Below the pieces are notes generated by a model. That model saw nothing but the letters and a program-made list of their open reading frames with translations, was not told the DNA's origin and did not search any database. A stretch of DNA of 40,724 nt, taken from positions 1 through 40,724 of IMG/VR virus record IMGVR_UViG_3300041402_000181; one strand, 5' to 3'. The stretch is from a virus. The position numbers were made by a program, and so were the translations under genes. Below, piece after piece: positions 1 to 40,724 of this stretch (position 1 is its first letter; every line of letters begins with the position of its first letter).

Positions 1-1
1 G

Positions 2-856
2 CAGTTGAGACCTGGACAGTCAAGAGGGATTCCATATCTTGCTCCAGTGATCGAGATGCTCCATCAGCTTGGAAAATACACGGACGCTGAATTGCAGAGT
101 GCAGTCATCTCCTCATATTTCACAGTGTTTGTCACGACTCCAGAGGGAGGAGCAAACTTCTCAACGTTCTTGCCTGGTGATGAAGGTGGAGAGTCAACTG
201 ACGAAGATTACACAATGGGATCAGGAGCGATTGTCGGACTTGCAGAGGGAGAGACAATAGACACAGCGAACCCAGGGAGACCGAACGCAACATTCGGGCC
301 TTTTGTGGAAAGCATCTTGCGTCAGATTGGAGCCTCTCTCGGACTCCCGTTCGAATTGTTAATTCAACATTTTACGAAAAGTTATTCGGCCGCTCGCACG
401 GCCATGCTTAATGCCTGGAAGGTTTTCATGACAAGGAGATCTTTCATGATCGATCATTTCTGCAATCTTGTTTATGAACTATGGATGGAGGAAGCAGTTC
501 TCAGGGAGAGGATCATCGCTCCAGGATTCCTGTCGGATCCTTTATTGAGAAAAGCATTTCTCGGAAACCTTTGGATCGGGCCAGCCGCAGGACAGATTGA
601 TCCGACAAAGGAAACAGCGGCCGCACAAGCGAGAGTCGATGGATTTTTCAGCAACGTTTCAATCGAGTCAGCCGCAATGGGAATTGATTATGATCAGAAT
701 GTGAAACAGATTGAGAAGGAACAAAAGAGACTTTCGAAGATTCGAAAACTAATGAATCCGCAACCAGTAGTCGTTGCATCGAGTGAGGATGTTGACGATC
801 TCAATGAGGATGTGGACAACGTATTGAAGGAGAAAGACGATGACTCAAAAAAATAA
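2..856 (+). CDS. Phage portal protein, lambda gpB family (5' end outside window)
   Basis: The visible 284 residues are the C-terminal half of a lambda-type portal, the dodecameric ring through which DNA enters the capsid and to which the tail connector attaches. The reading frame is already open at base 2 and begins with a motif typical of the family (RPGQSRGIPYLAPVI, then DAELQSA); the sequence later carries GLPFELL and SYSAARTAMLNAW, also characteristic. The tail of the protein is charged and low-complexity (DVDDLNEDVDN), as is common here. The true start lies upstream of the window. It overlaps the protease gene by 17 bases, so the two are probably translationally coupled. The neighbours (protease, decoration, capsid) support the call. 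Confidence 0.93.
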   Translation, partial: QLRPGQSRGIPYLAPVIEMLHQLGKYTDAELQSAVISSYFTVFVTTPEGGANFSTFLPGDEGGESTDEDYTMGSGAIVGLAEGETIDTANPGRPNATFGPFVESILRQIGASLGLPFELLIQHFTKSYSAARTAMLNAWKVFMTRRSFMIDHFCNLVYELWMEEAVLRERIIAPGFLSDPLLRKAFLGNLWIGPAAGQIDPTKETAAAQARVDGFFSNVSIESAAMGIDYDQNVKQIEKEQKRLSKIRKLMNPQPVVVASSEDVDDLNEDVDNVLKEKDDDSKK

Positions 857-2219
857 GATGAAATTATTTCCATCATTGTGGGCCATCCTGGGAACGGAGT
901 TGACAAAGCTCGAAGCATTATACAGCGGATTCACAAGTGAGATGATCGCAGGACTGGAGAGGGACTCGAAGCTCGCAATTGAGGGACTGGATCTTTCTCC
1001 GACTGGACTCTCTCCCGATGTGTCTATCATCAACAATGTCGGTGTCTTGAGCATCTCTGGGATCATCACTCAGAAAGCTGACATCTTCACAATGATATTC
1101 GGAGGAGCAACACTTGACACTCTGACAGCGGATTTCAAATCACTCGTTGAAAATGAGGACATTGACACGATCGTCCTGGACGTTGACTCTCCAGGAGGGA
1201 CTGTTTTCGGAGTTCAAGAATTTGCAAACTTGATCTTTGACTCCAGGAGCAAGAAGAAAATAATCACGATTTCATCTTCCGTCATGGCATCAGCCGCCAT
1301 GTGGATCGGAGCGGCCGCTGACGTTGTTCTGATCTCAGGAGGAACTGTTTCAACTGGAAGCATCGGAGTTCTCACAACTCATGTGGATGTCTCTCAGCTT
1401 GAAGCGGATCTCGGAATCAAGACAACGGAGATCACAGCAGGGAGGGAGAAGCGGATCGCTTCAACTTTCTCTCCACTGACTGACGCTGGACGCTCCTCAT
1501 TGCAGAGCCAGGTTGACAAGATCATGGAAGCGTTTGTCGGTGACATTGCAAAGTTCAGAGGAGTGAGTGATCAGGAGGTCAAGAGCAACATGGCTGACGG
1601 GAAGATTTTCATCGGAGACAATGCGGTGAAAGCTGGTCTTGTCGATGACATAATCACGTTTGATTTATTAATTGAAACCATTAACAACGGAGGACTGAAC
1701 ATGGGATTATTCTCAAAGAAGGAAGCGAACATCGGAAACTTGAAAGCGGATCATGAGGATCTGTACAATGAAGCAGTTGCAGTCGGTGTTGCAGAAAGCA
1801 AGGAGACTCTTGCAAATGAAGTTTCAAGCATACAAGCAACGGCCGTGAAAGTCGGAGAGGCTCAAGGAGCAGAAGCAGAGAGAGCAAGGATCCAGGGGAT
1901 CAATGATTGCACTATCATCGGCCAGGAAGCTCTCGGAAAAACTTTGATCGCTGACGGAACAACCACTCCAGGTGAAGCCGCAATCCAGATGATCAATGCA
2001 AACAAGAAAGCGAACGTTGACGGATTGAAAGTGATCGACAAAACTTCTGCAAATGCTGTTGTTGACGAAGTAGAAGAAACGATCGTTGACAAAACAGCGA
2101 TGACAGCAAAGCAGAAATGGGATGCGGATCCGAAACTTGCAAGCGAGTTCTCCAGTTTCGAAGCTTTTGAAGCAGTAGAAAAAAACGCTGAAAATTTCAG
2201 AATCAAGAAATCAGGATAA
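840..2219 (+). CDS. S49-family capsid maturation protease with C-terminal scaffold region (lambda gpC-like)
   Basis: This head maturation protease acts inside the procapsid. The core, roughly residues 60-285, has the ClpP/SppA fold signature: VLDVDSPGG (113-121), a Ser-centred helix VMASAAMWIG with likely nucleophile Ser151, TGSIGV (172-177), and AGREKR with a candidate general base Lys204. This matches the Ser-Lys dyad known for lambda gpC. Residues 288-459 are charged and helical like a scaffold, and an internal start makes this part separately (see 1701-2219). The ATG at 840 has AAGGAG seven bases upstream and overlaps the portal gene. Length (459 aa) is close to lambda gpC (439 aa). Confidence 0.92.
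   Translation: MTQKNKMKLFPSLWAILGTELTKLEALYSGFTSEMIAGLERDSKLAIEGLDLSPTGLSPDVSIINNVGVLSISGIITQKADIFTMIFGGATLDTLTADFKSLVENEDIDTIVLDVDSPGGTVFGVQEFANLIFDSRSKKKIITISSSVMASAAMWIGAAADVVLISGGTVSTGSIGVLTTHVDVSQLEADLGIKTTEITAGREKRIASTFSPLTDAGRSSLQSQVDKIMEAFVGDIAKFRGVSDQEVKSNMADGKIFIGDNAVKAGLVDDIITFDLLIETINNGGLNMGLFSKKEANIGNLKADHEDLYNEAVAVGVAESKETLANEVSSIQATAVKVGEAQGAEAERARIQGINDCTIIGQEALGKTLIADGTTTPGEAAIQMINANKKANVDGLKVIDKTSANAVVDEVEETIVDKTAMTAKQKWDADPKLASEFSSFEAFEAVEKNAENFRIKKSG
1701..2219 (+). CDS. Internal in-frame scaffold protein (Nu3-like), nested in the protease gene
   Basis: An ATG at 1701 lies in the protease frame and is preceded by GGAGG at 1689-1693, a seven-base spacing, which is as good as any start in this genome. 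It would give a 172-residue protein with a charged, Ala/Glu/Lys-rich helical composition (VAVGVAESKETLANEV, EAQGAEAERARI), as expected of a phage scaffold. Lambda makes Nu3 scaffold in exactly this way, from an internal start in gene C. The position falls just after the protease core ends. The ribosome binding site and frame are seen; that the product is made is inferred from the lambda precedent. Confidence 0.7.
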   Translation: MGLFSKKEANIGNLKADHEDLYNEAVAVGVAESKETLANEVSSIQATAVKVGEAQGAEAERARIQGINDCTIIGQEALGKTLIADGTTTPGEAAIQMINANKKANVDGLKVIDKTSANAVVDEVEETIVDKTAMTAKQKWDADPKLASEFSSFEAFEAVEKNAENFRIKKSG

Positions 2220-2247
2220 GAAACAAAAAATCCGTGAAGTCGTTGGT

Positions 2248-2276
2248 TTGACAATCTTATTGAATTAAAATTTGAT
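2248..2276 (+). promoter_or_regulatory. Candidate sigma-70-type promoter ahead of the capsid genes
   Basis: The 87-base gap after the protease gene holds a perfect TTGACA (2248-2253), a 17-base AT-rich spacer and TTTGAT (2271-2276), a 4/6 match to TATAAT. It would serve the decoration and major capsid genes, which must be made in large amounts. The -10 is mediocre, so this is a tentative call. Confidence 0.35.
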
Positions 2277-2306
2277 GTAAAACTTTTTTAGAATCTGGAG
2301 GAAATT

Positions 2307-3071
2307 ATGACTACACTCGCAGTCAATGTTGCAAGAGCTTTTGTTTTAGGAAATGAAAATGATTTTCCAGCAATAGCGGATATATTTTTTGAGGGTTCCG
2401 CTGTTGGCCTGGTAGATGCAACTGGTCACGCAAGGCCGCTGGAAGCGACTGACAGGTTTGTCGGGTTCGTCCAGGAGAAGCTCGATGCGTCACTGGTGTC
2501 GGCCGCTGATCGAAATGTCAGAGTGAAGAAAAGAGGAGTTGTGAAACTCTCTGTCTCTGGAGCAGTCATCACTGATGTCGGCCAGCCTATTTATGCGACT
2601 GATGATGACACTTTTGTGTTCTCTCCAGTTGCCTCTGTCTTCATCGGGAAAGTTGTTCGCTTTGTTTCCGCTGGAGTTGTTGACGTTGAATTTGACGCTG
2701 GCAACATGGCAGATCCTTACGCTGGCAGAGTGTGGGAGACTTTCTCAACGGCCGCAACTCTGACAAAGGTTGACACTGGAAAAGGTTTCTGGGTTGACAC
2801 TGACGCTCAGACAATGACGCTGTTGACTTTTGCGGCTACAACTGCAATCGACATCATGGTTGTCACTGGTGGAGCGTTCGGAACTGTTGGAACGGCTGTT
2901 GATCCTGCCGCTGGAGACTTGATCTCTGGCCCTGATGATACAGGTGCAGACGGTGGAATCGCAACTAATACGAAAGCAACTGCAAGACGAGGAGACTTCC
3001 TCCACATCGTAACTGGTGGAGACGAAGGTTATCTGATAGCAGAAAAAAGAGGTATCTGGACGATAGCGTAA
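2307..3071 (+). CDS. Head decoration (capsid cement) protein, DUF2190-like
   Basis: This protein is likely to bind the outside of the capsid and stabilise it. The first 120 residues resemble the DUF2190 decoration family: FFEGSAVGLVDATGHARPL (29-47), then ATDRFVGFVQEKL and a beta-rich segment with VRVKKRGVVKLSVSGAV. Residues 130-254 are a second beta-rich region (GKGFWVDTDAQTMTLL, GDFLHIVTGGDEGYLIAEKRG) that I do not recognise. GGAGG sits five bases before the ATG. Its place between protease and major capsid protein is where lambda gpD-type decoration genes lie. The family assignment rests on motif resemblance only. Confidence 0.7.
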   Translation: MTTLAVNVARAFVLGNENDFPAIADIFFEGSAVGLVDATGHARPLEATDRFVGFVQEKLDASLVSAADRNVRVKKRGVVKLSVSGAVITDVGQPIYATDDDTFVFSPVASVFIGKVVRFVSAGVVDVEFDAGNMADPYAGRVWETFSTAATLTKVDTGKGFWVDTDAQTMTLLTFAATTAIDIMVVTGGAFGTVGTAVDPAAGDLISGPDDTGADGGIATNTKATARRGDFLHIVTGGDEGYLIAEKRGIWTIA

Positions 3072-3073
3072 TC

Positions 3074-3253
3074 ATGGCGAATTCTATCAACGAACAAGCG
3101 AGGGAGGACATCACTCTCGCACTGGGTAGCATCAACGTTGAAGTGGGAGAGACTGTTCTCCCGCTGTTGAATTCGTCAGTCTCAGAGATCGTTCTGAAAA
3201 TTAAAAGTGGAGAGGTCGAAGAAATTCGGCCTCTCTATAAACTAAAGAAATAA
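3074..3253 (+). CDS. Small hypothetical protein between decoration and capsid genes
   Basis: A 59-codon reading frame starts two bases after the decoration gene stop, so translation is probably coupled; no clear ribosome binding site is present. The product begins MANSINEQAREDI and ends PLYKLKK, with alternating hydrophobic and polar residues (INVEVGETVLPLLNSSVSEIVLKI) compatible with a small folded domain. It fills what would otherwise be a gap in the head operon and uses the same codons as its neighbours. Function unknown; an accessory head or connector role is inferred from position alone. Confidence 0.6.
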   Translation: MANSINEQAREDITLALGSINVEVGETVLPLLNSSVSEIVLKIKSGEVEEIRPLYKLKK

Positions 3254-3282
3254 TTTTTACATTTTAAACGAAGGAGGAAGAC

Positions 3283-4212
3283 ATGGGCGCACTCGCACTA
3301 TCAAGCAGAGCGATAATCGGAGAATTCTTTTTGCGATTAGAGCAAAATGTCGGAACGGCTTGGATCGATCAGGTCTCAATGTTGTTCCAGTCGAATCAAG
3401 AATCAGAGACTTATAAATGGCTTGGAATGGTTCCTCAGATGCGTGAGTGGATTGGTGGCCGTAATGCCAAAGGATTCAGAGACAATGGAATCACTATCGT
3501 CAACAAGGAATTCGAAGCCACTCTGGAAGTTCTTGTCAAGGAGTTAAGACGAGACAAGACAGGCCAGGTTCTTTTGAGAGTCCGTGAGCTTGCAGACAGA
3601 ACAAACTCTCACTGGGCAAAACTTTTGTCAACACTGATCATCGCAGGAGAGACTGGTCTTTGTTATGACGGAGCGGAATATTTCGCAACTGATCACGAGG
3701 AGGGTGACTCTGGATCCCAGTCAAACGACATCACTTCCGATGTCACAACAACGACTGCTCCAACGGCCGCAGAGATGGAGATCGCTATCCTGGCCGCTGT
3801 CACTCAGATCCTTTCTTTCGTTGACGATGAAGCAGAGCCAATGAATGAAGGTGCGAACTCTTTCGGAATCATGGTTCCAGTTCCGTTCATGGCATCAACA
3901 CTGTCTGCATTGAAAAATGCAACTATCGTTGACGCTTCTGGATCCAGACAGAACACGATCCTGTCTTCTGGTTTCAACTTTGATCTCTGGGTGAATCCGA
4001 GATTAAGCTGGACAACTAAGTTCGCAACATTCAGGACTGACGGAAACGCAAAACCGTTGATCAGACAGGAAGAAACAGCAGTCAAGGTCGATGCGATTGC
4101 AGAAGGTTCTGAACTTGAGTTCAACGACAAGAAACATCACTATGGTGTTTCGGCTGATCGAAATGTGGGTTATGGATTCTGGCAACATGCGAATCTGACA
4201 ACTCTTGTATAA
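3283..4212 (+). CDS. Major capsid protein, Mu gpT-like
   Basis: This is the main shell protein. It has the N-terminal MGALALSSRAIIGEFF and the central segments YKWLGMVPQMREWIGGR, NKEFEATLEV and YDGAEYFATDH, which resemble the Mu-like major head subunit gpT family (family members share a similar F-x-G-x-x-F-F-x-T-D-H element). At 309 residues it has the usual length for that family. A consensus AAGGAGG precedes the ATG. Finding a Mu-type coat protein behind a lambda-type portal and protease is a mosaic but plausible combination. The downstream hairpin at 4223-4277 separates it from the connector genes. Confidence 0.85.
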   Translation: MGALALSSRAIIGEFFLRLEQNVGTAWIDQVSMLFQSNQESETYKWLGMVPQMREWIGGRNAKGFRDNGITIVNKEFEATLEVLVKELRRDKTGQVLLRVRELADRTNSHWAKLLSTLIIAGETGLCYDGAEYFATDHEEGDSGSQSNDITSDVTTTTAPTAAEMEIAILAAVTQILSFVDDEAEPMNEGANSFGIMVPVPFMASTLSALKNATIVDASGSRQNTILSSGFNFDLWVNPRLSWTTKFATFRTDGNAKPLIRQEETAVKVDAIAEGSELEFNDKKHHYGVSADRNVGYGFWQHANLTTLV

Positions 4213-4222
4213 ATTATCTTTG

Positions 4223-4277
4223 CCTGTTCTCTCTGTTGGCTGTCGAGCTTTTGTCCTTTCCCTCGAACGTCAACAGG
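4223..4277 (+). terminator. Hairpin after the major capsid gene (attenuator or processing site)
   Basis: In the 89-base gap after the capsid gene, GTTG (4235-4238) and TCGAG (4243-4247) can pair with CTCGA (4262-4266) and CAAC (4271-4274), leaving two four-base internal strands that face each other. CCTGTT (4223-4228) could alternatively pair with AACAGG (4272-4277). There is no strong U-run after the stem, so a partial terminator or RNA-stability element that lowers downstream expression relative to capsid is more likely than a full terminator. Confidence 0.45.
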
Positions 4278-4301
4278 GAGGACTCCCGTTGAGGAAAAAA
4301 A

Positions 4302-4604
4302 ATGACATTCAAAGATGACATGATCACTGACCTAGATGAAACGTTTCTCGATAATGAGGAGTTCGCAGTTGACATCACCTACAATGCAGGAACTATCCAG
4401 GGGATCTTTGATGCAGAGTTCTCCAGCGCAGTTGAGGGAGAGATGGGCATTGAGTCAACCGTCCCTCAAGTGCAAGTCAAGACAACCGATGTTCCAGGGA
4501 TCGCACACAATGCCACAATGACGATCAACACTATTGTCTATAATGTCATAGGGATCCAGCCAGATGGAACTGGAATGACTTTGCTTTTATTGTCGGAAGA
4601 CTAA
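4302..4604 (+). CDS. Head-tail joining protein, lambda gpFII / Gifsy-2-like
   Basis: A 100-residue connector that would sit under the portal and accept the tail. The pattern is that of the FII/Gifsy-2 family: N-terminal MTFKDDMITDLDETFLDNEEFAVDI, a beta strand with a short turn (YNAGTIQGIFD), and the C-terminal signature of a small beta barrel ending in a D-G-T-G-M-T-L-L-L turn-strand. Length matches the family (about 100-120 aa). GAGG lies seven bases before the ATG. In lambda the equivalent gene follows the capsid gene, as here. Confidence 0.7.
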   Translation: MTFKDDMITDLDETFLDNEEFAVDITYNAGTIQGIFDAEFSSAVEGEMGIESTVPQVQVKTTDVPGIAHNATMTINTIVYNVIGIQPDGTGMTLLLLSED

Positions 4605-4617
4605 GAAAGGGAAATCA

Positions 4618-5415
4618 ATGAAGGGAGTCGGGCCAGGACATAGAGCGATCCAGAAATCAAGCGACTTTCTCATTGAAGTTGCAAAGGGGAAAGTCCCTGG
4701 TCACTCAATCGTTCACAAGTTCGGACACGCAGAAGTCGGAACAACTATGACTCCGATATGTCATGGAGGGATTTATCCAACTCCAACAGCAGAAGTCTCT
4801 CTCGAAGTTCTCTCGGACGATCCTCTTGACACATTTCTCGGAACTGGTGCGAGAACAATTTTCTTTGAGGGTTTAGCGTTAGACGGAAGCATCGTGACTC
4901 AATCAGTTGAAATGAACGGGACAACAGCGGTTCCTCTCCCGACTGATCTGTTTCGTCTTTATCGATGGTTTGTTGAAACTTCTGGAACATACGCAACAAC
5001 AGCAGTCGGAAGTCATGCTGGAGCGATAACAGTCAGAGTCGCAGGAGGAGGAGCCACATGGAGCGCACTGGATCTGACTCCATTCCCTCACGGTCAATCT
5101 GAGATCGGCTGGTACACTGTCCCGCTCGGACATCGAGCCTATGTGTTCTTACAAGAGATAAATGTTGACACAACAAAAACGGCTGACCTGGTATTTGTGA
5201 GACGAGAGGGAGCAAACATTGTTGTCGCTCCTTTTTCTCCCATGAGAGTCGTTGCTCAATATGTTGGAATTGCTGGAAGTAATCCCTCAGACAGTAACGC
5301 TCCGCAAAACAGTTTTGAAGCGTTCTCAGATATTGGATATATGGGAAAGGTCGCATCGAGTACAGCGTCAGTCTCGGTCGCATACGAGATCTTACTGGTT
5401 GAGGATGGATTTTAA
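4618..5415 (+). CDS. Unassigned structural protein in the head-tail connector region
   Basis: I do not recognise a named family. The 265-residue product is rich in Gly, Thr, Val and Ala and looks beta-structured. It includes GTGARTIFFEGLALDGS and VEMNGTTAVPL, a style seen in uncharacterised virion proteins of several environmental phages, and a C-terminal segment (VASSTASVSVAYEILLVED) that reads like a beta-sandwich edge. No signal peptide or membrane segment is visible. AAAGGG precedes the ATG, and only 13 bases separate it from the joining protein gene. A virion or assembly role is inferred from location and composition. Confidence 0.6.
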   Translation: MKGVGPGHRAIQKSSDFLIEVAKGKVPGHSIVHKFGHAEVGTTMTPICHGGIYPTPTAEVSLEVLSDDPLDTFLGTGARTIFFEGLALDGSIVTQSVEMNGTTAVPLPTDLFRLYRWFVETSGTYATTAVGSHAGAITVRVAGGGATWSALDLTPFPHGQSEIGWYTVPLGHRAYVFLQEINVDTTKTADLVFVRREGANIVVAPFSPMRVVAQYVGIAGSNPSDSNAPQNSFEAFSDIGYMGKVASSTASVSVAYEILLVEDGF

Positions 5416-5490
5416 AAACAACGGGACATGTCCTGACATGCTTCCTTAATTTTGGACGCTTCACAGAGGATCTGAGGGAGGGGAAAAATT

Positions 5491-5946
5491 ATGATTGATA
5501 AAGAAAACACAATTCTGGTTTCTATTCCGTACACTGGAACCAGGTTCCTCAAGGAGAGGCTTGGTTTGAAGCGTACCACACACACAACAGCAAACTGGGA
5601 GTCACTCCTGGGACTTGTCAAGGGCCGCAAGATCATTGCTCCCTTGAGGGATCCGAAGTCTTGCTGGAGATCGACTGTCAGGAGAATGACGAACACGAAC
5701 ACGAGAGACTTCAAAAACGTTGCTGGATTTTTTAAAGCCTGGTATCAGATGCACTCTTTGACATTGCTTTATGATGTTGATTTTATTCCAGTTGACTTGA
5801 GACAAGACAGCAGGATCCAGGACTGGGAGCCTGTCGGGAATGATGACAGAGGAGAGAATGAAAAAGCTCCAGACGTTCACTTGCGGGAACTTTATGAACT
5901 ACCATTTGTAAAACAATTTTACAGCCTGGGAAAAAATTATGCCTGA
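5491..5946 (+). CDS. Sulfotransferase-like P-loop protein in the structural operon
   Basis: A 151-residue protein with two elements resembling the PAPS-binding motifs of sulfotransferases. The first is VSIPYTGTRFLKERL near residues 10-24, where the 5'-phosphosulfate loop would be. The second is KIIAPLRDPKSCWRSTVRR near residues 47-65, matching the hydrophobic strand plus RDP...S of the 3'-phosphate-binding motif. It is much shorter than typical cellular sulfotransferases (250 aa or more), so it may be a minimal or non-catalytic P-loop protein. A strong GGGAGGGG precedes the ATG and it overlaps the tail terminator gene by eight bases. It occupies the place where lambda carries gene Z. The substrate is unknown. 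Confidence 0.5.
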   Translation: MIDKENTILVSIPYTGTRFLKERLGLKRTTHTTANWESLLGLVKGRKIIAPLRDPKSCWRSTVRRMTNTNTRDFKNVAGFFKAWYQMHSLTLLYDVDFIPVDLRQDSRIQDWEPVGNDDRGENEKAPDVHLRELYELPFVKQFYSLGKNYA

Positions 5947-6385
5947 CTCAAGAAGACAACAGATAATCGATCAAATAAAAACACTCCTGGCAACAATAAC
6001 AGTTGCGAACGGGTTCAAAACAAATACTGGATCAAATGTCTTTGAGTGGAAAGGAATTGATTTCCAGGACACGGAACTCCCAGGAGTTGACGTTCGGGAT
6101 CCGAGTGAGGACGTTGAGAACAGAGGAAGCAATCACGTTTACACTCTCACGGTGGACATTGAAGCGAAAGTCTCAGCGAGTACGTCAACGAACCAGGCCA
6201 GGGAGGTTCTCGCAGACATTCAAACTTTGATGGGTAGCAATCAAAATCTCGGAGGACTCGCACATTTAGTCCGTCCAGTGCAGAATGAATTGCTGGACTT
6301 TGAACATGCGAACAATAAATTCGGATCAGTTTCAATACGTTTAGAAGTCGTTTATGCGACAATAGCTTTTCAACCTTACAGCTAG
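5939..6385 (+). CDS. Tail terminator-like protein (lambda gpU-like)
   Basis: A 148-residue protein that would cap the tail tube and join it to the head. It begins with an amphipathic helix (RRQQIIDQIKTLLATI), then beta segments with charged turns (VYTLTVDIEAKV), a helix (QAREVLADIQTLMGSN) and a final strand (SVSIRLEVVYAT). This alternating alpha/beta order and length is that of gpU-type terminators (about 130-150 aa). It overlaps the upstream gene by eight bases and lacks a strong ribosome binding site, suggesting coupled translation. The major tail gene follows immediately. Confidence 0.65.
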   Translation: MPDSRRQQIIDQIKTLLATITVANGFKTNTGSNVFEWKGIDFQDTELPGVDVRDPSEDVENRGSNHVYTLTVDIEAKVSASTSTNQAREVLADIQTLMGSNQNLGGLAHLVRPVQNELLDFEHANNKFGSVSIRLEVVYATIAFQPYS

Positions 6386-6400
6386 AAGGAGGATGTGCAA

Positions 6401-7174
6401 ATGGCAACAACGGACTACACGCTCGGTGGAGCAAGACTTTTTTTCAATGATGGTGGACAAGATGGAGCAGTCGGAAACGGCTATCTCGATCTTGGAAACA
6501 TTCCGACTTTTTCGATAGAGAGAACGATCGCAGAGATTGAACATTTTGCTTTCATTGCTGGCTCTCTCTCCCGTCAGAAAGATCTCAACATCGTGACTGA
6601 CATCGGAATGAGTTTCAATTTCGGAATCGATGAATTGTTCTCTCAGAACTGGAACATAATTCTTTTCGGAAATGGAACCGTTGCAACGACTCAGACTGGA
6701 GACACTATCACAGACGAAGTTGCGGCCGCTCCTGTTCTCCTGGATCGTTCTATTTTCACAGCGGAGACAGATATTTCAGCGTTGACAGTTGATGGTGTTG
6801 GTGGAACTCCGACATACGATGTCACTGATGACTATCTACTTGTGAACGCAAAGACTGGAGAGATCAAGATCGTTGATGGTGGTGCGATCACGACTGGTCT
6901 CGCTCTTGAATTGAACTACACATCAGCGGCCAGGACAAGAGACAGAATCGTTCCTGGAGATGACACTTCAATCAAGGGATCTGCAAGACTTGAATTCCAG
7001 GGACAAAATGGTGGAAACCTGACCTGGATTGTGAACAATTGTGAGATCAAGCCAGATGGATCCAGTCCGATTTCTTCAACAGAAGTTTCTGAATCGAATT
7101 TGATCCTGAACATTCTTGTTGACAAAGTTGTGACTCCAGCGGAGCCTTTCGGATTCGTGATGCACGGTTCTTAA
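6401..7174 (+). CDS. Major tail (tube) protein
   Basis: A 257-residue protein likely to form the stacked rings of the tail tube. It has the usual early motif order for tube proteins: MATTDYTLGGARLFFND, then YLDLGNIPTFSIE with ERTIAEIEHF (in many tubes a strand followed by contact with the neighbouring ring), and a second beta sandwich with SARLEFQGQNGGNLTWIV. I chose the ATG at 6401, which has GGAGG eight bases upstream, over a GTG six bases earlier that sits inside the Shine-Dalgarno region. It lies between the terminator and chaperone genes, the expected place. Confidence 0.8.
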   Translation: MATTDYTLGGARLFFNDGGQDGAVGNGYLDLGNIPTFSIERTIAEIEHFAFIAGSLSRQKDLNIVTDIGMSFNFGIDELFSQNWNIILFGNGTVATTQTGDTITDEVAAAPVLLDRSIFTAETDISALTVDGVGGTPTYDVTDDYLLVNAKTGEIKIVDGGAITTGLALELNYTSAARTRDRIVPGDDTSIKGSARLEFQGQNGGNLTWIVNNCEIKPDGSSPISSTEVSESNLILNILVDKVVTPAEPFGFVMHGS

Positions 7175-7185
7175 ACTGAAAAAAT

Positions 7186-7689
7186 ATGAAAACTTTTTTT
7201 GACGAAAAACAAATCTCGATGAAAAACCGAGAGGGACAAGTTGTGGAATTCTTTATGCGTCCGATTAAAATCAAAGAACTGCCGATCATTAATCGGATCA
7301 GCGAACTTGCAGAAGAATCGGGCGCAGAAGAATTCACAACTCCATTGTTGCTCTCCCTCATGCTGGATTGTTTGAGTATTGATGGGAGCAACATTCCTGC
7401 CAGCACAGCGCAAGATCTGGTCAACACTTTTATTGAATATAACTTTCCAGATCCAGAGAAAGCAGACAAGAAAGAGAAGTCAGACAAGACTGAACCTCTT
7501 TCTTTTTACATAGATTTTTTGGTCTCCATCGGGTACAGCCTTTGTGATGTCATGGAGATGACGATGTTGCAGTTCAATGAATTAATTATAAAAGCAGGAG
7601 AACGATTGAATCCAAAATCAAAAGTGATGGATCCTCTTGAAGCGTTCCGCAAGATGGGTATTCCGATAAGGAAAGGAAAAAATGGCTGA
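7186..7689 (+). CDS. Tail assembly chaperone-like protein
   Basis: A 167-residue protein between the major tail and tape measure genes, the position of lambda G/GT chaperones that coat the tape measure protein during tail assembly. The first part is mostly helical (KIKELPIINRISELAEESG), followed by a charged linker (EKADKKEKSDKTEP) and a second helical part (FYIDFLVSIGYSLCDVMEMT). Both parts are in one frame, and I found no slippery site that would fuse it to a second frame, so the usual programmed frameshift seems absent. It overlaps the tape measure start by eight bases. No clear ribosome binding site precedes it. Confidence 0.6.
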   Translation: MKTFFDEKQISMKNREGQVVEFFMRPIKIKELPIINRISELAEESGAEEFTTPLLLSLMLDCLSIDGSNIPASTAQDLVNTFIEYNFPDPEKADKKEKSDKTEPLSFYIDFLVSIGYSLCDVMEMTMLQFNELIIKAGERLNPKSKVMDPLEAFRKMGIPIRKGKNG

Positions 7690-10315
7690 TAAAGTAAAAA
7701 TTGAAATCGGAGGAGATACGTCTGGAGCAGAGGCCAGCATCAAGGATCTCGAACAGGTCACGAAAAAGTCTTTCGAGAAAATGGCACAAGAAGCAGAGGA
7801 AGCCGCTGACGATGTTGCAAAGTCTTTCAAGAGAGCAGGGATCCGAACAGAGCAGGAGATCAAGGCCAGTTCGAAGAAAGCCAGGAGGGACTTTGAAAAG
7901 ATCCGAGACTCTGGAGTTGCTTCCGCTAATGATATAAAAAGAGCGCACAATGCAATGACAGCAAAGCTGAAAAAGAACAGCAGGGAACTGTCAACAAGCT
8001 CAAAGAAGATCGGGGACATTTTCAAAAATATCAAAGGGACAATCATTGCGGCATCGATTGCGGCCGCTGGATTTTTCGGAGTGAAGGTGTTCGGAGAAGC
8101 AATCAAGTTCGAGTCTGCTTTGCTGGATCTTCAAAAGGTGATGACAGACTCGGAGGGAGACGCAAAACAATTCACAGCAGTCACGGAGGAACTCGCAAAG
8201 AAATTCGGTGTATCATCAGCGGAGGTTCTCCAGGGAGCCGCAAACTTTAAGCAAGCAGGGTTCTCCCTGGCAGAAGCGTTCCAGTTGCAAGAGCAAGCAT
8301 TGAAGCTGGTAATCGCTGGAGATATAGAAGCCGCAGAAGCCGCTGAACTCCTGGTCTCAACGTTGAAAGGATTCCAGGCTCCAGCGTCAGAAGCCGCAAG
8401 GCTGACAGATGTCCTGAATGAAGTCTCAAACAAATATGCAACGAACCTCCAGCAACTTGCGATCGGCATGGCCGAAGTGTCTCCGATTGCAAAACTGATG
8501 GGATTCACGTTCGAAGAAACAGCGGGACTCCTGACTCCGATCATTGAAGTCTTTAGATCTGGAAGTGAGTCAGCGCAAGGATTCAGAACTGGACTCTTGA
8601 AGTTGATAGATGATGCAGTTCCAGTGACGGAAGCTCTCGCAAATCTCGGAGTTGAACAGAAAGAGGGAGTCAACAAGACAATGCGATCTGGAAAGGCCAT
8701 TGTCGAGGATGTTGCGGCCGCTTTCCTGGGCCTGGACGAAAACTCAAAACTTGTCTTTGCGACTCAGCTTGTCGGGATCCGTCAGGCCGCAAAAATGGTT
8801 CAGGTTTTTGATGGACTTGCAAAGACAACAGAGATCACAAATGTCGCAATGAACGCTCAAGGATCCATCAACAAGGAAGTCGCTGTCAGACTTGCATCAA
8901 CAGCGCAGAAAGGAAAGAAAGCGGCTCAGTCATTTAATATCATGGCGAAAAATGTCGGGAATATTTTGCTCCCGATCTGGAGTCAACTCCTTGACATTGC
9001 AATTGTGACTTTCGATGTCCTTGCAAAAGGATTTTCAGCGACTAAAAATTTCATTGATGGACTCCCAGACTTCACTCGGTTTGTCATTCCGTTCCTGGGC
9101 CTGATCAAAAAATCGAAAGAGCAAGTTGTTCAAACAAATAAACTCGTGAAAGCAAATGACGATTTTGTGGAGTCCGAAAAGGAAGTCAAAAAGAAAGTTG
9201 AAGCAACTGCAAAAGCTTTTGAGGAGAGACGGAAGCTCAGAGCGGAAGACGCTCAAAATGCTGTTGATGCGGCAAACAAGGAACTTGCCGCTGTCACTTT
9301 GAACCTGTCAGCACAACAGGAAAAAAACAAACTGATCAAGGCCAGCATCACGGCAGTCAAAAGCAGTCTCCGAGAGCTTGAAAAGGAATTAACGTCAGCG
9401 GCATCATTCACGCAAAAGATCCTGGACTCCATTGCAAAGAGCCAGAAGACAATTGCTCAACAAGGACTGGATCCGCTGGAGAAACTCCTGGACAACCTGG
9501 AGAGAGCGCAAGCAGATTTCAGGCTGGCAGTCAAAGCAGAGTCCGCTGGAAACACAGAGGAAGCAAGATCACTGACACTCTCAGCAGTTGAAGCGGCAAA
9601 CGCAATCCTGGAAGTCCAGAAAGGAGCAACGGCTGGATCCGAAGTCACAACGAGCGAGTTGACAAGAGCAACAGCGCAAGCTGACAGACTGGTTGCGTCT
9701 GCATTGAAGTTCTCACAGGCGATGGAGGTGTCGGCCGCAGAAGCAATCCCGTCCGTCCAGGAGGAACTCAAAGGACTCGAAGCGGATCTGAAATCTGGAG
9801 AAGCTCAACTGGTGGTCTTGAAGCTCTCCATCAAGCAAGCAACAACTGACGCTGAAAAACTGAAAGCGATCCTGGAGACGAACACAACAGCGACACACAC
9901 TCAAGTGATCAACACGATCAACACTGGTGGAGCATCGGCTCCTCCGATCCCAGGCTTTTCGACTGGTGTCAAGTTGCCAGGTTACGGAGGAGGAGACAAG
10001 ATCCTTGCTCGATTGGAAGCAGGAGAAAGAGTGATCAAGAAAGAAGCAGTCAGGAACCTGGAAGGACTTGGAGGTCGAGCGATGGCCGCACTCCACAAAG
10101 GAGACATCCAGGGACTTGTTGACAGTCTTCCTCTCCCTGGCTTTAATCAGGGAGGAAAGGTTGAGGCCCAGTCTCCGAGTGGGACAACAAATGTCAACAT
10201 GAACCTGGGAGACAAGTCGTTCCCGATGGTTGCGAAAGTAAGCGTTGCCGATGAATTTGCGGCTGAAATTAAATCCATTAACATTGTAAGGAGTCGGAAA
10301 TCTAATCCGTATTAA
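7682..10315 (+). CDS. Tail tape measure protein
   Basis: This is the longest tail-region helical protein (877 aa). It sets tail length; at the usual 1.5 angstrom per residue it predicts a tail near 130 nm. It is Ala/Glu/Lys-rich and coiled-coil over residues 10-130 and 500-740. A hydrophobic segment lies around 120-140 (IIAASIAAAGFFGVKVF) and a second around 460-475. The TP901-type conserved core is visible: EVLQGAANFKQAGFSL, LATNLQQL-like helices and SGSESAQGFRTGL. The Gly-rich C-terminus (GYGGGDKILARLEAGERVI) is also typical of tape measure proteins. Confidence 0.93.
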   Translation: MADKVKIEIGGDTSGAEASIKDLEQVTKKSFEKMAQEAEEAADDVAKSFKRAGIRTEQEIKASSKKARRDFEKIRDSGVASANDIKRAHNAMTAKLKKNSRELSTSSKKIGDIFKNIKGTIIAASIAAAGFFGVKVFGEAIKFESALLDLQKVMTDSEGDAKQFTAVTEELAKKFGVSSAEVLQGAANFKQAGFSLAEAFQLQEQALKLVIAGDIEAAEAAELLVSTLKGFQAPASEAARLTDVLNEVSNKYATNLQQLAIGMAEVSPIAKLMGFTFEETAGLLTPIIEVFRSGSESAQGFRTGLLKLIDDAVPVTEALANLGVEQKEGVNKTMRSGKAIVEDVAAAFLGLDENSKLVFATQLVGIRQAAKMVQVFDGLAKTTEITNVAMNAQGSINKEVAVRLASTAQKGKKAAQSFNIMAKNVGNILLPIWSQLLDIAIVTFDVLAKGFSATKNFIDGLPDFTRFVIPFLGLIKKSKEQVVQTNKLVKANDDFVESEKEVKKKVEATAKAFEERRKLRAEDAQNAVDAANKELAAVTLNLSAQQEKNKLIKASITAVKSSLRELEKELTSAASFTQKILDSIAKSQKTIAQQGLDPLEKLLDNLERAQADFRLAVKAESAGNTEEARSLTLSAVEAANAILEVQKGATAGSEVTTSELTRATAQADRLVASALKFSQAMEVSAAEAIPSVQEELKGLEADLKSGEAQLVVLKLSIKQATTDAEKLKAILETNTTATHTQVINTINTGGASAPPIPGFSTGVKLPGYGGGDKILARLEAGERVIKKEAVRNLEGLGGRAMAALHKGDIQGLVDSLPLPGFNQGGKVEAQSPSGTTNVNMNLGDKSFPMVAKVSVADEFAAEIKSINIVRSRKSNPY

Positions 10316-10318
10316 ATT

Positions 10319-10738
10319 ATGCCAGTAATAACTCCAGCAATAAAATTCTTTTCATTCGAACCGATCGGATCCTTTGCTCTGGGAAATCAAGATGTCCATT
10401 TCCATGAAGCTCCTGGCGGGATCTCCCGCTCGGTCAGGCACTTGAATCCAGTCAACGGAAGACGGACGCAAGACGGATCCTTGATCACTCAAACGATTAG
10501 ATATAACAAAAAAGTAATAGACCTTTCAATCACGTTCTTTGATGTTACACTGAAAACATATTTCCAGACGTTGTATGAATCAGGACTCAGGATCACATTC
10601 TCATTGTGGGTTGAGAATCCGACAACGTTCGTTGAGGAGACGGAGTTCTCTGGGATCGTCCAGATGATGTCTTTTGACGATGACGCAGACCTTTCTGCAA
10701 ATGTCAGAACAATGACAATGACTTTATCGGAGGCATAA
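10319..10738 (+). CDS. Unassigned tail protein downstream of the tape measure gene
   Basis: A 139-residue, beta-rich protein with no family I can name. Notable segments are HEAPGGISRSVRHLNPVNGRR (with His and Arg clusters), a core TIRYNKKVIDLSITFFDVTLK, and a C-terminal strand ending TMTMTLSEA. It starts three bases after the tape measure stop and lacks a nearby Shine-Dalgarno sequence, so it is probably translated by coupling. Genes in this position commonly encode distal tail or tail-tip components; that role is inferred from position. Confidence 0.6.
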   Translation: MPVITPAIKFFSFEPIGSFALGNQDVHFHEAPGGISRSVRHLNPVNGRRTQDGSLITQTIRYNKKVIDLSITFFDVTLKTYFQTLYESGLRITFSLWVENPTTFVEETEFSGIVQMMSFDDDADLSANVRTMTMTLSEA

Positions 10739-10741
10739 AAC

Positions 10742-11161
10742 ATGGCTGGAAAACTTGTCACAATAGGACACTCGGACGTTCTCACCTGGTACTTTAAAAA
10801 CGTGCAGAGTTCAAGAGGTGCGGACGCTTTATATCTCGGACTTTATACTGACACAACAGAGCCTCCGATCACAGCGGCTCTCCCTGCAACGAACATCACG
10901 GAACTGGGACTCGCAGGATATGCCAGGATTCAACTCCTGGACGCAGACTGGACAGTGACAGCAGACCAGGTTGACAACGTTCTGAAAACTTTCACAGCGG
11001 CCGTTGATTGGGGAAATGTTTATGGATCTTTCTTGACGAATGGCCCGTCAGGATCCACTGATCTGATAGCGGTCAAGCATTTTTCGAATGGCCCTTTCAA
11101 TGTTTTAAACGGAAAGACGATTGATGTCACTCCGAAGTTTTTAATCTCAAACGTGACTTAA
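10742..11161 (+). CDS. Putative virion protein of the LYLGLYTDTT type
   Basis: A 139-residue protein with an early ALYLGLYTDTTEPP motif, followed by LAGYARIQLLDADW and VDWGNVYGSFLTNG. This motif order (short-lived 'LYT' strand, then 'GYAR', then 'W...YG.F.T') is familiar from uncharacterised tail or fibre proteins in many phages and suggests a small beta-structured tail component. CGGAGG stands before the ATG. It lies three bases after the previous gene. The exact function is unknown; a structural role is likely. Confidence 0.6.
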   Translation: MAGKLVTIGHSDVLTWYFKNVQSSRGADALYLGLYTDTTEPPITAALPATNITELGLAGYARIQLLDADWTVTADQVDNVLKTFTAAVDWGNVYGSFLTNGPSGSTDLIAVKHFSNGPFNVLNGKTIDVTPKFLISNVT

Positions 11162-11197
11162 AAGTCTGATTTAATTTTCTAATAAGGAGGATCAAAA

Positions 11198-11653
11198 ATG
11201 TCAAGTTATACAGTTGCAGTTCCCGACATAGTAGCGGGAGGAGATCCACAAACTCTGGTCAACATCTTTTCAGTTGGTGGAGTTGCTCGTGGAAAGATCA
11301 ACAATATTATCGTTTCAAGTGGAGCCGCTCCTGACGATCAAGCGAACAACTTTGAAGTCAAGAGAACGACTGGAGTCGGAACAGAGGGTGCTGGAGTCAC
11401 TCCGAATCCTTTGGATCCAGACACAGCTCCATCAAGTTTTGATGCAGGAGAGGGACACTCAGTTGAACCGACTGAGACAGCAAGTTCTGAATTGCTCGCA
11501 TTTAGTTTGAATCAGAGAGCGACATTCTCATGGCTTGCAAATCCTGGTTCCGAACTCATTCTTCCTGCAACAACAAACAACGGGATCAATGTTGTCAGGA
11601 GATCTGGAACTGCTCAATATGTTCTGGATTGTACAGTTATTTTTGAGGAATAA
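11198..11653 (+). CDS. Putative virion protein
   Basis: A 151-residue beta-rich protein. It has ARGKINNIIVSSGAAPDDQ, then FEVKRTTGVGTEGAGVTPNPLD and a late WLANPGSELILPAT segment. Proteins with the same order (a strand, 'ADN.F.v.RtT..GT', 'tP..LDp', then 'pGgE...p') occur widely in phage tail regions and are usually annotated as hypothetical structural proteins. A consensus AAGGAGG precedes the ATG, stronger than its neighbours, suggesting high expression. No membrane segment is seen. Confidence 0.6.
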   Translation: MSSYTVAVPDIVAGGDPQTLVNIFSVGGVARGKINNIIVSSGAAPDDQANNFEVKRTTGVGTEGAGVTPNPLDPDTAPSSFDAGEGHSVEPTETASSELLAFSLNQRATFSWLANPGSELILPATTNNGINVVRRSGTAQYVLDCTVIFEE

Positions 11654-11659
11654 ATTCTT

Positions 11660-11890
11660 ATGGCAAAGAAAGAAGCGGGAGTCATTCTGGTTGATGGAGA
11701 GCAAGTCGCAAGCACGAATCAATGTCCGCATTGCGGCTCGCACTTCATCATGCAGAAAGGAAGTGGAAAGCTCAGAGGGTTTTGCATGAAGTGTCACGGG
11801 ATAACATGCGGAAAAATAGAGTGTTGCAAATGTGTTCCATTCGAAAAGAAACTGGAACTCGTTGAAGCTGGAAAACTTATTTTCGTTTAA
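11660..11890 (+). CDS. Small zinc-ribbon protein in the tail region
   Basis: A 76-residue protein with four cysteine pairs or near-pairs: CPHCGSHF, GFCMKCHG, TCGKIECCKC, followed by VPFEKKLELVEAGK. The spacing fits one or two structural zinc sites. A similar small Cys-rich protein often lies in the tail operons of environmental phages, where it may assist assembly; no enzymatic motif is visible. GAGGA precedes the ATG, and it begins six bases after the previous stop, so it belongs to the tail operon. Role unproven. Confidence 0.7.
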   Translation: MAKKEAGVILVDGEQVASTNQCPHCGSHFIMQKGSGKLRGFCMKCHGITCGKIECCKCVPFEKKLELVEAGKLIFV

Positions 11891-11913
11891 TACTCTCCAG
11901 GTAAATAATACAA

Positions 11914-14811
11914 ATGACGATTGATGCAAACACTGGATTTTTACTGGACTGCGATGGCCCTGATGCAAGCACTACTTTCACGGACACTGGAGTCAATGCA
12001 ATCACTCCGATCAATGCAATCGGAAATGCCGCAGTCAGTACAGATCAATTCAAGTTCTCAGCGGGTGGAAGTTTGTGGATCCCTGACGGAACATCAAAGC
12101 TCGAAGTTGCAGACCATTCTGTCTGGGATTTTTTAACAAATAACAACCAGCCTTTCACGCTGGACATGTGGGTTTATTTTACAAACATTACTGCTCATAG
12201 AGGTTTTATGGGCCAGTTTGGTTCGTACAGTCATTACTGGACTTTTCATTGGACATCGGGCGGCAACTTATATTTCAAAGGAACTAAGTCCTTTCAGAAC
12301 CAGTCATGGAGTGCGCTATGGATGCCCACTATAAACACATGGCATCACATAGCGGCCGCAAGGGACGCAAGCAACAACAGATTTCTTTTTGCTGATGGAG
12401 TCCCTCTCTCTCTGGCTTCTGAACAAAAGTCAACTCAGTGGTCATCAGGAGTCTCCAATGTTGTGACTGTTGGTTATGTGCAAGGTTCAAATTATTATCA
12501 TAGAGGATATATTGATGAAGTCCGATTCAGTGACGTTGACAGATACGGAAGCGGAACTCCTTTCACTCCTGAAACGATTCCTTATGGAGAAGTTCCTCCT
12601 CCTCCTCCACCAGAACAATTTTTTCCTGACAAGTATTTTATCCCTCCCAGGAATCCAGTGATCAAAAAGATCAGGATCAATCCTGGTCACTCGTTCACTC
12701 CAGGGATGGAGATCCCAGTTCCGATCAAGCTGGACAAGTGGGAACATATAAAGAACATTCCGTCCAGGACGAAAAAGAGAAACGTTGCAAACGTCACTCA
12801 AAATATCCTGGTGGAGTTCAATGTTCCGACTCTCCCAGAGGTCATCATGGACTCGTGGTTCAAACAGCAACAACTCGCACGGATAGCAAAGAGGAGTCAT
12901 CCGTCTGCACTGATCGACATCGATTTCATTGAAGCAATTCAAGAACAGAATGGAAACTATTTTGACACTGGAGTTTTTGGTTTTGCTATTACGGAGAACG
13001 GTGATGATGCGGCAGATTTCGCAGACGCAGACGTTTTCGACATGGCGATCACAGCGGTTCACCTGGAGGACTTCCAACTGGAAGACGTTGAGCCTTTCGG
13101 GTTCGCAATCAGTTATCCGATCCAGGGAGTTGAGATCTTCAACTCTGGAGTTCCTGGCTTTGTGTCTGCAAACGTTACAATCAATGGAGTGAATCAGTCT
13201 GCAAATATGCAAGGGCTTGTCTCTGTCACTCGTGAGGATAACACGGCCGCTCGTTTTAAATGTACCATCGAACTGGATCCGACTGCAATCCCTCCAGTGA
13301 AACCATCGGAGATGATCAACAAAGAAGTCCTGATCAGCTTTGCGGCCGCTGACATGGATGGAGTCGTTGCGGATTATTTCCCGATTTTTGTCGGGATCTG
13401 CAAGCATGTCACATTCAATGACGATCAGAGATCCGTTGTCATGACTGGATATGACAGAGGAGGAGTTCATCAGACGAAAGGAGAGTTCGTCTCCAGCAAT
13501 ATCACGGATGTTGTCACGGGGAACTTGCATGTCAGTTCAGCAGGGACGCACTCTCTCGGACACGCTCCGATCTGGGGTGTTGTGTGGAACGGAAATGCAG
13601 TCGTGACTGATGGAGAGGATTATTTCGTCAACACATTGAACGGATCAATCATCGTTCCTATCTCCTCCAGGATCTTGCAGTTTCCAGGATCGTTCACATA
13701 TTCATATCAGAACCCGTTCGGATCCATGAGGGAGATCATTCAGAACGTTGCAGGAATAAAGGGCTGGAATGTCTCAGAGGACAACGTGACAATTGCAGAT
13801 TATACAAGTACAACGGAACATCCTGTTTTGAGTTTGTCGGACGAATCTGTCATTGATGTTTGCAGGAAATTCCTGGAACTCTCTGGAGCAAAGGTGGAGA
13901 CGAATCTGTTTCCGAACCTCCGAGTATATTCCGAAGTTCAGAACGTGATCAACAACGTGAACATCCATGTCATTGATGACTCGATGATCTTTGAAGACAC
14001 TCTCATTTTCAGAGCGGACTTTGATGAAGTATTAAACGAGCAGACAACCAGGAGCGTCCAGAAAATCAATGCAAATGTTGTTGTCGGATCCGAGGGAGCG
14101 ATCGCACAATTTTCAGGCTCCCAGGGAACAACAGATCCTCGAAGCGTTCAGACTGATGTGATCTGGTGGAATAATTTTGATCTATCGACTCCCACTGTTT
14201 TAGTTGAACACAGAGTCAGCAAGGCTGGACTGAACTCGATCTCGTTTTCTGCCAGCGGGAGATTTCATGCGGCTCTAATTCCTTTCGAATATTTCGAAGA
14301 ACCTATCACTGGAGCGTCCTGGAATTCATTCACGGATGGAGATGATTTCGTCATTCAGTTGAAGCACACAATTGTCGTTCTCGGTGGTGGAGGGATTAGG
14401 TTGTGGACGTTCCCTGCCGTTGAATATTCCTTGACAGTGAACGGTTCAAAGATAAACTATGGAGACGGGACGATTGAAGATGTCCAGATCGTAACAGCAC
14501 AACGTCCGATCGTGGGGATCTCGGAAACACTCAAGGGAGATGTCTATGAAAACCCATACATTGAAACTGATCAACATTGTGCAAATATTTGTGATGCAAT
14601 ATTGCTGGAACACGGGAACCCATACACAGCAAGCTTCCAGATCCCAGTCTTTGAAGGGAGGTCTCTGAACATCGGAGATCGTTTGAACATAGAGAAACAA
14701 GGACTTGAAAGATTCTACGGAATCATAAAAACTTTATCTTACTCCATTAATTTAGTAACGGGACAAAACGCAATCCGAGTGGGTGCGAAAGGTGTCGGAA
14801 TAGGAATATAA
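11914..14811 (+). CDS. Tail tip/hub protein with N-terminal LamG lectin-like domain
   Basis: This 965-residue protein joins two units. Residues 1-225 form a concanavalin/LamG-like jelly roll (FTLDMWVYFTN, NTWHHIAAARD, NRFLFADGVPL, YIDEVRFSDVDRYG), a fold used to bind sugars. Six consecutive prolines at about 228-233 act as a rigid linker. Residues 240-965 look like a tail hub: VTREDNTAARFKC, IFVGICKHVTFNDDQRS, GSMREIIQNVAGIKGW, and a final ADHC/RSLNIGDRLNI-type end with a short C-terminal strand. It would bind host surface glycans and anchor the tail tip. The ribosome binding site is weak. Confidence 0.7.
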   Translation: MTIDANTGFLLDCDGPDASTTFTDTGVNAITPINAIGNAAVSTDQFKFSAGGSLWIPDGTSKLEVADHSVWDFLTNNNQPFTLDMWVYFTNITAHRGFMGQFGSYSHYWTFHWTSGGNLYFKGTKSFQNQSWSALWMPTINTWHHIAAARDASNNRFLFADGVPLSLASEQKSTQWSSGVSNVVTVGYVQGSNYYHRGYIDEVRFSDVDRYGSGTPFTPETIPYGEVPPPPPPEQFFPDKYFIPPRNPVIKKIRINPGHSFTPGMEIPVPIKLDKWEHIKNIPSRTKKRNVANVTQNILVEFNVPTLPEVIMDSWFKQQQLARIAKRSHPSALIDIDFIEAIQEQNGNYFDTGVFGFAITENGDDAADFADADVFDMAITAVHLEDFQLEDVEPFGFAISYPIQGVEIFNSGVPGFVSANVTINGVNQSANMQGLVSVTREDNTAARFKCTIELDPTAIPPVKPSEMINKEVLISFAAADMDGVVADYFPIFVGICKHVTFNDDQRSVVMTGYDRGGVHQTKGEFVSSNITDVVTGNLHVSSAGTHSLGHAPIWGVVWNGNAVVTDGEDYFVNTLNGSIIVPISSRILQFPGSFTYSYQNPFGSMREIIQNVAGIKGWNVSEDNVTIADYTSTTEHPVLSLSDESVIDVCRKFLELSGAKVETNLFPNLRVYSEVQNVINNVNIHVIDDSMIFEDTLIFRADFDEVLNEQTTRSVQKINANVVVGSEGAIAQFSGSQGTTDPRSVQTDVIWWNNFDLSTPTVLVEHRVSKAGLNSISFSASGRFHAALIPFEYFEEPITGASWNSFTDGDDFVIQLKHTIVVLGGGGIRLWTFPAVEYSLTVNGSKINYGDGTIEDVQIVTAQRPIVGISETLKGDVYENPYIETDQHCANICDAILLEHGNPYTASFQIPVFEGRSLNIGDRLNIEKQGLERFYGIIKTLSYSINLVTGQNAIRVGAKGVGIGI

Positions 14812-14815
14812 AAAT

Positions 14816-15766
14816 ATGGCCGCTCCAGTTGTCACAGTTGATTTTGTTGCAGATGCTTTAGAGGGAGCAAGTCCGTTGACTGTACAGTTCACGAACTTGA
14901 CAACCGTTGATGTCGGTTTCCAGAGGAAGTGGCTCTGGACGTTTGGAGACGGAGAAATTTCAGAAGATGAAAACCCGACTCACATTTTCACAGGGACAGG
15001 AGGAGACCAGTTCACTGTCTCTCTCTCTGTTGTCGCAACGGCTGGAGAGTTTGACGCTCTGGCAACGGGAGTCCTGGGTGCGACTTTGAATAGCAACGAA
15101 AGGATTTATGGAGTAGATTTCACAAATGATGATGCCTGGGCAGACAGAGGGCCAGCTCCACTCTCCTCACAGGATGCAGTTCATTATGTAAATTTTAATG
15201 GAGCGCAATATAATTATTTGACAAACAATCCTAATATAAATTTAAAATCAGCACAGAGCGATCTTGCACATATTGAACTGGAAGCCAAGCTGGATCTAAA
15301 CATTCAGGACATCCAATTGACCGCACATTGTCTGGGATTTTCTGGGATGCCATTACCTCAAAACAGTTGGGTGACGTTTGGAATTATTACAGGTATTACA
15401 ACGGCCGCTCCTCAAATTGCAACTCCGCAAATACTTCCGCAATTGCAAATGGGATCTCCTCCCGCTGGTCATAGGTGGGGAGCGATTGTCAGGTTTCGGA
15501 CAAGGACATACACGAACTCAGGAACTCAAGGTTATGATGCGGACGAAAAAGAAGACTACATAATGATAGGACTCCCGCCCGTTGCGGAGTTCGATGGATC
15601 TCCTCTCTTGATTAATAATGGAGGAGCAGTTCAGTTCGAGAATCTATCAACAGAAGCGGTCGGACTCCCGACAACTTATTCCTGGAAAAAAAGGATCTCT
15701 GGATCTGGAGATTCGTTCGTTGAATTTTCAACAGAAAAAAATCCGAGTGCAATCTTTACAAAATAA
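14816..15766 (+). CDS. PKD-domain tail protein with a truncated second PKD domain
   Basis: Residues 6-85 form a complete PKD (Ig-like) domain: PLTVQFTNLTT, WLWTFGDGEISEDENPTHIF (36-58 region) and FTVSLSVVATAGE. PKD domains mediate adhesion on phage tails and fibres. The middle (about 95-250) is beta-rich and unassigned. Residues 255-316 are the first half of another PKD domain (PVAEFDGSPLL, VQFENLSTEAV, TYSWKK, STEKNPSAIFTK), but the frame stops at the place where a PKD strand would continue. The gene starts four bases after the hub gene and ends four bases before the next gene, which is in the same frame. Confidence 0.65.
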   Translation: MAAPVVTVDFVADALEGASPLTVQFTNLTTVDVGFQRKWLWTFGDGEISEDENPTHIFTGTGGDQFTVSLSVVATAGEFDALATGVLGATLNSNERIYGVDFTNDDAWADRGPAPLSSQDAVHYVNFNGAQYNYLTNNPNINLKSAQSDLAHIELEAKLDLNIQDIQLTAHCLGFSGMPLPQNSWVTFGIITGITTAAPQIATPQILPQLQMGSPPAGHRWGAIVRFRTRTYTNSGTQGYDADEKEDYIMIGLPPVAEFDGSPLLINNGGAVQFENLSTEAVGLPTTYSWKKRISGSGDSFVEFSTEKNPSAIFTK

Positions 15767-15769
15767 ATT

Positions 15770-16189
15770 ATGAGTATTTCAAAAGATCTAATCGATTCAG
15801 TAAACACAAAAACTCGCTATGATAATTTTAGCGAGGAAGTAAAGATCCTTTCTTCCGCTCGTGCAGGGAACATGACGATCTATACAATATTGAACAAGAA
15901 CGGAGTCACGTTCCAGAAAGTTCCAGGCCAGTCGGGACTCTCTGATCGAGGTTATCTGGGTTTTGTAAATGGAGACCGAGCGAGACCGATCATGCTGACG
16001 GGATCCGTCAAGACAACATCAACTGAGTCCGTCAACAACACTGTCACTCAGGGAGGAGGAGGAGGATTCGATGGACTCTTTCCCGTTGATCTCACTCCCT
16101 CTGTTTCTTATGACATAGAGTTGACAGCGGACGCTGGAGCTTTGGGAGATGACACGGAAACGAAAACTGGATTTGTTACAGTAGTTTAA
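15770..16189 (+). CDS. Tail-associated protein ending in a PKD-like half domain
   Basis: A 139-residue protein. Residues 1-80 form a unit I do not recognise by name, with a conserved-looking FQKVPGQSGLSDRGYLGFV and NGDRARPIMLTG. A Gly5 linker follows (residues 95-99). Residues 110-139 (SVSYDIELTADAGALGDDTE, then a strand ending TGFVTVV) match the last two strands of a PKD domain, the half missing from the preceding gene. It is in the same frame as that gene, separated by one TAA plus ATT. No ribosome binding site is evident, so coupling is likely. Function is probably tail decoration or host binding. Confidence 0.6.
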   Translation: MSISKDLIDSVNTKTRYDNFSEEVKILSSARAGNMTIYTILNKNGVTFQKVPGQSGLSDRGYLGFVNGDRARPIMLTGSVKTTSTESVNNTVTQGGGGGFDGLFPVDLTPSVSYDIELTADAGALGDDTETKTGFVTVV

Positions 16190-16215
16190 TTTTGACAACT
16201 ATGAGGAGGAGTTGA

Positions 16216-16662
16216 ATGTTCTGGAACACGACAAAGATTTTTGAGGCACTTGCAACGATCACAGCAAACACGAAGAACCACAATGCAGAACTCCAGGAGT
16301 TCAAAGGAACATTCCAGCGACACATTGAGAAAGAGGACAAAGAAGCAGGAGAGATCAACAAGAAATTTGAAGCTCTCCAGAAATGTCTTTCCGACAAGGA
16401 GTGTCCGAACTTTGGAGACTTCAAAAAAATAGAGCGGAGATTTTACGACTCGCAGAAAGTCCATGAGAATCGGAGGATCTCTGACAAAGAGATTGCCGCA
16501 AAAGAAAAAACGCTGGAAGTAAAGGAGCGAGCAACAAAAGACGAGGCAATCGCAACAGCGATCTCCAGCTTGAAAACGTCCAGGAAATATCAATGGCTGA
16601 CATCCTCTGGGATTTATATCATCCTGGGAGTCATCCTGAAAAAAGTTTTCACATCACACTGA
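16216..16662 (+). CDS. Coiled-coil membrane protein, candidate holin/XhlA-like
   Basis: A 148-residue protein with long charged helices (residues 20-120, many Glu/Lys heptad-like repeats, e.g. AAKEKTLEVKERATKDEA), two Cys at about 57 and 63, and one predicted membrane segment at the C-terminus (WLTSSGIYIILGVILKKVF, about 127-145). This arrangement is that of hemolysin XhlA-type holin accessories, although it is longer than the usual 80-100 aa. GAGGAGG gives a strong start. It is the last gene of the tail block, where lysis genes are common, but no endolysin is next to it. Confidence 0.5.
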   Translation: MFWNTTKIFEALATITANTKNHNAELQEFKGTFQRHIEKEDKEAGEINKKFEALQKCLSDKECPNFGDFKKIERRFYDSQKVHENRRISDKEIAAKEKTLEVKERATKDEAIATAISSLKTSRKYQWLTSSGIYIILGVILKKVFTSH

Positions 16663-16673
16663 TCCCTCCACCT

Positions 16674-16708
16674 ATCGAGTCAAGGAACGGCCCATTCTTT
16701 GACTCGAT
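16674..16708 (+). terminator. Hairpin closing the tail operon
   Basis: ATCGAGTCAA (16674-16683) and TTGACTCGAT (16699-16708) form a perfect ten-base-pair stem with a 15-base loop, 12 bases after the last tail gene. No U-run follows, so it would not be a classic intrinsic terminator; RNA processing, stability or factor-dependent termination is possible. It marks the boundary between the structural and early regions. Confidence 0.45.
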
Positions 16709-16865
16709 CACATCCTCCAGGTAAATTGCAGGGAATCCGCTTCACTCTATACAGCAGGACAGGAGATCTCAGGACGAAGCATGTCTCCACAACGATCACC
16801 AGGCCGATCGCTCACAAGCGATCTCACGCAGTCTCACAGCAAATCACCTACAATACCAACAAAAC

Positions 16866-16901
16866 GTCCCATTTTGACACAAAAGTGTCTCATTTTGGGA
16901 C
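16866..16901 (+). promoter_or_regulatory. Upstream dyad, candidate activator or operator site (copy A)
   Basis: GTCCCA (16866-16871) and TGGGAC (16896-16901) flank GACAC (16876-16880) and GTGTC (16885-16889), giving an interrupted dyad. A further half site, TGGGACATGTGTTCCA, extends to about 16911. The dyad lies 81-116 bases upstream of the TGGCAC element at 16982. A related dyad with GTGTCC/GGACAC half sites lies at nearly the same distance before the second promoter (see 18002-18039). It looks like a regulator binding site. Confidence 0.5.
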
Positions 16902-16981
16902 ATGTGTTCCATCCTGGGAATCCTCCTGGCCGCATCTTGTATGGGATCCGCTCCAGGGTACTAGATTTTGTATGCTATTTC

Positions 16982-17004
16982 TGGCACGGCTTGTGCGATA
17001 TTAT
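16982..17004 (+). promoter_or_regulatory. Sigma-54-like promoter (copy A), with overlapping TATTAT
   Basis: TGGCAC (16982-16987), five bases, then GTGC (16993-16996): this matches the sigma-54 -24/-12 consensus TGGCAC-N5-TTGC except for one base, with exact spacing. A TATTAT (16999-17004) overlaps downstream but has no suitable -35 at 16-18 bases, so a sigma-70 reading is weaker. The same arrangement recurs at 18111. It would drive the 17045 and 17380 genes. Confidence 0.5.
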
Positions 17005-17044
17005 CAAGCAGTTAAATTGATAATTTTTTCACGAGGAGACAAAA

Positions 17045-17335
17045 ATGGAAAATCAAAATATGGTCGAATTTATTTCTTACAAGTTTGAAGGGGTTCACGT
17101 TTCTCAGAATATTGAAAATGCAACGGCTTTTGACTACTCAATTTTTGAACCTAAAAAGAACACAATTTTGTTCAGGCTCAAAAGCTGGAACACATGCAGT
17201 CAAGCGATCGTTTGTGTCAACGTTGAAAAAAGCCTGATCTACTTTCTCCAGGATTACAATGTTGAAGATTCAAACTGGGAGACACGAGGAATCAAATTGA
17301 ACTTTCCAGTGATCGTCAACGGCCGCTCTCTATAA
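17045..17335 (+). CDS. Hypothetical protein, first gene of the copy A operon
   Basis: A 96-residue protein with no family I recognise. It alternates hydrophobic strands and polar turns (MVEFISYKFEGVHVS, NTILFRLKSWNT, AIVCVNVEKSLIYFLQD), suggesting a small alpha/beta or beta domain; no membrane segment or metal site is obvious. GAGGAG precedes the ATG. It is the first gene after the sigma-54-like promoter and the non-coding region. Its end (CGGCCGCTCTCTATAA) begins the leader repeat shared with the second operon. Confidence 0.7.
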   Translation: MENQNMVEFISYKFEGVHVSQNIENATAFDYSIFEPKKNTILFRLKSWNTCSQAIVCVNVEKSLIYFLQDYNVEDSNWETRGIKLNFPVIVNGRSL

Positions 17336-17385
17336 CCTAAATCGAAAAGGGTTCGCACATGCGACAAGAGGATCTCAAGATGAAA
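17322..17385 (+). repeat. Leader repeat, copy 1 (overlaps end of one gene and start of the next)
   Basis: About 60 bases here closely match 18439-18500: GCCGCTC..TATAA, then AAATCGAAAA, a small hairpin (TCGC-ACAT-GCGA), and the RBS element AGAGGATCTC followed by ATGAAA. The match spans the end of the upstream gene, the gap and the next start, while the coding parts differ. It may be a translational control leader or recombination joint. Confidence 0.55.
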
Positions 17386-17988
17386 AAATTTAATAGCAAA
17401 TACGGAGTTGTCCAGGAGCAAGACAGAAGCGGATTCAAGAATCACAGAGACGGAATGAGAAGCTTTGAACCAATAGACGGAAGGATGACACCAGTCGCAA
17501 TCACTTTTGATCCTGAGTGTTCAACGGATCTATACTTTCTCCAGGAAACAGGGATTGACCTGGGAGCCAGGTTTTGTGCGGCTTGCGACAAGATCGAGGT
17601 CGAACTTGATGACGAGTTTTGCGAACATTGCGCTCAAGAAAAAAAGAAAGATCACACGGAGAGAAACGTCCAGGTCATGAATGAAGCGTATAAAACAAAC
17701 TACCCAGAGAGACAACCATCAATGAACCTGGCCGCATATCTTGACACTTACAGATCCGCAACTCCAGAAGATCACGCAGACTACCTGGAGACCGAGAGGA
17801 GAGAGATCCTGATCGAAGGGATCCGCAACTGGAGACTCGTGAAAGCGCAGGAGGACGGAGTTGCAGACCTGGAGGAGATGACGATCGGTGAAGCAAAGAC
17901 GCTGGCATCATTTATCTCTCGGACTTATCTGATCGATGTCACCTGGAGCAATATATTCCAGAGGATCCGAACCATGTTGAAAGATTAA
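17380..17988 (+). CDS. Hypothetical zinc-finger protein
   Basis: A 202-residue protein. Two Cys pairs, FCAACDK (C66, C69) and FCEHCAQ (C81, C84), form a likely treble-clef or zinc-ribbon site near the middle, followed by a charged, mostly helical C-terminal half (YLETERREILIEGIRNWRLV). The N-terminal 60 residues are polar with no known motif. I chose the ATG at 17380 because GAGG lies eight bases upstream and the same leader precedes the 18495 gene; an ATG 21 bases earlier would disrupt the leader hairpin. Possibly a DNA- or protein-binding regulator; function not recognised. Confidence 0.65.
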   Translation: MKKFNSKYGVVQEQDRSGFKNHRDGMRSFEPIDGRMTPVAITFDPECSTDLYFLQETGIDLGARFCAACDKIEVELDDEFCEHCAQEKKKDHTERNVQVMNEAYKTNYPERQPSMNLAAYLDTYRSATPEDHADYLETERREILIEGIRNWRLVKAQEDGVADLEEMTIGEAKTLASFISRTYLIDVTWSNIFQRIRTMLKD

Positions 17989-18001
17989 AAATGTTCTATT
18001 T

Positions 18002-18039
18002 TGAAACAGTGGTGTCCGATCCTGGGACACGCTGTTTCA
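18002..18039 (+). promoter_or_regulatory. Upstream dyad, candidate activator or operator site (copy B)
   Basis: TGAAACAG (18002-18009) pairs with CTGTTTCA (18032-18039), and GTGTCC (18012-18017) with GGACAC (18025-18030), giving a near-perfect 14-pair dyad. A further GGGACAC half site lies at 18044-18050. It starts 14 bases after the previous gene and lies 72-109 bases upstream of the TGGCAC element at 18111, close to the geometry of copy A. No U-run follows, so termination is less likely than protein binding. Confidence 0.5.
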
Positions 18040-18110
18040 GATCGGGACACGGGAGTTTCCAGGCCCAGTCGTAAGTCCTGCAAAATCAACAGAAAATTTT
18101 ATTCTGAGTT

Positions 18111-18134
18111 TGGCACACGCTATGCGATTATAAT
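18111..18134 (+). promoter_or_regulatory. Sigma-54-like promoter (copy B), with overlapping TATAAT
   Basis: TGGCAC (18111-18116), five bases, then ATGC (18122-18125) again fits TGGCAC-N5-TTGC with one mismatch. A perfect TATAAT (18129-18134) overlaps, but the nearest -35-like TTGGCA is only 13 bases upstream. The downstream stretch (CAGTTAAA..GAT) also matches copy A. It would drive the 18178, 18495 and following genes. Confidence 0.5.
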
Positions 18135-18177
18135 CTGTCAGTTAAAACGATCAAAACTTTTTAGAAAGGACGCAAAA

Positions 18178-18450
18178 ATGGGAAACGAAAACAAGACAGT
18201 CAACCAGATCATCGCAGAAGCAAAGGAAGCAACTCAGGAAAACGCTCACACGGAAGCAAGGATCTTACTCTCTGAACTCGCAGGACACAAGAACACTGAA
18301 TTCTTGAAAAACGTTCTTGAGTTGCATCTTGAAAGAGGAGACATGTCAGACAGTCTCAGGAGGCTGAGAGACTCACTGTTCACTCCAGTCATGAGACAAC
18401 TTGAAATCATCTATCCTGATTACATCAAAGCAATCAAAGCCGCTCTATAA
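18178..18450 (+). CDS. Hypothetical helical protein, first gene of the copy B operon
   Basis: A 90-residue, mostly helical protein (NQIIAEAKEATQENAHTEAR, LKNVLELHLERGD, LRRLRDSLFTPVM) with no recognised family. The open frame extends upstream to 18001, but that part contains the promoter and dyad, and AGAAAGGA stands eight bases or so before the ATG at 18178, so I start there. It is the first gene after the copy B promoter and, like the 17045 gene, its last codons (GCCGCTCTATAA) run into the repeated leader. Confidence 0.7.
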   Translation: MGNENKTVNQIIAEAKEATQENAHTEARILLSELAGHKNTEFLKNVLELHLERGDMSDSLRRLRDSLFTPVMRQLEIIYPDYIKAIKAAL

Positions 18451-18500
18451 TTCAAATCGAAAATTGCTCGCACAAGCGGGAGAGGATCTCGAAAATGAAA
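18439..18500 (+). repeat. Leader repeat, copy 2
   Basis: This is the second copy of the leader seen at 17322-17385: GCCGCTCTATAA, AAATCGAAAA, a small hairpin CTCGC-ACAA-GCGGG (18467-18480), then AGAGGATCTC and ATGAAA. Hairpin bases differ between copies while the stem is kept in both (with one G-U pair here), which suggests that the RNA structure matters. Confidence 0.55.
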
Positions 18501-18659
18501 CCATCAGAAAAAACAAAAATTATCCTGGAGAGGATCTCCGAGAAGTTGTTCGGGAAAGAGTACATCCTTTTGACTCACAAGGAAATGATGAAAGTTGTTG
18601 CGACATTAAAAAAAGCAACTGAAATTTACCAGGCCAGAAAAGCTCACAATTTTATTTGA
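18495..18659 (+). CDS. Small hypothetical protein
   Basis: A 54-codon protein (starting MKPSEKTKIILERISEKLFG) with a basic, helical composition and no known motif. The AGAGGAT ribosome binding site is within the repeated leader. It takes the same place in the copy B operon as the zinc-finger gene in copy A, but the sequences are unrelated. Codon use matches the neighbours. Confidence 0.6.
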   Translation: MKPSEKTKIILERISEKLFGKEYILLTHKEMMKVVATLKKATEIYQARKAHNFI

Positions 18660-18670
18660 AAGGATTCGAC

Positions 18671-18832
18671 ATGGTAAACAAAAACGCTTTATACAATCGA
18701 GACGTTGCAGAGATATTCGTTGCGCTGACACAATCACTCCAGACGGAGATCCAGGACATGAGCGAAAAGGAAATGATCGCTCTCTCTAATGCCGCAAAGG
18801 AACTGTCAGCAAACAAGCCGCAAGCCTATTGA
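18671..18832 (+). CDS. Small hypothetical protein
   Basis: A 53-codon acidic, helical protein (MVNKNALYNRDVAEIFVALT, later MSEKEMIALSNAAKELSA). AAAGGA stands seven bases before the ATG, and the gene starts 11 bases after the previous stop. No family recognised. The pattern 'two helices with MSEKEMIAL' suggests a small helical bundle. Confidence 0.55.
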   Translation: MVNKNALYNRDVAEIFVALTQSLQTEIQDMSEKEMIALSNAAKELSANKPQAY

Positions 18833-18849
18833 CCAGGGAGGAAATAAAA

Positions 18850-19029
18850 ATGAAAATACACTTAAAAAGGACAATAAATTTCGGACAAACGGAGACAAAG
18901 TTTTGCTCCTGGGTTCCGTCAGACAGCAACACTGTTGACAAGAAGACTTTTGACAGGCTCGCTGATCGTTTAAAGTGCAAGCATTGCGTCAGGGAGTCAC
19001 AACGAAAATGGAAATCAAGTCTCGTATAA
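18850..19029 (+). CDS. Small Cys-containing hypothetical protein
   Basis: A 59-residue protein with TKFCSWVPSD and RLKCKHCVRESQ, giving three Cys and one His in a spacing that could form one zinc site. The ATG at 18850 has GGGAGG nine bases upstream; an earlier frame start at 18829 overlaps the previous gene and lacks a ribosome binding site. No family recognised. Confidence 0.6.
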   Translation: MKIHLKRTINFGQTETKFCSWVPSDSNTVDKKTFDRLADRLKCKHCVRESQRKWKSSLV

Positions 19030-19049
19030 TTTTTAAGAAAGGAAACGTC

Positions 19050-19382
19050 ATGCACTCAACAGAATTATTTCTCAGACAACAAGCAGACACGGCCAGGGAG
19101 GAGATCCAGGCCGAACGAAGGAAGACAAAGCGCAACACGGACGATCGCAGGAGAGAGAGCATGAGTGAAGCCAGGAGAGAAATCAACATCTATCTCATGC
19201 AGGGAATGGATCGAAACATTGCAGTCAATTTCGTCCTGGACGATAAAAAGATCTCGATCGTTGACAGAAAAGAAGTGAGAAGATTCTTCAAATATGGTTG
19301 CCATACAATATGTAGTATGGTCGAGGAACTCCATGACATAAAACGTGAAAATACTTCAAATTTAGTTCTTGAAGCAATTTGA
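19050..19382 (+). CDS. Hypothetical basic helical protein
   Basis: A 110-residue protein, very rich in Arg and Glu in the first half (TAREEIQAERRKTKRN, RRRESMSEARREINIYL) and more hydrophobic later (GMDRNIAVNFVLDDKKISIV). The second half, with a helix, turn and helix (ISIVDRKEVRRFFKYG), could be a small DNA-binding unit, but I see no convincing match. AGAAAGGA precedes the ATG; the longer frame from 18975 overlaps the previous gene and is unlikely. It ends the group downstream of promoter B. Confidence 0.6.
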   Translation: MHSTELFLRQQADTAREEIQAERRKTKRNTDDRRRESMSEARREINIYLMQGMDRNIAVNFVLDDKKISIVDRKEVRRFFKYGCHTICSMVEELHDIKRENTSNLVLEAI

Positions 19383-19407
19383 AAATCGATTATCATGTCT
19401 CTATAAG
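19379..19407 (+). promoter_or_regulatory. Sigma-70-type promoter for the recombination block
   Basis: TTGAAA (19379-19384), a 17-base spacer and TATAAG (19402-19407) form a good -35/-10 pair, followed by an AT-rich stretch and the AAGGAG start of the DUF932 gene. It is the best sigma-70 match I found in the window and would start transcription of the 19452 operon. Confidence 0.5.
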
Positions 19408-19451
19408 TTTAATTTATTTGATGTTTAATTTTTTCAATAAGGAGATTCGAA

Positions 19452-20249
19452 ATGATTAATTTACAAAACTTTTCCAGCATTACCCAGGAAGAACCAGCGG
19501 GAAAAACATCAGAGAAATATTCGTTCATACCAACAACAAGAATTATTTCAGACCTTGACCGAGCAGGATGGTTCCCAGTTGAAGCGCAGGAAGCCAGCGC
19601 AAAGGGAGACAACAAAGGATTTCAAAAACACTTGATCAGATTCAGAAATGATAACGTTGTCAGCCAGGGTTCAAAGTTCCAGCCAGAGATCGTCATGACA
19701 AACGCACACAACGGGAAAGCCTCTTTTAAACTGATGGGAGGAGTGATCAATTTTGTCTGCTTGAACGGGATGATTGTTGCAGACTCCATCGTTGCAGAGA
19801 ACACAATCCGTCATCAGGGATATACAGAGGAAGTCGTGAACGAAGCTGTCTATAATATCATTGAAGACATGCCGAGAGTCTACAACAGCATTGAACGTTT
19901 CCAGGACATCACTCTTGACGATGACGAGCAGTTCGCTTTTGCAAAGGGAGCCTTGATGGTGACTTTCGATGACGAACAACTTGAGAACGTAGTCCTGGAC
20001 GATTCCGCAAGACGCTTGATGCGGCCAATGAGATCCGAGGAGCGAGACGGAAATCTCTGGAACTCGCTGAACGTTGTCCAGGAAAAGCTCATTCGTGGTG
20101 GAAGATTTTTGAAGACACAAGCGGATCCATACTCACGGCCGAAAGTAACAAAGAGGAGAGCAGTCAAGAGCATAGACAAAAACGTTGACATCAACAGAGG
20201 TCTCTGGGCCTATGCGGAAGCACTTGCAGACCTCAAGACATCAAAATGA
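19452..20249 (+). CDS. DUF932-family protein
   Basis: A 265-residue protein resembling the DUF932 / phage-plasmid-like family found in phages and conjugative plasmids. Signs are FIPTTRIISDLDRAGWFPV, VIVMTN-like strands with SFKLMGGVINFVCLNGMIV (the family's 'lvC.NGlv' element), and the C-terminal NLWNSLNVVQEKLIRGG, which is very characteristic. The molecular function of this family is not established. AAGGAG stands before the ATG and a sigma-70-like promoter is just upstream, so it probably leads the early recombination operon. Confidence 0.8.
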   Translation: MINLQNFSSITQEEPAGKTSEKYSFIPTTRIISDLDRAGWFPVEAQEASAKGDNKGFQKHLIRFRNDNVVSQGSKFQPEIVMTNAHNGKASFKLMGGVINFVCLNGMIVADSIVAENTIRHQGYTEEVVNEAVYNIIEDMPRVYNSIERFQDITLDDDEQFAFAKGALMVTFDDEQLENVVLDDSARRLMRPMRSEERDGNLWNSLNVVQEKLIRGGRFLKTQADPYSRPKVTKRRAVKSIDKNVDINRGLWAYAEALADLKTSK

Positions 20250-20311
20250 TTTTATCCTGGGAGGGTTCTGCTTCACAGCGGGACTCTCCATCACTATCAG
20301 AAAGGAAACGA

Positions 20312-20512
20312 ATGAAGACGGATCAAATGTTGTTTGTCCTGGAGCTTTCATCATTGCTCGAAAAACACAAGGCAACAATTTTTTACACGAACGATGATGA
20401 CGGGATCCACATTGAATCAAACGGAGAGGAGGTTTTCAAAGGATTCCTTGACGGGAAAAATGCTGGTCACAATTTATATCGGGATGTTATCAAGAGAGGG
20501 AGGAAGGGATGA
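20312..20512 (+). CDS. Small hypothetical protein
   Basis: A 66-residue protein (MKTDQMLFVLELSSLLEKHK start) with an amphipathic N-terminal helix and a short acidic beta stretch (IFYTNDDDGIHIES). AAAGGA lies five bases before this ATG; the frame is open back to 20246, but the longer version overlaps the DUF932 stop with no ribosome binding site. It overlaps the next gene by four bases (ATGA). Function unknown. Confidence 0.55.
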   Translation: MKTDQMLFVLELSSLLEKHKATIFYTNDDDGIHIESNGEEVFKGFLDGKNAGHNLYRDVIKRGRKG

Positions 20513-20847
20513 CGAAAGAGAGATTCTGGAAAGGGAGTCTGAACTGGCAGATCAGAAAATGGTACGGGCTAAAATGGAGGATATTAAAATTCAAGCTCAG
20601 AAAAGAATTCAAGATCCTTGATCATGTTTATGATTTTCCTGCTCAATATGTAAACCTGGAAACTGATTTTTGCTTGTGCGGTTATCATTCTACAAACGAA
20701 ATAAAAAAACTGGGCTGGAGTGATTGGTGCAGTCAGGACATTGTGAGTTATCACCATAGCCTGACAAGCGAAAAGCATCTCAGAACCAATCACAAGAGGA
20801 GCGATGCCTGGTGGAAATATTACAGTCCGCTAGAAAATAGAAACTAA
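20509..20847 (+). CDS. Hypothetical aromatic-rich protein
   Basis: A 112-residue, strongly basic and Trp/Tyr/His-rich protein (RFWKGSLNWQIRKWYGLKW, YHHSLTSEKHLRTNHKR, DAWWKYYSP). Three Cys (FCLCGYHS and WCSQD) plus several His might bind zinc. No known family. A strong GGGAGGAAGG sits before the ATG, overlapping the preceding stop. The composition suggests nucleic acid contact, but this is only inference. Confidence 0.6.
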   Translation: MTKERFWKGSLNWQIRKWYGLKWRILKFKLRKEFKILDHVYDFPAQYVNLETDFCLCGYHSTNEIKKLGWSDWCSQDIVSYHHSLTSEKHLRTNHKRSDAWWKYYSPLENRN

Positions 20848-20875
20848 TTTTTTCAATCTTAACACGGAGGAGAGT

Positions 20876-21091
20876 ATGCTTGCATTGAATAAAGTCCTGG
20901 AGGATGTCACAGAGTTCCTGGAGCGGAGAGACGCTGATCAGAAGATCACGTTCTTGTCAGTTGCGGAAGCGAGAGCAGAGGAGGTTCTGTTCGCTGATGA
21001 ACTCACAGAGAAGCACGAAGGAGACCATGTGGATGTCAAGCTCGTGAGAGCTTTGATCCAGGCAATCAACATTGCAAAGGAATCAAAATGA
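20876..21091 (+). CDS. Small acidic hypothetical protein
   Basis: A 71-residue acidic helical protein (LNKVLEDVTEFLERRDADQK, RAEEVLFADELTEKHEGDHV). CGGAGG precedes the ATG, and it overlaps the next gene by four bases. No family recognised; composition suggests a helical hairpin or small binding partner. Confidence 0.65.
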   Translation: MLALNKVLEDVTEFLERRDADQKITFLSVAEARAEEVLFADELTEKHEGDHVDVKLVRALIQAINIAKESK

Positions 21092-21387
21092 CGAAAATCA
21101 AAAAACTATATCTGACAACAGGTGCTTTGCTTTTTGCCTTGTTCCTGGTCACTGTCTCGATCCTTGTGGTTCTCCAGGATCCAGCGGCCAGGGAGGATCC
21201 AGGGAAAGCAACTCAAGGACTGGCTCTTGTCATGGATAATGAGGAGTTTTTCACGGTCGGAAGAATTGGAAACTATTTAATTTTAGAGACTTGCACGGAG
21301 AGAACGAATGGCCTGGAAACACAAATTGACGAAGCTGGAAAAAAAGCACGTTTTCTCAATGGGAGTCAGGACAAAGAAGGATCTTGA
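21088..21387 (+). CDS. Small protein with an N-terminal membrane segment
   Basis: A 99-residue protein. Basic N-terminus (MTKIKK) then a hydrophobic stretch of about 23 residues (LYLTTGALLFALFLVTVSIL...) followed by a polar region with FFTVGRIGNYLILETC, so a signal anchor with a periplasmic or external domain is likely. It overlaps the upstream stop (ATGA) and its last 80 bases overlap the next frame. Function unknown; an inner-membrane role such as exclusion is possible but unsupported. Confidence 0.6.
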   Translation: MTKIKKLYLTTGALLFALFLVTVSILVVLQDPAAREDPGKATQGLALVMDNEEFFTVGRIGNYLILETCTERTNGLETQIDEAGKKARFLNGSQDKEGS

Positions 21388-21508
21388 GAATCTCTTTGAA
21401 CATCAACGATCGTTTCGGAGGAACCACAAACCCAGGAACGGTCTCGGATCTGAGCCTTGCTTTGTTTGCAAGTCGCTCGCATTGAAGATGGGATATAAAA
21501 TCAGATGA
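21308..21508 (+). CDS. Small Cys-containing protein, overlapping the previous gene
   Basis: A 66-residue basic protein (AWKHKLTKLEKKHVFSMGV, then GSEPCFVCKSLALKMGYKI). GGAGAG precedes the ATG. The ending, with a CxxC pair, resembles small phage proteins of unknown function that follow an 'MGI.TK' region. It overlaps the membrane protein gene by 80 bases in another frame, so one of the two starts may be misjudged; the good ribosome binding site and coherent sequence favour it as real. Confidence 0.55.
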   Translation: MAWKHKLTKLEKKHVFSMGVRTKKDLENLFEHQRSFRRNHKPRNGLGSEPCFVCKSLALKMGYKIR

Positions 21509-21738
21509 CACTGGACGAAAGAGGGACACATGTCAAGGACTGCAATTCATGCAGATTTCTTGATGATCACAAAGACTGTTGTCATCCAGAGGGAGGAGGA
21601 GCGTCACACATGGCTCCCTCGATGGAGAACTGTCTTGCGAAAAATGACTGGAAGTGGTGGAGACCGAAAAAGAATCCAGTCAAAGATTTTATTGACAATA
21701 TTGACGATGGAATTGATCTTGACCAGGAGGGAGGTTGA
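21505..21738 (+). CDS. Cys-rich small hypothetical protein
   Basis: A 77-residue protein with four Cys within 14 residues (VKDCNSCRFLDDHKDCCHPEG, Cys at about 13-27) and later Cys43, a likely zinc or redox site, then an acidic tail (DFIDNIDDGIDLDQEGG). It overlaps the previous stop by four bases. The CNSC..CC.P element is reminiscent of small zinc knuckles; no known family. Confidence 0.6.
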   Translation: MTLDERGTHVKDCNSCRFLDDHKDCCHPEGGGASHMAPSMENCLAKNDWKWWRPKKNPVKDFIDNIDDGIDLDQEGG

Positions 21739-21912
21739 ATGGTTTATCAATGGACGGACGAGGAGTGGAAGCAGTTTGAAGCAAAGCTCGAAGGAGTCAA
21801 GGCAGGGAAAGCATTTGAGGCTCTGTTTAAAATGACAACTGGACAAGAGGAGCATCCAGAATGGTTCGAGTCTCCTTGTGATTGTGATCTTTGCAGAAGT
21901 TGCGGAGATTGA
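21739..21912 (+). CDS. Small Cys-containing hypothetical protein
   Basis: A 57-residue protein (MVYQWTDEEWKQFEAKLEGV start) that ends with CDCDLCRSCGD, four Cys packed in 11 residues, a strong metal-site candidate. GGAGGGAGG immediately before the ATG is a very strong start, and the gene follows the previous stop directly. Family unknown. Confidence 0.65.
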   Translation: MVYQWTDEEWKQFEAKLEGVKAGKAFEALFKMTTGQEEHPEWFESPCDCDLCRSCGD

Positions 21913-21951
21913 ATTTTATAATTAACATTTTAAAGAAAGGATTTATTGATC

Positions 21952-22251
21952 ATGAGTTATGACAGCACGATTGAAAACATGGAAAAGACTTTATTGAAAA
22001 AGAAAGAGGAAAGGAGGATCCGAAACGAAGCAAAAATCAAGAAGCTGAAAGAGAGAGTCCTGGCGAAAAACGAAAAGATCCAGGCACTCTCTGACGAGGT
22101 GACTGCACTGAATACGGAGTGCGCTGATCTCATGAGTGAGCAGGGAGCGGAAGACAAGACAGAACAGTTCGCTCCTGGGATGGAGTCAGAGTCAAAGGAT
22201 TCGTCAGCAAAGACTCTGGAGAAAAAACCTCCACCAGCAAAAAAGAAGTAA
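21952..22251 (+). CDS. Coiled-coil hypothetical protein
   Basis: A 99-residue protein that is a single charged coiled coil over about residues 8-65 (ENMEKTLLKKKEERRIRNEA, LKERVLAKNEKIQALSDEV) with a disordered, lysine- and proline-rich tail (EKKPPPAKKK). AAAGAAAGGA lies about ten bases before the ATG at 21952. It sits directly upstream of the annealing protein gene and may be an accessory recombination protein; that is a guess from position. Confidence 0.65.
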   Translation: MSYDSTIENMEKTLLKKKEERRIRNEAKIKKLKERVLAKNEKIQALSDEVTALNTECADLMSEQGAEDKTEQFAPGMESESKDSSAKTLEKKPPPAKKK

Positions 22252-22286
22252 AGCGGATTTTATATTTTTAACAACTGAGGAACAAA

Positions 22287-23204
22287 ATGGAAAATGAAAT
22301 TGTGAAGTATATAACAACGGGAGGAGACATCGAATTGTCTCCAGAGATCATCAAGGCTCAACTCGTTCCTCCTGACTCACAGATCACGGATCAGGAACTC
22401 GGATTCTTTTTGCAAATGTGTAAATATCAAAAACTGAATCCGTTCTTGAAAGAAATTTACATTGTAAAATATGGAGCTTATCCAGCGGCCTTTGTTGTCG
22501 GGAAAGATACTTTCTTGAGGAGAGCGAAAAGAGATGAAACATATCTCGGACACAAGGTTGCGATCTCTGATGACGGAAAGACTGCCTGGGCCGAAGTGGA
22601 GGTCAAAGGACTGAAATATCCGATCAGGGTTGACGTTGAGTTCGATGAATATGTCGGAACAAAAGGTGACGGAACTGTCAATGCGATGTGGACGAAAAAG
22701 CCGAAAACGATGTTGAAGAAAGTGGCCCTGGTTCAAGCACTGAGAGAAGCTTTCCCAGATGCACTCGGTCAGATGTATGATGAAGTTGAGATCGACAAAG
22801 AGCAGGAACTTGTTGACGTTGTTGCAAACGAGGTCAAGCCAGCGGAATCGAAGTCGGCCCAGGAAGCAGAGCAGAAAAAGCCAGAGAAAAAGGCTCCAGA
22901 CTCCTCTCCAAAGGCCGCAAAGAAGACTGAGGGAGCAAAGACATCAAAGACAACTGGAGAAGTCCAGGAGATCATGTCAAAGATCAAGAATGTTACTCAG
23001 ACAACTGGTGGAGATCCTCAGAAACCCTGGACTCGATTCAACATCGAGACTGTCGGTGGTACTTTCTACACGACTTTTGACAAGAACTTTGCAAAGGACG
23101 CTGAAAGCATCAAAGGAAAGGACGCAGAAGCATTGCTCCAGTATGTTGTCGTTGATGGGAAATATTTCAACCTGGTAGACAAGACAGGTCTTTCGCTCAT
23201 TTAA
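22287..23204 (+). CDS. Single-strand annealing recombinase, Bet/RecT family
   Basis: A 305-residue protein; the first 190 residues match the Bet/RecT family of phage recombinases that anneal complementary single strands during Red-type recombination. Signs are QLVPPDSQITDQELGFFLQM, YQKLNPFLKEIYIVKYG, FVVGKDTFLRRAK, and the 'TMLKKVALVQALREAFPDAL' helix. The linker 205-230 is Lys/Ser-rich and disordered (KKPEKKAPDSSPKAA); residues 231-305 form a small beta-rich domain (RFNIETVGGTFYTTFDKNF) that may be an OB-like fold. The partner exonuclease lies at 23630. GAGG stands before the ATG. Confidence 0.88.
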   Translation: MENEIVKYITTGGDIELSPEIIKAQLVPPDSQITDQELGFFLQMCKYQKLNPFLKEIYIVKYGAYPAAFVVGKDTFLRRAKRDETYLGHKVAISDDGKTAWAEVEVKGLKYPIRVDVEFDEYVGTKGDGTVNAMWTKKPKTMLKKVALVQALREAFPDALGQMYDEVEIDKEQELVDVVANEVKPAESKSAQEAEQKKPEKKAPDSSPKAAKKTEGAKTSKTTGEVQEIMSKIKNVTQTTGGDPQKPWTRFNIETVGGTFYTTFDKNFAKDAESIKGKDAEALLQYVVVDGKYFNLVDKTGLSLI

Positions 23205-23209
23205 TTAAG

Positions 23210-23314
23210 GGGATAGCGGGTTCAGTCTCATGGAAGACTTGACTCAGGTTTGAGATGAAAAAGGCTCTATGAGATAAGCTTTTCAGCTTTGCTTCCGTGA
23301 GACTACCCGATCCC
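23210..23314 (+). ncRNA. Strongly folded non-coding element between Bet and the next gene
   Basis: The 131-base gap holds an inverted repeat that can form 23 base pairs: GGGAT (23210-23214) with ATCCC (23310-23314), CGGGT (23217-23221) with ACCCG (23305-23309), and AGTCTCATGGAAG (23224-23236) with its complement (23292-23304, one G-U). Only two-base bulges (AG and TC) interrupt the left arm. The 55 inner bases can form two small hairpins: CTCA-GGTT-TGAG (23243-23254) and one with GAAAA/TTTTC plus GCT/AGC (23257-23284). The layout is like a junction with a long closing stem. It is not a tRNA and I do not recognise a riboswitch or ribozyme; no U-run follows. Confidence 0.6.
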
Positions 23315-23335
23315 ATAACTTTTGCAGGAGAAAAA

Positions 23336-23629
23336 ATGCTGGATCTACTAATTGCGATCGGAGCTTTCACTGTCGGATCCGTTGTGTTCATTTACACCTG
23401 GACAAGAGGGATCATCATGTTGAAGACGAACTCCTGGACGTTGCAGACATTCCTTGCGCTGATGTGTCCGACACACACTCTCTCATTCTGGTCGGTTGAC
23501 AAAGAGGAGAACTGGAGACTGTTTTCCAAAGTCACGAGATACTATCTTTCACATTATTATATCAACGGATCAAGAGCAAACAGGTTCCGCTGGTGGACTG
23601 ACTTTTTGAATGATTGTGCGGTGAAATAA
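23336..23629 (+). CDS. Small protein with an N-terminal membrane segment
   Basis: A 97-residue protein. Residues 2-21 are hydrophobic (LDLLIAIGAFTVGSVVFIYT), followed by WTRGIIMLKTNSWTLQ and a Trp/Tyr/Arg-rich cytoplasmic-type C-terminus (NWRLFSKVTRYYLSHYYING). AGGAG precedes the ATG at 23336. The frame is open to 23297, but that part lies in the folded element, so the shorter start is preferred. It is sandwiched between the recombinase and exonuclease genes. No family recognised. Confidence 0.6.
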   Translation: MLDLLIAIGAFTVGSVVFIYTWTRGIIMLKTNSWTLQTFLALMCPTHTLSFWSVDKEENWRLFSKVTRYYLSHYYINGSRANRFRWWTDFLNDCAVK

Positions 23630-24238
23630 TTGCTGACATTTGAGGAAAAAAATCATATTTACAGATGGGATGGAGAAGTTGTTCCCAGTGTGACAAAGGT
23701 CATCAGCGATCTGAGTGACTTCTCTGGGATCCCGCCACAAGTGCTGGCGAACAAATCGGCCCTGGGAACTGAATTTCACAGGATCATCAAGCTTCATTTC
23801 CTGGACGATCTACTCTATGACACAATTGACTCCAGGCTGGTTCCAGCTTTCGACACGTTCCTGGAGTGGTCTGCTCCCAGGCTGGATGAATTCAGGAAAG
23901 CAAAGTCGGAGGAGATGCTGTTCAGCGAGAAAATGTGGCTGACTGGGACTTGTGATCTGGCAACTCCTGGAGAACTGTTTGACTGGAAGCTCCGAAACTA
24001 TATGCCAGTTGTGGACGTTCTCCAGCTTGACGGATATGACACTTTGCTCCCAGGAGGAAAGAGGAAACGCTGGACGATGTGTTTCAATATGAAGTCAGGG
24101 AAACTCAACATCAGGAGATCCGAACACTCCCAGAGTCATTCAATGTTTATGTATATGCTTGACTTTTATCACAGTGAAAACAAAGACATCGAAAACCATT
24201 TGCAGACGCTCGCAAACTGGAGAGGAGAATGGAATTGA
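23630..24238 (+). CDS. RecB-like PD-(D/E)XK exonuclease, partner of Bet
   Basis: A 202-residue nuclease likely to resect double-strand ends for the annealing protein. The PD-(D/E)XK pattern is complete: GTEFHR (His50), SEEMLF (Glu95), LTGTCDL (Asp109), ELFDWKL (Asp118 and Lys120), then VLQLDGY (Gln132). This is the RecB/Cas4-like nuclease arrangement. It starts with TTG at 23630, immediately after the previous stop, with no ATG or strong ribosome binding site near, so translation is probably coupled; the N-terminus LTFEEKNHIYRWDGEVVPSV fits other members. The recombination context supports the call. Confidence 0.8.
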   Translation: MLTFEEKNHIYRWDGEVVPSVTKVISDLSDFSGIPPQVLANKSALGTEFHRIIKLHFLDDLLYDTIDSRLVPAFDTFLEWSAPRLDEFRKAKSEEMLFSEKMWLTGTCDLATPGELFDWKLRNYMPVVDVLQLDGYDTLLPGGKRKRWTMCFNMKSGKLNIRRSEHSQSHSMFMYMLDFYHSENKDIENHLQTLANWRGEWN

Positions 24239-24456
24239 GCGACAAGAAAAGAAAAGTAAATATATATAAATACATTGTAGAACCTGGAGAGACAAAGCAT
24301 GTCAGGAAGCTGGACGGGACTGGGATCTTTCAGCAATACGGAATCGACTTTGAGGAATTTGACAGCGGCCCAGGAAATTTCACTGTCGCAATTGTTGAGA
24401 TGCCTGACGGATCAGTCAGAAGCGTTCCTCTCCAGTTGATTATTTTTGTAAGTTAA
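24229..24456 (+). CDS. Small hypothetical protein
   Basis: A 75-residue protein (KRKVNIYKYIVEPGETKHVR, later FTVAIVEMPDGSVRSVPLQL), predicted mainly beta. It overlaps the exonuclease gene by 10 bases and has GGAGAGGAGA before the ATG. The alternating strands and a D-G turn suggest a compact beta protein. Function unknown; its position in the recombination operon is the only hint. Confidence 0.65.
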   Translation: MELSDKKRKVNIYKYIVEPGETKHVRKLDGTGIFQQYGIDFEEFDSGPGNFTVAIVEMPDGSVRSVPLQLIIFVS

Positions 24457-24481
24457 ATGAATCTAAAACGAAAGGAAGAAA

Positions 24482-25243
24482 ATGACATCACAGAACGTAG
24501 TAACAGACGAAGGAAAAAAAGAAATCGAGAAAGCCAGGATCGAGACGGAGACGAACACTTTCCTGGACGGACTCTCAGCTTTCAAAATCACAAGCAAGGA
24601 GACATTTGATGAAGCTCAAGTCCACCTGGAGACGATCCGTTCCATGAAAAAAACGATCACAGATTTCTGGAAACCGCTGATCAAGGACGCTTTCGACACG
24701 AAAGCAAGTGCGGCAAAAGCACTCAGAAACGTGAAGGACAAAGAGGAAGAATTTTTGAAACGTCCAGTAAAAGCAGAGAACCACTTTCTCAAGATCCGTC
24801 TGGACTACAAACAGGCCCAGGACGAAATTGATCGCAAGGCAAAAGAGAAAGAGGAAGCCAAAGCAGAAGCGGCCGCAAAGAAGGAAGCTGACAAACTGTT
24901 GAAGAAAGCAGAGAAGACAACGGATCCAGTCAGGGAGGAAAAGCTGATTGAAAAAGCGGACGAGGTGAAAGTCGCTCCAGTGTTCATTCCGAAGTCCGTC
25001 AAGAAGTCAACCAGGACGGAGAGTGGAACGCTCAACACGTTTGTTCCAGTGATCGAGGTTGAGATCCATGATGTGAAAAGTATATGCGGAATGATATTCA
25101 GAGGAGATCTCCCTGTCAACGTTGTGACTGTCAGTGAGGCAAAGATCAAAGCCTGGGCAAAGTCGTTCGACAAGCCAAAAGGAATGTATGACGGATTCAA
25201 TATCAACCACACAGAAAAGGAGAGAGTGACATCCAGGAAATAA
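24482..25243 (+). CDS. Coiled-coil protein of the recombination operon
   Basis: A 253-residue protein. Residues 1-115 and especially 116-160 are highly helical and charged (QAQDEIDRKAKEKEEAKAEA, AAAKKEADKLLKKAEKTT), a long coiled coil or single helix. Residues 170-253 are a beta/alpha domain (TFVPVIEVEIHDVKSICG, NVVTVSEAKIKAWAKSF). Proteins of this layout are frequent next to phage annealing recombinases, but I cannot name a family. AAAGGA precedes the ATG. A role in organising recombination substrates is inferred. Confidence 0.65.
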   Translation: MTSQNVVTDEGKKEIEKARIETETNTFLDGLSAFKITSKETFDEAQVHLETIRSMKKTITDFWKPLIKDAFDTKASAAKALRNVKDKEEEFLKRPVKAENHFLKIRLDYKQAQDEIDRKAKEKEEAKAEAAAKKEADKLLKKAEKTTDPVREEKLIEKADEVKVAPVFIPKSVKKSTRTESGTLNTFVPVIEVEIHDVKSICGMIFRGDLPVNVVTVSEAKIKAWAKSFDKPKGMYDGFNINHTEKERVTSRK

Positions 25244-25419
25244 ATGAACACGACTGGAGAAAGGAATATAAAAAACTCTGTTGTGATCTCCTGGGAATGA
25301 CTATCGGAGAAGCGGAGATCCACTTCCAGGCCGCTCCAGATTTTGATTTCGGATATAGTCCGATCTGGTATGTAGTCGAGGAAATGAATTGTAATTTTAT
25401 AAAAAAGAAAGGACGCTGA
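25231..25419 (+). CDS. Small protein with uncertain, perhaps non-ATG, start
   Basis: The frame after the coiled-coil gene reads well as protein (DIQEINEHDWRKEYKKLCCD, LLGMTIGEAEIHFQAAPDF, GYSPIWYVVEEM) and is open back to 25192, yet has no ATG, GTG or TTG before 25297. Starting at ATC 25231, with GGAG nearby, would give 62 codons; starting at the ATG at 25297 would leave 40. A rare start codon or a product joined to the upstream gene by frameshift are both possible. The coordinates shown are the longer version; the stop is firm. Confidence 0.45.
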   Translation: MQEINEHDWRKEYKKLCCDLLGMTIGEAEIHFQAAPDFDFGYSPIWYVVEEMNCNFIKKKGR

Positions 25420-25421
25420 AA

Positions 25422-25661
25422 ATGTTTAAGCAGAGAAAGAAGGATCCGAAAAGAGTGACATCATGTTTCGGAGTCAAGCATGTGTTCCCAGGTAATAAAA
25501 AGAAATGTTTGTGCGGGAACTATTACAAGGAGAACGGGAGGATCTATCGTCAGAAAGGCGATCGGCATGTTGCAGGAAACACAGCAGAGTTCCATTATAA
25601 AGCGGAGCATGTCACAAAGAGAACTGCAAAGAGGAGATTGAGAAACCTGTTGAGGAAGTAG
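25422..25661 (+). CDS. Small basic Cys-containing protein
   Basis: A 79-residue, very basic protein (MFKQRKKDPKRVTSCFGVKH, VTKRTAKRRLRNLLRK) with three Cys (SCFGVKH, KCLCGNYY) and several His that could form a zinc site. AGAAAGGACG stands before the ATG. It looks like a small nucleic acid-binding protein. No named family; context is the recombination block. Confidence 0.65.
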   Translation: MFKQRKKDPKRVTSCFGVKHVFPGNKKKCLCGNYYKENGRIYRQKGDRHVAGNTAEFHYKAEHVTKRTAKRRLRNLLRK

Positions 25662-25719
25662 AAGCACGGGAGAAAAAAAGCAGACAAATAATTCTAATTA
25701 AAATTGAAAGGATAGGAAA

Positions 25720-26493
25720 ATGAGAATCAGATTTTCAAGAAATTATAATGAATTTAGTTTTCACAAAGCAAACAGGAAGCTGGTCAGGAAAAAGGTTGAG
25801 AGCTTGAAAAAGTCAATGGCACGGATGAACCTTTTGCCGAACGCTCCAGTAATCTGCAAGCAAAGAAAAAACACTCTGGAGATCTTTGACGGTCAGCACA
25901 GGTTCCAGGCCGCAAAGGAAATGGGGATCTCGATTGCGTTCACTCTCCTGGATGACAACAAAGAGATTGACGGACAAAGAATTGACATGTGTCATGTTGC
26001 GGAGTTCAATGCAGAGGCTACTGGGTGGACGATCCCTGACGCTGTTCATCACCATTGTGTCAGGAACAATCCGCATTATATAAAGCTCCAGGAGTTCGTT
26101 GATGAATATAAATTCAATCACTCAATTTCCGCTTTGATGTTATCAGCGAAAACGTCAGCGGACAATGTAAGCAGGAAAAGCTTTTTTCACGCAAACGCAA
26201 CTGCTTTAAGGACGGGAGAGTTTGAGGTGAAAGACTATGCAACTGGAGTCAGGCTGGCTGACATCGTTTATGATTTCCGTCCATACTTCAAGAAGTTTCA
26301 GACCAGGAATTTTGTTCACGCTCTTATGTATTTGGCAATCAGGAGCAAATACAATCACAAAAGAATGATGGAGAAAATGTTCAAGTATGACGGACTCTTG
26401 AAGTTCCAGGCAACGACTGGAGAGTTCGTTGAGAATATTGAGTATGTGTTCAACTATAAATCCGCACAGCAAAACCGTGTGACGTTTATGTGA
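25720..26493 (+). CDS. ParB/Srx-fold protein
   Basis: A 257-residue protein with a ParB-like N-terminal domain: a loop with KVESLKKSMARMNLLPNAPV, a strand, and the canonical IFDGQHRFQAAKEMGI (DGQHR at 57-61). This is the ParB/sulfiredoxin-fold nucleotide-binding motif, found in partition proteins, in nucleases and in many phage proteins. Residues 100-257 are helical and aromatic (IVYDFRPYFKKFQTRNFVHA) with no clear HTH. It has AAAGGATAGG before the ATG and stands alone in the early block; whether it is a DNA-binding protein, a CTPase or a modification enzyme is not clear from the sequence. Confidence 0.7.
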   Translation: MRIRFSRNYNEFSFHKANRKLVRKKVESLKKSMARMNLLPNAPVICKQRKNTLEIFDGQHRFQAAKEMGISIAFTLLDDNKEIDGQRIDMCHVAEFNAEATGWTIPDAVHHHCVRNNPHYIKLQEFVDEYKFNHSISALMLSAKTSADNVSRKSFFHANATALRTGEFEVKDYATGVRLADIVYDFRPYFKKFQTRNFVHALMYLAIRSKYNHKRMMEKMFKYDGLLKFQATTGEFVENIEYVFNYKSAQQNRVTFM

Positions 26494-26508
26494 TGACTCA
26501 TTGAATGT

Positions 26509-26538
26509 GGCATGGATCAGGAGCGAGGGATCCGTGCC
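26509..26538 (+). promoter_or_regulatory. RNA hairpin in the 5' leader of the 26566 gene
   Basis: GGCATGGATC (26509-26518) and GATCCGTGCC (26529-26538) form a ten-base-pair stem (one G-U) with a ten-base loop, 28 bases before the next ATG. No U-run follows. It may insulate or control translation, or act as a weak terminator after the ParB-like gene. Confidence 0.4.
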
Positions 26539-26565
26539 AATAACTTGAACCCAGAGGAGACACAA

Positions 26566-26955
26566 ATGAGCGAGAAGATAACACACAACCCTGAGAGATA
26601 TTTCGGATCTGATCTCAACAAATTTATCTATGAGAATTGCGGGAAAAAAATGGTCGTGAACGACATCGATCTGATCATGTTGAAGCACAGGTCAGACAAG
26701 AACGACATCCTCCGAGTGATAGAGAGCAAGCACACAGCAGAAAAGAAAATGGAGAGATCCCAGAGGAACGTGTTGACGAAACTGACAAAAGCTTTTGCCG
26801 CTGGAAATAGTTCAAATATTGGAATTGACCTGGAGGTTTTTGTCGTGTATGGTGATCAACCTTATCACAAAATAAAAGTCTATGACATGATGAAAAATAG
26901 ATCGTTTACCATTGAAGGAAGATCCAAAGTCATCAAATGGCTGGAAATGGAATGA
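26566..26955 (+). CDS. Possible PD-(D/E)XK-type nuclease-like protein
   Basis: A 129-residue protein. It contains VVNDIDLIML (with Asp33 and Asp35), a short loop, then LRVIESKHT (Glu53, Lys55) and a conserved-looking helix (KMERSQRNVLTKLTKAF). That order, D...E-x-K followed by a helix, is the restriction-endonuclease-like core in many small phage proteins. The ATG at 26566 has AGAGGAG ahead of it; the longer frame (from 26512) is leader hairpin. Catalytic activity is inferred from two motifs only. Confidence 0.45.
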   Translation: MSEKITHNPERYFGSDLNKFIYENCGKKMVVNDIDLIMLKHRSDKNDILRVIESKHTAEKKMERSQRNVLTKLTKAFAAGNSSNIGIDLEVFVVYGDQPYHKIKVYDMMKNRSFTIEGRSKVIKWLEME

Positions 26956-26972
26956 CAGAAAGGAGGGAAAAC

Positions 26973-27215
26973 ATGATCAAAATAATTGCTAAATATTTAA
27001 ACAAGAGGAGAGATGAAAAGCGTCAGACGAAAGTGATTGAAATCGGCCAGGTTTATTTCGTCACGCACTCATACAAAAAGGATTTTTATATCAAGGTGAG
27101 ATCCGTCAACGATGTCTGGGTTGAGGGAATTTCGGTGAACACTGGAGCCTTGATTGAGTCTGAGGAGATAATCATCATGAGGAAGCTTTGCAAGTTTACA
27201 AAATTGGAAGACTAA
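26973..27215 (+). CDS. Small hypothetical protein
   Basis: An 80-residue protein, predicted beta-rich after a basic N-terminus (MIKIIAKYLNKRRDEKRQTK, IGQVYFVTHSYKKDFYIKVR, VWVEGISVNTGALI). The order resembles small SH3-like folds but I do not recognise it. AAAGGAGGG lies six bases before the ATG at 26973; an earlier start at 26937 is within the previous gene. Confidence 0.65.
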   Translation: MIKIIAKYLNKRRDEKRQTKVIEIGQVYFVTHSYKKDFYIKVRSVNDVWVEGISVNTGALIESEEIIIMRKLCKFTKLED

Positions 27216-27235
27216 AAAGAGAGGAGGTGAGGGAG

Positions 27236-27331
27236 TTGTTGAAAAGGTTTTTGTTGTTTGTTCTCTGGATCGTTTGTGTTGTTTCGATCTGGAAATTTGT
27301 TCTCATTCCGCTGATCAAGTGGATCTTTTAA
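27236..27331 (+). CDS. Tiny single-span membrane peptide
   Basis: A 31-residue peptide, starting at TTG 27236, consisting almost wholly of one membrane segment (LKRFLLFVLWIVCVVSIWKF, then VLIPLIKWIF) with basic flanks. GAGGAGG (27221-27227) is eight bases before the TTG; a GTG at 27227 falls inside the ribosome binding site. It is the first of several tiny membrane or secreted proteins before the lipase gene, so a holin-like or accessory role is possible. Small size limits confidence. Confidence 0.5.
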   Translation: MLKRFLLFVLWIVCVVSIWKFVLIPLIKWIF

Positions 27332-27379
27332 AGATGTATTATATTTTTTCAATCCAGCAAAAAAGAAAGTGAGTATTTT

Positions 27380-27619
27380 ATGAAATCAGTTTTCACTGAA
27401 AATTATAAAACCCTGGGAGACATGCGAGCAGGAGATGTTGCAGTCTCAAAAGATCGAGCGCACGTTTATGTGTGCGGGAATCATTACAATGAGGAGACGA
27501 AAGTTTCAGAGCTTACAGTTCTGGACATGAATGATCTTGCTTATGAATCAGGAACCAGGGACATGTCCGCAAAGGTGAAGATCCTGAAACTCGGAGACAG
27601 ATTCGATTTCGAGAAGTAA
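27380..27619 (+). CDS. Small hypothetical protein
   Basis: A 79-residue protein (NYKTLGDMRAGDVAVSKDRA, HVYVCGNHYNEETKVSELTV, VKILKLGDRFDFEK), beta-rich with a short helical start. It looks like a compact SH3- or OB-like fold of unknown role. The region before the ATG is AT-rich with only a weak ribosome binding site (AAAGAAAG). It sits between the membrane peptide and lipoprotein genes. Confidence 0.6.
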   Translation: MKSVFTENYKTLGDMRAGDVAVSKDRAHVYVCGNHYNEETKVSELTVLDMNDLAYESGTRDMSAKVKILKLGDRFDFEK

Positions 27620-27638
27620 TTGAGAGGAGGTGATCGAA

Positions 27639-27722
27639 GTGAAAAGAGTTGCAGTTGCAGTTCTGTTGTTGTTGCTCGCTGGATGCGGAGTTTTTGATCC
27701 AGTGAATTATCCTGGGCCGTGA
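27639..27722 (+). CDS. Tiny lipoprotein (lipobox LLAGC)
   Basis: A 27-residue protein starting at GTG 27639. It has a basic N-terminus (MKR), a hydrophobic core (VAVAVLLLLLAG) and a lipobox LLAGC, so Cys16 would be lipidated and a 12-residue mature peptide (CGVFDPVNYPGP) left at the inner face of the outer membrane or periplasm. GAGAGGAGG (27622-27630) is eight bases upstream. Rz1-type outer-membrane spanins and small bacteriocin-lysis lipoproteins have this size, so a lysis role is possible; entericidin-like function is another. No partner i-spanin was recognised. Confidence 0.6.
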   Translation: MKRVAVAVLLLLLAGCGVFDPVNYPGP

Positions 27723-27766
27723 GAGTCCAGATCTTTTTTAACTTATGTAGAAAGGAAGTTGATCAA

Positions 27767-28261
27767 ATGGGTTTAGATTATGATTATCCAGATGACGGTT
27801 CGAAGCCTTGTTCAAAGGAACCGTTGAAAGTCAAGAGTGATGGAGTCCATTGTGGAGAGATCCGCAAAGTCAAAGACGGATTCCAGTATTTTGCAAAATC
27901 AGCAAAGACGGGAGGGAACGTTTTCGACAAACTTTCAGGAGTCCAGAATCATTTGCAGACAGCGCAAACTCCTCGTCCGAAGGAAGACAGGAAAGATGAT
28001 CAGTCCGATGGTAAGCTGGACAAGAAGTTGAAGACTGCAACTGACAGGATCCGAGAGACCGAAAAGGAACTCAAAGGAATGGGAGAGGCAATGGACGGAG
28101 CAATGACATTGATCCAGGCTTGTTCGGATCTCCTCTCTTTGCAGTTGGAATCAAAAACAGATCTCAATCTGTTGAAGGAAAACATCACCTATGATGAAAC
28201 GGAAGCTGACGGACATTCTCTCCTGGAGGATCTCACAGCGTTCATCGACTCTGGTGAATAA
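27767..28261 (+). CDS. Hypothetical protein with coiled-coil middle
   Basis: A 164-residue protein. The N-terminus is acidic and glycine-rich (MGLDYDYPDDGSKPC); residues 40-75 hold VKDGFQYFAKSAKTGG; residues 85-130 form a charged coiled coil (KLDKKLKTATDRIRETEKEL) followed by a short helix. AAAGGAAG precedes the ATG at 27767; the frame open to 27719 is not preferred. No known family. It lies between the lipoprotein and the lipase genes. Confidence 0.6.
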   Translation: MGLDYDYPDDGSKPCSKEPLKVKSDGVHCGEIRKVKDGFQYFAKSAKTGGNVFDKLSGVQNHLQTAQTPRPKEDRKDDQSDGKLDKKLKTATDRIRETEKELKGMGEAMDGAMTLIQACSDLLSLQLESKTDLNLLKENITYDETEADGHSLLEDLTAFIDSGE

Positions 28262-28267
28262 AATATC

Positions 28268-28351
28268 ATGCTTAACTTTATTATAATTTTGGTTTGGCTG
28301 TCAGGGATCCTCCTGGCAGTCAATTCAATTCTGATGATTTTCGGAGGATAA
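28268..28351 (+). CDS. Tiny single-span membrane peptide
   Basis: A 27-residue, almost completely hydrophobic peptide (MLNFIIILVWLSGILLAVNS, then ILMIFGG) with a single predicted membrane span. Its last two codons GGA GGA serve as the ribosome binding site of the lipase gene, which starts at 28353, so the two are coupled. No strong start signal of its own is visible. A holin-like or anchor role is possible. Confidence 0.5.
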   Translation: MLNFIIILVWLSGILLAVNSILMIFGG

Positions 28352-28352
28352 G

Positions 28353-29120
28353 ATGAAAGACTTTAACAACAAAGACACGAAATTTTCTCCTGTCAATTCT
28401 TACTGGCTGGCCTGGAGTTCCCGTCTCGCTTATGCAGACAACGAGGAAATTGAAACAGAACTGATGAAGGAAGCAATGACGCTCTATGGATTTTTTGATG
28501 AAGATAACACTCAAGCGTTCATCGCTGTTGACGATGACAAGATGATCATTTCGGTGAGAGGGACGGACGGACTCGCTGACGCAATGACAGACATCAATGT
28601 TGATCTTGTTGATGGAGTGGGAGGTCGAGTTCATGAGGGTTTCAATACGTCAGCGGCAAGGCTCTGGAAGTTTGTCATGAGTGCAGTCAAGGCAAGAGGA
28701 AACAGATCTCTCTGGATCACGGGACATTCCCTGGGAGCAGGGATTGCAACGATCCTGACTGCAAGACTCGTTCAGCAGAAAGACGAACCAGTCAACGGGC
28801 TTTACACATACGGACAACCTCGAACGGGAGACAAGAAGTTTGCCAGGAACTTCAATGCTTCATTCGGGACGCAGACCTTTCGACATGTCAACAACAACGA
28901 TATTGTCACCAGGACTCCGTTCCGCTCGATGGGCTTTGCTCATGTCGGTGAGTTGATATATTTTGATGAACATGGTCAGTGGAGAGTTGATCTCAAATGG
29001 TGGGAGAAATTGCTTGATCGGATCTCTGGCCGCTGGAATGATCTGTTCGAATTAGGGACTGACGGAATCAAGGATCACGGAGTTGACGAATATGTTGACA
29101 GGTCAGGGAGGATGATTTGA
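28353..29120 (+). CDS. Class 3 lipase (alpha/beta hydrolase), complete catalytic triad
   Basis: A 255-residue alpha/beta hydrolase of the lipase class 3 type, which would cleave ester bonds of acylglycerols or phospholipids. The expected parts are all seen: oxyanion strand IISVRGTD (65-72), VHEGF (93-97), nucleophile elbow WITGHSLGAG with Ser126, YTYGQPRTGD (151-160, the family's 'tfGqPRvGd'), NNDIV with Asp183, and DHGVDEY with His242. There is no signal peptide or lipobox, so it would act in the cytoplasm or at the inner membrane face, or be released by lysis. A strong GGAGGA start and the upstream membrane peptide suggest coupling. Confidence 0.85.
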   Translation: MKDFNNKDTKFSPVNSYWLAWSSRLAYADNEEIETELMKEAMTLYGFFDEDNTQAFIAVDDDKMIISVRGTDGLADAMTDINVDLVDGVGGRVHEGFNTSAARLWKFVMSAVKARGNRSLWITGHSLGAGIATILTARLVQQKDEPVNGLYTYGQPRTGDKKFARNFNASFGTQTFRHVNNNDIVTRTPFRSMGFAHVGELIYFDEHGQWRVDLKWWEKLLDRISGRWNDLFELGTDGIKDHGVDEYVDRSGRMI

Positions 29121-29374
29121 TCACAACTGAATTCAATCACCAGGATCTATATGATGAAGCGGTCAAGAAAGGGACGAACGTGGTCAGGTTATTGTTCGAC
29201 AATCACATTTATAAAATGATAGACAAGAAGGACTTTGAAATTTCCAGCAGAGGACACAACAACTCAATGGTTCAGATCTCTGATCTCGGAGGGATTAATG
29301 TTTCTGTCAGGATCAAGACAAAAGGAAGACTGGAAAAGATCGGAAACGGGCAAGGACGGAAAAAGCGAATATGA
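29117..29374 (+). CDS. Small hypothetical protein
   Basis: An 85-residue protein with a TTG start at 29117 overlapping the lipase stop; GGGAGG lies five to six bases upstream. It has HQDLYDEAVKKGTNVVRLLF, a beta stretch (MVQISDLGGINVSVRIKTK) and a basic tail. It overlaps the next gene by four bases (ATGA). No family recognised. Confidence 0.6.
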   Translation: MITTEFNHQDLYDEAVKKGTNVVRLLFDNHIYKMIDKKDFEISSRGHNNSMVQISDLGGINVSVRIKTKGRLEKIGNGQGRKKRI

Positions 29375-29640
29375 GAATCAAAGTGAGATGCGGAGTTGTT
29401 GACTACATTGGAGAACGTGATTGCGGTGAGTACAAAACTTGCAAGGAGTGCAAGGCCGATCTCCTGGAGTGCGGGATCATCCTGGAAGGACTCAGGAAAG
29501 ACACTCGATTCTGGAACGGATATGATCAAGTGACTGAGGTCTTGAATGATTTCCATGAAACGCTCCAGGGAATGTTGTCTCGCTTTTTCGGTCTCGTGTA
29601 TGAACTGAGCAGAAAAGATCTTGAGAAAGGAGACATGTGA
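29371..29640 (+). CDS. Small Cys-containing protein
   Basis: An 89-residue protein with five Cys in the first 35 residues (VRCGVVDY, ERDCGEYKTCKECKADLLEC), likely a zinc site, followed by a helical region (FHETLQGMLSRFFGLVYELS). It overlaps the preceding stop (ATGA). The 'GE...CkeCkadL..C' arrangement is like small zinc fingers. Role unknown; it lies just upstream of the replication genes. Confidence 0.6.
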   Translation: MRIKVRCGVVDYIGERDCGEYKTCKECKADLLECGIILEGLRKDTRFWNGYDQVTEVLNDFHETLQGMLSRFFGLVYELSRKDLEKGDM

Positions 29641-29641
29641 T

Positions 29642-30460
29642 TTGTCGGATGAAGGATTTGCAAAGATTCACAGAAAGATCCTGAAATGGGAGTGGTATGA
29701 TGACACTCCAACTCGGAGCGTCTTCATTCATTTGATCATCAAAGCGAATTATGAATCGAATGTCTGGAGAGGAGAGACGCTCGAAAAAGGACAGCACATC
29801 ACGAGTGTCAAAAAGATTGCGGATCCGCTCGGTCTCTCGGTGAAGCAAGTCAGGAGAGCTTTAGACAATTTAAAAAAGACAGGCGAGATCGACATCCAAA
29901 CGACAAACAAATGGACAATGATAACCCTGTCAGAATACAGCACTTATCACGAAAAGAAAGGAGGAAAGGGCAAACAAACGACAAACGAGGGACAAACGGA
30001 GGGCAAACAAAGGGCAACAAAGAAGAAAGAGAAGAATGATAAGAATGACAAAGAAGTAAAGAAAAAGAAAGGAGCGGAGGAAAAGGATCTGATCTTTCCA
30101 GATTGTGTCGATCGGACATTGTGTGAGAACTACTTCAACAACAGAGTCGAGATCAAAAAGAAAATGACACATCATGCGAAAGAGTTGTTCCTGGAGAAAG
30201 TCGCAAAGTTTCACGGCAAAGGCCAGGACGTAAAAACTTTAATCGAGAAAGCGATCATCGGAGGATGGTCTGACATTTATGAGGACAAGGACAATGGCAG
30301 GAAAAACGCTGGAACAATCAAATCAAAGCCTGTTGAAAAAGCAGGAACAAAATCAGCAGGAAAAGGAAACTACATTGAAGGACGAAAAACAGAAATTATA
30401 TTCGTTGATAAAAAAGGAAAACGTGAAGGAAGCCAGGAGGATCGGACTGGCCCTGCTTAG
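29642..30460 (+). CDS. Winged-helix replication initiator-like protein
   Basis: A 272-residue protein. Residues 1-100 resemble phage replication proteins with a winged helix: FAKIHRKILKWEWYDD, then HITSVKKIADPLGLSVKQVR with RALDNLKKTGEIDIQ, a typical HTH plus wing. Residues 105-150 are a Lys/Glu-rich linker (KKKEKNDKNDKEVKKKK). Residues 155-230 form a helical part ending AIIGGWSDIYED, as in DnaD/DnaT-like partners that load helicase loaders. TTG at 29642 has AAAGGAG nine bases upstream; an earlier TTG at 29621 has none. The next gene is a DnaC-like loader. Confidence 0.65.
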   Translation: MSDEGFAKIHRKILKWEWYDDTPTRSVFIHLIIKANYESNVWRGETLEKGQHITSVKKIADPLGLSVKQVRRALDNLKKTGEIDIQTTNKWTMITLSEYSTYHEKKGGKGKQTTNEGQTEGKQRATKKKEKNDKNDKEVKKKKGAEEKDLIFPDCVDRTLCENYFNNRVEIKKKMTHHAKELFLEKVAKFHGKGQDVKTLIEKAIIGGWSDIYEDKDNGRKNAGTIKSKPVEKAGTKSAGKGNYIEGRKTEIIFVDKKGKREGSQEDRTGPA

Positions 30461-31271
30461 AGGTGAGCATCAAGAGGAGATCGTCCAGATCTTCAAGGAC
30501 TTATCTCCTGGGACGTTCTTGTGTGATCATTGTGGATCCGTCACTGAGCAAAGGTTTCTGCCTTATGTTCTCATGTATGACTCCAATCACAAGACATGCG
30601 ATGCGTGTGAGGTAAAGATCAAGGAAGGTATTGAGAAGCAGGAGCGGGATCTCAAGGTCAAAGCTCTTGAGAGATTCAAGGTGCAGATGGAGACGCTGAT
30701 TGAGTCACTGATCTCAACGTCAGGAGTGCCAGATGAATTCAAGGAGGCCAGCATGAGGGACATGGCTCCAGGCACGAATGATGCGTTCACGGTGGGCCAG
30801 AGCTATTACCTCCAGGGAGGAGTCGGTGTGGGCAAGAGCCACATGGCAGTCGCATTGATACGGCAATACATCGAGAGCATTGTTCCTGAGTATGATGAAC
30901 GGAAGCGGGAGTTCTACATCCAGGACACTGATGTTGTCCAGCCTATCTTCATTGAAGTTCCCGAACTACTACTGAGGATCCGTGATACATACAACGACAA
31001 GAACCAGGAGACTGAGAAAGACATTGTTGACTTCTACACGGCAACTCCTTTCCTGGTGCTGGATGATCTAGGCACGGAGAAAGCCAGTGACTTCTCAACG
31101 TTGATGCTATATCTGATCATCAACAGGAGATCAACATCAGGCAAGGCAACGATCATCACATCGAACCTGGATCTGGAGGAGATCAAAGAGAAACTCAGTG
31201 AACGTGTAAGCTCCAGGATCCGAGGGATGTGTCAGTTCATACACATGACAGGCAACGATCAACGGAGATAG
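30294..31271 (+). CDS. DnaC-like helicase loader ATPase
   Basis: A 325-residue AAA+ ATPase that would load the host replicative helicase at the phage origin. From the ATG at 30294: a Cys pair CDHC and later CDAC (near 77-105) form a zinc-ribbon-like site; Walker A is GGVGVGKSH (175-183); Walker B is FLVLDDLG (253-260); sensor 1 is ITSNLDL (288-294); and ERVSSRIRG (303-311) holds a candidate arginine finger. The start is uncertain: ATG 30279, ATG 30294 and TTG 30375 are all in frame. It overlaps the initiator gene by about 167 bases if started at 30294. Confidence 0.88.
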   Translation: MAGKTLEQSNQSLLKKQEQNQQEKETTLKDEKQKLYSLIKKENVKEARRIGLALLRGEHQEEIVQIFKDLSPGTFLCDHCGSVTEQRFLPYVLMYDSNHKTCDACEVKIKEGIEKQERDLKVKALERFKVQMETLIESLISTSGVPDEFKEASMRDMAPGTNDAFTVGQSYYLQGGVGVGKSHMAVALIRQYIESIVPEYDERKREFYIQDTDVVQPIFIEVPELLLRIRDTYNDKNQETEKDIVDFYTATPFLVLDDLGTEKASDFSTLMLYLIINRRSTSGKATIITSNLDLEEIKEKLSERVSSRIRGMCQFIHMTGNDQRR

Positions 31272-31567
31272 GCAGAGCCAGGACAACACACCAGCAACAC
31301 GGATCACTATTGCTGGCGGCTTTGCATGGCCGCTCAAGAGAACGTCTCACAGCGAGGCTCTCAGGAGCTTTTTGAATTTGAAAGGATGATATGATGCAGA
31401 CCTATACATATATAGTCCAGAGCGTTGTAATAATCAACAGGTACTCTGATCAATGTGAATAGCTACGGGTGCTTAAAGACTGCGGCTTTCTGGCTCTGTA
31501 TCAAATCAAAACGAGTGTTGACAAAATATGGAAACAGTTTACTTTTTGAACAGAAAGGAGAAATGTG
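31272..31567 (+). other. Gap after the helicase loader; hairpins and a weak small reading frame
   Basis: This gap of about 300 bases has GCGGC/GCCGC (31317-31334 region) and GCTC/GAGC with a following TTTTT (about 31359-31374), the latter a short, weak intrinsic terminator candidate. A 23-residue reading frame at 31391-31462 starts ATGATG after AAAGGATG, but its sequence (MMQTYTYIVQSVVIINRYSD) gives no family and I do not call it. TTGACA at 31518-31523 could be a -35, but the -10 is poor. Otherwise I see nothing. Confidence 0.4.
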
Positions 31568-31795
31568 TTGAAAATTAAGACAGGTGCGGTTTATCAGGTC
31601 AGGCACAAGGACAAAGGAACTTTCTTGCTTTGTGTGCAGTTTACTGATAAAAACTTCACAACGGGAATGGTTATCGAGGGAAAGGTCACAGGTTTTGAGA
31701 GCAAGAACGATATTTCCAGCGGTGGTCAGACAACAGTCAGAAACAGTTTTTGTGAATTCAAGCGGATCCACATCTCGAAAGGAGCGATCGCATGA
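31568..31795 (+). CDS. Small hypothetical protein
   Basis: A 75-residue beta-rich protein (AVYQVRHKDKGTFLLCVQFT, GMVIEGKVTGFESK, FCEFKRIHISKGAIA). The TTG at 31568 has GGAG seven bases upstream; a GTG three bases earlier is too close. The pattern suggests a small barrel. It overlaps the next gene by four bases, starting a tight run of five genes. Confidence 0.6.
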   Translation: MKIKTGAVYQVRHKDKGTFLLCVQFTDKNFTTGMVIEGKVTGFESKNDISSGGQTTVRNSFCEFKRIHISKGAIA

Positions 31796-32046
31796 TATTG
31801 AAAGTGACATTTGAAATGAACGGGATCTCAAAGGTGACGGAGGTGGACGAACTATGCAAGGCCAGGGACGGATTCTGGATTGACGGTTCGGGAAACTTCA
31901 CTCAGTCTCACCTGGCAGACACTTTTGTCATGCCGCACATGATCAAAGAGATCCGAAAAGAGCAGGAAGAAAAATATGAGGAAGTTGTTGACGCTGACTT
32001 TGATGTGAAGGGAGGAAACGATGGACGTTCCGATCATAAAGATTGA
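31792..32046 (+). CDS. Small acidic hypothetical protein
   Basis: An 84-residue protein (MILKVTFEMNGISKVTEVDE start, with ADTFVMPHMIKEIRKEQEEK later) mixing short strands with an acidic, charged tail (EEVVDADFDVKGG). AAAGGAGCG precedes the ATG, which overlaps the previous stop; it overlaps the next gene by 26 bases. Unknown function. Confidence 0.6.
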   Translation: MILKVTFEMNGISKVTEVDELCKARDGFWIDGSGNFTQSHLADTFVMPHMIKEIRKEQEEKYEEVVDADFDVKGGNDGRSDHKD

Positions 32047-32305
32047 GCTTGAAGGATTGAGGAAGCAGATCTCAACTGCTCTGATGTCTAACAACAACGA
32101 ATTTGACAAGATGATTTCAGAAGCAATTGAGAAGTCTTTCACTGTTGAAACTATTCAACATAAAATTGACATGCAAGTTGCGAAAGCTCTTGACAATGCA
32201 ATTGACTGTCTGGGATCCAGTCTTCCAGTCAGGGAGATCATTGAGGACATCGTTGTGAAATCCCTGGAGCAGAAGCGGGACGAGATGGAGAGGTTGAAAA
32301 CATGA
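32021..32305 (+). CDS. Small helical hypothetical protein
   Basis: A 94-residue protein, mostly amphipathic helix (IELEGLRKQISTALMSNNNE, MISEAIEKSFTVETIQHKI, DIVVKSLEQKRDEMERLK). A strong GGGAGG stands before the ATG, which overlaps the previous gene by 26 bases. It ends with an overlap of four bases with the next gene. Function unknown. Confidence 0.6.
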   Translation: MDVPIIKIELEGLRKQISTALMSNNNEFDKMISEAIEKSFTVETIQHKIDMQVAKALDNAIDCLGSSLPVREIIEDIVVKSLEQKRDEMERLKT

Positions 32306-32517
32306 TCAGCCTCCTGAAACGATTTGCAAAAAAGATTGAGCAGTTGAGCGAGACGGAGTTCGGGATCCTGGAGGGAGAACATTGCAATCGGAGATTCTGT
32401 CCTGGCACAATAGAGAGAGAGGACGGATCTTGTTGTTGTAGCACTTGCGGGAATCCTCCTTGCTCGTATTGCGAGAGCAATGAGGTCTGGTGTCCTGAGT
32501 GCGGGTGGGAGGGATGA
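32302..32517 (+). CDS. Cys-rich small protein (zinc-binding candidate)
   Basis: A 71-residue protein with an N-terminal helix (SLLKRFAKKIEQLSETEFGI) and then eleven Cys within about 45 residues: HCNRRFCP, CCCSTCGNPPCSYCES and WCPECGWEG. This is enough for at least two zinc sites. The last part, CPECGW, looks like a zinc-ribbon end. It overlaps the previous stop (ATGA). No known family; a nucleic acid or protein-binding role is possible. Confidence 0.65.
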   Translation: MISLLKRFAKKIEQLSETEFGILEGEHCNRRFCPGTIEREDGSCCCSTCGNPPCSYCESNEVWCPECGWEG

Positions 32518-32518
32518 C

Positions 32519-32743
32519 ATGATCTGGAGCGCAGGAGAAATCGGAGAGAATGTCCAGGCAAGTATCGACAAGGGAATGATGAACATTTGTTCTTATTGTG
32601 GAGGAGATGCTGTTGACATGTCTTGTGATAAATGTGGAGACGTTGTGAAACTGAAATGCACAAGCTGTCTCAGTCCATATCTTGCTCCAGAGTCATCCAG
32701 GCAATTCACAACTCTCTGTCTGGAATGTTTTGTGAAAAACTAA
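32519..32743 (+). CDS. Cys-rich zinc-ribbon protein
   Basis: A 74-residue protein with eight Cys in a regular pattern: ICSYCGGDAVDMSCDKCGDV, then LKCTSCLSPYL and LCLECFVKN. Two adjacent zinc ribbons are likely. The ATG at 32519 has GGGAGGG six bases upstream; the frame open to 32480 lies inside the previous gene. With the preceding gene it forms a Cys-rich pair in the early region. Confidence 0.65.
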   Translation: MIWSAGEIGENVQASIDKGMMNICSYCGGDAVDMSCDKCGDVVKLKCTSCLSPYLAPESSRQFTTLCLECFVKN

Positions 32744-32767
32744 TTTTAATAATTGAAAGGACTGAAA

Positions 32768-33334
32768 ATGAAAGAGATATTTTTTGATGTTGAGACAGGC
32801 GGGACGGATGAAAAGGTGAATCCTATTTTGCAACTTGCAGGAACGATCGAACTGGACGGAGAGACGGTGGAGTCGTTTGATTTCAAGATGAAACCGTTCC
32901 CAGGTCAGATCATTGAAGATGAAGCACTGGAAGCAAACGGGATCACCAGGTCAGAGATTGAGACCTTTGCGGATCCGCACGATTGCTATATTCAATTTGT
33001 AAGGATCCTGAACAAGTATGTTGACAGATTTGAGAAGACAGACAAGTTCACTCTGATCGGATATAATTCCAGGTTCGATGATGACTTCATGAGGGAGTGG
33101 TTCAAGAATTGTCACGATAAATTTTATGGATCTTATTTCTTCTGGCCCGCAATTGATGTTGCGAACATGGTCGCTGTCAAATACAGGAAAGTTCGAGGTC
33201 AGTTCCCGAACTTCAAACTGATGACAGTTGCAAAGACTTTGAAAATCGAGGTTGACGAAAGCAAAGCGCACGAAGCAGGATATGACACCATGATCACGAG
33301 AGCAGTTTATTTGAAATGTCTGGGAGTTGTTTGA
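32768..33334 (+). CDS. DnaQ-like DEDDh 3'-5' exonuclease
   Basis: A 188-residue exonuclease of the DnaQ/RNase T superfamily. All motifs are visible: Exo I FFDVETGG (Asp7, Glu9), Exo II GYNSRFDDDF, and Exo III AHEAGYDTMI with the His that defines the DEDDh subtype. It would degrade DNA or RNA from the 3' end, for proofreading, recombination clean-up or host nucleic acid breakdown. AAAGGA precedes the ATG at 32768 (a TTG 15 bases earlier lies before the ribosome binding site). It is free-standing, not fused to a polymerase. Confidence 0.88.
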   Translation: MKEIFFDVETGGTDEKVNPILQLAGTIELDGETVESFDFKMKPFPGQIIEDEALEANGITRSEIETFADPHDCYIQFVRILNKYVDRFEKTDKFTLIGYNSRFDDDFMREWFKNCHDKFYGSYFFWPAIDVANMVAVKYRKVRGQFPNFKLMTVAKTLKIEVDESKAHEAGYDTMITRAVYLKCLGVV

Positions 33335-33535
33335 ATGGTGGATGACAGATGTCCTTATTGTAAAAAATTAGATGCGGTTCCAGAAGTGGCACACAATTAC
33401 ACGGAGACCTATGGTGGAGGGATCCATCATGTCAAGTGCAATCATTGCAAGAAGGTTGTCAAGGTTTACATGAAGCGGATTGTGATGTTGCAGGGAATAG
33501 AAAAAACTGACAGAAAGGATGCGGACTGGAAATGA
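33335..33535 (+). CDS. Small zinc-ribbon protein
   Basis: A 66-residue protein with two Cys pairs, RCPYCKK and KCNHCKKV, spaced about 30 residues apart, the usual zinc ribbon geometry, and a basic C-terminus (KVYMKRIVMLQGIEKTDRK). It begins directly after the exonuclease stop and overlaps the next gene by four bases. Function unknown; a nucleic acid-binding role is possible. Confidence 0.65.
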   Translation: MVDDRCPYCKKLDAVPEVAHNYTETYGGGIHHVKCNHCKKVVKVYMKRIVMLQGIEKTDRKDADWK

Positions 33536-33921
33536 ATATTTTTAAATTACAAAACGAAGTCTGGAAAGTTGCAGAGGAGACAGGCTGGCATGAGGGAGAG
33601 GAGAGTTCGTTCGGAGATTTTATTTCGAACTGTCACGCTGAACTTTCAGAAGCTTTCGAGATATACAGGGTGAAGGGAAACGGAGCAGTCGGTCAAGTCG
33701 AGATCGCACACGAGACAATTGATCACTATTCGCATGGAGAGGTTGACATGAAGATTCCTATCTCAGACAAGCCAGAAGGGATCCCGATCGAACTCGGTGA
33801 TGTAGTCATGAGAATCCTGGATTATTGCGAGACGAAAGGAATCAACCTCCAGGAAGCAATCGAGTTGAAAATGGCTTTCAATAAAACGAGACCTCGCAGA
33901 CATGGAGGGAAAGTGGTATGA
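33532..33921 (+). CDS. MazG-like nucleotide pyrophosphohydrolase
   Basis: A 129-residue all-alpha NTP pyrophosphohydrolase. The metal-binding signatures are HAELSEAFE (Glu37, Glu40) and IELGDVVMRILDY (Glu87, Asp90), and the C-terminus has FNKTRPRRHGGK, a common ending in this group. Family members hydrolyse (d)NTPs to monophosphates, or alter (p)ppGpp levels, and phages use them to tune host metabolism. It overlaps neighbours by four bases on both sides. Confidence 0.8.
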   Translation: MNIFKLQNEVWKVAEETGWHEGEESSFGDFISNCHAELSEAFEIYRVKGNGAVGQVEIAHETIDHYSHGEVDMKIPISDKPEGIPIELGDVVMRILDYCETKGINLQEAIELKMAFNKTRPRRHGGKVV

Positions 33922-34127
33922 TCATCAAGAAAAGTTTTTCGTCAAGTGCCATGAGAAGCTCCAGGGATTTGATGCGGAGGCTCCTGGACTCACAGAAGTT
34001 TTTGCGAGACAGGAACGATGTTTATTTGTTAGACTTGGACTCGTTCGTTGAGGATTTCAATGAGTTGAAAATCAAGTTCGAATATTATTGTCTTGAAGTG
34101 AAAATCAATCCAGATCGGGACTGGTAG
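33918..34127 (+). CDS. Small hypothetical protein
   Basis: A 69-residue protein (SSSAMRSSRDLMRRLLDSQK, then YLLDLDSFVEDFNELKIKF). Predicted helical, moderately basic at the N-terminus. GGAGGG lies before the ATG, which overlaps the MazG-like stop. No known family. Confidence 0.6.
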   Translation: MIIKKSFSSSAMRSSRDLMRRLLDSQKFLRDRNDVYLLDLDSFVEDFNELKIKFEYYCLEVKINPDRDW

Positions 34128-34140
34128 AAAGGAGAGAGAA

Positions 34141-34401
34141 TTGGTTCAAATCAAAGTGGACATTGAGGCGATGAAGTCTGGGAGAATTGCAATTGAGTTA
34201 TCGACTGGGATCTCTAAAGACAAACCGTTGACAAAAGGAGAGAGTCAAGTTGCTTGTCACTTGAAAACGCTCATTGCGGTGATGGTTGCTGATCTCGCAG
34301 GAAAGATCCCAGGTTCATCTCTTGCAGTTGGTGAGGAAGATGTTGAGACCATGCGAGGAATGGAAAATCTTGATCTAAAAAAGGAGAAAGACGATGGTTA
34401 A
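34141..34401 (+). CDS. Small hypothetical protein
   Basis: An 86-residue protein starting at TTG 34141 (MVQIKVDIEAMKSGRIAIEL; AAAGGAGAG upstream). It has a beta start, a helix (SQVACHLKTLIAVMVADLAG) and an acidic C-terminus (EEDVETMRGMENLDLK). It overlaps the following membrane peptide gene by eight bases. Unknown function. Confidence 0.55.
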   Translation: MVQIKVDIEAMKSGRIAIELSTGISKDKPLTKGESQVACHLKTLIAVMVADLAGKIPGSSLAVGEEDVETMRGMENLDLKKEKDDG

Positions 34402-34495
34402 AATTCTTATGTGGTTTTTTATGTTGTTCATGTGTGTTTGTTTTTTCATAGGTCTCGCTGATGTCATTATTTTTCTAGCCGATAAATTATTCTAA
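34394..34495 (+). CDS. Tiny membrane peptide
   Basis: A 33-residue peptide with one continuous membrane span (MWFFMLFMCVCFFIGLADVI, then IFLADKLF). AAAGGAG lies seven or so bases before the ATG. It overlaps the upstream gene by eight bases and stops one base before the 34497 gene. Small size limits confidence, but the start signal is good. Confidence 0.45.
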   Translation: MVKILMWFFMLFMCVCFFIGLADVIIFLADKLF

Positions 34496-34496
34496 T

Positions 34497-34877
34497 ATGA
34501 AAAAACGCAAAGTCGTTCCGTGTATAATATGCAGGAAGCCAGTGAAGCAAGACAAGTCAACATCCGTTGAACGTCAGACTTGCAAGAGAAAGAAGGTTGA
34601 CGGAGTGCTTGTCAAATCTGAATGTGAGAAGGAAAAAAACAGACGCTATCAAAAGAAGTACAGGGACGGGATCCTGGCGGGAGGAAAGCCGAGGTCAGTT
34701 CTTGAGAGGAGTGTCGGACTCAGTTCCCTGAAACATCTTGCAAAGCATAAAGCAAAGAAGTATAAAAGGCACTGTTTGAAATGCCTGGGAAAGTTCACTG
34801 GAATCGGGAAATACAATCGGATCTGTAATTCCTGCACAATAGAAAATTCGAGACAATCAAAATTGAAAGGAGGATGA
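34497..34877 (+). CDS. Basic protein with zinc-ribbon-like ends
   Basis: A 126-residue, very basic protein. N-terminal PCIICRKPVKQ plus downstream Cys (TCKRKK, SECEKEK) form one possible zinc site; the C-terminus RHCLKCLGKFTGIGKYNRIC plus NSC forms another. Similar C-terminal 'HC..C...F......RiC..C' elements occur in small phage zinc proteins. It lies upstream of the gpZ-like gene and has no obvious ribosome binding site, so it may be coupled. Confidence 0.6.
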   Translation: MKKRKVVPCIICRKPVKQDKSTSVERQTCKRKKVDGVLVKSECEKEKNRRYQKKYRDGILAGGKPRSVLERSVGLSSLKHLAKHKAKKYKRHCLKCLGKFTGIGKYNRICNSCTIENSRQSKLKGG

Positions 34878-34878
34878 A

Positions 34879-35493
34879 ATGGCATCATCGAGGGAGACGA
34901 GAAAAGTTTTCAATCTGAGTGTTGACGTTGACGATCTTAATTCTGCATTTAGGGACATGAACAAGTCCTTGCAGACAGCAGTCGTTCAGACGTTGAATGT
35001 TGTCGGGAGAGCTATCAACAAAGAGATCGCAACTGACATCAAACAAAACTACAACATAAAAGCTCGATCGTTGAAGATTGGAAAAACTGTCAGTCTCAGG
35101 AGAGCAGACGCAAGGAGAGGGATCCCGACATTCACGATCTCGATCTTAAAAAAACCCAGGGGACTCTCTCTCTATGGTGCGAAAAAAAGAAAGGCAGGGG
35201 TGAGCGTAAAAGTCAGGAAAGGGAGGAAGACTGTCAAGGGAGCTTTTATTGTCAAATCAAAAGGAAAGACATTTGTTGCTCGTAAAGGCAAAAAGAGATT
35301 CTTTATTTTGCGAACATCAAAGACAGGGAGGAAGTATGTTGCAAGAGGATCTGACTGGCTCAAAGGCCCGTCCATCGCTCAGTTGTATCGGAGGAGGAAA
35401 TCTTTCAAGTTGATCGACAAGGTGATCAAACGGGATTATGACAGGGAGATGAACAAGCAATTCAATCAGCAATTTGAAAAGAAAAGACGATAA
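34879..35493 (+). CDS. Minor tail protein Z-like (lambda gpZ family)
   Basis: A 204-residue, very basic protein resembling the prophage minor tail protein Z family, which in lambda acts in tail completion or DNA entry. The family outline is present: N-terminal helix with QTAVVQTLNVVGRAINKEI, IKARSLKIGKTVSLRRA, then SVKVRKGRKTVKGAFIVKS and a basic strand (GKKRFFILRTSKTGRKYV). A strong AAAGGAGG precedes the ATG. In lambda this gene lies between FII and U, but here it stands more than 4 kb upstream of the terminase gene. Confidence 0.65.
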   Translation: MASSRETRKVFNLSVDVDDLNSAFRDMNKSLQTAVVQTLNVVGRAINKEIATDIKQNYNIKARSLKIGKTVSLRRADARRGIPTFTISILKKPRGLSLYGAKKRKAGVSVKVRKGRKTVKGAFIVKSKGKTFVARKGKKRFFILRTSKTGRKYVARGSDWLKGPSIAQLYRRRKSFKLIDKVIKRDYDREMNKQFNQQFEKKRR

Positions 35494-35515
35494 ACAATTT
35501 TTGAAAGGACGAAGC

Positions 35516-35944
35516 ATGAAAGCAAAAGACAAAAACACTGACGCTCCAAAGGTCAGCGGGACATTCAAGGAAAATCTGAAAACGAAGCTCACTCCGAAAG
35601 AGCTTGCCGATTACGCTCAGACACTCTCGGAGAAGTACATTGAGAACGTCCAGCTTGAATCAGACAAAAAGGGAGTCATGGCAGAGTATAAAGCAAAGAT
35701 CGATGTGATCCTGGGCCAGATGGGACTCCTCAGTCAGAAGGTATCAACTCAATGCGAGTGGAGAGATGTTGAGTGTCACTGGGCCTATAATTGGAAGACT
35801 GACAGAAAAGAACTGGTCAGGGAGGACTCTGGAGAAATTGTGAAAGAGGAGAAGATCTCCCAGGCTGACAGACAGAAACTTTTCCCGCTGGAAATAAAGA
35901 AGGTAAAGAGGGCAGATCCAGAAGATGTCAAAAAGAAAGACTAA
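35516..35944 (+). CDS. Hypothetical protein upstream of the terminase small subunit
   Basis: A 142-residue protein. It is helical and charged at both ends (KLTPKELADYAQTLSEKYIE and DRQKLFPLEIKKVKRADPED) with a Cys/Trp-containing middle (STQCEWRDVECHWAYNWKT). AAAGGAC precedes the ATG at 35516. It overlaps the small terminase gene by 20 bases, a hint that the two are made together, but I recognise no family. Confidence 0.6.
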   Translation: MKAKDKNTDAPKVSGTFKENLKTKLTPKELADYAQTLSEKYIENVQLESDKKGVMAEYKAKIDVILGQMGLLSQKVSTQCEWRDVECHWAYNWKTDRKELVREDSGEIVKEEKISQADRQKLFPLEIKKVKRADPEDVKKKD

Positions 35945-36419
35945 AAAAAAATTGATGTCAATGGCCGAGTATGCGAGACACAAGGGAGTCTCTTATGAAT
36001 TAATACGGAGATACTGCAAACAGGGACGGATCACTCTTGACAACAAGAAGATCAATCCAGAACTTGCTGACAAGGAACTGGAGGAGAACGTTGCAATCAA
36101 CGGAAACGCAAAGCTTGCAAAGGGATCCTCTCCGAAAGTCACGGAGGAGAATCACACTCTGGAGTTCAACAAGGCCAAAGCAAGACGGGAGAAAAGCAAA
36201 GCGGATCTTGCTGAATTGGAGTACAAGGAGAGAGCAGGACTCCTGATCTCTGTTGATACGGTGCAGAGAGAAGCAGAAGACTTGTATCGCAGATATAGAG
36301 ATCAGATGTTGAACGTTGTTATCCGAGCAACGAAAAAACTTCTCGGAGAGACAAGCGAGTTCAAGTTCAGAAAAGTGTTGAAGGTAGAAATTGAAAACGC
36401 TATTAAAAAAATTAAGTAA
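35925..36419 (+). CDS. Terminase small subunit-like protein (Nu1-like)
   Basis: A 164-residue DNA-recognition subunit candidate. The N-terminal residues 9-55 form a winged-helix/HTH (SMAEYARHKGVSYELIRRYC, then KQGRITLDNKKINPELADKE), as in Nu1-type small subunits, which bind the cos/pac site. Residues 80-164 form a helical region (FNKAKARREKSKADLAELEY, LYRRYRDQMLNVVIRATKKL) suited to oligomerisation and contact with the large subunit. It is separated from the large subunit gene by about 2.7 kb. The HTH is the main evidence. Confidence 0.65.
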   Translation: MSKRKTKKKLMSMAEYARHKGVSYELIRRYCKQGRITLDNKKINPELADKELEENVAINGNAKLAKGSSPKVTEENHTLEFNKAKARREKSKADLAELEYKERAGLLISVDTVQREAEDLYRRYRDQMLNVVIRATKKLLGETSEFKFRKVLKVEIENAIKKIK

Positions 36420-36789
36420 ATTGTGGCGGCTGGTGTGGACGGAGAACAGTCACAAGAAGTTCAAGGAGGGAGGGCGATTAGATTCTCATAAAATGCCAGT
36501 GAGTCGCTCTTTCTTCTGGTCGGACAATCCCTGGGACTGGGGAATCACAAAACAGGAATATCATTTTGAAATAGTTCCGAGATCTTTTTATCAGGAAAGG
36601 AAAACAGTGGAAGACGAAACAGTGAAAATCGATTGCAGGATCTGGGATTGTGAATTCAATCTCTGGCAACAAACAGAAAAATCACATTGCAAGTTGAAAT
36701 ATATCAATATAGGGGTGAGGGTGATCTCTGACTATCCGCACGGGATCGAAGGATCCTGCACAAACATGAAAATCAGGAGAGGATCATGA
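36391..36789 (+). CDS. Hypothetical protein
   Basis: A 132-residue protein with a TTG start at 36391 (RBS-like GAAGG upstream) that overlaps the small terminase gene by 29 bases. The N-terminus is basic (MKTLLKKLSKLWRLVWT); the rest is Trp- and Cys-containing and mostly beta (YHFEIVPRSFYQERKTVEDE, DCRIWDCEFNLWQQTEK, YINIGVRVISDYPHGI). No family recognised. The start might be later; the stop is secure and overlaps the next gene by four bases. Confidence 0.5.
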   Translation: MKTLLKKLSKLWRLVWTENSHKKFKEGGRLDSHKMPVSRSFFWSDNPWDWGITKQEYHFEIVPRSFYQERKTVEDETVKIDCRIWDCEFNLWQQTEKSHCKLKYINIGVRVISDYPHGIEGSCTNMKIRRGS

Positions 36790-36977
36790 CGGACGAACAG
36801 GAAACGAAACTTTATAAAATGGACGATCAGAAACTTTTGATCGAGCTTGCGATTGCATACGGGAACACGGTTGACGGGAGCCTGGGATGTTGTCACAGAA
36901 AAAACATCATGGCAATTTTCAAGGACTTGGATCTGGATCACCTGGTTGACGATCCTTGCTCCAGGGTTCCTCTTTAA
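36786..36977 (+). CDS. Small hypothetical protein
   Basis: A 63-residue acidic protein ([20 protein letters not shown], later [20 protein letters not shown]). Overlaps the previous stop by four bases with AGGAGAGG ahead. Predicted helical. No known family. Confidence 0.6.
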
Positions 36978-36996
36978 AAAAACGGAAAGGAAAGAC

Positions 36997-37647
36997 ATGA
37001 CTGATCATTATAAAACACTGGGAGTGAGAAGGAACGCAGATCAACAGGAGATCAAGGATCAATACAGAACGCTGTCAAAAAAATATCATCCTGACAAGTC
37101 GATGGACGGTGACACTGAAAGATTCAAAGCGATTGCTAGTGCCTATGAAATTTTAAGCGATCCAGAAAAGCGCAAGATGTATGATCTCACGGGATCCGAT
37201 ATTTCGGACGCAGACTTTGACAGGAAAGCAGGAGGACTGCTCCAGCAATTGTTCCAGCTTATCGTCACACAAAACGGACTTGTCGCAATCCAGAAGCTCG
37301 ATGTGATCGGAGCGGTCAATGCTCAACTGGACACTGGAATGAAGGAACTAGACAAGAACATCGATGTTGCCAGGAAAAGCAGAAAGGAGATCGGGAAAGT
37401 TGTCAAGCGGTTGAAGCATAAAAACAAAATGAATCCTGTTCGCTTGATGTTGATCCAGGAGATCCAGAAACACACTGACACCATCACGACATCAAACGAG
37501 GGAAAGGAAGTCGGCAAGAGGGCCAGGAGGCTCTGGAAGGAATACGGATTTGACTATGATCAGGAACAAATGAAAGTCAATTATCGGATCGGTTATGGAA
37601 TGGGAGTGATGAACAACCAGACTGTCACTCTTTCAGGGATTTCATAA
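36997..37647 (+). CDS. J-domain protein (DnaJ-like co-chaperone domain)
   Basis: A 216-residue protein whose first 70 residues form a J-domain: [20 protein letters not shown], then [13 protein letters not shown] with the diagnostic HPD at 31-33 and [21 protein letters not shown]-domains stimulate host Hsp70 (DnaK). Residues 75-216 ([56 protein letters not shown]) are helical and unassigned; there is no Gly/Phe or zinc domain, so this is not a full DnaJ. GGAAAGGAAAG precedes the ATG at 36997; the frame open to 36847 is upstream coding sequence in another frame. Confidence 0.85.
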
Positions 37648-38114
37648 TGAGTGAGTGCAAAAGGAATGGAAAGGATGCGGAGGAGAGGTTCAAGAAGGTC
37701 ATGACGGGCAAGGGCTGGAAGGTCTCTGATGCAAACAGGTATCAAAACATATATGAACACTGGGACGTTCTCTGTCAGAAGGACGGTCGGGCCGTGACTG
37801 TTGATGTTAAGTGCAGGAAAAAAATAAAAAGATCTGACGATCATCCTCAAGACGAACGGTTCTGGGTTGAATTTATCAATGTGAATGGAGACAACGGCTG
37901 GCTCGTGGGAAAGGCTGATCTCATAGCGTTCGAAGTTGAACACGGCTTTGTGATTATTACCAGGAGCAAAATGTTTTCGCTTGCGCTCAAACAACTGATC
38001 CCTCCTGAAAGGTCGCACTCCAGGGAGGGCCGCAAGGATTACATGGCCCTGATCGATGCTGGATGTGTCATGGGAGAGGGAGACGGAAAATTCTATCAGG
38101 AGGAGGAAGCGTGA
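37647..38114 (+). CDS. PD-(D/E)XK nuclease-like protein
   Basis: A 155-residue protein. The core is an N-terminal helix (NGKDAEERFKKVMTGKGWKV), then EHWDVLCQKDG (Asp40), and VTVDVKCRKKI (Asp53-x-Lys55), a D...(D/E)xK signature, with a later strand set (ERFWVEFINVNGDNGWLVG) that may position a substrate. The ATG overlaps the J-domain stop (TAATG-type overlap). It overlaps the VRR-NUC gene by four bases. Nuclease activity is inferred. Confidence 0.6.
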   Translation: MSECKRNGKDAEERFKKVMTGKGWKVSDANRYQNIYEHWDVLCQKDGRAVTVDVKCRKKIKRSDDHPQDERFWVEFINVNGDNGWLVGKADLIAFEVEHGFVIITRSKMFSLALKQLIPPERSHSREGRKDYMALIDAGCVMGEGDGKFYQEEEA

Positions 38115-38482
38115 GCGAAAAGACAGAACAGAAATTGCTGGTCAGTTGGTTTTCATATCAGCACAAGCCTTATAAAATGATTGCAATTCCGAACGCACAA
38201 AAGTTCCTGGGAAAGTCGAGGAACATTTTCTCGATGATCAAATCGATGGTTGCAGAGGGATTCGTGAAAGGAGCCTCGGATCTGTTCATTGCGGCTCCAG
38301 TGGGAGAGTATTCTGGGATGTGGCTGGAGATGAAGGACAAGGACAAATCATACAAGGACGTTGATGAAGATCAGCGGATCTTTCTCCAGGACATGCTGGC
38401 CTCTGGCTATTACGCAACATGGGCCGCTGGATTTGAAAACGCTCAGAGAGTTGTTGATGATTACATGAAAGGACTATTGTGA
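38111..38482 (+). CDS. VRR-NUC domain nuclease
   Basis: A 123-residue protein of the VRR-NUC type, small PD-(D/E)XK endonucleases of phages that may resolve branched DNA. The order fits: IAIPNAQKFLG, helix (MIKSMVAEGFVKGASDLFIA; Asp57), GMWLEMKDKDK (Glu73-x-Lys75), DEDQRIFLQDMLASGYYATW with Gln88. It starts with GTG at 38111, overlapping the previous stop, with AGGAGG four bases upstream. It forms a nuclease pair with its upstream neighbour, close to the terminase. Confidence 0.8.
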   Translation: MSEKTEQKLLVSWFSYQHKPYKMIAIPNAQKFLGKSRNIFSMIKSMVAEGFVKGASDLFIAAPVGEYSGMWLEMKDKDKSYKDVDEDQRIFLQDMLASGYYATWAAGFENAQRVVDDYMKGLL

Positions 38483-38685
38483 TATATTTAAAAATTGAAA
38501 GGAAGTGCGGACACAGGGAGGAGATCGGAGTCGCTGGAGTCAGCGGAACGTTTGACGATATTCCTGAACACTTAAAAGACGCTTGTGTCCTGGGAGTCAT
38601 GGAGCAGGAAGGAAAGCTCTGTCTCCCTTGTTTTAATAAATTACCAGACGAGGACAAAAGAAAGGAGATCTGGCTCCATGAGTGA
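38479..38685 (+). CDS. Small hypothetical protein
   Basis: A 68-residue protein starting at GTG 38479 with AAAGGA five bases upstream (KIERKCGHREEIGVAGVSG, then CLPCFNKLPDEDKRKEIWL). CGH and CLPC supply a possible zinc site. It overlaps the VRR-NUC stop by four bases. No known family. Confidence 0.6.
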   Translation: MIYLKIERKCGHREEIGVAGVSGTFDDIPEHLKDACVLGVMEQEGKLCLPCFNKLPDEDKRKEIWLHE

Positions 38686-38920
38686 AGCGGAAAAGTATTT
38701 GATCACATTTGATGGGTTTGCGATGTTTTGCCGCCATCGAGGGAGACACAGGTTGACATGTTCATATCACACAACGGTCAGAGGTCTTGCTGGAATGTCT
38801 GACTGTAAAGAATTATTGTGTCCAGTTCTAAAAAAAAGAAAACGAAAAACAGGAGACCGACAATGGGTGAAGCGAGCAGGAGAGGAACTTTCGAAGATCG
38901 AAAAGGGAAAGCAATCATAA
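38678..38920 (+). CDS. Small hypothetical protein
   Basis: An 80-residue protein (MSEAEKYLITFDGFAMFCRH start) with Cys18, Cys28, Cys43 and Cys48 and many His/Arg (RGRHRLTCSYHTTVRG). A zinc site is possible. The ATG at 38678 has AAAGGAG about 11 bases upstream; the longer frame is in the previous gene. Family not recognised. Confidence 0.55.
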   Translation: MSEAEKYLITFDGFAMFCRHRGRHRLTCSYHTTVRGLAGMSDCKELLCPVLKKRKRKTGDRQWVKRAGEELSKIEKGKQS

Positions 38921-39129
38921 AAAGAAAGGCGATGGTGAAGCAGACATTGAAGGAGCTTGAAACTCCTGATCCTGAGTTGTCAGAGGAGCAAAGAAGAAAA
39001 GCATCTCACGCAAGAATTGCAATGATGTCGTTCGCAACTATGCTCTCCAGGACTGGGATCACAATGAAGGAAGGAAAGCGGAGATTGAAACGGCTCCAGA
39101 AAAAACGCACGAATACGCTTGACAAGTAA
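38863..39129 (+). CDS. Small basic hypothetical protein
   Basis: An 88-residue, strongly basic helical protein (GEASRRGTFEDRKGKAIIKR, EEQRRKASHARIAMMSFAT). AGGAG lies seven bases before the ATG at 38863. The RG..EDRK element with a basic helix is common in small phage proteins next to terminase genes. It overlaps the previous gene by 58 bases in another frame. Function unknown. Confidence 0.6.
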   Translation: MGEASRRGTFEDRKGKAIIKRKAMVKQTLKELETPDPELSEEQRRKASHARIAMMSFATMLSRTGITMKEGKRRLKRLQKKRTNTLDK

Positions 39130-39152
39130 TTCCGCAAAACTATATTTCTTTC

Positions 39153-40724
39153 ATGGTCGCAATCAAGAAAGGAATATTCACAAAGGCCGCTCTGAGAGGA
39201 TTGACACTCGATCCAGATCTCCAGGTTCAAGAGTGGGCCGAACAATTCAGAATCCTGTCATCCAAAGGATCAGCGGAGCCTGGTCGCTGGAGGAACGAGC
39301 GGACACCATATCTCAAAGAGATCATGTCCTGTCTTTCAGCGAGCAGTCCAGAGGAGTATGTCGTTTTTGTTTCTGGGACACAACTCGGAAAAACAGAATG
39401 TATTCTCAACTGGGCTGGAGAGGTGATCCACTTGATGCCTGGGCCGATGGGAATCGTCCAGTCAACTCTCGGATCTGGAGAGATCTTTTCGAAACAGAGA
39501 CTCCAGCCGATGATCGACTGCACTCCAGTTCTCTTTGATAGAGTCGCAAAGTCCAGAGAACGAGAAGCAGGAAACACAACCATGATGAAAGAGTTCCCAG
39601 GTGGATCCGTCAACATCATGACAGCAAACTCCGAAGACTCCCTCAGATCAAAGCCGATCCGCTTCCTTGCACTTGACGAGGTTGACATGTACCCAGGCTG
39701 GACAATCTCAAAAGCAATTGAGAGGACTGAAACATTTTCAAACAGAAAGATCTTTCTCTGTTCATCTCCGAAGAAACTTGCAGACTCCCTGATCTGGGCC
39801 GAGTATCTCATGTCAGATCAAAGAGAGTACCATCTCCCATGTCCTGATTGTGATCATCTCCAGACGATCAAGTGGAAGAACATCAAATTCCAGTATGACA
39901 AAAAATCCTATAAGCTCCAGGGATCAGTTCTTCTGGCTTGCGAGAATTGTGGATCCCTTATTCCTGAAAATAAAAAGCTGGACATGTTGCAGAATGGAGT
40001 CTGGATCCCAGGAAATGCAGAAGGAAAATATCCAGGCTTTCGTCTTCCTCAATTGTATTCAGTTCTGGGATCGAGCAAGTGGAGGAGCGCAGTCAACAAA
40101 CATCTCAAGATCCAGCAGAAAAAGAAAAAAGGAAATCCGACATATATCGAAGACAGGGAGACTTTCACGAATGATGTCCTTGCGGAACCCTGGGAGGAAG
40201 CAGAGAACCCAGTGACATCCTGGGAGACGCTGTTCAACAGGAGGGAGGACTTCACAGAAGAACTCCTGAACGAGAAAATCATTTTGCTGACAGCGGGAAT
40301 TGACATCCAGGACGATCGAATCGAAGTGCAAGTTCTCGGTTTCGCTCAAGACTATGAAACATTTGTTGTTGAATATAAAACATTTCACGGAACACTTTCT
40401 GACCTGGAGATCTGGTCTCACCTGGACGAGTTTCTCCTCAAATCATATCGACATCCAGCGGGACAAAGGATGCGGATCATGTCAGCGGCAATCGATACTG
40501 GTGGACACTATCCTGCAAAAGTTTACGAGTTCACAAAAACTCGATATATTCCAAAAGTCAGATATGTGTTCTCAATCAAAGGATCCTCAACATACAACCA
40601 GCCGATCGTCAAGGCTCCATCGAAGCAACAAGGAGCCTATCTTTTTGTAGTTGGAACCGATACTGCAAAGGATCACTTGAATGAGTGCTTGAAGACAGAA
40701 CTCCCTGGCCCTGGCTATGTACAT
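39153..40724 (+). CDS. Terminase large subunit, GpA family (3' end outside window)
   Basis: The visible 524 codons encode the packaging ATPase-nuclease of the lambda gpA family. The ATPase part has VQEWAEQFRILSSKGSAEP, GRWRNERTPYLKEIM, a Walker A-like VSGTQLGKTE (Thr/Lys at about 76-81), FPGGSVNIMTANS and Walker B RFLALDEVDMYPGW (Asp175, Glu176). A CxxC...CxxC zinc-like pair follows (PCPDCDHL and ACENCG). The endonuclease region includes ITTGIDIQDDRIEVQ-type sequence (LLTAGIDIQDD) and AAIDTGGHYPAKVYEF. The frame is still open at the window end. No ribosome binding site is seen before the ATG at 39153. Confidence 0.95.
   Translation, partial: MVAIKKGIFTKAALRGLTLDPDLQVQEWAEQFRILSSKGSAEPGRWRNERTPYLKEIMSCLSASSPEEYVVFVSGTQLGKTECILNWAGEVIHLMPGPMGIVQSTLGSGEIFSKQRLQPMIDCTPVLFDRVAKSREREAGNTTMMKEFPGGSVNIMTANSEDSLRSKPIRFLALDEVDMYPGWTISKAIERTETFSNRKIFLCSSPKKLADSLIWAEYLMSDQREYHLPCPDCDHLQTIKWKNIKFQYDKKSYKLQGSVLLACENCGSLIPENKKLDMLQNGVWIPGNAEGKYPGFRLPQLYSVLGSSKWRSAVNKHLKIQQKKKKGNPTYIEDRETFTNDVLAEPWEEAENPVTSWETLFNRREDFTEELLNEKIILLTAGIDIQDDRIEVQVLGFAQDYETFVVEYKTFHGTLSDLEIWSHLDEFLLKSYRHPAGQRMRIMSAAIDTGGHYPAKVYEFTKTRYIPKVRYVFSIKGSSTYNQPIVKAPSKQQGAYLFVVGTDTAKDHLNECLKTELPGPGYVH

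Follow-up and report, generated by a model that had tools for sequence, protein, structure and literature searches.

A newly described structured RNA element behind the bet gene in the recombination operon of two related phages

What is a long, bulged stem-loop doing directly behind the bet gene of a phage recombination operon: is it a chance inverted repeat or a conserved element, and if the latter, does it work as RNA or as DNA? The locus lies in IMG/VR virus record IMGVR_UViG_3300041402_000181, which we analysed over its whole 40,724 nt (hereafter the window). The initial annotation had described an unrecognised structured RNA downstream of bet at 23210-23314, with a 23-pair closing stem, two small bulges and 55 enclosed bases. 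Coordinates and anatomy proved exact: the stem consists of 5+5+13 pairs with two 2-nt bulges (AG and UC) in its left arm and carries a 55-nt apical part, and the compatible G-U mentioned between the arms is a single U-G pair in the distal stem (Table 1). The operon gap in which the fold had been placed measures 131 nt, from the bet stop codon (23204) to the next good start codon (ATG at 23336), and the element occupies most of it. The bet gene, the 97-aa ORF that follows and the exonuclease gene are all encoded on the + strand.

Table 1 Features of the element and its surroundings in the window (L002 and L004 are the two related contigs named in the text)
Feature	Position	Strand	Remarks
bet/recT single-strand annealing protein gene	22287-23204	+	Pfam RecT 1.1e-29; PHROG 252, Bet-like
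Structured RNA element, 105 nt	23210-23314	+	Folding z = -4.2; homologue with covariation at L002 5939-6040
Basal 5' arm, GGGAU-AG-CGGGU	23210-23221	+	GGGA/AGCGGGU and AG bulge same in homologue (alignment)
Basal pairs GGGAU/AUCCC	23210-23214 with 23310-23314	+	
AG bulge, left arm	23215-23216	+	Identical in L002 homologue
Basal pairs CGGGU/ACCCG	23217-23221 with 23305-23309	+	
UC bulge, left arm	23222-23223	+	UA in homologue
Distal stem, 5' arm, 13 nt, AGUCUCAUGGAAG	23224-23236	+	Pairs with CUUCCGUGAGACU at 23292-23304
Apical part, 55 nt	23237-23291	+	Consensus inner hairpin (columns 29-69) and 3' side loop CUUUUCAGCUUUG
Distal stem, 3' arm, 13 nt, CUUCCGUGAGACU	23292-23304	+	One U-G pair in distal stem
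Basal 3' arm, ACCCG-AUCCC	23305-23314	+	CCCGAUCCC identical in homologue
Small downstream ORF, 97 aa, good ribosome-binding site	23336-23629	+	Start outside the fold; no homology to the ORF at the same place in L002
Exonuclease gene, right border of slot	23630-24238	+	PHROG 298 exonuclease 9.9e-10; 76% identical in L002, 70% in L004

Folded alone, the 105-mer had a z-score of -4.2, with none of 200 dinucleotide shuffles folding as well; for the whole gap, 6 of 2000 shuffles did. Since the element was picked out of 40.7 kb, window-wide shuffles also bear on chance, and a stem of at least 23 pairs with bulges was present in 14 of 40 shuffled windows, which likewise attained folding energies similar to that of the element. 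The stem by itself is moderately unusual, and a claim made from one phage's sequence alone would be weak.

A search with Bet identified one relative carrying the element, contig IMGVR_UViG_3300043173_000134 (L002), which is syntenic with the window over most of its length and whose Bet shares 63% identity in the best segment and 64% along the alignment, its exonuclease being 76% identical. The L002 copy (GGGAAGCGGGUACGUUCUGUGAAAG...CUUUCACGGAACGCCCGAUCCC, 5939-6040) adopts this fold in the corresponding position, 2 nt after the bet stop codon, with 21 closing pairs against 23 in the window and small internal loops in both. The distal arms differ at 12 of their 26 bases, and among the 13 distal pairs five have both partners substituted, two have one (each involving a G-U) and six are unchanged, while none is broken; on the 12 pairs that it aligned, the tool counted four both-sided and two one-sided changes. 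When the right arm was randomly mutated with an equal number of changes, all 13 pairs survived in 6 of 100,000 simulations (simulated null 6e-5), and sliding the pairing register by 1-3 bases lowered the paired fraction from 100% to 36-53%. What characterises a conserved structured RNA, compensatory change across homologues, is found here in two sequences, and the covariation check that the initial annotation had proposed, in which disrupted arms would have counted against the element, left the arms intact in the relative. Because the stem is conserved in this homologue, the comparison argues that the 105-base fold is a real structural element, not previously described, and not a product of chance. 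A functionless passive relic, or an inverted repeat that arose by chance, would agree with the frequency of equally long stems in shuffled windows, but not with the compensatory changes and the invariant base of the stem, and is close to refuted.

That base follows another rule. None of the 19 sites in the basal GGGA, AG, CGGG / CCCG, A, UCCC changed between both phages, an invariance with P ~8e-6 at the distal change rate (simple independence model), and the alignment places the one-sided, asymmetric bulges on the same arm in both. Basal invariance combined with distal compensatory change therefore points to two separate constraints, one on pairing in the distal stem and one on sequence at the base. 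The same contrast, 19 unchanged basal sites against 12 of 26 changed distal-arm sites, and the bulges kept on one arm in both phages would suit a protein-binding RNA site, in which the invariant GGGA-AG-CGGG/CCCG-A-UCCC is read by a phage or host protein and the distal stem is merely helical. Bet autoregulation would be one example; another would be modification of RNA polymerase by the RNA, in the manner of the put RNAs of phage HK022. However, no known binding motif was recognised and no Rfam family matched, the element overlaps no start site, and a position in mid-operon, behind bet, would be unusual for an antiterminator, so that we consider such a site possible, though rather unlikely.

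Within the apical part, 25 of 55 bases are identical between the window and L002. The two hairpins initially drawn in the loop can form in each sequence alone, but the RNAalifold consensus of the two prefers one longer, imperfect inner hairpin, in which 4 of 10 inner pairs show a two-sided change, together with a 13-nt pyrimidine-rich side loop on the 3' side. With n = 2, the single longer hairpin is weakly suggested by this alignment-based fold.

The strand on which the fold is kept bears on whether it acts as RNA or as DNA. The two wobble pairs that vary read G-U on the + strand and would become A-C mismatches on its complement, and a covariance model built from both sequences scored 109.5 bits on the L002 plus strand versus 23.3 on the minus; these wobbles and strand scores favour a sense-strand RNA, although the wobble pairs number no more than two. 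If the hairpin instead worked as folded single-stranded DNA, in recombination or DNA uptake, it would be attC-like without being attC and would form the left border of a gene slot whose cargo differs between related phages. In each of the three related phages the slot between annealing-protein and exonuclease genes does contain unrelated cargo, which in the third (contig IMGVR_UViG_3300037247_000177, L004) is an integron-like cassette array, and the element's invariant basal boxes, one-sided bulges and variable distal stem recall the way in which attC sites are conserved. Yet the wobble pairs fit + strand RNA and not the minus strand, the element's ends carry no RYYYAAC/GTTRRRY boxes, the three genomes hold no tyrosine recombinase, each genome has at most one copy and the slot's right border lacks one, and L004 itself lacks the element, all of which make a DNA site unlikely.

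An attC site proper was rejected, as the RYYYAAC (R'')/GTTRRRY (R') box pair is missing from the element's ends in both the window and L002. PF00589 (tyrosine recombinase/integron integrase) had no match in the window, L002 or L004 genomes, control genomes being positive; an associated integron integrase is not required for attC clusters lacking one. Like attC sites, including those of phages (PMC9892861), the element is an imperfect intergenic inverted repeat of ~100 nt that has its bulges on one side and adjoins a slot of variable cargo; unlike them, it has no R boxes (GTTRRRY), no integrase and a single copy, and its conservation fits RNA. It is highly improbable, in our estimate, that the element exemplifies a novel type of folded nucleic-acid site, with an invariant bulged base and a free distal stem, which would mark the annealing-protein/exonuclease cargo slot and recruit or swap cargo there, either as DNA or via a dedicated RNA-binding protein. 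No transposon-like ends with target duplication were seen by eye.

Several observations on its position indicate that the element belongs to the 3' end of bet and is not the leader of a particular gene. Its distance from the bet stop codon is nearly constant (5 nt in the window, 2 nt in L002), whereas that to the next ATG varies (21 versus 54 nt); the genes downstream are unrelated, a 97-aa ORF without clear match in the window versus a 65-aa phrog_6006 protein in L002, and in neither phage does the fold include the ribosome-binding site of that gene. Of the three roles offered at the outset, a regulatory leader is accordingly disfavoured, and a leader or riboswitch of the downstream gene was ruled out, no association with a class of downstream gene being kept; processing or mRNA stability is favoured, and a small RNA is possible. 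Nor is the element a general feature of RecT operons: four further phages, whose RecT proteins are distant, have their next gene within ~12 nt of recT or overlapping it, and since these phages have no gap behind recT, the operon has no general need of such a site.

A small RNA, whether made on its own or released from the bet 3' UTR by processing, would act in trans. The compact conserved fold would agree with this, as would a strong promoter-like match in L002 (TTGTCA-17-TATAAT, at 5857-5885 within the 3' end of bet, 54 nt upstream of the element), but no such promoter occurs at the same place in the window, neither phage has a terminator behind the element, and the apical part is just 25/55 identical, which leaves a trans-acting RNA improbable. 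The statement that the element is neither a tRNA nor a plain terminator held up, as ARAGORN called 0 tRNA or tmRNA genes in the window and there is no U-run or terminator-like call at the element in the window or L002. Stop-codon readthrough and -1 frameshifting stimulated by the hairpin were also rejected on reading the two sequences by eye: past the bet stop, each phage's frame ends after a few codons, these short extensions are dissimilar, and a slippery site common to both was not seen.

We tentatively propose, with a probability of about 0.4, that the element is a cis-acting intercistronic hairpin of the bet 3' UTR that serves in processing (RNase III-type) or 3' stabilisation. The observation of the fold is well founded and the mechanism is a proposal, in which a signal for cutting or protecting the mRNA is the most likely. 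On transcription of the recombination operon from the + strand, the 105 nt would form a 21-23-pair stem, some two helical turns long. Host RNase III, a ribonuclease specific for double strands, could cut this stem, and/or the stem could block 3'-to-5' exonucleases; in this way the bet mRNA would be parted from the exonuclease message that follows it, and the ratio of the two would be set. Since no more than 2-5 nt separate the bet stop codon from the element, the base of the stem would be covered by a ribosome that completes bet, and folding may depend on bet translation. We found no RNase III gene in the phages, and the host enzyme is therefore assumed.

Stems of 21-23 pairs with small internal loops suit RNase III as substrates, and an intergenic place directly after a stop codon would serve either RNase III-type processing or protection of a 3' end. 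The covariation, the + strand signal, the attachment to bet despite unrelated genes downstream and the lack of an intrinsic terminator also count in favour of this reading. An RNase III-type site is expected to have a duplex of some 20 pairs or longer within a transcribed region; both predicted folds have a stem of that length (23 pairs in the window, 21 in L002), transcription being a separate criterion. RNase III does not, however, need an invariant basal sequence with an AG bulge, and since it leaves the invariant bulged base unexplained, sequence-specific recognition by something other than RNase III is suggested. Besides this base, the number of sequences (n = 2) and the other RecT phages without a recT gap speak against the processing reading.

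How does a processing or stabilising hairpin compare with known systems? Intercistronic hairpins processed by RNase III occur in the early region of T7 and in lambda, as sib behind int. The element resembles them in its stem of about two turns, its small internal loops and its place in a gap of a polycistronic phage message, and resembles sib further in adjoining recombination genes; it differs in its sequence-invariant base with a bulge motif, and its cutting is putative. REP-like palindromes, intercistronic stable stems behind stop codons that stabilise mRNA at the 3' end, share its position and stability, but the element is 105 nt long, single-copy and unrepeated in the genome. Like the orphan structured RNA motifs obtained by comparative genomics (e.g. 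PMC2864571, PMC8040213), it is a conserved intergenic fold with covariation support; unlike them, it has two members found, far below the usual family, and is absent from Rfam 15.

At gathering score, Rfam 15 returned no family for the window, L002 or L004, as befits an RNA annotated as unrecognised, and a permissive search with both elements gave chance-level matches only. IMG/VR contained 0 matches to the exact arm-to-arm pattern, while two core-box patterns hit 10 and 34 stretches, among which only the L002 contig carries the element; the other core-pattern stretches, checked by folding and, for the 29 new loci, with the covariance model, were all chance. Relatives sought in IMG/VR by Bet, exonuclease and a third neighbour gene comprised only two related contigs with this region. 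The covariance model, run over three host genomes and 25 virus records (the window, both relatives and 22 related records found via the major capsid protein, many of them fragments without this region), recovered only the window and L002 copies. Weak matches of the model in two bacterial genomes were discarded, the pairs not being kept, and blastn of the element against phages and plasmids gave short chance matches only. The element is single-copy per genome, is absent from the right border of the slot and does not precede the exonuclease gene of L004. In an unrelated phage contig (L080, 3051-3155), a very stable stem (MFE -66, 26 closing pairs) covers a small, GC-rich intergenic frame; although it fits the core pattern, the covariance model gives it no score, and it was rejected as a member.

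The element is a new conserved RNA element with two members so far, of a familiar kind, the intercistronic structured elements of phage messages. It adds a newly described conserved fold tied to a phage recombination operon, and offers a small but clean two-member case of a structural element missed by family libraries. Should it govern how much annealing protein is made relative to exonuclease, it would exert post-transcriptional control of phage recombination, and its invariant bulged base points to a specific partner.

The slot from annealing-protein to exonuclease gene (window 23205-23629, L002 5937-6291, L004 2213-6000) has unrelated content in each of the three syntenic phages and is a hot spot for gene gain. 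In L004 it is taken up by ~3.8 kb (2213-6001) in which integron attC-like sites (ATCTAAC...GTTAGAT; among them those at 2653-2780, 2994-3120, 3275-3355 and 4771-4906) lie between tiny ORFs, the contig having no tyrosine recombinase. Cassette clusters without integrase have been reported in virulent phages (PMC9892861).

The annealing-protein gene of L004 (1242-2213) has been replaced and gives no Pfam RecT or PHROG match; its C-terminal ~90 aa resemble those of the window's Bet by eye, and an exchangeable C-terminal domain common to the two proteins appears likely from this resemblance. Near the start of its replication/recombination region, L004 also carries an array of 12-nt tandem repeats (ACGGTTACGGTT, 442-715). 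Among the early genes of the window lies a class 3 lipase gene (28353-29120; Lipase_3 6.7e-26), unusual cargo for a phage, and L004 has a similar-looking ORF at 7748-8530.
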